This document shows positions 1 through 42,731 of a stretch of DNA of 42,731 nucleotides, piece by piece. The stretch comes from Bacteroidia bacterium (GTDB lineage: Bacteria > Bacteroidota > Bacteroidia > AKYH767-A > OLB10): NCBI GenBank assembly GCA_016788065.1, contig JAEUTI010000095.1, positions 1 through 42,731 on the forward strand, in the 5' to 3' direction. Position numbers and translations under genes: made by a program. Under the pieces are notes generated by a model that saw nothing but the letters and a program-made list of their open reading frames with translations, searched no databases and was not told where the DNA came from. The first letter of the stretch is position 1. Each line of letters opens with the position of its first letter.

Positions 1-16
1 CTAAATAATTTATTAT

Positions 17-1519
17 ATGCCAACACATAAAATTTCATCCACACACATCGACTTCAGTACCATTCGAAATATACTTGGTGGAGAATATCAACTAGCACTT
101 TCAGAGGATGCTATTCAGCGAATTAACAAATGCCGCGACTATATTGATCAGCGGATGCAATCGCAGAAAGAACCCATTTATGGCATCAACACGGGGTTTG
201 GGGCGCTTTACGACAAAACCATTTCACATGCCGATTTAGAGACATTGCAAAAAAATCTGGTGATGTCGCATGCATGTGGTGCGGGAGATGAAGTACCACA
301 GCATATTGTGAAACTGATGTTATTTTTGAAAATCCAGGGATTATCTTACGGTAATTCCGGAGTGCAGTTGGAGACTGTTCAGCGGTTGGTTGACTTTTTT
401 AATTATGATATTTTGCCTGTTGTTTATCAACAAGGATCTCTGGGAGCTTCGGGAGATCTGGCACCTTTGGCACATCTTTGCCTGCCTTTACTGGGATTAG
501 GAGAAGTGTATTATAAAGGGGCTCGTAAGCAGGCATCTGACATTTTGGAGCGTCATAACTGGAAGCCAATAAACTTAAAATCGAAAGAAGGATTAGCCCT
601 ATTGAATGGCACTCAATTTATGAGTTCTTATGGCTCATGGGCAATAACCGAATCGCAAAATTTATCGAAGTGGGCCGATTTAATTGGAGCACTGTCTCTG
701 GAAGCTTATGACGGTCGCCCGGAACCATTTCATCATTTAATACAGGCAATAAGACCTCATAAAGGTCAAATTAATACCGCACAGAATTTCAGAATGTTGC
801 TGGAAGGAAGTGAATTGATTCAAAGAAAAAAACAACATGTACAAGATCCATATTCATTCCGATGCATCCCTCAGGTACATGGGGCATCTAAGGACGCTAT
901 TGATTACTGTTCGTTTGCCTTTTTCAATGAAATAAATTCTGTAACAGATAATCCTACAGTTTTCCCGGATGAGAACTTAATTATTTCTGCAGGAAATTTT
1001 CACGGACAACCATTAGCCTTGCCACTCGATTTTCTGGCTATTGCACTTGCTGAGTTGGGTAATATTTCGGAACGACGGACTTACCTTTTAATTTCCGGTC
1101 AACGTGGCCTCCCTCCTTTTCTGGCAGCAAATGCGGGATTAAATTCCGGATTTATGATTCCGCAATATACGGCCGCTTCAATTGTCAGTCAGAATAAACA
1201 ACTGTGTACCCCTGCTTCTGTCGATTCCATTGTATCAAGCAACGGGCAGGAAGATCATGTGAGTATGGGTGCTAATGCTGCAACAAAGGCTTTCCGGGTA
1301 GTAGAGAATCTGAAAACAATTCTGGCAATTGAATTATATACTGCAGCTCAGGCATTAGAATTCCGCAGACCTGCAAAAAGCAGTGCTGCTGTTGAAAAAT
1401 TAGTGGAGGCATACAGAAATCATGTATCGTTTGTTGCGGAAGACCGTTACATGGCAATAGATATAGCTGCTTCCAGGGCTTTTCTGGATAGTTATGAATT
1501 GCCGGATAATTTATGCTGA
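17..1519 (+). CDS. hutH: histidine ammonia-lyase
   Basis: Cytoplasmic lyase that removes ammonia from L-histidine to give trans-urocanate, the first step of histidine breakdown. The Ala-Ser-Gly triad that cyclises into the MIO cofactor is at residues 144-146 within GASGDLAPLAH, and the YGINTGFG segment with the catalytic tyrosine is at 55-62. Ser84-His85 matches the Ser-His pair of histidine lyases rather than the His-Leu or Phe-Leu pairs of tyrosine or phenylalanine lyases, so histidine is the likely substrate (inference from family knowledge). The length, 500 residues, is normal. Only 16 bases precede the start, so its promoter is outside the window; no other hut gene is visible. The stop codon overlaps that of the convergent K+ channel gene by 9 bases. 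Confidence 0.93.
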   Translation: MPTHKISSTHIDFSTIRNILGGEYQLALSEDAIQRINKCRDYIDQRMQSQKEPIYGINTGFGALYDKTISHADLETLQKNLVMSHACGAGDEVPQHIVKLMLFLKIQGLSYGNSGVQLETVQRLVDFFNYDILPVVYQQGSLGASGDLAPLAHLCLPLLGLGEVYYKGARKQASDILERHNWKPINLKSKEGLALLNGTQFMSSYGSWAITESQNLSKWADLIGALSLEAYDGRPEPFHHLIQAIRPHKGQINTAQNFRMLLEGSELIQRKKQHVQDPYSFRCIPQVHGASKDAIDYCSFAFFNEINSVTDNPTVFPDENLIISAGNFHGQPLALPLDFLAIALAELGNISERRTYLLISGQRGLPPFLAANAGLNSGFMIPQYTAASIVSQNKQLCTPASVDSIVSSNGQEDHVSMGANAATKAFRVVENLKTILAIELYTAAQALEFRRPAKSSAAVEKLVEAYRNHVSFVAEDRYMAIDIAASRAFLDSYELPDNLC

Positions 1520-2524
1520 TACTGTTTGCTTCAGGCGTTCAACCTGTTCATTGGTGCCTAATACAAACAATTTCATATCACATGAAATTATGGTTTGATC
1601 AGGAGGATTAATGACATATCCTCCGTCGGAAGATTTCATACCTAAAATATTGATTCCAAAATTTACCGGAAGATTTAAAGAGCCCAGGGTTTGATTCAAA
1701 AACTGACTCTTACAATTCTTAAAAGAAATTTCTTCCAGATCAAAGGCTGCCTTTCCGGTAATCACATCAACAAATTCCAAAACATCGGGCTGTGCTATCA
1801 AAGATGCCATATGAACACCGCCAATTTTATCGGGCATAATTACATTATCGGCTCCTGCCCTTTTAATTTTACTGAACGAAGAATCTTCCGAAGCTCTGCT
1901 TATTATTTTAAGAGAAGAATTTAGTCCTCGGGAGGTGAGAACCACAAAAACATTATCTGCATCTTTAGGCAAAGAGGTTATCAATGCACTTGCTCTTTCA
2001 ATTCCTGCATCATGCAAAACCTCATCACGGGTGGCATCACCTTCAATAAACAGCATAGATGGATCATTATTGAAATGAGCCGTAGTTTCAGAATTGGATT
2101 CAATTACCACAAATTGTCTTTTGTGCAATCGTAATTGCTCACATGCCTGTTTACCATTTCTGCCATAGCCACATACAATGATGTGACCATTCAATTTTTC
2201 AATTCTCGATTTCACCTTTTTATGTTTATAATATTGTTGTAATCCACCTTCTAACAGATAAGTTGTTATGACAGATATTGCATACGTTGCAATTCCAAGA
2301 CTAACAATAATCAACACAGCAACAAAAATGCGTCCTTCCGGGGATAAATCATGCACAGCACCCAGTCCTACTGTAGACACAATGATAACGGTCATGTAGA
2401 AAGATTCTGCAAAAGAATAACCTTCAATTGCCATGAACCCAACAATACCACCTACCTGGACTGCAAAAATCAAAAATATGGCAAGTCGCAACTTGTGCAA
2501 AAACTGATTGTCAAAAATATTCAT
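1511..2524 (-). CDS. two-helix potassium channel with TrkA-N/TrkA-C (RCK) domain
   Basis: Inner-membrane K+ channel subunit of 337 residues, expected to work as a tetramer gated by its cytoplasmic RCK ring. The order seen is: first membrane helix about 13-32, pore loop with selectivity filter TVGLG at 51-55, second helix about 65-90, a Rossmann NAD-binding domain starting with VCGYGRNG (glycine motif 119-124), and a C-terminal TrkA-C-like domain over about the last 90 residues. The filter has Leu where TVGYG or TVGFG is usual. It lies downstream of the Kef antiporter gene on the same strand (111-base gap) with its own -7-like box, so it may be transcribed separately. A TrkA-only regulator is excluded by the pore. 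Confidence 0.87.
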   Translation of the reverse strand: MNIFDNQFLHKLRLAIFLIFAVQVGGIVGFMAIEGYSFAESFYMTVIIVSTVGLGAVHDLSPEGRIFVAVLIIVSLGIATYAISVITTYLLEGGLQQYYKHKKVKSRIEKLNGHIIVCGYGRNGKQACEQLRLHKRQFVVIESNSETTAHFNNDPSMLFIEGDATRDEVLHDAGIERASALITSLPKDADNVFVVLTSRGLNSSLKIISRASEDSSFSKIKRAGADNVIMPDKIGGVHMASLIAQPDVLEFVDVITGKAAFDLEEISFKNCKSQFLNQTLGSLNLPVNFGINILGMKSSDGGYVINPPDQTIISCDMKLFVLGTNEQVERLKQTVSA

Positions 2525-2543
2525 ACCTGCGTTTAATAAAGAG

Positions 2544-2551
2544 CAAAGATA
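2544..2551 (-). promoter_or_regulatory. -7 box (TATCTTTG) of the K+ channel gene
   Basis: Reads TATCTTTG on the minus strand, a full match to the Bacteroidota -7 consensus TAnnTTTG, and lies 20 bases before the channel ATG. No clear TTTG -33 box is found at the right distance, so confidence is moderate. Confidence 0.45.
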
Positions 2552-2635
2552 GAAGACTCAACCAGAGTTCACATGATAAAAATCATACTCATAAAAGAAT
2601 CGTATGAATGAACCGGAAAGCAGGCAATAATTCCG

Positions 2636-4501
2636 TTATTTCTTCTTCATCACTTCACTATCCCAGGCATGGTCATCGGCAGTCAGGATTCCATGTAAAT
2701 CCTCTGAGAGTAATCGCTCCTGCATTTCGATCTGCTCTCTGATCGTCAGAATATACTCCTTCATCTGGTGCCGCGATTTCGCCAATTTTTCAAGAGCTGC
2801 TTCATCATATTTAATGAATTCCATTCCTTTTCGGGTTGCTGTATAATGTCTGTACCCAAGCTTCCGCAATACATCAATAGCCATATGCACTGAAGTGTAC
2901 AAAGTTTCCCGATAAAAATGTTTTACATCTAAATCGATCAATTCATAGGCATCCATCCGGTTTCGGGCTCTGGCCATGACTTCCATTTGAGGGAAATGCT
3001 TTCTGACTGTTTGAATGAGCTCTTTATTCGTTTCAGGAGAATCGATTGCAGCAATCAACAGTCGTGCATTCTCAGCACCTGCAGCACGAAGTAAATCGAG
3101 GCGTGTTGCATCCCCGTAATATACTTTAAAACCCATTTTACGAAGCAATTCCACACGATCACTGTCGTTGTCGAGGATGGTTGCCCGCACACCATTGGCT
3201 CTCAGAAAACGGCCTATGGTTGATCCGAAATGCCCGAAACCGGCCAAAATAACCGGATGCTGTTCATCTATTTCATCGGGCTCTTTATCATCGGGTGGAA
3301 CTTCTTTAGTTCCAAAGAAGGGGTCAATTACCTTTTCATTCAATACAAGTAACAAGGGAGTAACCGACATACTTATTGCGGTAGAAGCCATTAAAACTTC
3401 CGTCCAGTAGCTATCCAGTATTCTTAACTGATTACTGAATGTTAAAAGTACAAAAGCAAATTCACCTACTTGCGAAAGCAGAATACTGAATAAAATATTT
3501 TGATCTGTTTTAATTTTATAAATTCTTCCGGTTATAAATAAAACAATTGCTTTAACCAGCATCAACACCAAAACAATTGAAAGTACCAGCACCGGTTTCT
3601 CTACAACTAAAGCAAAGTTTACGGAAGCTCCCACTCCTATAAAAAACATCCCTAATAATAAACCTTTGAAGGGTTCCAGGTCACTTTCCAGTTCATGTCG
3701 GAATTCACTGTTTGCGAGAACCACACCGGCGAGAAAAGTTCCTAGAGCAGGGCTCAATCCAACTAATTGCATTAAATACGCTACTCCTACCACAAGTAAA
3801 AGCGCAGAGGCGGTAAACATCTCACGTAAGCGTGTTTTGGAAACCATCCTTAACAAAGGCACCACAACATATTTTCCCGCCACCACAATAGCAGCTACAG
3901 CACCAATAACCAACAAGGTTTGCATCCATCCGGGATAGGACTCCAGAATAGAGTGACTTTCTCCTGCAGCAGGTGCCGATGACCCTGCAATCAATGGTAA
4001 GATTGCAAGAATAGGGATAACTGTAATATCCTGAAATAGCAATACAGCAAATGATGCTTCACCACTTGCTGATTTCGATAAACCCTTTTCTTTAAGTGTT
4101 TGCAATACAATGGCAGTAGATGACATAGCCAGTGCCAAAGCAACAGCCAGACTAACACTGTGTGAGAACCCTAGCACAAAATATCCGAGTGCGCCTAAAA
4201 AAACAGCAGATAATCCCATTTGCAATAATCCCAAACCGACAATTGTCTTTCGCATCTTCCAGAATTCACGCGGGTCGAGTTCCAGACCAATTAGAAAAAG
4301 CATCATCACCACACCGAATTCTGCCACATGCATAATATCCTGACCTTCCTCACCAACAAACCCTAATACAAAAGGTCCGATTACAATGCCGGCAAAAATA
4401 TATCCCAACACCGATCCCATTCCCAGCTTCTTTGCAATGGGAACAAATGCTACTGCACTGGCCAGAAATACCAATGCTGTTTTCAAAAAACTTCCTTCCA
4501 T
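2636..4501 (-). CDS. Kef-type (KefB/KefC, CPA2) potassium/proton antiporter with TrkA-N domain
   Basis: Inner-membrane monovalent cation:proton antiporter, 621 residues, a normal Kef length. Residues about 5-390 are a hydrophobic Na/H-exchanger domain with many membrane helices, including FQDIT near 156-160 and SQVGEFAF near 343-350. The HELESDLEPFKG segment at 269-280 matches the charged regulatory loop of E. coli KefB/KefC. A Rossmann KTN domain begins at HPVILAGFGHFG (glycine motif 421-426), and a charged tail follows. Kef systems release K+ and acidify the cell under electrophile stress, gated by glutathione adducts and activated by a small quinone reductase. Such a reductase gene lies 13 bases upstream in the same direction, supporting the Kef assignment. 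KefB and KefC cannot be told apart here. Confidence 0.87.
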   Translation of the reverse strand: MEGSFLKTALVFLASAVAFVPIAKKLGMGSVLGYIFAGIVIGPFVLGFVGEEGQDIMHVAEFGVVMMLFLIGLELDPREFWKMRKTIVGLGLLQMGLSAVFLGALGYFVLGFSHSVSLAVALALAMSSTAIVLQTLKEKGLSKSASGEASFAVLLFQDITVIPILAILPLIAGSSAPAAGESHSILESYPGWMQTLLVIGAVAAIVVAGKYVVVPLLRMVSKTRLREMFTASALLLVVGVAYLMQLVGLSPALGTFLAGVVLANSEFRHELESDLEPFKGLLLGMFFIGVGASVNFALVVEKPVLVLSIVLVLMLVKAIVLFITGRIYKIKTDQNILFSILLSQVGEFAFVLLTFSNQLRILDSYWTEVLMASTAISMSVTPLLLVLNEKVIDPFFGTKEVPPDDKEPDEIDEQHPVILAGFGHFGSTIGRFLRANGVRATILDNDSDRVELLRKMGFKVYYGDATRLDLLRAAGAENARLLIAAIDSPETNKELIQTVRKHFPQMEVMARARNRMDAYELIDLDVKHFYRETLYTSVHMAIDVLRKLGYRHYTATRKGMEFIKYDEAALEKLAKSRHQMKEYILTIREQIEMQERLLSEDLHGILTADDHAWDSEVMKKK

Positions 4502-4514
4502 AAGCTGATTTATT

Positions 4515-5102
4515 TTACTGAATTAAATCATTCATATAATCACTATTCGCTGATTGCATCAGGTCTATCTCCCCATGGAGCAATTTATTCAGCATCATTT
4601 TATATTGTGATGCATAGTCCCGAATTTCATCATTGGTTAACGAATGGGTTCCATGCACTACAAAGGGGGCCAGATATTTCATGTTACATAACATGACAGT
4701 TTGATCGAGTGGTGCAAAAAACTGCCTCACCGTAAATCTGTTTCTGCCTTCAGGATTATAAACAGTGCGCTGACCACCTGCAGAAACTACATTCATCACA
4801 TACTTACCCTTCAGCTTATCTCCACCGGGACCATAAGCCCATCCAAATTCCAAAACCATATCAATCCATTGCTTCAATAAAGGTGGCACACTATACCAAT
4901 AGACTGGGTGTTGCCAGATAATAATATCATGATCAGTAAGCAGTTGTTGTTCCTGCTTAATATTAATATTAAAGTCAGGATATAGTTCATACAAATCCCT
5001 GAATGTAATATCAGAAGTTTCAGGAATAGCTTTCTTCAACGCTTTGTGAATCCTTGATTTTTCATACAAAGGATGAGCAAAGAGGATTAAAATTTTGGTC
5101 AT
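4515..5102 (-). CDS. KefF/KefG-like NAD(P)H:quinone oxidoreductase (flavodoxin fold)
   Basis: Cytoplasmic FMN/FAD-binding reductase of 195 residues. It begins MTKILILFAHP, the first strand and phosphate loop of the NQO1-type fold. IIWQHPVYWYSVPPLLKQW near 85-103 and FGWAYGPGGDKLKGK near 107-121 are signature segments of the family that includes KefF, KefG and MdaB. An in-frame ATG at 5114 would add four residues, but a TATCTTTG -7 box at 5123-5130 would start transcription almost on top of it, so the ATG at 5102 is preferred. It precedes the Kef antiporter gene by 13 bases, so the two are probably one operon and this protein is the antiporter's ancillary activator (inference). Confidence 0.86.
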   Translation of the reverse strand: MTKILILFAHPLYEKSRIHKALKKAIPETSDITFRDLYELYPDFNINIKQEQQLLTDHDIIIWQHPVYWYSVPPLLKQWIDMVLEFGWAYGPGGDKLKGKYVMNVVSAGGQRTVYNPEGRNRFTVRQFFAPLDQTVMLCNMKYLAPFVVHGTHSLTNDEIRDYASQYKMMLNKLLHGEIDLMQSANSDYMNDLIQ

Positions 5103-5122
5103 AAGATTCCGCAATGGATGTT

Positions 5123-5130
5123 CAAAGATA
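5123..5130 (-). promoter_or_regulatory. -7 box (TATCTTTG) of the reductase-Kef operon
   Basis: A full match to TAnnTTTG on the minus strand, 21 bases before the preferred ATG at 5102. It sits between the upstream terminator hairpin and the operon and decides the start choice. The -33 position falls inside the terminator stem and does not match TTTG. Confidence 0.5.
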
Positions 5131-5140
5131 GCATAAGGAA

Positions 5141-5169
5141 TAAAAAAACCCCGGACTTTTGATCCGGGG
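5141..5169 (-). terminator. intrinsic terminator of the prolyl oligopeptidase gene
   Basis: Perfect 7-bp stem CCCCGGA/TCCGGGG (arms 5149-5155 and 5163-5169) with a 7-base loop. Read on the minus strand it is followed by a run of seven Ts. It lies 21 bases past the peptidase stop codon. Confidence 0.88.
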
Positions 5170-5190
5170 CTTGAAACTCAATTGGTTAAT

Positions 5191-7353
5191 TTATTTGTAG
5201 ATTGGCTGAACGTTCATGTTATACATCATGAATGACCATATATCAGCCTGTTCTTCAATAGTTTTAGAGATTGGCTTACCAGCTCCGTGACCGGCCTTAA
5301 CATCTACTCTTATCAACAATGGATTTTTGTTAGCTGTTCTTTTCTCCTGCAAAGTAGCGATGTACTTGAAAGAATGTGCTGGAACAACACGATCATCGTG
5401 ATCGGCAGTTGTTACCATAACTGCAGGATATTCAACATCAGGATTTACGTTGTGGACCGGAGAGAACTTAATCAGGTTATTGAAATGATCGAGACTGTCG
5501 CTGGAACCATATTCCACAACCCATCCCCAGCCAACAGTAAATTTGTGGAAACGCAACATATCCATTACACCAACAGCAGGGAAGGCAACTTTAAATAATT
5601 CCGGACGCTGATTCACAACGGCTCCTACTAAAAGTCCGCCATTAGAACCTCCCATTAATGCAAGTCGATCAGCAGATGTATATTCCTCTTTAATCAGATA
5701 TTCAGCAGCACCAATACAATCGTCGAATACATTTTGCTTCTTGAATAATTTTCCTGCTTCATGCCATTTTTCACCATACTCACCACCACCACGAAGATTC
5801 ACCATAGCATATATACCACCGTTTTCGAGCAATACAATTCGTGATGTGCTGAATGAAGGAGTTAAACTGACATTGAATCCGCCGTATCCATAAAGCATGG
5901 TTGGGTTGGTGCCATCCAGTTTAATTCCTTTTTTGTGAACGATAAACATAGGAACTTTTGCACCGTCTTTGCTGGTGAAGAAAACCTGCTTTGTTTCATA
6001 ATCTTCAGGTTTAAATTTCACCTCTGAACTGCGGAACACATCTGATTTTCCGGATGCGATATCATATTTGTAAATTGTTGGAGGATAAGTGAAGGAAGTA
6101 AATGTGTAAAAGCTGAACTGATCATCGAAATTACCACCAAAACCACCGGCAGTACCTAATGCTGGCAACTGGATTTCACGCTCTACTTTACCGGTCATAT
6201 CATGCTGGTAAACCCGGGTTGTTACATCTTTCAGGTAGGAAGCAAATAATTTTCCACCTGCAGTCCCTGTACCTTCAAGCAACTCTTCTTTTTCAGCAAC
6301 AATAGTTGTCCATTTATCTTTGGCAGGATTCATCGGATCAATCGAAACAATTTTCTGATTCGGTGCATCGGCATCTGTCTGAACAAGGAGTTTCTCACCA
6401 ACATTATTAATTACAGTAGCATTATCATTAAAGCCTGGGAAAATCATGGTGAAATCTTTCTGACCCTTAGCTAAATTTTTTGAATACAATTCAGTTCCAT
6501 CAGTACCTTCAGAAACATAAATGATCAGGAATGACTCGTCTTCGGTAGTCTGTGCACCATAGTAACGCAATGGGAATTTTTTATCTTCATAAACCAATTC
6601 ATCTTTGGCCTGTGGTGTTCCCAGTTTGTGATAATAAATTTTGTGATATTCATTCTTGGAAGATAACTCTTTGCCTTTTGCAGGAGCATCGTAACGGGCA
6701 TAATAAAAACCATCACCTTTCCATGCAGCACCTGAGAATTTCACCCAATTTAATTCATCATCCATCTTTTTCAGAGTGGCAATCTCCATCACATTAATTT
6801 GTTGCCAATCGGAACCTGACTGATTTACAGCATACGCCATGTACTTATGATCTTTGCTCGCGCCAAGCAATGACACAGCAGCAGTTCCATCTTCCGACAT
6901 TTTATTTGGATCAAGGAAAACTGTTGGTTCACCATCAATTCCTTTTTGATAATAAATTACAGACTGATTTTGCAAACCATCATTCTTGCTGAAAAAATAA
7001 TATTCTCCAACACGAAATGGTGAAGAGTATTTTGGATAATTAAAGATTTCAGTTAAACGATCTTTAATTTTGGAACGAAAAGGAATCTGTCCCAGATAAT
7101 CGAAAGTAACTTTATTCTGAGCAGATACCCATGCTTCCACATTTGCAGCAGTATCATATTCCAGCCAGCGATATGGATCGGCAATTACAGTTCCATGGTA
7201 ATCATCAGATACTGTAGAATCTTTTTCAGTAACGGGATAAGTTACGGCAATTGGAGGAAAAGCCGGAGTCTCCTCTTTTTTCTTTTCTGAAGAACAGGAT
7301 GCAAGTGCACCAATTCCAAGGGCAAGCAACATAATTTGAATTTTGGTTTTCAT
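5191..7353 (-). CDS. prolyl oligopeptidase family serine peptidase (S9A), lipoprotein
   Basis: Peptidase cutting short peptides after proline, 720 residues from the chosen start. An N-terminal hydrophobic segment ends in the lipobox LASC (Cys20), so it is probably a periplasmic or outer-membrane lipoprotein. Residues about 30-435 are the seven-bladed propeller that restricts access. The C-terminal alpha/beta-hydrolase has nucleophile Ser570 in GGSNGG, Asp653 in DHDDRVVP (with the substrate-binding Arg two residues on) and His689 in AGHGAGKP, so the triad is complete. An ATG at 7410 would add 19 residues and bury the signal peptide; the -7 box at 7386-7393 lies downstream of that codon, which also favours the start at 7353. 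A terminator follows the gene. Confidence 0.93.
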   Translation of the reverse strand: MKTKIQIMLLALGIGALASCSSEKKKEETPAFPPIAVTYPVTEKDSTVSDDYHGTVIADPYRWLEYDTAANVEAWVSAQNKVTFDYLGQIPFRSKIKDRLTEIFNYPKYSSPFRVGEYYFFSKNDGLQNQSVIYYQKGIDGEPTVFLDPNKMSEDGTAAVSLLGASKDHKYMAYAVNQSGSDWQQINVMEIATLKKMDDELNWVKFSGAAWKGDGFYYARYDAPAKGKELSSKNEYHKIYYHKLGTPQAKDELVYEDKKFPLRYYGAQTTEDESFLIIYVSEGTDGTELYSKNLAKGQKDFTMIFPGFNDNATVINNVGEKLLVQTDADAPNQKIVSIDPMNPAKDKWTTIVAEKEELLEGTGTAGGKLFASYLKDVTTRVYQHDMTGKVEREIQLPALGTAGGFGGNFDDQFSFYTFTSFTYPPTIYKYDIASGKSDVFRSSEVKFKPEDYETKQVFFTSKDGAKVPMFIVHKKGIKLDGTNPTMLYGYGGFNVSLTPSFSTSRIVLLENGGIYAMVNLRGGGEYGEKWHEAGKLFKKQNVFDDCIGAAEYLIKEEYTSADRLALMGGSNGGLLVGAVVNQRPELFKVAFPAVGVMDMLRFHKFTVGWGWVVEYGSSDSLDHFNNLIKFSPVHNVNPDVEYPAVMVTTADHDDRVVPAHSFKYIATLQEKRTANKNPLLIRVDVKAGHGAGKPISKTIEEQADIWSFMMYNMNVQPIYK

Positions 7354-7385
7354 AGATGAATTTGGTTTATAAGGAAGGTAGGATC

Positions 7386-7393
7386 CAAAGATA
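7386..7393 (-). promoter_or_regulatory. -7 box (TATCTTTG) of the prolyl oligopeptidase gene
   Basis: A TAnnTTTG match 33 bases before the lipoprotein-type ATG at 7353. Transcription would begin near 7379, inside the longer reading frame, excluding the upstream ATG. The nearest TTG is 24 bases upstream, a longer spacing than usual. Confidence 0.45.
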
Positions 7394-7420
7394 AAAAATG
7401 CCAGCCACACTGATTTTCAA

Positions 7421-7436
7421 CTACATGGATATGTAG
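7421..7436 (-). terminator. weak hairpin after the DUF4159 gene
   Basis: A 6-bp stem CTACAT/ATGTAG with a 4-base loop, just past the DUF4159 stop codon. It is followed only by a short T-rich stretch on the minus strand, so termination is uncertain. Confidence 0.3.
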
Positions 7437-7438
7437 CC

Positions 7439-8098
7439 TTATTTCGTGAAGGCATATTGGATCAGGTTTGCTCCCATGCGCAGGGCTTTAGTTCGGTTTT
7501 CCTGGCTATCTTTATGAATATCAGGATCTTCCCAACCATCACCCAAGTCGGTTTCAACACTGTAAAAACAAACCAGGCGACCATTAAAGATCAGGCCTAA
7601 TCCAATGGGTGGTTTATTGTCGTGTTCATGCACTTTAGGTAGTCCGTTTGGAAAGCTGAATTTCTGATTATAAATGGGATGAGAAAAAGGCAATTCCACC
7701 AGATCCAGTTCAGGAAAAACCTTTTTTAGTTGGGGACGGATAAACTGATCCATACCATAGTTATCATCAATATGCAAAAACCCGCCTGCAATTAAATAAT
7801 TCCGCAGATTTTCCGCTTCCTGGGATGAAAAAACAACATTCCCATGTCCGGTCATATGCACAAAAGGATAATTATAAATTTCCGGACTCCCCACCTCTAC
7901 CACTCCTTGTTCGGGATCAATATTGGTTCCCAGATTCTGATTGCAGAAACGAATTAAATTCGGGAGCGAGGTTTCCATGTTAGCATACCAGTCGCCACCC
8001 CCATTATATTTTAACAATGCAATTTTTAATGCCGGTGCCGGAGGGGTAAACGAGCATAAGCTAAGAAGCAACAAAACCGGAATCAGTTTTCGAATCAT
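7439..8098 (-). CDS. DUF4159 domain-containing secreted protein
   Basis: 219 residues. A hydrophobic N-terminal segment of about 20 residues ending near SFTPPAPA looks like a Sec signal peptide, giving a periplasmic or surface protein. The rest matches the DUF4159 pattern: LKYNGGGDWYANMETSLPNL near 28-47, HMTGHGNVVFS near 81-91, and GGFLHIDDNYGMDQF near 105-119. The family resembles glutamine-amidotransferase-like folds; no catalytic function is established, so none is assigned. It follows rsmE by 78 bases on the same strand and is probably co-transcribed with it. A weak hairpin follows. Confidence 0.82.
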   Translation of the reverse strand: MIRKLIPVLLLLSLCSFTPPAPALKIALLKYNGGGDWYANMETSLPNLIRFCNQNLGTNIDPEQGVVEVGSPEIYNYPFVHMTGHGNVVFSSQEAENLRNYLIAGGFLHIDDNYGMDQFIRPQLKKVFPELDLVELPFSHPIYNQKFSFPNGLPKVHEHDNKPPIGLGLIFNGRLVCFYSVETDLGDGWEDPDIHKDSQENRTKALRMGANLIQYAFTK

Positions 8099-8176
8099 CT
8101 TTCAAAATTATGAAATAGCAATCGTAAATATTAAATTATTTATAAACATTCACTACAACTCAAACGCAATTTTGTT

Positions 8177-8875
8177 TCAGGAATTATCCATCATTAAATT
8201 CACCGTGTGAACTGCTACGAGGGCAGCAGTTTCTGTCCGGAGTCTGGAACTACCCAATGAAACGGCTGTCCAGCCATTCTGCACCGCAAAAGCTACTTCT
8301 TCAGAAGTAAAATCACCTTCGGGTCCAATCAGCACTGAAACTCCTTTAGGATCAAAATTACATTGCTTTAAGGGCATCTTTGGAGTATCCATACAATGTG
8401 CAATAAATCCGGGTGCTGAATTTAAGATGTATTGCCTGAAATCAGTTTGTAAATTCAACACCGGCTTAAAAGCATGCATCGATTGTTTCATCGCAGCAAT
8501 AATAACCTTATCGAAGCGCTCGTGATTGGTAGCACGCCGTTCAGACCTGTCACAAATCACCGGTGTTACAGACGACATGCCTATCTCCGTTGCTTTTTCA
8601 AGAAACCATTCAAAGCGATCATTATTTTTAGTTGGAGCAACAGCTATATGCAATTTAAAATTCCGTTCCGGCAATACTTTTGAAGCTATGATGAAAACCT
8701 CGCATTTCTTGTGGTGAGCCTTTGCTATCGAAGCAGTATAAATTATCCCTGTTCCGTTCAATAAAATAATTTCATCCCCTTCTTTCAGCCGCAATACCTG
8801 AACTGCGTGTTTCGACTCTACCTCATCCAGAGTGTATGTTTCGCCAATGACTCCCGGAGCATAAAATAAATTCAT
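8177..8875 (-). CDS. rsmE: 16S rRNA (uracil(1498)-N(3))-methyltransferase RsmE
   Basis: SAM-dependent SPOUT methyltransferase that methylates N3 of U1498 in 16S rRNA of assembled 30S subunits. From the chosen ATG it has 232 residues: an N-terminal PUA-like domain (MNLFYAPG; SKHAVQVLRLKEGDEI near 21-36) and a C-terminal trefoil-knot domain with LIGPEGDFTSEEV near 182-194 and LGSSRLRTETAA at 207-218, the SAM-binding signatures. An ATG at 8917 would add 14 residues that match nothing in the family and run into the pckA terminator, so 8875 is preferred. Confidence 0.93.
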   Translation of the reverse strand: MNLFYAPGVIGETYTLDEVESKHAVQVLRLKEGDEIILLNGTGIIYTASIAKAHHKKCEVFIIASKVLPERNFKLHIAVAPTKNNDRFEWFLEKATEIGMSSVTPVICDRSERRATNHERFDKVIIAAMKQSMHAFKPVLNLQTDFRQYILNSAPGFIAHCMDTPKMPLKQCNFDPKGVSVLIGPEGDFTSEEVAFAVQNGWTAVSLGSSRLRTETAALVAVHTVNLMMDNS

Positions 8876-8913
8876 AAAATTCGCTTTTAAATACTGAAAC
8901 GAAATGTCGCAAA

Positions 8914-8947
8914 ACAAAAAACATCCTCCGTTGCGGGAGGATGTTTT
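8914..8947 (-). terminator. intrinsic terminator of pckA
   Basis: A 9-bp GC-rich stem ACATCCTCC/GGAGGATGT (8921-8929 and 8936-8944), extended by three A-T pairs, with a 6-base loop. On the minus strand the hairpin ends in a T-rich tract. It lies 24 bases past the pckA stop. Confidence 0.88.
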
Positions 8948-8970
8948 ATATTTAATGTGAAAGCCATTTA

Positions 8971-10584
8971 TCAGGCAACCACTTCTACTTTAGGGGCAGC
9001 AGCAAGAATCTCTGCTGATGAGCCGGAAGCATACTGGTCGAAGTTTTTCAGGAATGCAGAAGCAAGACTATTTGCTTTTGCATCATAAGCAGCCTTATCA
9101 GACCAGGTAGCACGTGGATTTAAAATTTCTGCAGGTACACCAGGACAAGCTTTCGGGAATTTCAATCCGAAAACAGGCAATGTTTCGAACTCAACATTAT
9201 CGAGTTCGCCATTCAATGCAGCAGTAATAAGTGCACGGGTATATGACAATTTAATTCTTGATCCAACGCCATAAGCACCACCAGACCATCCGGTGTTAAC
9301 TAACCAAACTCTTGCATTGCTTTCTTTAAGTTTCTTACCTAACAACTCAGCATATTTTGCCGGATGTAATGGAAGGAAAGCTTTTCCGAAACAAGCAGAG
9401 AAGGTCGTTGTAGGTTCTGTAATTCCCATTTCTGTACCTGCAACTTTTGCAGTGTAACCGGAAATAAAATGATACATCGCCTGACCTGCATCTAAACGGG
9501 AAATTGGAGGAAGCACACCAAAAGCATCTGCCGTAAGGAAGAAAATATTTTTAGGTGCATTACCAATAGAAACCGGCTTTGCATTATCGATAAAATTAAC
9601 AGGATATGCTACACGGGTATTTTCAGTTTTAGATGTGCTATCATAATCAACTGTAGTAGTACCTTCGAAGAAATCGGTATTTTCAAGCAAGGAGCCGAAA
9701 CGGATTGCATTGTAAATCTGTGGTTCTTTTTCAGCAGACAAATTCACACACTTTGCATAGCAACCACCTTCAAAATTGAAAACTGTTTTATCAGACCATC
9801 CATGTTCATCATCACCAATTAATGGACGATTTGGATCAGCAGACAAAGTAGTTTTTCCGGTTCCTGATAATCCGAAGAAAATTGAAACATCTCCATTCTG
9901 TCCTTCATTTGCAGAACAGTGCATTGATAATGCATTACGGTGTTGTGGCAATACATAGTTCAACACAGAGAAAATTCCTTTTTTAATTTCGCCGGTATAT
10001 CCTGTTCCACCAATAAGAATAATTTTTTTGGTGAAATTCAGCACAGCAAAATTATGCTGACGGGTTCCATCAATTTCAGGAACTGCCTTAAAGCCAGGAG
10101 CAGAAATCACAGTCCAGTCAGGAGAAATGCTCATGATCTCTTCTCTGGAAGGACGGAGAAATAAATTATTGGCAAATAAATTCTGCCATGGTGTTTCAGT
10201 TACAACACGAACATTTAAGCGATACTCAGGATCGGCACATGCATAACAATCGCGGACATAAATTTCGCGACCGGTTAAATAACCCATTACACGGTTATAC
10301 AGGCGATCAAACTTCTCAGGTTCAAATTTAATATTGATGTCACCCCACCAAACATTCTTTTCGGTTTCGGCATCACAAACGATAAATTTGTCTTTTGGTG
10401 AGCGACCGGTAAACTCTCCTGTGTCAACAGCAAGGGCTCCGGTATCAGTCAATTCACCTTCTCCACGTAAAATAGTTTCTTCAATTAGCTCGGCTGGTGT
10501 GAGATTCCAATACGCAGCCGAAACGTTTTTTAACCCCAGAGATGCAACAGTTGCTTCCGGTGATTTCAATCCAAATTCGTTCAT
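8971..10584 (-). CDS. pckA: phosphoenolpyruvate carboxykinase (ATP)
   Basis: Cytoplasmic enzyme converting oxaloacetate and ATP to phosphoenolpyruvate, CO2 and ADP, the entry to gluconeogenesis; some bacteria run it in reverse. It has 537 residues, typical of the ATP type. Seen are TGRSPKDKF at 59-67 (substrate-binding arginine), the P-loop GLSGTGKTTLSAD at 238-250 and the metal/nucleotide motif GDDEHGW at 257-263. The P-loop sequence is of the ATP-dependent rather than GTP-dependent family. It is flanked by its own promoter (10609-10639) and terminator, so it is a single-gene transcript. Confidence 0.96.
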   Translation of the reverse strand: MNEFGLKSPEATVASLGLKNVSAAYWNLTPAELIEETILRGEGELTDTGALAVDTGEFTGRSPKDKFIVCDAETEKNVWWGDINIKFEPEKFDRLYNRVMGYLTGREIYVRDCYACADPEYRLNVRVVTETPWQNLFANNLFLRPSREEIMSISPDWTVISAPGFKAVPEIDGTRQHNFAVLNFTKKIILIGGTGYTGEIKKGIFSVLNYVLPQHRNALSMHCSANEGQNGDVSIFFGLSGTGKTTLSADPNRPLIGDDEHGWSDKTVFNFEGGCYAKCVNLSAEKEPQIYNAIRFGSLLENTDFFEGTTTVDYDSTSKTENTRVAYPVNFIDNAKPVSIGNAPKNIFFLTADAFGVLPPISRLDAGQAMYHFISGYTAKVAGTEMGITEPTTTFSACFGKAFLPLHPAKYAELLGKKLKESNARVWLVNTGWSGGAYGVGSRIKLSYTRALITAALNGELDNVEFETLPVFGLKFPKACPGVPAEILNPRATWSDKAAYDAKANSLASAFLKNFDQYASGSSAEILAAAPKVEVVA

Positions 10585-10608
10585 GTTTTAGCCTTTTTTT
10601 GAGCGTTG

Positions 10609-10639
10609 CAAAGTTAAGAAAAAATGCGAGGCATCACAA
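10609..10639 (-). promoter_or_regulatory. pckA promoter
   Basis: On the minus strand TTG, 20 bases, then TAACTTTG, matching the Bacteroidota -33/-7 pair. The predicted transcript would begin near 10602, leaving a leader of about 18 bases before the ATG at 10584. Confidence 0.62.
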
Positions 10640-10643
10640 GCCC

Positions 10644-11141
10644 CTATCTTTTATGTACACAAGGTTGATTTTCAGTTATCTGGACTAACGAGCGCCCTTT
10701 AAACGCCGTTTTCATGTCGGAAACAAATAATTGTTGTTCCTTTTCACTTAAGTTATTGATTCTGAAGCAGAAATCATTTTCTCCTTCACGGCCCCAGGCT
10801 ACACTTTCAAAGGTTATTTCTTTTCCTTTCTTAGTTTTCCATTCCGCCAAAACCCCATCTAAAGTCTCGCGTCCCTGACGGTCGGTCCCTTCCCCAATTG
10901 AAATAAATGAAACTATTAATCTGTAGAAATTGCCGGTTAATTTATCCTGATCTGACATAATAACTTCATCATGTGACGCTTGTGAACCGCTGGCTTGTAT
11001 GGTATTTGGAGATGGTGGTGGAGCAGGTTCTGTTGCCTGAATGGGTGCCGGAGCAGTTTCAGCGGTTGCAGCAGCTTTGGGTGAATGACATGCAGAAGCT
11101 GAAACACAAACAATTGCGGAGGCTAAGATAAAATTCTTCAT
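10644..11141 (-). CDS. hypothetical lipoprotein with Pro/Ala-rich linker
   Basis: I do not recognise the family. From the chosen ATG the protein has 165 residues: a signal segment ending in lipobox SASAC (Cys18), a low-complexity Ala/Pro/Thr linker at about 19-55, then a compact soluble domain of about 100 residues containing YRLIVSFISIGEGTD and ending with a cysteine near the C-terminus. This suggests a periplasm-facing anchored domain on a flexible tether. An ATG at 11180 would add 13 residues before the signal peptide and is rejected. It lies 96 bases downstream of the M32 peptidase gene on the same strand and may share its transcript. Confidence 0.68.
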   Translation of the reverse strand: MKNFILASAIVCVSASACHSPKAAATAETAPAPIQATEPAPPPSPNTIQASGSQASHDEVIMSDQDKLTGNFYRLIVSFISIGEGTDRQGRETLDGVLAEWKTKKGKEITFESVAWGREGENDFCFRINNLSEKEQQLFVSDMKTAFKGRSLVQITENQPCVHKR

Positions 11142-11237
11142 AGTGGTAATTGACTTAATTAGGTAAACTGAATGAAACAATAAAGGTACAAAATCGGAAT
11201 GATTATCAGATGAATTTTAGCGCAAAATCCACAGTTC

Positions 11238-12725
11238 TCAACTACCATTTCCGAATTTTTGCTCTGCATAAGTCATAAATTCGTTGAAGTCGAGCTCCTT
11301 ACCGGTAATCCGACGACATAATTCCTGACTGGTGAACTGCCTTCCGTGAACGTGAATATTTTCGCGTAACCACTGCAGCAATCCGGCCATTCTTCCGGCT
11401 TTTATTTCTGACTTTATTTCAGAATGTTCGTTTAATGCAGCATGATAAAATTGTGCAGCATAAAAACTACCAAGTGAATAAGTAGGGAAATAACCAAAAC
11501 TTCCATGTGACCAATGCACATCCTGAAGGACGCCTCGTGCATCATCCGGAACTTCAATTCCAAGGTATTCTTTGTATTTAGCATTCCAAACAGCTGGCAG
11601 ATCCGAAACCTTAATTTTCCCTTCCATTAGACCCACTTCAATTTCGAAACGAATCAAGACATGTAAATGATAAGTTAATTCATCGGCATTGGTTCTGATT
11701 AATGACGGAGCTACTTTATTGATTGCTTTATAAAATTCTTCAAGAGCAATTCCTTTTAATTGCTCAGGAAATGTTTGCTGCAATTGCTTGTAGTGAAATG
11801 ACCAGAACTCAAAACTTCTGCCGACATTATTTTCCCATAATCGCGATTGTGATTCATGAATTCCAAGCGATAAATATTCTCCGGATGGTAAACCATAGTC
11901 ATCGAAAGGCAATCCTTGTTCGTATAAAGCATGTCCGCCTTCATGAATGCAACTCCAGATCATTTCACACAAATCATTTTCATTGATGCGGGTAGTTACT
12001 CTCACATCGCGACTATTGAAATTGATGGTGAAAGGATGTGAAGAAATATCCTGACGTCCTGCCATAAAATCATAACCCATATTGCGAAGTACATCCAATC
12101 CAAATTCCCATTGCTTATCTTTTGGGTAATGAAGTTTGGTAAAACTGTCGTCGGGTTGTGTGTTTGCTAACACTTGTTTTACAAAAGGAACCAACCGGTT
12201 TTTAACCTGCTCAAAAACAGCAATCAGTTCTGCAGTAGTACATCCGGGTTCATGTTGATTGATAAGTGCATCATAAGGATGAGCATCATATCCGAGTAAT
12301 TCACATTCTTTCAACTTCAAATCGACCAGCTTTTGAAGATGAGGAGCAAATAAAGAAAAATCGTTTCCTGTTTTAGCAGCATGCCAGGCATTGAATGCAG
12401 CTGAAACGGTACTGCTCATTTCAATCACGAAAGAGGTTGGATACTTAATGCGATCCTTAAAATTTCGAAGCGCTTCTTTTACATTTCGAAGTTCTTTTTC
12501 TGTTAAACCTGTATCATCAATCAAAGTATTTAACAACTGGCCTAATTCTGCAGAAGTACTTTCCTCATGAGAAATTCCGGCCAATGTAGCTAATTGTTGC
12601 GCCCGAATTTCTGCTCCCTTTTCAGGCATGAATACTTCCTGATCCCATTGCAGTAAAGCCGAAGCGTAGTTGATGTCGGCGATTTTACGCAGACGTTCTT
12701 TCAATAAATTATAGTTGGTTTGCAT
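11238..12725 (-). CDS. M32 family zinc metallocarboxypeptidase (Taq type)
   Basis: Cytoplasmic carboxypeptidase trimming C-terminal residues from peptides, 495 residues as usual for the family. The zinc motif HEGGH is at 261-265 and the third-ligand region GIHESQSRLWEN at 288-299 (Glu291). The near-universal N-terminal segment with LLQWDQEVFMP is at 24-33. No signal peptide is seen. A longer frame from 12836 would overlap the upstream DUF423 gene by 110 bases; the ATG at 12725 begins at the family's normal N-terminus and lies one base after the DUF423 stop, so the two genes are probably co-transcribed and translationally linked. Confidence 0.92.
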   Translation of the reverse strand: MQTNYNLLKERLRKIADINYASALLQWDQEVFMPEKGAEIRAQQLATLAGISHEESTSAELGQLLNTLIDDTGLTEKELRNVKEALRNFKDRIKYPTSFVIEMSSTVSAAFNAWHAAKTGNDFSLFAPHLQKLVDLKLKECELLGYDAHPYDALINQHEPGCTTAELIAVFEQVKNRLVPFVKQVLANTQPDDSFTKLHYPKDKQWEFGLDVLRNMGYDFMAGRQDISSHPFTINFNSRDVRVTTRINENDLCEMIWSCIHEGGHALYEQGLPFDDYGLPSGEYLSLGIHESQSRLWENNVGRSFEFWSFHYKQLQQTFPEQLKGIALEEFYKAINKVAPSLIRTNADELTYHLHVLIRFEIEVGLMEGKIKVSDLPAVWNAKYKEYLGIEVPDDARGVLQDVHWSHGSFGYFPTYSLGSFYAAQFYHAALNEHSEIKSEIKAGRMAGLLQWLRENIHVHGRQFTSQELCRRITGKELDFNEFMTYAEQKFGNGS

Positions 12726-12726
12726 A

Positions 12727-13119
12727 TTATTTCCGACTGGCTGTTGAGTAAGTTGCAAATGCCAGGGATAACCATCCGGCAATAAAAAATAATCCTCCAA
12801 TGGGAGTAACGGGTCCCAGCCAACTCCAGTTTTCAATTTGAAGCAAACTTCTGGTTGCTAACAGATAAACTGATCCGGAAAAGAAGAGAATTCCGGAAAG
12901 AAATAAAATGGCCGGTGTTTTCACCTGTTTTTCAAATCCCATCAGTTGCAACATGCCACATCCCAAAAGTGCCAGAGAATGATAAAAATGATAGCGCACT
13001 CCAGTTTCAAATGTTTGCAATTGCTCCGGAGTGAGGTGTTGCTTCAGAGTGTGCGCTCCAAATGCACCCAGAATCACTGCAAGAGCCCCTGAAATGGCCG
13101 AGACTTTAATTAAATTCAT
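12727..13119 (-). CDS. DUF423 family inner-membrane protein
   Basis: Small integral membrane protein of 130 residues with about four hydrophobic helices. The N-terminal SGALAVILGAFGAHTLK (near 10-26) and the TGVRYHFYHSLALL segment (near 40-53) are the DUF423 signatures shared with E. coli YgdD and Bacillus YwdK. The biochemical function is unknown. Its stop codon lies one base before the start of the M32 carboxypeptidase gene. A TATCTTTG -7 box precedes it. Confidence 0.86.
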   Translation of the reverse strand: MNLIKVSAISGALAVILGAFGAHTLKQHLTPEQLQTFETGVRYHFYHSLALLGCGMLQLMGFEKQVKTPAILFLSGILFFSGSVYLLATRSLLQIENWSWLGPVTPIGGLFFIAGWLSLAFATYSTASRK

Positions 13120-13133
13120 GGATCTTTTTTTTG

Positions 13134-13141
13134 CAAAGATA
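13134..13141 (-). promoter_or_regulatory. -7 box (TATCTTTG) of the DUF423-M32 operon
   Basis: A full TAnnTTTG match on the minus strand, 15 bases before the DUF423 ATG. No convincing -33 element is seen. Confidence 0.45.
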
Positions 13142-13176
13142 ATATATAGCTGATGGATTAAGTCAGACTTATTTCC

Positions 13177-13206
13177 ATAAAAAAAGACCTCCGGATGAAG
13201 GTCTTT
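13177..13206 (-). terminator. intrinsic terminator of the DUF4476 gene
   Basis: An 8-bp stem AAAGACCT/AGGTCTTT (13183-13190 and 13199-13206) with an 8-base loop, followed on the minus strand by a run of Ts. It lies 22 bases past the DUF4476 gene's stop. Confidence 0.85.
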
Positions 13207-13227
13207 CTGATATTTGAGTATAGCTAT

Positions 13228-14196
13228 TTATCTCCTGAATGCACTGATGTACCGATCGAGGTCCTCAATGGATGATTCGAATGTAAATGCATCATTTACT
13301 TTGTAATAATTTCCGATATCATAAGTTCTTCCATAGGCATATTTGGCAAAATCCAGGCGACTGTCTTCGAATGTAAACAGCAACATAATTTCCCTGACTT
13401 GACCTGCCAACAGACAATTATTATTCAAAATTTGTTTGGCAATAGTCATTTTGGATTCTTCAAAAGTCTTGGAATTAATAGAACTCTTCATCGACTCAAA
13501 ATCCTGAGGCATCATTGGAACAGGACAACCTATTGCGCCATTGTAACCTGGAAGGTAAGCAGGAGGTGGTGGAGGGGGCGGTGTTGAGTATCCGGTTGTT
13601 GAAGTAGTGGTAGTTGTGGTTGTCACTGTAGTAGTTTGCTCCACGACTTCAGTATCTTCAAAACCTGAAACATTCATATTGATACTTCCCCCATTTTCAC
13701 TTACATTCATTCCAAAAGAAACGGAGCCACCGGTTGCAGGCATTCCTGAACTGGTAGTGGTAGTAGTTTGCTGAACAACTGTTTCTTCTCCGGTGTAAGG
13801 AGTTGCACCGGCATCATAGGTTACTACTGAAGTGCCCTGAGTTACCGGAGGAGCTTCGGCTATTGGCACCATGCTCATGGGACGCAAAACATAAGCGTTC
13901 TTATTATTTTTCTTAATGATATAGGTTGTTTCGGAACCGGGCTCAATTGCCAGATTAAAATTACTTTGACCGAGTGCCGCATCCTCAAAAATAACTTTCA
14001 ACTTATAAAAATTGGCAGTTAGACCTTCAATTTTTACATTGGTTTCAGGCTGCGTATTTTGGCGTAACCCATTCAATATTAATGTAAAACGTTCACCATT
14101 TTCGGTGAAAACAATGGCATTTGACTGTTGTGCGGTAACAGTTAAATGCGAACCCCATAATAGGGTAAGAAGCAGAAGTAATCGGTTTAATTTCAT
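13228..14196 (-). CDS. secreted DUF4476 domain-containing protein
   Basis: 322 residues from the preferred ATG. A signal peptide of about 22 residues ends at VTAQQ. An N-terminal beta-rich domain covers about 23-95. A Thr-rich stretch and a run of seven prolines follow (about 185-215). The C-terminal ~100 residues match DUF4476 (CPVPMMPQDFESMKSSI; FEDSRLDFAKYAYGRTYD), a helical Bacteroidota domain of unknown function. The layout is two folded domains joined by a flexible linker, exported to periplasm or surface. An ATG at 14241 would put 15 residues before the signal peptide and is rejected. A terminator follows. Confidence 0.82.
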   Translation of the reverse strand: MKLNRLLLLLTLLWGSHLTVTAQQSNAIVFTENGERFTLILNGLRQNTQPETNVKIEGLTANFYKLKVIFEDAALGQSNFNLAIEPGSETTYIIKKNNKNAYVLRPMSMVPIAEAPPVTQGTSVVTYDAGATPYTGEETVVQQTTTTTSSGMPATGGSVSFGMNVSENGGSINMNVSGFEDTEVVEQTTTVTTTTTTTSTTGYSTPPPPPPPAYLPGYNGAIGCPVPMMPQDFESMKSSINSKTFEESKMTIAKQILNNNCLLAGQVREIMLLFTFEDSRLDFAKYAYGRTYDIGNYYKVNDAFTFESSIEDLDRYISAFRR

Positions 14197-14356
14197 GACT
14201 TTTAGTTTAAGAGACCGGGCAATATTCAATTGTTGTGCCAAATTCTAAAAAAAATCAATTCAAAACAGGAAACAGCTATTCTTTTTATCAAACGGCAAAA
14301 GGAATGAAACACAGCACCTGAATAATTGGTAATTTCGCACCGTTATTTTAACTTTT

Positions 14357-15688
14357 ATGAAAAAAATACTGTTGTTGGGAGCCGGTCGCTCTTCCTCTTC
14401 CTTGATCAAATATTTACTTGATAATGCTAATAATCAGCAATGGCTGGTTACCATTTGTGATGTTTCGATAGAATCGGCTCAATCTAAATGCGGTTCAAAT
14501 CCTTCCGGCCGACCGGTTAAATTTGATGTGAACGATGCTGCTCAACGGGAATATGAAGTACAACAGGCTGACCTTATCATTTCACTGCTTCCACCCCACT
14601 TGCATCATTTGGTAGCTGTAGACTGTGTCAGGTTTAAAAAACATTTTTTAACGGCTTCTTATCTTTCAGATGAAATAAAATCGCTTGATGCAGATGCTAA
14701 AGAAGCAGGTATCCTATTGTTAAATGAATGTGGTCTGGATCCGGGAATTGATCATATGTCTGCCATGCAGGTAATTGACAACATACATGCAAAAGGTGGC
14801 GAATTAACTTCATTCAAATCTTATACCGGCGGATTGGTTGCTCCGGAATCGAACGATAATCCCTGGGGCTATAAAATTTCATGGAATCCAAGGAATGTAA
14901 TTTTAGCCGGACAAGGAACAGCACGTTACATCAGAAACGGCGAATATAAATTTATTCCATACAACAGAATTTTTACAGAAATTGAAACAATAGTTGTTGA
15001 TTGCATGGGATCATTTGATGGATATGCAAACCGCGATTCACTGGCTTACCGTCATCATTATGGTATCGATACTATTCCTACGTTATTGCGTGGTACTCTG
15101 CGACATGCCGGTTACTGTCGTGCCTGGGATGTTTTTGTAAAACTCGGCCTCACCGATGATTCCTATCATCTGGAAAATTCAGAAGAACTTACTTATGCTT
15201 CTATTGTGAAATCGTTTCTTCCGGCTGCATCCATCAAAAAAACATTACCTGAATCGGTTGCACACATGTGCGGATTGCCGGTTGAAGGTGAAGCAATGAC
15301 GAAAGTAATATGGACCGGAATTTTTGATGATGTAAAAATAGGAATTAAAAATGCCAGTCCAGCTATGATTTTGCAACATTTGCTGGAGCAGAAATGGAAG
15401 CTTCAGGCTGATGACAAAGACATGATAGTGATGCAACATCAGTTTGAATATGTACTGAATGGCGATAATCACAAAATTATATCTTCACTGATAGTAAAAG
15501 GTGATGATCAGACCTACACTGCAATGGCAAAAACTGTTGGATTACCACTTGGAATCACAGCGAAATTAGTACTGGAAGGAAAAATAAAATTAACAGGGGT
15601 TTGCATTCCTGTGATGCGGGAAATTTATGAACCGGTATTGGCGGAACTTGCTTTGGCAGGAATTGTTTTTGAAGAAAAGGAAAGTTAA
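14357..15688 (+). CDS. saccharopine dehydrogenase family protein
   Basis: Cytoplasmic NAD(P)-dependent oxidoreductase of 443 residues. The Rossmann loop LLGAGRSSSSLI at 6-17 opens the protein; LNECGLDPGIDHMSA near 127-141 and SYTGGLVAPESNDNPWGYKISW near 153-174 are saccharopine dehydrogenase C-domain segments of the glutamate-forming (Lys9-type) branch. Saccharopine dehydrogenases interconvert saccharopine with glutamate and aminoadipate semialdehyde in lysine metabolism; substrate cannot be proven here and no partner lysine gene is adjacent. It is an isolated plus-strand gene between minus-strand genes and ends immediately before the convergent trmN6 stop codon, with no base between. Confidence 0.84.
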   Translation: MKKILLLGAGRSSSSLIKYLLDNANNQQWLVTICDVSIESAQSKCGSNPSGRPVKFDVNDAAQREYEVQQADLIISLLPPHLHHLVAVDCVRFKKHFLTASYLSDEIKSLDADAKEAGILLLNECGLDPGIDHMSAMQVIDNIHAKGGELTSFKSYTGGLVAPESNDNPWGYKISWNPRNVILAGQGTARYIRNGEYKFIPYNRIFTEIETIVVDCMGSFDGYANRDSLAYRHHYGIDTIPTLLRGTLRHAGYCRAWDVFVKLGLTDDSYHLENSEELTYASIVKSFLPAASIKKTLPESVAHMCGLPVEGEAMTKVIWTGIFDDVKIGIKNASPAMILQHLLEQKWKLQADDKDMIVMQHQFEYVLNGDNHKIISSLIVKGDDQTYTAMAKTVGLPLGITAKLVLEGKIKLTGVCIPVMREIYEPVLAELALAGIVFEEKES

Positions 15689-16441
15689 TTACTCCCTGGA
15701 ACTGATTCCGGGATCACTTCTTTTTTTGGGTAGCCCCAGATAAAAATCTTTGGTCAACTCAATGTATTCCTGTGTAAACGAAAGGTCCTCTTCCTGAATT
15801 ACAAGTTCATCTTCAATCACCGTTTTTTCGGTACGTCCAAATTCCATCATAAATCTTTTTTCCTGTTTCTCCACTTTCGTTTTCACTTTAGTGACACGCC
15901 ATGCAAACAAGCCTTTTGCGGCAGCGTGTTCCCGAAATTGAAGTCCCTCTTTAAATGGCAGGATAACGCAAAACCTTCCTGCAGGGGAAAGCAATTGCAA
16001 TACACCTGAAACCAGGTCATCAACTTCAAGTGTTTCACCCATATGCCGCGCAATATTACGGGCTTCAGAAGGTGCAGGATGTGCATCAATAAAGTAAGGC
16101 GGATTACTTACAATCAGATCATAACGGTTAGGTGTTTGTGAAGAAAAATACTGAATAGACTGATGGATGCACTGGATTCTGGCACTCCACGGAGAATTGC
16201 TGAAATTAGTATTTGCCTGAGAACAGGAATCCTCATCGATATCTATTGCATGAATTACAGCATCGGATTTCTGAGCGAGCATGAGTGCCAGCAGACCAGT
16301 GCCGGTACCAATATCAAGAATCGTTTTAGCATTTCCCGGATCAACCCAGGCACCTAACAAAACGCCATCGGTGCCTACTTTCATGGCACAACGGTCTTGT
16401 TGAATATTGAACTGTTTAAAGCGAAAGTCGTTTTGCGACAT
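15689..16441 (-). CDS. trmN6: tRNA1(Val) (adenine(37)-N6)-methyltransferase
   Basis: Class I SAM-dependent methyltransferase of 250 residues that in E. coli (YfiC) makes m6A at A37 of tRNA-Val. Seen are FNIQQDRCAMKVGTDGVLLG at 11-30, typical of the YfiC N-terminus, the SAM loop DIGTGTG at 43-49, and the amino-methyltransferase catalytic motif NPPYF at 113-117. Assignment within the family is strong, but the exact tRNA target in this phylum is inferred. A -7 box (TATATTTG, 16476-16483) lies 35 bases upstream of the start. Confidence 0.88.
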   Translation of the reverse strand: MSQNDFRFKQFNIQQDRCAMKVGTDGVLLGAWVDPGNAKTILDIGTGTGLLALMLAQKSDAVIHAIDIDEDSCSQANTNFSNSPWSARIQCIHQSIQYFSSQTPNRYDLIVSNPPYFIDAHPAPSEARNIARHMGETLEVDDLVSGVLQLLSPAGRFCVILPFKEGLQFREHAAAKGLFAWRVTKVKTKVEKQEKRFMMEFGRTEKTVIEDELVIQEEDLSFTQEYIELTKDFYLGLPKKRSDPGISSRE

Positions 16442-16475
16442 AAAATGGCATCCGGAAGATCTACTTGGTGTTGAA

Positions 16476-16483
16476 CAAATATA
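16476..16483 (-). promoter_or_regulatory. -7 box (TATATTTG) of trmN6
   Basis: A full match to TAnnTTTG on the minus strand. No clear -33 box was found. Confidence 0.4.
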
Positions 16484-16512
16484 AAAACTATTTTCGTTAA
16501 AAGAAATTATGT

Positions 16513-17163
16513 TCAGGAAGATGCTTTATTTCTTCTCAGCGTAGTGATGATATTGCTGTATAAAATGATCATTGCTATAAAAACGGATGAAAGCAAACTG
16601 ATATAGAGCCAGTTAAAGCTTTCAATGAGTTCATTTCGGATGCTTTTTCGCTTTTCGAGTAAAGAATTTTCGAATTTCTGTATTAATCGGATGTGCAATT
16701 TCAGTTCACCTGAAACCCGCACAGCCTCAGAACTTGCCATATAATTAGCTACTGCTTCATAATTCTGAACATCCCGCAATCTGACAATCGTCCTTTGAAT
16801 GAGTGCAAAACGGGTGATTTTCCGTTCCAGTTCAGCGACATTATTCTTTTGATCAATATTGGTGGCAACCAGGTTATTTAGTTCCATGAGGTAATTCAGC
16901 AGGATTGCTTCGCCCGATTCAACAGTGGTTTTGAAGGCAGGTTGTGGATTGATCGCATATCCGCGTGCAGCACTTTCCATTTCCAAAGCAATGGCATTTA
17001 TATTGTGCAATTCATCAAGCACTTGATTCGTATGTGCTAGTGCATAATCGGATGATGCCAGTTCCCTGGAATTGGAATAGGTGAAAATACCAATGGTAAC
17101 CAGCATAAAAAATGCCAGCCAATAACCCCAGATGATGGTGCGTTCAATAGGAATCAGACTCAT
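16513..17163 (-). CDS. CHASE3-only inner-membrane protein without an output domain
   Basis: 216 residues: membrane helix at about 10-29, a helical extracytoplasmic domain at about 30-183 with the CHASE3 signature ALEMESAARGYAINPQPAF (59-77), a second helix at about 184-205, and a short basic tail. CHASE3 domains are ligand-sensing modules normally fused to histidine kinases, diguanylate cyclases or chemoreceptors. Here nothing follows the second helix except about ten residues, so any signal must pass through a partner protein. It lies 48 bases after rimM on the same strand and may be transcribed with rpsP-rimM. The ligand is unknown. Confidence 0.77.
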   Translation of the reverse strand: MSLIPIERTIIWGYWLAFFMLVTIGIFTYSNSRELASSDYALAHTNQVLDELHNINAIALEMESAARGYAINPQPAFKTTVESGEAILLNYLMELNNLVATNIDQKNNVAELERKITRFALIQRTIVRLRDVQNYEAVANYMASSEAVRVSGELKLHIRLIQKFENSLLEKRKSIRNELIESFNWLYISLLSSVFIAMIILYSNIITTLRRNKASS

Positions 17164-17211
17164 TCGGAACCCAAGTTAGTGCAATGTTCTGAATCCTGCA
17201 ACAGTAATAAA

Positions 17212-17736
17212 TTACTGGAGGTAAACATCAATCAATCCTTCAGGCAGATTGGTGTAAATAATTCCCTTTTCACGGTCAATTTCTTTGATAAAAGCCTGTA
17301 TGAACGGGAAGAGAACCTCCTTTTCTTGATGCAGGACAGCAGCAACAGGTTGTTCGGGAAGGTCATAAATTGTTTCAATTTTCCCAAGCTCCCCCGCATG
17401 GTCATCAATAACCATCATGCCAATAGCTTCATGAAAATAAATATGTTTCCCTTTTGATGGGGGTAACTCTGACAAAGGCAAATAAACTTCGGCCCGCATA
17501 AATTCAGCGGCTACATCACGATCATCAATTCCTTTCAGGTGAATAATTAATTGTCCGGGTCCAATTGAAACCGTTTGAGATGCATACTCTGTCAGAGCAC
17601 CATCTTTATCCACAAAAATGCGGGTAGTTTTTCTGTACCTCGCGGGATCATCCACATCCGGCTTGAGAATCAGGTTACCTTTAACGCCGTGTACACGGGT
17701 AAAAGATCCCAGGTAATAATATCCTTCATGCCCCAT
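17212..17736 (-). CDS. rimM: ribosome maturation factor RimM
   Basis: 30S assembly factor that binds ribosomal protein S19 and aids maturation of the 16S rRNA 3' domain. It has 174 residues: an N-terminal beta-barrel beginning YYYLGSFTRVHGVKGNL (6-22), LIIHLKGIDDRDVAAEFMR near 63-81, and a C-terminal PRC-barrel with a central VLFPFIQAFIKEID segment near 141-154. It follows rpsP by 44 bases, the usual rpsP-rimM order; trmD, often next in other bacteria, is absent here. Confidence 0.94.
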   Translation of the reverse strand: MGHEGYYYLGSFTRVHGVKGNLILKPDVDDPARYRKTTRIFVDKDGALTEYASQTVSIGPGQLIIHLKGIDDRDVAAEFMRAEVYLPLSELPPSKGKHIYFHEAIGMMVIDDHAGELGKIETIYDLPEQPVAAVLHQEKEVLFPFIQAFIKEIDREKGIIYTNLPEGLIDVYLQ

Positions 17737-17780
17737 GAGAATGTTCCCGTGAGTTCAGTTGTAAAAAAAATGTATGAGAA

Positions 17781-18317
17781 TTAATTTCCTTCGGCAGGAG
17801 CTTCTTCTCCACCGGTTGCTTCAGCAGCATCGCCTTCAGCAGGAGCAGGAGCATTGGCAGCAGCCATTTTTTCCTGAACAGCTTTAGCACGTGCTTCTCT
17901 TACTTTAGCTTCATCAGCAAGACGTGATTTCACATCCTGACGTTTAGCATCAGCAAGGTTAGATGCCTTGTTGGTGATTTTTGAAAGCTTCTCATTTTCC
18001 CAGGCAGCAAACTTTGCGTCTGCAGCTTCCTGAGTAAGAACACCTTTGGTAACACCTTTGGTAAGGTGATATTTGTAAAGGACACCTTTGTACGAAAGTA
18101 TCGCACGGGTAGTGTCAGTTGGCTGGGCACCATTTTTAAGCCATTCCATGGCGCGGTCCCTGTCAATTTCAATAGTAGCCGGATTCGTGTTCGGATTATA
18201 ATTTCCGATTTTCTCAATGAATTTACCATCCCTTGGAGCACGTGCATCCGCCACCACTATGTGGTAATAGGCATAACCCTTCTTACCAAACCTTTGTAAC
18301 CTGATTTTTGCTGGCAT
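17781..18317 (-). CDS. rpsP: 30S ribosomal protein S16 with long C-terminal extension
   Basis: Primary rRNA-binding protein of the small subunit. Residues 1-80 are canonical S16 ([31 protein letters not shown] near 33-43; [15 protein letters not shown] near 55-69). About 100 extra residues follow: a charged helical stretch then an Ala/Glu/Pro tail, total 178 against about 80-90 in E. coli. A long S16 tail is a known Bacteroidota trait. A longer frame from 18383 adds 22 residues without homology and is rejected. The leader contains a 7-bp hairpin. It heads an operon with rimM. Confidence 0.95.
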
Positions 18318-18354
18318 TTTACTGGTTTGTTTGTAGTTATAAATTAATTTAAAT

Positions 18355-18377
18355 CCCCAAATTCTCCATGTTTGGGG
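18355..18377 (-). promoter_or_regulatory. hairpin in the rpsP leader
   Basis: Perfect 7-bp stem CCCCAAA/TTTGGGG (18355-18361, 18371-18377), 9-base loop, 38 bases before the rpsP ATG. A TATGTTTG -7 box lies further upstream at 18409-18416, so the hairpin would be in the transcript. No strong T-run follows, so a regulatory leader is more likely than a terminator, but this is inference. Confidence 0.4.
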
Positions 18378-18550
18378 CGGCAAAGGTGCGAAAAAACGCT
18401 TTCAAAACCAAACATATTTCAAAAGGCGTCCTTTTAAGATACGTTAGTTATTGAATATGAGCATGTTATCAAATTTATTATTTCTCAAAAAGGCTCTTTT
18501 CATACTACAATTAAGGTTTTTATACCCGTTTTGACAGTGACCCAATCTTT

Positions 18551-20095
18551 TTAATATCGAACCATTCTTATAGGATTTCCAAGGATAGCATTACCAGAAT
18601 AAACAGACAATAAATAAAATCCTTGTGATAAATGGTCTGTGTCTATAAATTGTCCCTCCACCACATCCTGTAAAAGAACAGCTCTTCCTTGCATGTCGGT
18701 TAATTTGATCTGCATTTTCACACGCATGCCTCCCTCACATCTGATTTCAAAACCAGAATGGAAAAGTGTTGGCAAAACCGTTACTAATGGCTTTTCAAAA
18801 CTCTCTTCAGAGATGGAAGTTGTTGAACATAACAAATTTTGGTTTAAAGTAATGGCAGATGTGGATGAACCAATTGTTAGTGGGTTATTCAAAGAAGCAA
18901 TGTAAGAAGTGTGTGGAACAGTACTAATCGATGAAAGAACTGTTGAATTGACTGAAAGATTTGAAACATTACATCCATTTCCGGAAGAATCTATTTTCGC
19001 AATGAATGATGAAGAGCCTAATGCAATATGTCCCGAGACCAGAATTCCGCCATCAGAAAGGATACTGATTGAACGGAGACCAGCACCACCAACAGCGGGG
19101 GGCAAAATACTTTTTGCAAATAACAGACTGCCTGAAGCAGAAATCTTCATTATAACAGGAACTTCATTTCCGGAAGATAAAGAGGTTTCTGTTGCTGCAA
19201 TCCAATAATTGCCAGCCGCATCTTTTGTCATCATGGCGGGCTCAAGACTTGCAATGTTGGTACTAAATTTCAAAGCAACTGGAAATGAAGTAAGAGATGA
19301 ATCAGTAATTATAAATGATAATCCACTTCCCGAAGGACCACCAAAGCCTGCTACACCAACAGCAGCAAAGCCACCATTTCCACTACTTGCTATATCTCTT
19401 GTAAAAGTGGAATTATTAAAACTGCAATTTTTTATTAATGTTCCATTAGTATCGAGAACCGCAAAGGCATTTGCAAGATTGACAAAACCTACTAATCCAT
19501 TTCCTAAATATCTGCCCCTGTAATTAGGGCTTGCAAATTGATTGGTTGTCAAATATCCTTCTCCTAAAACATTTCCTGAACCATCAATTCGAACCACTGA
19601 AGGTTTTGCACTTCCACCATGTGCAACAGTACCTGTAACAATATAATGGTCTGGAGAAATTTCATAGCAGCTATTTGCCAGGTCATTTCCAGTAGTTGAA
19701 TATCGCTTATACCATAAAAATCCAAAAGCAGGATCCAGCTTAATTATAAACCAGTCATAATCGGAAGGAGTATTATATACGGCACCTGTAATCAGATAAC
19801 TATTATCAGAAGTCTGGATCATTGACTTAACAGATTCATTTCCTGAAGAACCATAGTTAAATTGCTGCAACAGATTTCCCGAAGAAGAAACTTCAGCAAT
19901 AACTACATCAAGTTGGTTATTCAGGTATGAGGATGTAGCTACAACGATATTACCGTTTGCATTTTCAATTGCTGCTGCAGCATCTTCATTGGACCCATTT
20001 GATGTCAGGCGAAGTTGAAAAGTGGACTGTTGCGCACCTAAAAATTTTATTGAAATTAAAAAGAAAGCACAGACTAAGATCAGTTGATTTTTCAT
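18551..20095 (-). CDS. secreted propeller-like protein with T9SS C-terminal sorting domain
   Basis: 514 residues. A signal peptide ending LGAQQ (about residue 22) is followed by roughly 380 residues of imperfect 45-60-residue repeats with the pattern DNSYLITGAVYN...DWFIIKLD, which look like blades of a beta-propeller. The C-terminal ~80 residues (MQIKLTDMQGRAVLLQDVV ... SQGFYLLSVYSG) resemble the type IX secretion sorting domain that carries cargo across the outer membrane. The function is unknown; it is distantly similar in design to the two 894-residue proteins at 36771-42207. A TAGTTTTG -7 box lies 41 bases upstream of the ATG. Confidence 0.75.
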   Translation of the reverse strand: MKNQLILVCAFFLISIKFLGAQQSTFQLRLTSNGSNEDAAAAIENANGNIVVATSSYLNNQLDVVIAEVSSSGNLLQQFNYGSSGNESVKSMIQTSDNSYLITGAVYNTPSDYDWFIIKLDPAFGFLWYKRYSTTGNDLANSCYEISPDHYIVTGTVAHGGSAKPSVVRIDGSGNVLGEGYLTTNQFASPNYRGRYLGNGLVGFVNLANAFAVLDTNGTLIKNCSFNNSTFTRDIASSGNGGFAAVGVAGFGGPSGSGLSFIITDSSLTSFPVALKFSTNIASLEPAMMTKDAAGNYWIAATETSLSSGNEVPVIMKISASGSLLFAKSILPPAVGGAGLRSISILSDGGILVSGHIALGSSSFIAKIDSSGNGCNVSNLSVNSTVLSSISTVPHTSYIASLNNPLTIGSSTSAITLNQNLLCSTTSISEESFEKPLVTVLPTLFHSGFEIRCEGGMRVKMQIKLTDMQGRAVLLQDVVEGQFIDTDHLSQGFYLLSVYSGNAILGNPIRMVRY

Positions 20096-20135
20096 AGGGA
20101 CAATTTAGCTTATAGTTGTTATCAACAAGTTATGG

Positions 20136-20143
20136 CAAAACTA
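20136..20143 (-). promoter_or_regulatory. -7 box (TAGTTTTG) of the secreted propeller gene
   Basis: A full TAnnTTTG match on the minus strand in the gap between the M14 peptidase gene and this gene. No clear -33 partner. Confidence 0.38.
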
Positions 20144-20182
20144 TCCCAAATTTTTCATTCTAGATGTAGTATTTATCCGACG

Positions 20183-21958
20183 TTAATTATCGCCGCTAAA
20201 GCGGGAAACCGGGAATACACGAAAATCTTCAAAATACTCCGAATTGCGATAGATATAATACAACTGTGCAAACCCATTTTCAGCAAAATCTTTATCAGCA
20301 GCCCGTTTTGTTTCCAGTTCCTTTTTTAAGCCCGGATTTTTCTCGAGTATTGTGGCTGCCATTTCATCAAAGACATAGGATGAGAACCACTCTTTTTGTT
20401 GAAGGATGCTGTCGAAAAATCCCCATACAAACCAGGAATCAGGAGCTGTTGGCTCACACGTTTCAACAATATATCTGATGGCATCCTGATTGGTAGGAAT
20501 AAGGTAATCCCCCTTGTAATAATTCATTCGGATGGTCCGCTTTTCAGTCTGCACATTGGAATGCACATAATGCCCTTCATAGGGATCTTTTCCGGTTTTG
20601 AAATCTTTGATTATATATTGTTCCACCATTAATGATGTGTCGGAACTAAAACGAATAAATTCGACTTTATTTAAGATCATTCTTTCAATTACATTCTTCC
20701 ATGCTTGCGGGATCACATAGTAGGCGGGAACGGTAACCGATTCGGTTGGCTTGTACTCATCATAAAGTTTAATGCTTCGAGTGTAAGGTTTTGTTTGATC
20801 AAAATATAATTGATCGGTGCCGGTTACTTTACTTTTCTTACGATATGATTCATATCCTTTGAACATAATCGTTTCATAAATGGTAGTATCAGATTCCCAA
20901 CCCAGAACATGTTCCTTTGCCGATTTAAAATATGCATTCGTTTGCTTTCGTTTTTCCTGAATGATAACTGCATTTTCAGAACTATACTTAACCATAATGT
21001 CAATAAGCCGCAAGGTAGATTTCACCCTTGCATCAAATGGTTTTAACATGTGTGTTTCCGACACAAATGCAAAGCAATTAAAGAGCGCAGCATAACCACT
21101 TGCAAATCGGGGATTTTCCAAAAAACCATAGATACCATTCTCAGGAGTATCATCATAGCGGGCGGTGTTGACATAAGGAGCCATTTCATCACCTGCAGCC
21201 TTCATTCTTTCAAAAAGTGACGGAGTAAAAGTTGTCTTCATAAACTTTCCAGCTGGTCCGCCTAATTTATTATGCTGTGTAGAAATTAATGTCATGGTAT
21301 ATTGGTAATCGGAACCATCGCTGACATGTGTATCTAAAAATACATCGGGATCCCAGGCTCTGAATAAGGAAGTAAAAGAAGTTGCATTTTCAGAATCACA
21401 TTTAATAAAGTCGCGGTTGAGATCTAAATTTCGGGCATTTCCGCGAAAGCCGTAAGCTTCGGGACCATTTTGATTGGCACGAGAGCAACATCCTCTTTTC
21501 ATGGCTCCATCAATGTTGTAAAATGGTATAATAAGTATAACAACATTCGATGGCAATGCTTTTTTCTCAGCTAAGATGCGTTCCGAATAACGGATGCAGG
21601 CATCTACCCCATCCGGTTCCCCGGGATGAATGGCATTATTTATCAGAAATACCAGTTTACCCGATTTTTTAGCCTGTTCAGGTGAAAACTGTTCATCTGA
21701 AGAAATTACAAAAAGATGCAACGGTCTGCCAATATCCGTCATTCCCATTTCAATCAATTTTGCCTGAGGATATTTCTCATCAAGAAGTTTGTATTTGGAA
21801 ATGGCCTGATCATAGGTCACCGACTTATTTGCAGCATTCAAAGCTGCAACATCCTGTGCATTACTTGTTGATGAACTGAAAAAGAAGTACATCAACAAAG
21901 CGAAGGTGAAACAAACATTCGCCCTCCTGAAATTCTGGGAAATTAAAAATGATTTCAT
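20183..21958 (-). CDS. exported M14 family zinc carboxypeptidase
   Basis: 591 residues with an N-terminal signal peptide (hydrophobic segment about 14-34, ending SNAQD). Zinc ligands are seen as HPGE (His111, Glu114) and His211 in LDTHVSDG; Asn181-Arg182 in NLDLNRD match the substrate carboxylate-binding pair, and Glu301 in FVSETHM fits the catalytic glutamate. The active site is therefore complete. The substrate could be peptides or peptidoglycan stem peptides; the sequence does not decide. Its start overlaps the stop of the upstream M61 gene by four bases (ATGA), indicating translational coupling. Confidence 0.86.
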   Translation of the reverse strand: MKSFLISQNFRRANVCFTFALLMYFFFSSSTSNAQDVAALNAANKSVTYDQAISKYKLLDEKYPQAKLIEMGMTDIGRPLHLFVISSDEQFSPEQAKKSGKLVFLINNAIHPGEPDGVDACIRYSERILAEKKALPSNVVILIIPFYNIDGAMKRGCCSRANQNGPEAYGFRGNARNLDLNRDFIKCDSENATSFTSLFRAWDPDVFLDTHVSDGSDYQYTMTLISTQHNKLGGPAGKFMKTTFTPSLFERMKAAGDEMAPYVNTARYDDTPENGIYGFLENPRFASGYAALFNCFAFVSETHMLKPFDARVKSTLRLIDIMVKYSSENAVIIQEKRKQTNAYFKSAKEHVLGWESDTTIYETIMFKGYESYRKKSKVTGTDQLYFDQTKPYTRSIKLYDEYKPTESVTVPAYYVIPQAWKNVIERMILNKVEFIRFSSDTSLMVEQYIIKDFKTGKDPYEGHYVHSNVQTEKRTIRMNYYKGDYLIPTNQDAIRYIVETCEPTAPDSWFVWGFFDSILQQKEWFSSYVFDEMAATILEKNPGLKKELETKRAADKDFAENGFAQLYYIYRNSEYFEDFRVFPVSRFSGDN

Positions 21959-23736
21959 TCGTGAGGTAGCAATTTATTGAAAACAGATTGTTGTTGCGGA
22001 GACATTTTCTCCATGATAGTATATTCGAAATCACGGGTGACCGGTGGTAATATTTCAACAGAAACGATCATTTTTTCTCCGGAACGCATTAATTCAATAT
22101 CGACTAATTCGCCGGCTTTTAAATCATTAATTGCCTTCTGCAGTTTGTCACCGGACTTCCCATCAACTGCAATAATTTCATCGTTCACCGACAATCCGTA
22201 AGTCCATGCAGTTCCTCCTCTTATTACCTGTGTAATCGCAAATTTGCCGGGAGAAAAAACAACAGATAAACTTCCTGCTTTCCTCTTTTCCGGTTTTTTC
22301 TCCGTAATTAAAATCCCTGCTTTCTCGAAAAATGTCGCGTAAGGAATAGGTTGCACACCGATTACATATTGAGACATGAAATCCTTATAACTTTTTCCGG
22401 CAACGGTCTCAATGGCTGCCACCAGTTCCTCATCGGTTAATCCGCGATTGAGTTTCAGATAATGCTCATGATATAAATAATGCATTAAATCGTCGAGTGA
22501 TTTTTGACCGTTAGTATGTGCAAGGAAATCAATTTGCAAAAGCATTGCTATCAATCCACCTTTGGTGTAATAGGAAACAGTGGCATTATTTGAATTCTCA
22601 TTTCTGCGATAGTACTTGATCCATGCATCAAAACTCGATTCCGTAAGTGATTGAATGGTGTCGCCGGGGGTGTTAAGTAACGTTTTAACATTTCCAAAAA
22701 CGATATCGAGATATTCTTTTCTCGAATAAAATCCGCTTTTATAAACAATATAATCGTCGTAGAAACTGGTGAAACCTTCGAAAAACCAAAGCTGATTCGT
22801 ATACACTTCCTCATTATAATTAAACGGTCCAAGTTCTAATGGTCTTATACGTTTAACATTCCACAAGTGAAAATATTCATGTGCAATAAGACTTAAAAAT
22901 CCTTTGTATGCAGTGGGATTTGCATACACATTTCTGGAGGTGATCATAGATGAAGAATTCATGTGCTCGAGTCCTCCACCTCCACTGTTTGTATGATGAA
23001 TAAAAAAGTGATAATCTTTATTAGGATTTACACCGAAAATTTGGGTGCACACATCTACAATTTTATAGAAATCATTCCGTACAGTATCGCGGTTATAGTT
23101 TCCATTGCCAATCATAACAATATGGTGTGGAATGCCTTTGTAATCAAAACTTATGATATCCTGATTGCCAATTACAATGGGACAATCGGCTAGTTGATCA
23201 TAATTGGTTGCCGTTCTGATCCATTCCGAAGATTCGGAAGCAGGAATTCCGGTAGAAATCAGTTTCCAGTTTTTGTGAGGGATAAAAGTTACTGTTGAAG
23301 GTGCAGATTTGAATGCTTCGGCATACATAAACACACCTGTGCCGTTAATGTAAGCATGACTCATGTCAACAAAGCAGGTTCTTACCGAAAGCTCAAATGC
23401 ATATACATCATATTTTACAACAACAGATTTCTCACCCCCATTATAAATGCGCCAGGTATTCTTATTCACCTTTCTAAAAGGTAATTTTTGCTTGTTGGCG
23501 TTTTCCGGAACAAAACCTTCCACATTTTTCGCAAATTCCCTAACCATGTAGGAGCCGGGAATCCACACGGGCATTTTCAGGTCGATGGAGTCTCCGGCGA
23601 TGCCTGAAACCTCCAATTCCATGCTAATATAATGAGAAGCGGGATTCGGGAAAGAGACTTTGTAGTTGATACCTGCATCAGAACGTACTGATAAACAAAT
23701 AAATATGATAATTATTGCAATTGATTGTCGGATCAT
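21955..23736 (-). CDS. exported M61 family (glycyl aminopeptidase-like) metallopeptidase with PDZ domain
   Basis: 593 residues from the preferred ATG, opening with a hydrophobic signal segment (MIRQSIAIIIIFICLSV). An N-terminal beta domain contains VWIPGSYMVREFAKNV (near 57-72). The gluzincin motif HEYFHLWN is at 286-293, with the downstream glutamate in WFFEGFTSFYDDY (Glu320). A PDZ domain occupies about the last 110 residues (GTAWTYGLSVNDEIIAVDG). M61 enzymes favour N-terminal glycine or alanine; specificity here is inferred. A start at 23808 would add 24 residues ahead of the signal peptide. It is coupled to the downstream M14 gene by a 4-base overlap. Confidence 0.88.
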   Translation of the reverse strand: MIRQSIAIIIIFICLSVRSDAGINYKVSFPNPASHYISMELEVSGIAGDSIDLKMPVWIPGSYMVREFAKNVEGFVPENANKQKLPFRKVNKNTWRIYNGGEKSVVVKYDVYAFELSVRTCFVDMSHAYINGTGVFMYAEAFKSAPSTVTFIPHKNWKLISTGIPASESSEWIRTATNYDQLADCPIVIGNQDIISFDYKGIPHHIVMIGNGNYNRDTVRNDFYKIVDVCTQIFGVNPNKDYHFFIHHTNSGGGGLEHMNSSSMITSRNVYANPTAYKGFLSLIAHEYFHLWNVKRIRPLELGPFNYNEEVYTNQLWFFEGFTSFYDDYIVYKSGFYSRKEYLDIVFGNVKTLLNTPGDTIQSLTESSFDAWIKYYRRNENSNNATVSYYTKGGLIAMLLQIDFLAHTNGQKSLDDLMHYLYHEHYLKLNRGLTDEELVAAIETVAGKSYKDFMSQYVIGVQPIPYATFFEKAGILITEKKPEKRKAGSLSVVFSPGKFAITQVIRGGTAWTYGLSVNDEIIAVDGKSGDKLQKAINDLKAGELVDIELMRSGEKMIVSVEILPPVTRDFEYTIMEKMSPQQQSVFNKLLPHE

Positions 23737-23754
23737 ATCAGAAATAGAATGCAA

Positions 23755-23762
23755 CAAATCTA
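23755..23762 (-). promoter_or_regulatory. -7 box (TAGATTTG) of the M61-M14 operon
   Basis: A full TAnnTTTG match 19 bases before the preferred M61 ATG; transcription from it would exclude the upstream ATG at 23808. No -33 element is obvious. Confidence 0.42.
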
Positions 23763-23932
23763 ATAAAAGCAAAAAATATAAAGGGAAATGCCGGTCTAAA
23801 ATCACCAAAACATGTTGTAGCAGAAATCATTGCCAGGAAAAGTTATTGAATAAATAGGTTTTATTGCAATCCAGAATAGGATAAAATGACTACTTGTAAT
23901 TTTCATGAATTGTAACGGAGGAACTTTGAATG

Positions 23933-23973
23933 GTAGATGAGTCTCCTGAAAGTGATTCAGGAGACTCATCTAC
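23933..23973 (-). terminator. long perfect hairpin after the frameshifted T9SS gene
   Basis: An 18-bp perfect stem (23933-23950 with 23956-23973) and a 5-base loop, ten bases past the stop at 23983. It lacks a clear T-run, but such a stem between two same-strand transcription units is best read as a terminator. Confidence 0.6.
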
Positions 23974-23982
23974 AATTTGAAA

Positions 23983-24769
23983 TTATTGCTTCACCATTCT
24001 CTTGGTTTGATGATTTTCACCATCAATTATAAGTGAATATGTATATACTCCACTGGTTAAATCCTCACCATATACTGTTAAGGAACCAGCACCACGATGA
24101 CTAATATCAAATTTCTGAAGCACCTTTCCTGAGTGGTAATAGAATAACATAACTGCACCCGTTATCGACTCTGGAATTAGCTCCAATACCAACATAACCA
24201 TTGGTATTCCAATTCGCATCGACAGCATTGCCATTGTTTACGCCATTAATGGTGAGATTAGCAGGAACATCATTGTTAATCATAATGCGTTTCAAAAACG
24301 GAACATCATCGCTAGGGCCTTGCGTCCAAAAGAACATATTTCCAGATGAAGCTCTGAAATTGATGTCGTTATATGGTGATGGCAGAATATTCCAACTGTC
24401 AGAATTAAATATTGCCAAATGCTCAACTTCCTGATTTTGCCCTCCAGAGAACATTCGCCAAAAACTATAAATATCTCCGAAATCATTCCTGTCAGGTGCA
24501 CCTGTGCGGAAAACTTCGCCGAAATTTGTATAAGAGATCCCATTAGGTAATCCTTGTAGATAATTTGTATTCACATGAAGCGCTGATAGTGGAATATTAG
24601 AAAATCCTTGAAAATCACCAATACCCACACTTTCGATTAGATTTGCTGGATCGGTTTGCCCAAAGTTGTTGAAAAGCGCCGGTTGAATAGTCCATTGTGC
24701 AATAGTGGTTGATGTGTAATTTAAAATAATTATTATACACATTGTCAAAATTCTAAGAGTCGTTTTCAT
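23983..24769 (-). pseudogene. frameshifted secreted T9SS cargo gene
   Basis: The first frame (start 24769) encodes a signal peptide and about 190 residues ending with the NGYVGIGANS segment, then runs into 20 odd residues and a stop at 24107. A second frame, one base out of register, begins to make sense near 24177 (IPESITGAVMLFYYHSGK) and continues as a clean T9SS sorting domain ending TKRMVKQ at 23983. The break is thus at about 24170-24185. Joined, the frames give a normal Bacteroidota secreted protein, but a linker seems missing, so a small deletion or a sequencing error are both possible. The in-frame ATG at 24234 is not a credible independent start. It follows the upstream cargo gene by 4 bases. 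Confidence 0.72.
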
Positions 24770-24773
24770 GGTT

Positions 24774-25751
24774 TTAGAGTTTTATGAAATATGAAGTTGT
24801 TAGGGATTTTTTAGTTTGAATATTAATAATGTAAAACCCTTTTGCAAGCTTATCTATATTTAATTTGAGACTATTAGTATTAAAGTAATTTTCTTGTAAA
24901 ATTAGTTGGCCTGTGATATTTAGTACAGTGAGAGTTGTTATATCTAGGGTATAAGAATAAATATTAATTTCAGAATTGACTATAGTAGGAAACAACTGAA
25001 TGACATCTAGATCTTCAGCCTCATTTATTCTAGTAAGTGAATCGCAAGGAGTAACAAACACATCATCTATATAATAATATGCAAAAGTTAATGATGGTAT
25101 ATTACTCCAGCCTGTTAGGGCTGCAGTGCTGCTTGCCGTGTCTTTAAAATTGCCAAGGATTAAGTACCTTTCTCCGCCAGATGCTATAAATGACCCCGAT
25201 ATTTCATTCCAAATGGCACGATCGCTTATATCGTTATTAGCCGGATTTTGAATTTGAGGGGTGAAGGGTAAAGTACAATAATTCAATCCGCCACAACTGT
25301 CTATAATCATTGTTGAGGAAAAATAGGCGCCAAAATCATTACAAACTCGATGACATGAATCGCCAGGGCTTACAAAAAAAGAAACACAATATTCTATTCC
25401 AGTTATCAATGAATCTATCAATTCAACCTGGATGTATTCTTTTGCATTTGTTGGAATACCATTATATGAATAAGTGCCAATTCCTGCATAAGCAATACCA
25501 GTTCTCGCATATTGATAACCTGCCAGATTTGAAGGGTAACCAGACCAACCATTAGAATTACATTCATTGTAATAATCCGAAGTATTATTCCAAATAGCAA
25601 TTGTCCAAGGTGGTGCATAGTGAATTTTACCTAAAGATGTTGGACACGAAGTGTAATTCTCAAAACTCGGATTGGGCACCAAATTCATTTGAGCCTTTAA
25701 AGGTCCATAAGTCAATGCCACTAATATTATAAGCAAAAAGCAATTTTTCAT
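24774..25751 (-). CDS. secreted protein with T9SS type A C-terminal sorting domain
   Basis: 325 residues. A signal peptide ends at LKAQ (about residue 20). A jelly-roll-like domain opens NLVPNPSFENYTSCPTSLG (23-41), a start often seen in Bacteroidota surface proteins with carbohydrate-binding-like folds, and reaches about residue 235. The C-terminal ~80 residues (LFPTIVNSEINIYS ... KLAKGFYIINIQTKKS) are a T9SS type A sorting domain. Ligand unknown. It has a near-consensus promoter at 25892-25921, giving a leader of about 134 bases, and heads a two-gene unit with the frameshifted gene. Confidence 0.8.
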   Translation of the reverse strand: MKNCFLLIILVALTYGPLKAQMNLVPNPSFENYTSCPTSLGKIHYAPPWTIAIWNNTSDYYNECNSNGWSGYPSNLAGYQYARTGIAYAGIGTYSYNGIPTNAKEYIQVELIDSLITGIEYCVSFFVSPGDSCHRVCNDFGAYFSSTMIIDSCGGLNYCTLPFTPQIQNPANNDISDRAIWNEISGSFIASGGERYLILGNFKDTASSTAALTGWSNIPSLTFAYYYIDDVFVTPCDSLTRINEAEDLDVIQLFPTIVNSEINIYSYTLDITTLTVLNITGQLILQENYFNTNSLKLNIDKLAKGFYIINIQTKKSLTTSYFIKL

Positions 25752-25891
25752 GAATTCTAAATTTTTAGAAAGGTAATTTGAATAATGAACTCACACTGCA
25801 ATACGATTTCTAAAGCCAACAGCTAAATCTAAATTCTAAATAAATTAAGAAAAGGGTATAATGAAAAGGTGTGTTACCGGGGCCGGCGAAT

Positions 25892-25921
25892 CAAAGATAA
25901 ACAATTATTTTAAAAATCAAA
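25892..25921 (-). promoter_or_regulatory. promoter of the 24774-25751 secreted protein gene
   Basis: On the minus strand TTTG, 18 bases, TATCTTTG: close match to the Bacteroidota -33/-7 consensus and spacing. Transcription would start near 25885. Confidence 0.65.
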
Positions 25922-26303
25922 ATTAAAATGGCATAGCATTGATTTTTAAATATTTAAATTAAAATAACAGATTGTCTTACAATACATAAAACCGAACTTT
26001 AGGTTAAACAAATAAAATTCCAAGCATTTTGGTTTTTGCTTAATAGTCATTTATTGAGTAGAAAAAGTATATTTTCATGGTGTTGCATTGTAAGATTATT
26101 GATCTCAAAGAACGAAAAATATCGAAAATCATTACGATTTATGCTACTCAGATATAATAATCTTACAATCGCCTCATGAAATAATAAATGCGAAAAGCCT
26201 GTAAAATAGCGGCTTAATCACTGAAAAACCCTGATAAAGTATTAAATTCCTTACCAATGTCACAATTTTTAAAACATGAGCATTTCAGGGTAAAATCCCG
26301 CCC
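25922..26303. other. gene-free, AT-rich interval
   Basis: No credible coding frame on either strand. It holds the palindromic element described separately (26071-26184). The remainder is AT-rich with no other structure I could support. The whole gap between flanking genes is 25752-26561. Confidence 0.6.
26071..26184. repeat. imperfect palindrome with 14-bp perfect core arms
   Basis: Arms 26087-26100 (ATTGTAAGATTATT) and 26156-26169 (its exact reverse complement) are separated by 55 bases. Less perfect pairing continues outward (TTCATG at 26074-26079 with CATGAA at 26175-26180). A small inner hairpin AAATC/GATTT lies in the middle. It could be an RNA structure or the remnant of a small non-coding mobile element. 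Confidence 0.55.
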
Positions 26304-26432
26304 TATGTTTGTAGAGCAAAACAAAACAAAAACACTTTGCCTATGGACATATAAAAAAGGTCAAGAAAGTTCAACTCAAATGACAATGAAAGAATAGCAA
26401 CCGTGATCGCTTCCCGGTTGCTTTCTGCTTTT
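26304..26432 (+). ncRNA. candidate short transcript (sRNA or 30-residue peptide gene) upstream of dnaE
   Basis: A TATGTTTG -7-like box at 26304-26311 (imperfect -33 TTTC 17 bases upstream) and an intrinsic terminator at 26396-26432 enclose about 115 bases that belong to no known gene. There is no plus-strand gene upstream for this terminator to serve. Alternatively an ATG at 26305 opens a 30-codon frame ending with TAG at 26395-26397, exactly at the hairpin. The two readings exclude each other because the ATG lies in the box. I cannot assign an RNA family. Confidence 0.35.
26396..26432 (+). terminator. intrinsic terminator of the candidate short transcript
   Basis: An 8-bp stem AGCAACCG/CGGTTGCT (26396-26403 and 26415-26422), 11-base loop, followed by a T-rich stretch including five Ts. 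It lies about 130 bases before dnaE, so it could also act as an attenuator for dnaE. Confidence 0.55.
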
Positions 26433-26561
26433 TATCAGGTGGTTACCCATTTTTCCACATTTTATCAACACCCCTCTATGGCACCTTCAATTTAGGTATT
26501 TTTACAGTCCGGAGATTTTTTCCGGGAACAACCCTTTTACCAGTAAAATTCCAATCCTAAA

Positions 26562-29500
26562 ATGTCCCAATTTTCTCATTTACACGTACATACACAATTC
26601 TCGTTACTCGACGGAGCCGCTGATATATCGAAACTTTACAAGAAAGCCGCTGAACATAACATGCCGGCTATTGCGATCACCGACCATGGAAACATGTTTG
26701 GAGCTTTTGAATTTGTTGCCGAAGCATACAAGCACAAGGGTGCAGATGGGAAGCCAAAAGTAAAGCCTATTGTGGGATGTGAGTTTTATTTGGTGGAGAA
26801 CCGTTTCAAAAGAGCGTTTACCAAAGACGATAAGGATGTTCGTTATCATCAGTTATTCCTGGCTAAAAATGCTGAAGGTTATCAGAACCTGATAAAACTA
26901 TGTTCATTAGGTTTTATGGAAGGTATGTATGGAAAATATCCACGTATCGATAAGGAACTGGTGAAGCAATATCACAAAGGTCTTATAGCAACCACGTGTT
27001 GTCTTGGCGCCTCTGTTCCCCGTGCCATCATGAAAAAAGGTGAAGAGGAAGCGGAAAAAGAGTTTCAGTGGTGGTTAAATATTTTTGGTGAAGATTATTA
27101 CATCGAACTGCAACGACACAATATTCCTGAACAAGACAAAGTAAATGAAATTTTATTGAAGTGGTCGTTTAAGTATAACGTCAAAGTAATTGCTTCCAAC
27201 GATACACATTATGTTGATCAGCAGGATGCCAATGCGCATGATATTTTGTTATGCATTAATACCGGAGAAAAGCAAGCCACTCCATCCATGAAAGAGTTTT
27301 CAGATGATGATGCTTTTGTGAAAGGAAAAAGATTTGCATTCTATAACGATCAGTTTTATTTCAAAACACCGGAAGAGATGTCGAAACTTTTCAGCGACAT
27401 TCCCGAAGCAATCGACAATACAAATCATATAGTCGACAAAGTTGAAATTCTGAATTTAAAAAAAGATATCCTCCTTCCAAATTATGTGATTCCTCAGGGA
27501 TTCACGACTCAGGATGATTACTTGCGTCATATAACTTTTGAAGGCGCAAAACGCAGATATGTAGAACTCACTCCGGAGATTGAAGAGCGATTAAATTTCG
27601 AACTGCATACGGTGAAAACAATGGGATTTGCAGGTTACTTCCTCATTGTTTCTGACTTCATCCGGGCAGGACGTGATATGGGAGTATTTATTGGTCCCGG
27701 CCGTGGTTCCGCAGCCGGTTCAGCTGTTGCATTTTGTATTGGGATTACCAATATTGATCCTATCAAATACAATTTACTTTTCGAGCGTTTTTTAAATCCC
27801 GACAGAAAGTCGATGCCCGATATTGATACGGACTTCGATGATGAAGGCCGTCAGAAAGTAATTGATTATGTGGTTCAGAAATACGGAAAGAATCAGGTAG
27901 CACAAATTGTGACTTATGGTTCTATGGCTGCAAAAATGAGTATCAAAGATGTTGCACGCGTTCTTGATTTGCCACTTTCCGAATCAAACTTCCTGGCTAA
28001 GCTTGTCCCCGATAAACCAGGCATTTCACTCGATCGTGTTATCAATGCGCCACTCGAAGGTGAAAAAGGATTGAAAGAAAAAGAAGGCCTTGGTGCAGAT
28101 GATATCGAGAATGTAAAGAAACTTCGTGAAATTCATAAGGGAAAAGATCTTCAAGCTAACATTCTTAAAGAAGCTTTAATTCTGGAAGGTTCTGTAAGAG
28201 GAACCGGAATTCATGCTGCAGGAATTATTATTGCCCCCACAGATCTTACTGACTTAATTCCTGTTGCAGTTGCAAAAGATTCTGATTTGCTGGTAACACA
28301 ATATCAGGGTAAAGTAATTGAAGATGCCGGCGTAATCAAAATGGATTTTCTGGGATTAAAGACGCTGACCATTATTAAGACGGCACTGGAACTTATTCGT
28401 CAGAACCATGGAATAACTATAGAGATTGATTCGATTCCATTAGATGATGCATTAACTTTTGAGCTATATCAGAAAGGTGAAACCAACGGAACGTTTCAGT
28501 TCGAGTCGGCTGGTATGCAAAAGCATTTAAAAGATTTAAAACCTGATAAGTTTGAAGATCTCATTGCTATGAATGCCTTGTACCGTCCGGGTCCTATAGA
28601 ATACATCCCGAATTTCATTGCCCGAAAGCATGGCAAAGAAGCAGTGAAATATGATCTGGATGCCATGGAAGAATACCTGAAGGAAACTTACGGTATTACC
28701 GTTTATCAGGAACAGGTGATGTTGCTTTCGCAGAAGCTGGCGAACTTCACAAAAGGTGATGCCGATACTTTGCGAAAGGCAATGGGTAAAAAGCAGATTG
28801 AAGTCCTGAATAAAATGAAATCGAAGTTCATGGACGGATGTGCAGCTAATGGTCATGATCCGAAAACCTGTGAAAAAGTATGGACCGATTGGGAGGCATT
28901 TGCACAATATGCATTTAATAAATCACACTCTACATGCTATGCTTTTGTGGCTTATCAGACAGCATACCTGAAAGCACATTATCCCGGTGAATATATGTCG
29001 GCAGTACTCACACACAACTTGTCGAATATTGATAAAATTACCTTCTTCATGGAGGAATGTAAGCGCATGGGACTAAAAGTTCTTGGTCCGGATGTGAATG
29101 AATCGATTTATAATTTTTCCGTTAATAAAAACAGTGAAATCCGTTTCGGATTAGGAGCAGTTAAAGGTGTTGGTGAAGGAGCTGTAGAAGCTATAATTGA
29201 AGAACGCAAGCAAGGTGGAGCATTTAAGAATCTGCTGGATTTGGTATCCCGTGTGAATTTGAAAAATGTGAATAAACGTTGTTTGGAAAGTTTGATCATG
29301 GCCGGAGCATTCGACTTCGATAAGCAGGCGCATCGTGCCATGTGGTTTGAAAAAGATCCGAAAGAAAATAATCTTACCAACTTGGAAAAGGCAGTCCGCT
29401 ACGGAACCGGTTCGCAGGATGCAAAAAATTCGCAGCAAGTTTCACTGTTTGGAGAAGCAAGTGCTGTTGAAATGCCAGCCCCAAAATTTTTCCCTTCAGA

Positions 29501-30152
29501 ACCCTGGTCGGAATTAGAAAAACTAAGAAATGAAAAGGATGTAGTCGGGTTTTATGTCTCGGGACACCCACTGGATGAATTCCGTTTTGAGATTGATGCG
29601 TTTTGTAATGTACCTGTAAATGAATTGGGAGACCTGACAAAAATGCGTGGCAAAGACATCGCTTTTGCAGGAATTGTGACAAGTGCTAATCATCGTACCA
29701 CCAAATCAGGTAAGCCTTTTGGTGTCATGTTTATAGAAGATTATACCGGATCACATGAATTGGCTTTGTTTTCAGATGATTATCTGAAGTTCAAACAATA
29801 CCTTACACCGGAATATTACTTATTCATCAGAGCCAAGGTGCAATCGCGTTATAACGACCCTAACAATCTGGAAATCAAGATATCCAGCATAAAATTACTA
29901 CCTGATGTTGGCAACGAGTTTGCCAAATCCCTGACATTAAGTCTGAGTTTGGATGAAATAAACAGTGAAACAGTTAATACGTTGGATATACTACTCAAAG
30001 AATATCCCGGTAAACTTCCCGTTAAGTTTAGTGTTAGAGATAAAGAAAATAAGGTGGAGCTGGCCAGTAAAAAGGTTAGGGTTAACTTCAGTAAAAAATT
30101 ATTCGAAGAACTGGAATATCGTCAGGGGATAAGGTTTAAAATAAATACTTAA
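26562..30152 (+). CDS. dnaE: DNA polymerase III alpha subunit
   Basis: Replicative polymerase catalytic subunit, 1196 residues, DnaE type (not PolC; no DnaQ-type exonuclease fused in). The N-terminal PHP domain opens with HLHVHTQFSLLDG (7-19), with ITDHGN at 39-44, CEFY at 73-76, YHQLFL at 95-100 and NDTHY at 213-217. Palm motifs are GPGRGSAAGS at 378-387 and PDIDTDFDD at 419-427 with the catalytic aspartates. An HhH region (GAVKGVGEGAVEAI) and an OB fold follow in the C-terminal part. It acts in the cytoplasm within the replisome with the beta clamp. Unlike E. coli DnaE, the PHP metal-binding residues appear intact. Confidence 0.96.
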   Translation: MSQFSHLHVHTQFSLLDGAADISKLYKKAAEHNMPAIAITDHGNMFGAFEFVAEAYKHKGADGKPKVKPIVGCEFYLVENRFKRAFTKDDKDVRYHQLFLAKNAEGYQNLIKLCSLGFMEGMYGKYPRIDKELVKQYHKGLIATTCCLGASVPRAIMKKGEEEAEKEFQWWLNIFGEDYYIELQRHNIPEQDKVNEILLKWSFKYNVKVIASNDTHYVDQQDANAHDILLCINTGEKQATPSMKEFSDDDAFVKGKRFAFYNDQFYFKTPEEMSKLFSDIPEAIDNTNHIVDKVEILNLKKDILLPNYVIPQGFTTQDDYLRHITFEGAKRRYVELTPEIEERLNFELHTVKTMGFAGYFLIVSDFIRAGRDMGVFIGPGRGSAAGSAVAFCIGITNIDPIKYNLLFERFLNPDRKSMPDIDTDFDDEGRQKVIDYVVQKYGKNQVAQIVTYGSMAAKMSIKDVARVLDLPLSESNFLAKLVPDKPGISLDRVINAPLEGEKGLKEKEGLGADDIENVKKLREIHKGKDLQANILKEALILEGSVRGTGIHAAGIIIAPTDLTDLIPVAVAKDSDLLVTQYQGKVIEDAGVIKMDFLGLKTLTIIKTALELIRQNHGITIEIDSIPLDDALTFELYQKGETNGTFQFESAGMQKHLKDLKPDKFEDLIAMNALYRPGPIEYIPNFIARKHGKEAVKYDLDAMEEYLKETYGITVYQEQVMLLSQKLANFTKGDADTLRKAMGKKQIEVLNKMKSKFMDGCAANGHDPKTCEKVWTDWEAFAQYAFNKSHSTCYAFVAYQTAYLKAHYPGEYMSAVLTHNLSNIDKITFFMEECKRMGLKVLGPDVNESIYNFSVNKNSEIRFGLGAVKGVGEGAVEAIIEERKQGGAFKNLLDLVSRVNLKNVNKRCLESLIMAGAFDFDKQAHRAMWFEKDPKENNLTNLEKAVRYGTGSQDAKNSQQVSLFGEASAVEMPAPKFFPSEPWSELEKLRNEKDVVGFYVSGHPLDEFRFEIDAFCNVPVNELGDLTKMRGKDIAFAGIVTSANHRTTKSGKPFGVMFIEDYTGSHELALFSDDYLKFKQYLTPEYYLFIRAKVQSRYNDPNNLEIKISSIKLLPDVGNEFAKSLTLSLSLDEINSETVNTLDILLKEYPGKLPVKFSVRDKENKVELASKKVRVNFSKKLFEELEYRQGIRFKINT

Positions 30153-30194
30153 CTGACAGTTTGGCATAAAAATGTTGGTGGTATGGAAATTGAG

Positions 30195-30292
30195 TGATCA
30201 GTGATCAGTAGTCAGTGATCAGTAGTCAGTGATCAGTAGTCAGTGAACAGTAATCAGTGAACAGGGATCGGTAATCAGTAAACAGTAAACAG
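30195..30292. repeat. 14-unit heptamer tandem array (consensus TRATCAG)
   Basis: Fourteen consecutive 7-base units with no gap: TGATCAG, TAGTCAG, TGAACAG, TAATCAG, TAAACAG and one GGATCGG. The first half alternates TGATCAG/TAGTCAG, giving a 14-base higher-order period; later units drift. It is non-coding and lies between dnaE and trxA. A second, unrelated heptamer array lies just before trxA. Confidence 0.85.
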
Positions 30293-30300
30293 TGAAAATC

Positions 30301-30346
30301 GTCACCCAGAGCGGAGCGCAGTTAAGTGGTGATAAGTGCTGAGTGA
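30301..30346. repeat. imperfect inverted repeat between the heptamer arrays
   Basis: GTCACCCAGAGC near 30301 faces GCTGAGTGAC near 30337-30346, giving an imperfect stem. It separates the two heptamer arrays. Function unknown. Confidence 0.35.
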
Positions 30347-30388
30347 CCCGATCATTAAGTTCCTCCATTTAAAATCGAACATAAAAAA

Positions 30389-30416
30389 TTTATCATTTAT
30401 CATATATCATTTAGCA
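30389..30416 (+). repeat. four-unit heptamer array (TTTATCA) in the trxA leader
   Basis: TTTATCA, TTTATCA, TATATCA, TTTAGCA in register, ending 10 bases before the trxA ATG. It occupies the place where a ribosome-binding or promoter element would be expected. Confidence 0.6.
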
Positions 30417-30426
30417 TTTCAAAAAC

Positions 30427-30744
30427 ATGGCAATTGAATTAACAGACTCCAACTTTGATGAGTTGGTATTAAAATCAGACAAACCCGTATTAGTTGACTT
30501 TTGGGCAGAATGGTGTGGACCATGCAGAATGGTTGGACCGGTTGTTGAAGAACTATCAAAAGACTATGACGGACGTGCCGTAGTTGGCAAAGTTGATGTC
30601 GACAGTAATCCCGGAATATCTATGAAATATGGTATTCGCAACATCCCTACTATATTATTTTTTAAAGGTGGTGAAATTGTTGACAAGCAAGTTGGTGCTG
30701 TTCCCAAATCAGTTTTGGCAGGCAAAATCGACGGTCAACTTTAA
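30427..30744 (+). CDS. trxA: thioredoxin
   Basis: Cytoplasmic dithiol-disulfide oxidoreductase, 105 residues. The active site WCGPC is at 29-33 within VLVDFWAEWCGPCRMVGPV, and the cis-proline loop IRNIPTILFF follows near 71-80. There is no signal peptide, so it is the general cytoplasmic thioredoxin reduced by thioredoxin reductase. It is preceded by heptamer repeats and followed by a strong terminator, so it is a single-gene unit. Confidence 0.96.
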   Translation: MAIELTDSNFDELVLKSDKPVLVDFWAEWCGPCRMVGPVVEELSKDYDGRAVVGKVDVDSNPGISMKYGIRNIPTILFFKGGEIVDKQVGAVPKSVLAGKIDGQL

Positions 30745-30759
30745 TCAGAAATAATCAGA

Positions 30760-30804
30760 GAATCAGAAACCTGTGAATTCATGGGTTTCTGATTCTTTAT
30801 TTGC
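30760..30804 (+). terminator. intrinsic terminator of trxA
   Basis: A 12-bp perfect stem GAATCAGAAACC/GGTTTCTGATTC (30760-30771 and 30784-30795) with a 12-base loop, followed by TTTATTTG. It lies 15 bases past the trxA stop. Confidence 0.9.
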
Positions 30805-30894
30805 ATAGGTGAAATCGGCTTTTGGCATGCATTACCTATGAAATTTTTAAAGTGTATTTGAATAAATATCAACACATCCCTAACCTAAACTGCG

Positions 30895-31824
30895 GTGGCT
30901 ATTAATCAACATGAAATACAGCAACTCGGTCACCTGGAGCTCATAGCCCGACAGGTTGTTGAGGGATTTATTACCGGTCTGCATAAGAGTCCTTTTCATG
31001 GTTTTTCAGTTGAATTCGCAGAACACAGGTTATACAATACAGGTGAATCGACTCGCCACATGGATTGGAAATTGTATGGCAAAACCAATAAACTTTTTGT
31101 TAAGCGATATGAAGAAGAAACCAATCTTCGGTGCCAAATAATAATTGATAACTCAAGCAGTATGCATTTTCCCGGAAAGGAATTGCAGGAAAAAGATACG
31201 ATGAATAAAATTACTTTTTCTTCACATGCTGCTGCTGCAATTATTCACTTGTTAAAAATGCAGCGTGATGCTGCAGGGTTAAGTATATTTTCTGAAACGC
31301 TGGAAGAAAACACTCCGGCTCGTTCGAGTACACTTCACCAGAAACTGTTATTCATGAAGTTGGAAGATGCCATGAATTCGGGAGGTACGGAAGTCAGAAG
31401 AAAAACATCTGCAGCACAAGCATTGCACCAGATTGCGGAAACCATTCATAAACGCTCACTGGTAATTATTTTCAGCGATATGATGGATAGTTTAAGTGAC
31501 AGCAATGAATTATTCAATGCATTGCAACATCTCAAATACAACAAACATGAGGTTATACTTTTCCATGTAACCGATAAAAAACTGGAGCAGGATTTTAAAT
31601 TCGAAAACAGACCGTATCAATTTATTGATGTGGAGACTGGCGAAACAGTGAAAGTCCATTCCAATCAGGTTCGGGAAACGTACCTGTCGCAAATGAGCAA
31701 ATTTCAACAGGAACTAAAGCTCAAATGTGCCCAATACAAAATTGATCTTATTGATGCCGATATTCATGAAGGTTACCGCCAGGTACTCATGCCTTATCTC
31801 ATTAAAAGACAACGAATGCAGTAA
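30895..31824 (+). CDS. DUF58 domain protein (von Willebrand A-like), GTG start
   Basis: 309 residues, predicted cytoplasmic with no membrane segment. The DUF58 core is seen at 45-75 (RLYNTGESTRHMDWKLYGKTN), followed by a vWA-like domain whose metal-site motif DNSSSM is at 85-90 (Asp85, Ser87, Ser89). DUF58 proteins usually sit beside a MoxR AAA+ ATPase and BatA-type membrane proteins; none is next to this one, so it works with a partner encoded elsewhere or alone (inference). The start is GTG; no suitable ATG exists before the conserved core. A short terminator follows. Confidence 0.82.
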   Translation: MAINQHEIQQLGHLELIARQVVEGFITGLHKSPFHGFSVEFAEHRLYNTGESTRHMDWKLYGKTNKLFVKRYEEETNLRCQIIIDNSSSMHFPGKELQEKDTMNKITFSSHAAAAIIHLLKMQRDAAGLSIFSETLEENTPARSSTLHQKLLFMKLEDAMNSGGTEVRRKTSAAQALHQIAETIHKRSLVIIFSDMMDSLSDSNELFNALQHLKYNKHEVILFHVTDKKLEQDFKFENRPYQFIDVETGETVKVHSNQVRETYLSQMSKFQQELKLKCAQYKIDLIDADIHEGYRQVLMPYLIKRQRMQ

Positions 31825-31868
31825 ACAACTCCTTTTCAGGTCAGAACCGGATTGCATCAACATCGTCT

Positions 31869-31893
31869 AGATGCTTTGCATCTTATTCTTTTT
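31869..31893 (+). terminator. intrinsic terminator after the DUF58 gene
   Basis: A 6-bp stem AGATGC/GCATCT with a TTT loop (31869-31883), followed by a T-rich tract with five Ts. Confidence 0.6.
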
Positions 31894-31940
31894 CAATATA
31901 TTACATTTTAATTCATCAAGCAAACCAGGTTCAAACTGCA

Positions 31941-31972
31941 TTTGGTTTACTGATCTATATTTAATAGGTTTG
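31941..31972 (+). promoter_or_regulatory. promoter of the lipoprotein/beta-barrel pair
   Basis: TTTG (31941-31944), 20 bases, TAGGTTTG (31965-31972): an excellent Bacteroidota -33/-7 match. Transcription would begin near 31979, leaving a leader of about 12-21 bases. Confidence 0.7.
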
Positions 31973-31999
31973 TAACAAATCCCTGCGAATATGCACCTT

Positions 32000-34072
32000 A
32001 TGAAATTCAGGAAGTATAGTTGGTTAATCGGACTATTGCTTCTGGTAAGTATTACATCCTGCAAAAGAGATGAAGATAATTTAGGATGGGATACAGATAT
32101 CCTCATGCCGTTACTGAACTCTTCGCTTGATATCACTGATATCATCAGTGATTCTTTGCTACAAGTTGGCGCTGACAGTTCTTTGAAAGTGGTGTATGAA
32201 ACCCATTTGTATGATATGTCAGTTGACTCGTTGTTCAGTTTCTACGATACCAGTGTTACCAGGTCATACACATTAGATTCGATCAGCTTGCTCGAACAAA
32301 CTATTGATTATCCTGTAACACTCGGTCAGATTTGTTCTAATGCAGGAATTTTAGGTGCGATTATAGTAAGTCAGAATGGAAATTCATTTGCTATACCTGC
32401 AATTTCCAGTTTGTCATCATCGGTATTCGCCATTGATGCAGATACGTTATTTCAATCGATGGAATTACAAACGGGTTTTCTTGATCTTACTATTTACAAC
32501 GGACTTCCAATTGATATTACCAATGTGGTATTTGAGCTGAAGAATACATCCAACAGTGTAGTTGTGGCTACCGGAACATTCCCATTGATTGCAACAGGCA
32601 CGACTGAGACACAAACCATTTCACTTGCAGGTGTCACCATTGAAGGAAATATGGAAGGCCAAATTCTAAGTATGTCATCACCGGGATCCAATGGTAATGC
32701 TGTTGTGATTGATACAACAGATGCACTTCAAACAACTTTATCTGTTTACGATTTAAACCCGATAACAGCAACTGCTATATTTCCGGCGCAGAACCTGATA
32801 GACAAGGCTCAAAAATTCAAGTTCACCTTTGAAAGTGTACAATTAACAAAGGCAAGAATAAAATCAGGTGGTGTTGTAATGGATTTGTACAGTACTTTAC
32901 AGGATAGTGTTCGTTTTGTTTACAAATTGCCAAGTGCAACTTTAAACGGAGTGCCATTTGAAATAACAAAGGTCCTCCCTCCTGCTGCACCGGGTGGTGT
33001 TTCATCATATAATAACTTCTTCGACTTCTCCGGTTATGAACTTGATTTGACCGGACCCAATTTTGATACAGTCAATACCATGTTCAATATCTTTCAGGCA
33101 GGTGTTGATTCAACAGGTCTGATGAAGACATTGTCGATCACAGATAGCATTTATTCCAATATAGGTTTTCAAAATTTGCGTCCCGATTATGTACGTGGTT
33201 ACTTAGGCAGCGACACGTTTGATATTGGTCCTTCGCTTACTACCATTGATTTATTTAAAAGCATTGGTGGTAATATTAATCTGCAGGATGTAAACATGAG
33301 TATTGGAATTGAAAATGGCATTGGTGCAGATGCAAGAGTAAAAATTGTGCAACTAAATGCACTAAATACTAATACAGGAAATAGTGTTACACTTAGTGGA
33401 AGCGGTGTATCGAATCCATTTAACATAACACGTGCAACTGATCAGGGCGGACAACCTCCTGTTACAGTTACCAATTCTACCTTCCTTCTGAACAACAGCA
33501 ATTCAAATGCAGCGGCATTCATCAGTAATCTTCCCGATGAAATAAATTATTCATTGAGACTTGAAACCAATCCAAATGGCAACACTTCAAACTTCAATGA
33601 TTTTATATATGCTGATAAACTGATGGAGTTCAATCTGAATGTCGAGATACCACTTGCGTTCATAGCCAACGGACTCATGTTAACTGACACCTTTGATTTC
33701 GAAATGAGCGATCAGGATTTATCGCGAATAAAAAGCGGATTCTTATATTTAAATGCCGATAACGGATTTCCATTTGAAGCAATTATTCAATTGTACACCA
33801 TGAATGATAACGGGTCAATTACAGATTCGTTGCTCACCTACAACACCATTGCTGCGGCTCCTGTTGGTCCCGATTTCAAGGTGACTGAAAAGAGAAAATC
33901 TAAGCTGGTAATTCCCGTTGACCAGGGGAAAATTGACACCTTCTTTGGCACTAAAAAAATGAAAATTGTTGCAAGGTTCAATACACAACCTGTCAACACG
34001 CAGCTTAAAATTTACAGTGATTACACCATTGACTTCCGGCTTGCCGGCGATTTCACCTATTTAGCCCACTAA
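32000..34072 (+). CDS. large hypothetical lipoprotein
   Basis: 690 residues from the chosen ATG (an ATG at 31991 would add three). The signal segment ends in lipobox SITSC (Cys21), so the protein is anchored in the outer membrane or at the surface. The body is beta-rich and Ser/Thr/Asn/Asp-rich with few charged clusters, suggesting repeated immunoglobulin-like or sandwich domains; I do not recognise a family or a T9SS domain. It is followed after five bases by a predicted beta-barrel protein, so the two probably act together at the outer membrane (inference). It has its own strong promoter. Confidence 0.75.
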   Translation: MKFRKYSWLIGLLLLVSITSCKRDEDNLGWDTDILMPLLNSSLDITDIISDSLLQVGADSSLKVVYETHLYDMSVDSLFSFYDTSVTRSYTLDSISLLEQTIDYPVTLGQICSNAGILGAIIVSQNGNSFAIPAISSLSSSVFAIDADTLFQSMELQTGFLDLTIYNGLPIDITNVVFELKNTSNSVVVATGTFPLIATGTTETQTISLAGVTIEGNMEGQILSMSSPGSNGNAVVIDTTDALQTTLSVYDLNPITATAIFPAQNLIDKAQKFKFTFESVQLTKARIKSGGVVMDLYSTLQDSVRFVYKLPSATLNGVPFEITKVLPPAAPGGVSSYNNFFDFSGYELDLTGPNFDTVNTMFNIFQAGVDSTGLMKTLSITDSIYSNIGFQNLRPDYVRGYLGSDTFDIGPSLTTIDLFKSIGGNINLQDVNMSIGIENGIGADARVKIVQLNALNTNTGNSVTLSGSGVSNPFNITRATDQGGQPPVTVTNSTFLLNNSNSNAAAFISNLPDEINYSLRLETNPNGNTSNFNDFIYADKLMEFNLNVEIPLAFIANGLMLTDTFDFEMSDQDLSRIKSGFLYLNADNGFPFEAIIQLYTMNDNGSITDSLLTYNTIAAAPVGPDFKVTEKRKSKLVIPVDQGKIDTFFGTKKMKIVARFNTQPVNTQLKIYSDYTIDFRLAGDFTYLAH

Positions 34073-34077
34073 CGATT

Positions 34078-35331
34078 TTGAAAAATATACTACTAACTGC
34101 AATATGCAGCATGCTGCTAATGAATGTCAATGCCCAGCATGAATGGCCATTTAAAAATAACTATACAACTGCGACTACTGAAATTGGAATTGATGCAAAC
34201 GGACTTATTGGTTCCAATGCCATCACTACCAAATTCATGAACACGTATATCAATAATGAATTTATTGAGCAATCAGTAAAAGATGGCGCCTACACAAAAA
34301 TGGGCGATCGTTCTAAAATCGGGAGCTATTTGAATGCGGGAGCTTACATGAAAAAAATGCGTATCAATGAAGCCGACAGTACCGTCAGAAATCTGACACT
34401 GGCACTAAGATACCGGACACATTTCAATGCCGCTTTTCCATCCGATTTATTTGCACTATACTTTTATGGAAACAAAAGATTTGCCGGTGTCAATGCCGAT
34501 ATCAGTGATTTCAATTATGAGGCTATACAATATCAGCAATTGCAGTTTGGCTATGGAAAAACGAAGAAGAGTGGCAATACAGAATTTGAATATTATGCAG
34601 GTATCAGCTTTCTGAACGGCCAAAGTTATCTCGATATTTCAACTACCCGTGGTTCAATCTACACCCAACCTGATGGCGAATATGCTGATCTTGATATCAG
34701 ATTAGAATCGAGACAATCGGATACTACAAAAAGTAATTTCGGAAGTTCAAATGGTTTGGGGGCATCGATAGATTTGATGGTTAGTTATAAAATGGAAAAT
34801 CAAGTAAAGATTTCACTTTCTGCCACTGATATTGGAATGATAGCCTGGAATAGTAAGACCAGTTATTTTGTTGTTGATACTACTTATCGTTTCGAAGGAT
34901 TAACTGTCAATAATTTATTTGATTCACTGTATCTCGACATCACTTCAGAAGCTGAATTTATAGATGGATTTAAAGAAGACCGTAAAAAGGAAAGCTTTAC
35001 ATCTGTTCTGCCTGCAAAATTTCAACTGCAGGTATCGAAGCCATTTATGGAGGACAAATTAATGGCATATGCTTCTGTTAACTATTTTCTCAATGCTGAT
35101 TACACAGCACAAATTATTGCAGGTGGTAGTTATTTCTTTTCGAAAAGTTTCATGGCCGGTTTGAGTGCCGGGTTTGGTGGCTACACTGAATTCTCAGCAG
35201 GCATTCATGTGGGTGCCGACTTAGGTCATGGGTTTATTTTAACTGCCGGCACCGATTATCTCACGGGCTTAATTAACCAGGACAACTCGACTGCTGAGGG
35301 TGGTGTTGGGAGTTTGAGGTTTGTGTTTTGA
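34078..35331 (+). CDS. outer-membrane beta-barrel protein, DUF5723-like, TTG start
   Basis: 417 residues. A signal peptide ends at NVNAQ (about residue 19). The mature protein has alternating hydrophobic strands throughout and ends GGVGSLRFVF, the aromatic C-terminus expected of an outer-membrane barrel. The pattern (YTTATTEIGIDANGLIGSNA near the N-terminus) resembles the DUF5723 family of Bacteroidota, an assignment I hold with moderate confidence. The start must be TTG at 34078: the first in-frame ATGs fall inside the signal peptide and would destroy it. It lies five bases after the lipoprotein stop, so a weak start coupled to upstream translation is likely. Confidence 0.72.
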   Translation: MKNILLTAICSMLLMNVNAQHEWPFKNNYTTATTEIGIDANGLIGSNAITTKFMNTYINNEFIEQSVKDGAYTKMGDRSKIGSYLNAGAYMKKMRINEADSTVRNLTLALRYRTHFNAAFPSDLFALYFYGNKRFAGVNADISDFNYEAIQYQQLQFGYGKTKKSGNTEFEYYAGISFLNGQSYLDISTTRGSIYTQPDGEYADLDIRLESRQSDTTKSNFGSSNGLGASIDLMVSYKMENQVKISLSATDIGMIAWNSKTSYFVVDTTYRFEGLTVNNLFDSLYLDITSEAEFIDGFKEDRKKESFTSVLPAKFQLQVSKPFMEDKLMAYASVNYFLNADYTAQIIAGGSYFFSKSFMAGLSAGFGGYTEFSAGIHVGADLGHGFILTAGTDYLTGLINQDNSTAEGGVGSLRFVF

Positions 35332-35438
35332 TAGGTTTATCGGACCTTTAAAATCCTATTGGTACCTGACTATCAAATAATTATAGCAAATCCTATCGTT
35401 TATTAAGCACTGTTTTTAAGCCTTTAAATTCTGGTATT

Positions 35439-35559
35439 GAACATATTATTCAAATATGTCCAGTTTTTACATAAAATATGAACATATTCTGTTATTACAA
35501 GTAAAAAGTGGACAAGAATTCGCGATATGTTCAATTTTATTGGAATTATTGGACATATT
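35439..35559. promoter_or_regulatory. five copies of an operator-like motif RGACATATT/GAACATAT upstream of fic
   Basis: GAACATATT at 35439-35447 (+), AATATGTCC at 35453-35461 (-), GAACATATT at 35480-35488 (+), ATATGTTC at 35525-35532 (-), GGACATATT at 35551-35559 (+). The first two form an inverted pair with a 5-base gap. The last copy lies between a possible -33 TTG (35540-35542) and a -7-like TAATTTTA (35563-35570). This arrangement looks like a multi-site operator controlling the Fic gene; the binding protein is not known. Confidence 0.6.
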
Positions 35560-35589
35560 CATTAATTTTACATATCCAATTAACAGAAA

Positions 35590-36696
35590 ATGGCAATTTT
35601 TGATAGAAATTCCCCATACAATGCATTGCCTGACCTTCCACCGTCGGAAACGATCCTTGACACAGAGATACTGACAAAATGGGGGTTGGCATCACGATCA
35701 TTAGCAGAGTTGAACCGAAATATTCTGAGGATTCCAAATCCAACGATGTTGGTTAACACTATTTCATTACAAGAAGCACAAACCTCGACAGCTATCGAAA
35801 ACATTTTTACCACAGAGGACGAACTTTACAAAGCTGTTTCCGCTTCAATGAAAGAAGATAATGCCAATTCATCAATTAAAGAAGTTCTGCGTTACCGTGA
35901 AGCACTTTGGGGTGGTTACAATACCTTAATTAAAAGCAAGTCATTTGATCAATCTATTGCAATAAGTGTTTTCCAGCAGATAAAAAATACAAATCAGGGA
36001 ATCCGTCCTCCACAATCTCAAACTGTGATTAAACGTGGACAAAGTGAACTCAAGCCCGGTGAGATTATATACACTCCGCCTCGAGGTCTGGGAGTTATAG
36101 AACAAAAACTTGATAACTTGTTTGCTTTTCTGAAATCAAAAAACAATTTCGATCCTTTGTTAAAAATGATAATTGCACATTACCAATTCGAGGCAATACA
36201 TCCATTCACCGATGGAAATGGGAGAACCGGAAGAATTTTGAATTTGCTTTATTTGATAGATCAAAATTTATTATCGCATCCAGTTTTGTATTTAAGTAAA
36301 TATATCATAAATCATAAAGAAGATTATTATTACTTCTTGTCAGGTGTAACTCAACGACAAGCATGGAAGCCATGGATGCTTTATATGCTGGAAGCTATTG
36401 ATACCACTGCACAGCATACGAATAATAAAATTGATGAAATTCTCCAACAAATGGGAGCGACGTATAATTTTGCTAACCAAAAACTGAAATGGTATACATT
36501 AGAGTTAAACCAGGCACTGTTTTCACAGCCTTATATAAAACCAAAAATCATTAGCGAAATTACCGGAGTAAAGAGTCGAACTACACTTACGGATTATATG
36601 CAAAAACTAACCGAACACAAAATTCTTTCATCCAGGCAGGAGGGTCGTGAAGTTTTTTATATCAATGATGATCTGGTGAATATCTTACAAGGGTAA
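35590..36696 (+). CDS. Fic family protein (AMPylase) with N-terminal inhibitory helix and C-terminal winged helix
   Basis: 368 residues, cytoplasmic. The N-terminal Fic/DOC-associated domain (about 10-100) carries the inhibitory motif (S/T)xxxE(G/N) as STAIEN at 66-71, making it a class II self-inhibited Fic protein. The catalytic motif HPFTDGNGRTGR at 204-215 is complete, including His204 and both arginines, so it should transfer AMP (or another nucleotide part) to a hydroxyl on a target protein. A winged-helix-like region lies at about 305-365 (KIISEITGVKSRTTLTDYMQ), possibly DNA-binding. The upstream repeats suggest tight, perhaps autogenous, control (inference). No antitoxin gene is adjacent. 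The target is unknown. Confidence 0.9.
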   Translation: MAIFDRNSPYNALPDLPPSETILDTEILTKWGLASRSLAELNRNILRIPNPTMLVNTISLQEAQTSTAIENIFTTEDELYKAVSASMKEDNANSSIKEVLRYREALWGGYNTLIKSKSFDQSIAISVFQQIKNTNQGIRPPQSQTVIKRGQSELKPGEIIYTPPRGLGVIEQKLDNLFAFLKSKNNFDPLLKMIIAHYQFEAIHPFTDGNGRTGRILNLLYLIDQNLLSHPVLYLSKYIINHKEDYYYFLSGVTQRQAWKPWMLYMLEAIDTTAQHTNNKIDEILQQMGATYNFANQKLKWYTLELNQALFSQPYIKPKIISEITGVKSRTTLTDYMQKLTEHKILSSRQEGREVFYINDDLVNILQG

Positions 36697-36726
36697 TAAA
36701 AAAAGGAGAGCTTCCTCTCTCCTTTT
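36697..36726. terminator. bidirectional terminator between fic and the first propeller gene
   Basis: A 10-bp stem AAAAGGAGAG/CTCTCCTTTT (36701-36710 and 36717-36726), 6-base loop, with A-rich and T-rich flanks usable in both directions. It lies between two convergent genes. Confidence 0.85.
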
Positions 36727-36770
36727 AAAGCGTTTCGACCAAAACAAGTATTTGGTTACTTGGTTTATTT

Positions 36771-39455
36771 TTACATCTTCACCAACTTCTTCACTACCGT
36801 TTTTCCATCAATAACCATTCTTACCAAATAAATACCGGAGCTTAGATCAGAAGTATTTAAGTTTAATTTATTTGTGCCGGCTTTCAAGGGGTAACTTTCT
36901 GATTTTATCATTTTCCCTTGAATTGTATGTAGGCTTACCTGTGCGTTGGTTAGATGTGTAGCATTCACTTCAAGTAAGACATGTCCTGTGGTAGGATTCG
37001 GATAAACGATGTAATCGTATTTTGTTTCCAGTTCCTGCAAACCAGTTGGCAATACAATTTTGGAAACCGCAGTATTGGTAAGTACTGGTGCATTGAAATC
37101 GAAATAAATAGCTGCGTTGTTTGCAATACTATCACCTGCAACTAAACTTGTCTTAGGTTGGATGCGATATCGAACGAAGCCATGGCTAAGTGGTTCGTTA
37201 ATATTACTATCGGGTAATAAAATATTGTTAAACTTAAATTCCATATTTCGTTCCCATGGAAGCCATTTAAGCTCTACATTGTGAGAAGCATTTACAAATT
37301 CAAAAGAGCTCAAATTTAATTTGAGGGTATCAATGGGATTGAGAATTTTAACAGTGAAGGCAGTGTCATTTCCTGTATTCTGGAAACGGATGATGTATTC
37401 TAAAAATGGTTCAGTAGCAAGTTGTGTTGTAGTTAAAGTATCTTCATTCACCAGAATATCGTTCGGGTCATATGAACCAGTCACAAACACTTCCCAAGCT
37501 CCATAGTTGCAAGTGGGATTGGCATCTCCTGAAACCGGATCAATTCGAACGGTAGAGTTTAAAAGCGTACCAATTACTAAACCCAGATTAACATTTACCG
37601 TTACTACTATGCTTCCGGTTTGAAAAGGATTTAATGGCCCTAAACTCCACATGACAGAATCGAGTGAAATAGTTGTTGGGGCAACATTTGAAGCAGCATA
37701 TACCACATTATTATCAGGGAAAAATATTATCGTCGGCGCAATAGTAGTTGTACCGACATTTTCATACGAAATCATATATGATGCATTGAACCCGCTTCGA
37801 AAAGGCCCAAGGGGTGAAATGGAAACACACAAATCATTTAATACACCCTGCGGTTGAAAAGCAAAATCGTTCAGGCTATCAGTTTGTTGAACACCTGCAA
37901 AATAAACGTTGTGACTTACCGGAACTACATTGTAATTATTAATTGTAGCAGGAGCTACATTAAAATTTCCTGAATCAAGAACTGCAACAATATATCCTCC
38001 ATTTTGATTACTGAAGCCGAATCTACCGGTATTTTGTTCGGTGATTTTTGTGTTGACAATAAAAGGTTCACCAAAATCCTGAACAGAATTACTATTTCCA
38101 TCGGCGAAAACAGAACCGGTGATTAAATTGTAGTTATCAGTGATTTTTAAAATCCAGTAATCACTGCCGCCAACACTATTTTCTGTTTTATCACCTGAAC
38201 TATTGGAATAAGAATAACCACCCATAATATATCCTCCATCGGTAGTTTGTTGAATCGTTGAAAGATATTCACTACTGCTTCCTCCAAGTGTATTTTGCCA
38301 TTCTATATTTCCATTGGAATCAATTTTTAATATCCAATAATCGTATGATCCAATCTGATTTTCTGTTTTATCACCTGAAATATCTGACCCTGAACGTCCA
38401 CCAACCATAAACCCTCCATCATTAGTTTGAAATATAGAAACAGGATCTTCATAGTTATTTCCACCAATAGTATTTTGCCATTGAATTGAACCCAAACTAT
38501 CTATTTTTAATATCCAAAAATCAGATGAGCCAAGGCAATTCTCTGTTTTGTCTCCAGAAATGTTAGAAATAGATAAACCAGCACAAATAAAACCTCCGTC
38601 TAAGGTTTCTTGAATAGAAGTATTATTATCTACATCACTTCCTCCAATTGTGTTTTGAAACAAAATATTTCCAGTATCATCAGTTTTTATAATCCAATAA
38701 TCATTCGAACCCATAGAATTTTCTGTTTTATCTCCTGAGATATTAGAATCAGAACCTCCTCCTAAAATATATCCACCATCTACACATTGATTAATCGACA
38801 TTAAAAAATCAACTCCACTTCCTCCGATACCATTCTGCCATTGAATAATACCAAATGAATCTGTTTTGACGATCCAATAATCATAGTTTCCGTTGCTATT
38901 TTCTATTTTATCTCCTGAAATACCAGACTTTGATCTCCCTCCAAGAATATACCCACCATCACTAGTTTGGTCCATAGAGTAAAGCTCATCATCACCATTT
39001 CCACCAATTGTGTTCTGCCATTGAATATTTCCGAATGAATCTGTTTTAATGATCCAATAATCCCAATTTCCATGATTAATTTCTGTTTTATCTCCGGAAA
39101 TACCGGAAATAGAATTACCTCCTAAAAGATATCCTCCATCAAAGGTTTGTAGTATTGATGTAAGGTAATCCTGATCTGTTCCTCCAATAGTATTTTGCCA
39201 TTGGATAACACCATTAGCGTCTGTTTTGACAATCCAATAATCATAACTGCCAATATTGTTTTCTGATTTATCACCAGATATGTCAGAATTTGATCGGCCA
39301 CCTAAAATATACCCCCCATCGGCAGTTTGCTGAATAGAATAAAGCTCATCATTACCATTGCCACCAATGGTATTCTGCCAGTCAATTTCCTGAGCTAACG
39401 CCTTTAAACAATTAACCGTAAAAAGGATTAAAAAGATTAATAAATGTTTTTTCAT
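36771..39455 (-). CDS. seven-repeat propeller protein A with T9SS C-terminal domain
   Basis: 894 residues. After a signal peptide (about 1-21, ALAQ) come seven back-to-back repeats of exactly 60 residues at 26-445, each opening WQNTIGG, with a TxDGGYIxGGxSxSxISGDKTEN core and a DYWIxKTD end. Seven such units predict a closed seven-bladed beta-propeller. Next comes a SdrD-B-like segment (TGSVFADGNSNSVQDFGEP, from 446), an Ig/DUF11-like region, a DPNDI-containing repeat-type domain common in Bacteroidota cargo (about 650-800), and a T9SS type A sorting domain in the last ~80 residues ending VVKKLVKM. It is thus a secreted or surface protein of unknown ligand. Its paralogue lies immediately upstream, 67 bases away. 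Confidence 0.85.
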   Translation of the reverse strand: MKKHLLIFLILFTVNCLKALAQEIDWQNTIGGNGNDELYSIQQTADGGYILGGRSNSDISGDKSENNIGSYDYWIVKTDANGVIQWQNTIGGTDQDYLTSILQTFDGGYLLGGNSISGISGDKTEINHGNWDYWIIKTDSFGNIQWQNTIGGNGDDELYSMDQTSDGGYILGGRSKSGISGDKIENSNGNYDYWIVKTDSFGIIQWQNGIGGSGVDFLMSINQCVDGGYILGGGSDSNISGDKTENSMGSNDYWIIKTDDTGNILFQNTIGGSDVDNNTSIQETLDGGFICAGLSISNISGDKTENCLGSSDFWILKIDSLGSIQWQNTIGGNNYEDPVSIFQTNDGGFMVGGRSGSDISGDKTENQIGSYDYWILKIDSNGNIEWQNTLGGSSSEYLSTIQQTTDGGYIMGGYSYSNSSGDKTENSVGGSDYWILKITDNYNLITGSVFADGNSNSVQDFGEPFIVNTKITEQNTGRFGFSNQNGGYIVAVLDSGNFNVAPATINNYNVVPVSHNVYFAGVQQTDSLNDFAFQPQGVLNDLCVSISPLGPFRSGFNASYMISYENVGTTTIAPTIIFFPDNNVVYAASNVAPTTISLDSVMWSLGPLNPFQTGSIVVTVNVNLGLVIGTLLNSTVRIDPVSGDANPTCNYGAWEVFVTGSYDPNDILVNEDTLTTTQLATEPFLEYIIRFQNTGNDTAFTVKILNPIDTLKLNLSSFEFVNASHNVELKWLPWERNMEFKFNNILLPDSNINEPLSHGFVRYRIQPKTSLVAGDSIANNAAIYFDFNAPVLTNTAVSKIVLPTGLQELETKYDYIVYPNPTTGHVLLEVNATHLTNAQVSLHTIQGKMIKSESYPLKAGTNKLNLNTSDLSSGIYLVRMVIDGKTVVKKLVKM

Positions 39456-39522
39456 AAGTTGTTAGAGTCGTAATGCTTAAATGCCTTTAAGTTAAAATAT
39501 TGACTGATTTAAAAATTATTTT

Positions 39523-42207
39523 TTACATCTTCACCAATTTCTTCTCCACTGAATTTCCATCGATAACCATTCTTACCAAATAAATACCGGAGCTCAATTC
39601 AGCAGTTTTAAGGTCTAATTTATTGGGACCAGCTTTTAGTTGATGATTCTCTAAAGAAATCAGCTTCCCTTGCATGGTGAGAAGTGTTACTTCAGCTTGA
39701 GCTGATTGACTTGCACTCACATCAATGAAAGTTGCACCTGATGTTGGGTTCGGATAAATGGCGTAATCGTATTTATCACTGAGTGTCTGTAAACCTGTTG
39801 GTAAAACAATATTTGTAACTGCGGTATTGGTAAGCACCGGATCATTGAAGTCGAAGTAAATACCTGCATTATTGTTGATAAAGTTACCGGCAACTAAATT
39901 TGTTTTAGGTTGGATGCGGTAACGAACATAGCCATGACTGAGGAGTTCATTGATGTTGCTATCGGGTAGTAAAATATTGTTAAACTTAAACTCCATGTTA
40001 TTTTCCCAGGAACGCCAATTGAGTTCGACATTATGAGAAGCATTCACAAACTCAAACGAGTTCAAATTAAATTTCTTAACATCAATGGGATTAAGAATAT
40101 TCACAGTAAAGGCTGTATCGTTTCCGGTATTCTGAAAGCGGATGATGTACTCTAGAAATGGTTGACCAGCAAGTTGCGTAGTGGTTAACGTTTCATCACT
40201 AACCAGAATATCATTCGGATCAAAAGACCCAGTCACAATCACATCCCAATCGCTATAGTTGCAAGCAGGATTAGCATCACCGGAAACAGGTTCAATGCGG
40301 GCAGAAGAATTTAACATAGAGCCAATAGCTAATCCGCTATCCACACTTACAACTATCATAAATTCACCAGATTCAAAAGGCAGCAGTGGGTTAAGGGTCC
40401 ACACCACAGAATCAGGAGCAACAGCAGATGGAACAACCGTAGCAGTAGAATAACTCATATTCAAATCGGGGAAAAATACAACTGAAGGATTTGTTATAGT
40501 TGTTGTTCCGACATTTTCATAGGAAATCATATAAGATGCCAGAAACCCACTCCGGAAAGGACTTAGTGGCGTAATGGTGACACATAAATCATTTAATACA
40601 CCTTGTGGTTGATATGCAAAATCATTTAGGTTATCGGTTTGCTGAAATCCTGGGAAATAGGAATTGTGAGAAGCGGGAGATGCAGTATAATTATTGAGAT
40701 TTATGGGAGAAACATCAAAGCTTCCGGAATCAAGTACTGAAACTACATAATCTCCATTTTGATTAGTGAATGTAAATCTTCCGGTGGCTTGTTCAGTAAT
40801 TTTTTTATTTAACAATAGAGGTTCTCCTAAATCTTGAGAATTATTACTGTTCAAATCGGCAAATACAGATCCGGAAATTAAATTATATTTATTGGTAAGT
40901 TTAACGATGCAGTAATCATTTGCCCCTACATTAAAATCAGTAATATCACCTGAATTTTCAGAATCAGATGAACCGGCCAGAATGTATCCTCCGTCTGTTG
41001 TTTCCAAAATATCTGCCAGTATTTCCTGACCACTTCCTCCGATTGTATTTTGCCATTGAATGACTCCTATGTTATCTGTTTTTACCACCCAGAAGTCGTG
41101 CGCACCAAAACCAGCTTCAGTTTTGTCACCTGAAATCCCGGATGATGAAAAGCCACCCATTATAAATCCACCATCAGTAGTTGGTTTGAGACAGTAAAAC
41201 GCATCTTCATCATTACCACCTATAGAATGCTGCCATTGAATAATGCCTGAACCATCGGTTTTGACTATCCAATAATCGCTTGCACCGTTGCTGTTTTCTG
41301 TTTTATCACCTGATAAATTTGAATAGGATCTTCCGCCGATGATGTAACCGCCATCAATTGTTTGATATGTTGCAAAAAGTTCATCAGAACTATTTCCTCC
41401 AATGGTATTCTGCCATTGAATGATTCCAACGCTATCCGTTTTTACAATCCAGTAATCATTAGAACCATTGGTATTTTCAGTTTTATTACCTGAAATATTT
41501 GAATTAGAGTATCCTCCCAACATATATCCACCGTCAACGGTTTGCTCTACTGTTTGAAGGTAATCATAACTTCCACCACCAATTGTTTTTTGCCATTGAA
41601 TGGACCCAGTACTATCGATTTTCACGATCCAGTAATCTAAAAGTCCATAACTATCTTCGTTTTTATCACCAGAAATATCGGAATCAGAAAAACCACCCAA
41701 GAGGTAACCTCCATCAGTAGTTTGCTGAATAGAAGTAAGCTGATCACCACCTGCTCCACCAATGCCATTTTGCCATTGGATATTTCCGGTATTGTCAAGT
41801 TTCAAAACCCAAAAATCCGATAACCCGTTGCTATCTTCGGTTTTGTCACCGGAAATATTGGAATCAGAAAACCCACCAACAATATAACCGCCATCGGGGG
41901 TTTGCTGAATAGTAGCGAGTTGATCGTAACCACCACCTCCAATGGTATTTTGCCACTGAATATTCCCGTCAACATCAGTTTTCAATATCCAGAAATCCCA
42001 ACTGCCATTGCTATTTTCAGTTTTGTCTCCAGAAATATCCGATTCAGACATACCGCCAAATATAAATCCGCCATCGGCAGTTTGTTTAACGCAATAAAGA
42101 TATTCGCTGGCAAACCCGCCCATTGATTTCTGCCATTCGATTTCCTGTGCAAAAGAGATTGACAGGGTGAGTGCCAAGACACCGGTTAAGAGTAGAAGCT
42201 TTTTCAT
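39523..42207 (-). CDS. seven-repeat propeller protein B with T9SS C-terminal domain (paralogue of A)
   Basis: Also 894 residues, with the same architecture: signal peptide ending SFAQ, seven 60-residue repeats at 25-444 opening WQxTIGG, a SGSVFADLNSNNSQDLGEP segment, the Ig-like and DPNDI regions, and a T9SS domain ending VEKKLVKM. Repeat sequences differ from those of A while length and repeat number are identical. The C-terminal half is much more alike than the repeats (FVNASHNVEL, FKFNNILLPDSNIN). The pair is a tandem duplication with diversified propellers. No clear TAnnTTTG promoter is found upstream of 42207. Confidence 0.85.
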   Translation of the reverse strand: MKKLLLLTGVLALTLSISFAQEIEWQKSMGGFASEYLYCVKQTADGGFIFGGMSESDISGDKTENSNGSWDFWILKTDVDGNIQWQNTIGGGGYDQLATIQQTPDGGYIVGGFSDSNISGDKTEDSNGLSDFWVLKLDNTGNIQWQNGIGGAGGDQLTSIQQTTDGGYLLGGFSDSDISGDKNEDSYGLLDYWIVKIDSTGSIQWQKTIGGGSYDYLQTVEQTVDGGYMLGGYSNSNISGNKTENTNGSNDYWIVKTDSVGIIQWQNTIGGNSSDELFATYQTIDGGYIIGGRSYSNLSGDKTENSNGASDYWIVKTDGSGIIQWQHSIGGNDEDAFYCLKPTTDGGFIMGGFSSSGISGDKTEAGFGAHDFWVVKTDNIGVIQWQNTIGGSGQEILADILETTDGGYILAGSSDSENSGDITDFNVGANDYCIVKLTNKYNLISGSVFADLNSNNSQDLGEPLLLNKKITEQATGRFTFTNQNGDYVVSVLDSGSFDVSPINLNNYTASPASHNSYFPGFQQTDNLNDFAYQPQGVLNDLCVTITPLSPFRSGFLASYMISYENVGTTTITNPSVVFFPDLNMSYSTATVVPSAVAPDSVVWTLNPLLPFESGEFMIVVSVDSGLAIGSMLNSSARIEPVSGDANPACNYSDWDVIVTGSFDPNDILVSDETLTTTQLAGQPFLEYIIRFQNTGNDTAFTVNILNPIDVKKFNLNSFEFVNASHNVELNWRSWENNMEFKFNNILLPDSNINELLSHGYVRYRIQPKTNLVAGNFINNNAGIYFDFNDPVLTNTAVTNIVLPTGLQTLSDKYDYAIYPNPTSGATFIDVSASQSAQAEVTLLTMQGKLISLENHQLKAGPNKLDLKTAELSSGIYLVRMVIDGNSVEKKLVKM

Positions 42208-42521
42208 GTGATTTGTGGTTAAGAGTTATAAAACACTTATAATCATTCAACTTTAATAAAATGAAAAATGACAAAATTGAAATGAAAGCATCAAAAGTCA
42301 ATACAGGATTAAAAGTAATAAAGAAAATGAGAAAATGTCCTGAAAATGAAAAAAATGACAATATTTTGAGATGGGTCTTGAGATTAAAATGTTTGGTATT
42401 CAGTTGATTCAATGTTAATTAAATCCAAATGGTATTATTTAAGGGTTAAAAATATTTAAAGAAGATTAAACACCTAATATTCAATACTTTAAAGACTTTC
42501 AATAATTTAATTCAGATAGTA
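42208..42521. other. gene-free AT-rich interval before the tRNA-like array
   Basis: No coding frame supported. It is very A-rich, with several scattered copies of AAAATGA-like words between 42258 and 42350, which I regard as composition rather than a defined repeat. The divergent transcription units start on either side of it. Confidence 0.5.
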
Positions 42522-42551
42522 TTTGAAAATCCCAAAAATTCACTACTTTTG
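42522..42551 (+). promoter_or_regulatory. strong promoter of the tRNA-like array
   Basis: TTTG (42522-42525), 18 bases, TACTTTTG (42544-42551), close to the ideal Bacteroidota consensus. Transcription would start near 42558, just before the first tRNA-like unit. A small hairpin TCCAAA/TTTGGA (42556-42571) would lie at the 5' end. Confidence 0.72.
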
Positions 42552-42575
42552 TGCCTCCAAAGAAATTTGGAAAAC

Positions 42576-42656
42576 GGTTCGGTAGTTCAGCTGGTTAGAA
42601 TATATGCCTGTCATCTCGTCACAAGTGACGAGACGGGTTCGAGGCCCTACCGAATG
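42576..42656 (+). ncRNA. tRNA-Asp-like unit 1 with palindromic replacement of the anticodon 3' stem
   Basis: The 5' half is tRNA-Asp-like: acceptor GGTTCGG, TA, D-arm GTTC-AGCTGGTTA-GAAT, and the GTC anticodon at 42610-42612 in loop CTGTCAT. The 3' anticodon stem is missing: TCTCGTCAC, AA, GTGACGAGA (42614-42633) forms a perfect 9-bp hairpin instead. A T-loop TTCGAGG (42638-42644) with a shortened GGG/CCC stem and a 3' strand CCGAA that pairs with the acceptor remain. No CCA is encoded. It cannot fold as a normal tRNA; I call it a tRNA-derived RNA or pseudo-tRNA with high structure. Confidence 0.65.
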
Positions 42657-42688
42657 ATTGTAGTGAGTTCTTTATAGTAATAATATTT

Positions 42689-42731
42689 GGTTCGGTAGTT
42701 CAGCTGGTTAGAATACATGCCTGTCATCTCG
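42689..42731 (+). ncRNA. tRNA-Asp-like unit 2, cut by the window end
   Basis: The first 43 bases repeat unit 1 with one difference (CATGC for TATGC in the anticodon stem), 113 bases downstream. It already shows the same departure from tRNA-Asp after the anticodon (TCATCTCG), so the altered arm was present before duplication or is maintained in both units. Confidence 0.65.

Follow-up and report, generated by a model that had tools for sequence, protein, structure and literature searches.

The altered tRNA-Asp units

The window analysed here is the whole of contig JAEUTI010000095.1 (C30), 42,731 nucleotides long, from the genome assembly GCA_016788065.1 of a Bacteroidia bacterium. Two tRNA-Asp-like units, 113 bases apart and carrying the same alteration, are found at its end, as the first-pass annotation had described (Table 1). 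Both units start as tRNA-Asp does, with an exact match to its 5' part, and retain the sequence CCTGTCA, which contains the anticodon GTC and A37, and unit 1 retains the T-arm sequence CGGGTTCGAG as well. Twelve tRNA-Asp bases (CGCATGGGGTCG) have been exchanged in unit 1 for a 20-base palindrome. The palindrome is perfect and has an AA loop, in agreement with the earlier description of a hairpin in the tRNA arm. The 25-base 5' signature of the units occurs twice in the window, compared to no occurrence in 100 shuffles. The predicted RNA fold of the unit has an energy of -29.3 kcal/mol and is more stable than those of shuffled sequences (z = -2.86).

The promoter that had been proposed just before the array is of the Bacteroidota type. 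Its TTTG element occupies positions 42522-42525 and is separated by a spacer of 18 bases from TACTTTTG (42544-42551), which is positioned 32 bases upstream of unit 1.

The window also encodes two adjacent 894-residue proteins on the reverse strand (36771-39455 and 39523-42207), each containing DUF7619 and a Por_Secre_tail sorting domain, and a Fic/DOC family protein on the forward strand (35590-36696) with a SoFic-like C-terminal domain.

Table 1. Features of the tRNA-Asp array in the window and on contig C50 (locus L010)
Feature	Location	Strand	Remarks
Bacteroidota-type promoter, TTTG-N18-TACTTTTG	window 42522..42551	+	TAnnTTTG also precedes the first broken unit in array-bearing relatives and the intact tRNA in array-less ones
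Altered tRNA-Asp unit 1	window 42576..42656	+	Retains 5' acceptor, D-arm, CCTGTCA and CGGGTTCGAG; palindrome in place of bases 38-49; 3' acceptor altered
Palindrome TCTCGTCAC-AA-GTGACGAGA, replacing CGCATGGGGTCG	window 42614..42633	+	Equal position at Asp-linked loci of other genomes
Inter-unit spacer	window 42657..42688	+	Also precedes the intact tRNA-Asp on contig C50
Altered tRNA-Asp unit 2	window 42689..42731	+	Ends with the contig, after the first five palindrome bases; likely continuation is contig C50 (L010)
Intact tRNA-Asp	C50:83-159		Follows altered unit and spacer
GIY-YIG nuclease gene, 81-residue protein	C50 (L010) 196-441		Downstream of intact tRNA-Asp
Palindrome-broken tRNA-Asp 3' half	C50 (L010) about 457-510		CCTGTCA-TCTCGTCAtttaTGACGAGA-CGGGTTCGAGTCCCGTCCGG

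Continuation of the array

Contig C50 appears from its sequence to continue the window contig. It starts with the 3' part of an altered unit, which is identical to the unit in the window (100% over 54 bases) and is followed by an equal spacer. The join between the two contigs is an overlap of 12 bases, and the altered units number at least two. The first-pass annotation had proposed to look beyond position 42731 for further units. An identical altered unit is indeed present there. The array then terminates in a normal tRNA-Asp gene, with a GIY-YIG nuclease gene and one more broken copy behind it; these had been missed because they lie beyond the window. A terminator-like stem is positioned between the intact tRNA-Asp and the GIY-YIG gene. 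Other genomes have comparable arrays inside unbroken contigs, among them the 4.27-Mb SSA2 chromosome (CP058707.1), and misassembly is therefore not the cause of the pattern.

Downstream of the broken tRNA-Asp half, the same locus contains AT-rich tandem-like repeats (ACCGATTGGAAATTTCGG... and CCCCACCCTATTG; L010 540-1100) and an IS200-like Y1_Tnp transposase gene on the reverse strand (L010 1141-1572), about 0.6 kb beyond the last broken tRNA-Asp copy.

The promoter motif TAnnTTTG was not found in the 82 bases preceding the intact tRNA-Asp on contig C50. In array-bearing relatives the motif is located 23-71 bases upstream of the first broken unit and is absent from the approximately 100 bases before the intact tRNA, whereas in array-less relatives it is located 23-72 bases upstream of the intact tRNA. 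This arrangement suggests that the upstream broken units are probably co-transcribed with the tRNA. The altered units are thus probably read through from the tRNA promoter, yet are not working tRNAs.

ARAGORN found no tRNA in the window, and the Rfam scan of the window gave nothing above the cut-off. The Rfam tRNA model RF00005 scored the unit at 14.4 bits against a cut-off of 29 bits. The units, in which parts of tRNA-Asp had been recognised earlier, are not accepted as tRNAs by these programs, and a functional tRNA-Asp gene was rejected as an identity for the unit. Two roles suggested for the units, a tRNA mimic and a decoy for aspartyl-tRNA synthetase or a nuclease, are unsupported. In other arrays the missing part is the anticodon arm in type B, the D-arm in SSA2 and the T-loop elsewhere, and hence no tRNA identity is preserved. 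The same is true of the suggested attachment-site array, for no integrase was seen and, in this genome, Asp-derived units occur only beside their parent tRNA. A phage origin was also dropped, there being no integrase or phage match; the lone IMG/VR match falls in a GC-rich coding stretch by chance. A proliferating repeat was also among the suggestions, and the central claim was correct in that a promoter-driven tandem array derived from tRNA-Asp and sharing one alteration is not the product of random decay.

Other tRNA loci of the genome

Three such GIY-YIG genes are present in the genome, each downstream of a tRNA gene on the same strand (Asp, Met and Asn), and every one of these loci contains palindrome-broken partial copies of the local tRNA. 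At the tRNA-Met locus, TCCGCCGCATGGCGGA occupies the D-loop of two upstream copies, and a single downstream copy combines palindromes in the D-loop, the variable region and the T-loop. The Val, Gly, Leu and Ala loci contain broken tRNA copies as well, but have no GIY-YIG match. Downstream of the tRNA-Leu gene among them (L212, C45:24800-27600), copies stand in a row, each with as many as three TCCCGATAGCTATCGGGA-type palindromes, and the terminator is repeated. There are five TCTCGTCA palindromes and eight exact TCCCGATAGCTATCGGGA sites in the genome, and seven of the latter are inside tRNA copies. TCCCGATAGCTATCGGGA is common to the Val, Gly, Leu and Met tRNA loci. The recurrence of one palindrome at different tRNAs of one genome indicates that the palindrome is copied in.

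Association of GIY-YIG genes with tRNA genes

Units similar to those in the window had been expected in relatives and were found across Bacteroidota genomes. In the order and phylum samples, a same-strand tRNA lies within 500 bp of 52 of the 62 GIY-YIG genes that have a flank of at least 500 bp on both sides, and an opposite-strand tRNA is near none of them; these loci are the best-scoring search returns and not a random sample. The neighboring tRNAs represent eleven amino-acid types. Among the genes of a sister GIY-YIG clade, used as a control, none of ten has a tRNA within 500 bp. Y1_Tnp genes of the order sample, a second control, are equally distant from tRNAs (0/24 within 500 bp), and hence do not flank these tRNA copies. 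An Rfam check of the GIY-YIG genes that have no nearby tRNA gave no convincing RNA match.

The common layout consists of a small GIY-YIG gene by one intact tRNA, with palindrome-substituted partial copies of the tRNA upstream and downstream. Behind the nuclease ORF there is often a second 3' end of its own tRNA, and in several cases the terminator is repeated too. Part of the tRNA and the nuclease gene are repeated together in tandem at three loci (L111, L225 and L224). UBA4416 contains whole units of broken tRNA, terminator and ORF in tandem, and SSA2 contains broken tRNA units in tandem. The tRNA-Asp arrays of three genomes (G025, G017 and G032) have broken copies but no GIY-YIG match at the locus.

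Longer repeats surround the GIY-YIG gene at two loci. Those at L126 (G006) are accompanied by complex hairpins within the tRNA-Asp T-loop, and those at L139 (G004) are not recognisably tRNA.

The nuclease and the position of the palindrome

The protein belongs to the GIY-YIG superfamily (PF01541 domain, E = 2.3e-15), and the VYI, YKG, R, H and E columns are retained across most of the alignment made for the Asp clade. The Asp and Met proteins are not covered by any NCBIfam model. Four close pairs give dN/dS ratios of 0.04-0.17 for the ORF, which is therefore under purifying selection. At one locus (L077 of G007) the Asp-clade ORF is interrupted by TAG; the array of broken tRNAs is still there.

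A single clade (100/98) unites twelve Asp-linked proteins whose genomes belong to many families, five of the twelve Asp labels being taken from a broken copy and not from an intact tRNA within reach. The tRNA label changes 3 times on the tree compared to 13.4 times in shuffles, a value attained in 0 of 500 shuffles. The palindrome in the Asp-clade broken copies has one placement, after CCTGTCA(CG/CGG) and before GGGTTCGAG (or CGAGTTCGAG), and its sequence varies at this constant tRNA position (TCTCGTCA, TCTCGCC, TCCCGGC and TCCCCAA types). The outer stems of the palindromes are largely constant, the loops are variable and the inner pairs are compensatory. Two other nuclease clades at tRNA-Asp (L126 and L228) have the palindrome in the T-loop, and in relatives of the L126 protein a boundary coincides with the T-loop of Arg, Pro and Ser tRNAs or lies close to it. 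The palindrome position appears to follow the nuclease clade and some clades keep to one tRNA, the contrasts being few. The detection of downstream palindromes also catches the natural anticodon arms of tRNA-Lys, and the L230 and L245 rows were left out as evidence. The contig pattern search, in which the gap between palindrome and T-arm was one base too short, recovered a part of the Asp set.

A proposed nuclease element in tRNA genes

We propose, with a probability of roughly one half, that the units belong to a tRNA-dwelling element with a GIY-YIG nuclease, which would drive local tandem amplification. The layout is observed; the mechanism could be as follows. The nuclease would cut or nick its own tRNA gene, and repair by recombination with nearby tRNA pieces would result in tandem duplication of the segment, as for SegB in phage T6. 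The palindrome would mark the cut or recognition site, or its vicinity, in all copies but the one intact copy that the cell needs. SegB, a GIY-YIG homing endonuclease of phages T4 and T6, cleaves inside tRNA genes, and tandem amplification of the segment comprising tRNA-Tyr and segB in phage T6 depends on its activity (PMC13096335). The element would then be a chromosomal counterpart of SegB.

This reading is favored because of the link between GIY-YIG genes and tRNAs, the layout of the Asp, Met and Asn loci, the clade-specific palindrome positions, the purifying selection on the ORF and the SegB precedent. The phylum-wide pattern is probably the trace of a selfish nuclease dwelling in tRNA genes. 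Several points count against the proposal. The arrays of G025, G017 and G032, and those at the Val, Gly, Leu and Ala loci of this genome, have no GIY-YIG match. The escape of the intact tRNA from cutting is not accounted for, and the copying of the palindrome is a step without a demonstrated enzyme. Furthermore, some broken copies at the Met and Leu loci have palindromes at several positions at once, no palindromes are reported in SegB products, and the contrasts between clade and position are few.

Alternative explanations

The main rival is based on the Ssn proteins of Neisseria, which are reportedly single-strand-specific GIY-YIG nucleases with cognate NTS repeats, said to be present in hundreds of copies genome-wide. 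The palindrome would be the recognition site of the nuclease, cut as a single-stranded hairpin, and the arrays would be repeats kept for or by that activity. A small GIY-YIG protein is indeed found here beside short palindromes, whose loops vary while the outer stems stay largely constant and the inner pairs compensate, in line with such a role. Neisserial dRS3 repeats, which are CGTC-type palindromes in large clusters, were also counted in its favor (PMC3733652). However, the palindrome changes within one nuclease clade (TCTCG, TCCCGG, TCCCCAA) while its position in the tRNA is constant, which fits an enzyme that reads the tRNA better. Moreover, there are few palindromes, most of them at tRNA loci: the five TCTCGTCA palindromes and eight exact TCCCGATAGCTATCGGGA sites of this genome are far from the hundreds reported for NTS. 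We consider this explanation unlikely.

Free-standing mobile palindromes similar to REP sequences could have entered redundant copies of tRNAs, with the GIY-YIG gene carried along as a passenger. Insertion of this kind would agree with the presence of one palindrome at different tRNAs of one genome, and with the loci that have broken copies yet no GIY-YIG match. It is nevertheless quite improbable. It leaves the tight link between tRNA and GIY-YIG genes and the clade-specific positions unexplained, tyrosine transposases are not beside tRNAs (the 0/24 control), and seven of the eight exact TCCCGATAGCTATCGGGA sites of this genome are gathered in tRNA copies instead of being scattered.

The broken units might also be functional leader RNAs (a tRNA-like regulator, a decoy or a processing signal) transcribed before the tRNA. 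Their location between the promoter and the intact tRNA in several genomes and the stable fold of the window unit speak for such a function. It is made very unlikely by the lack of any conserved tRNA feature, since any one of anticodon arm, D-arm and T-arm can be absent, and by the downstream copies, which sit behind the tRNA terminator. Type A units are, furthermore, absent from most sampled genomes of the class. Neutral decay of tandem tRNA duplicates, or misassembly, is barely credible: the contig does break within the array, degraded copies exist and a stop codon interrupts the ORF of G007, but decay would not yield perfect palindromes of 7-10 bp at one position in many genomes, and the arrays occur in continuous contigs too.

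Significance and comparison with known systems

No description of these arrays was found in the open-licence literature on GIY-YIG proteins with tRNA, palindromes and Bacteroidetes, or under the palindrome sequences themselves, and an earlier account is possible. Should the nuclease element exist as proposed, it would account for a feature that is seen repeatedly at Bacteroidota tRNA loci and is undescribed in the open-licence literature searched. The likely target of many small GIY-YIG proteins would be the adjoining tRNA gene, and the natural sets of altered target sites would allow the specificity of each nuclease to be read. It is possible, if doubtful, that such elements constitute a distinct class of bacterial selfish elements, in which a minimal GIY-YIG nuclease is locked to a tRNA and a site, multiplies local copies and marks the site with exchangeable palindromes, with one intact tRNA being kept.

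The nearest solved GIY-YIG chains by sequence are the UPF0213 proteins EF2693 (1ywl) and BH0048 (1zg2), with E values of 1e-6 and 9e-6, a weak similarity; both were deposited as hypothetical proteins with no function given. The Ssn/NTS system is similar in having a small GIY-YIG protein near short palindromic repeats, but the palindromes described here, unlike NTS repeats, are few, are inside tRNA copies and vary in sequence at a fixed position. REP and CGTC/dRS3 sequences are likewise short palindromes with variable loops, and the CGTC type has been reported in Bacteroidetes and has no dedicated transposase (PMC3733652). They are interspersed repeats, whereas the palindromes here take the place of defined tRNA portions in copies adjacent to the parent tRNA.

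The likeness to SegB, compared here by description, lies in a nuclease gene that adjoins tRNA genes (52/62 here) and in tandem repeats of part of a tRNA and the gene (L111, L225 and L224). SegB is phage-borne and is found beside many isotypes without preference, whereas the nucleases here are chromosomal, about 80 residues long and, in the Asp clade, restricted to one tRNA and one position (PMC13096335). Palindrome-substituted tRNA copies have not been described for SegB, nor have its products been reported with palindromes (PMC13096335), whereas such copies are present in the arrays described here.
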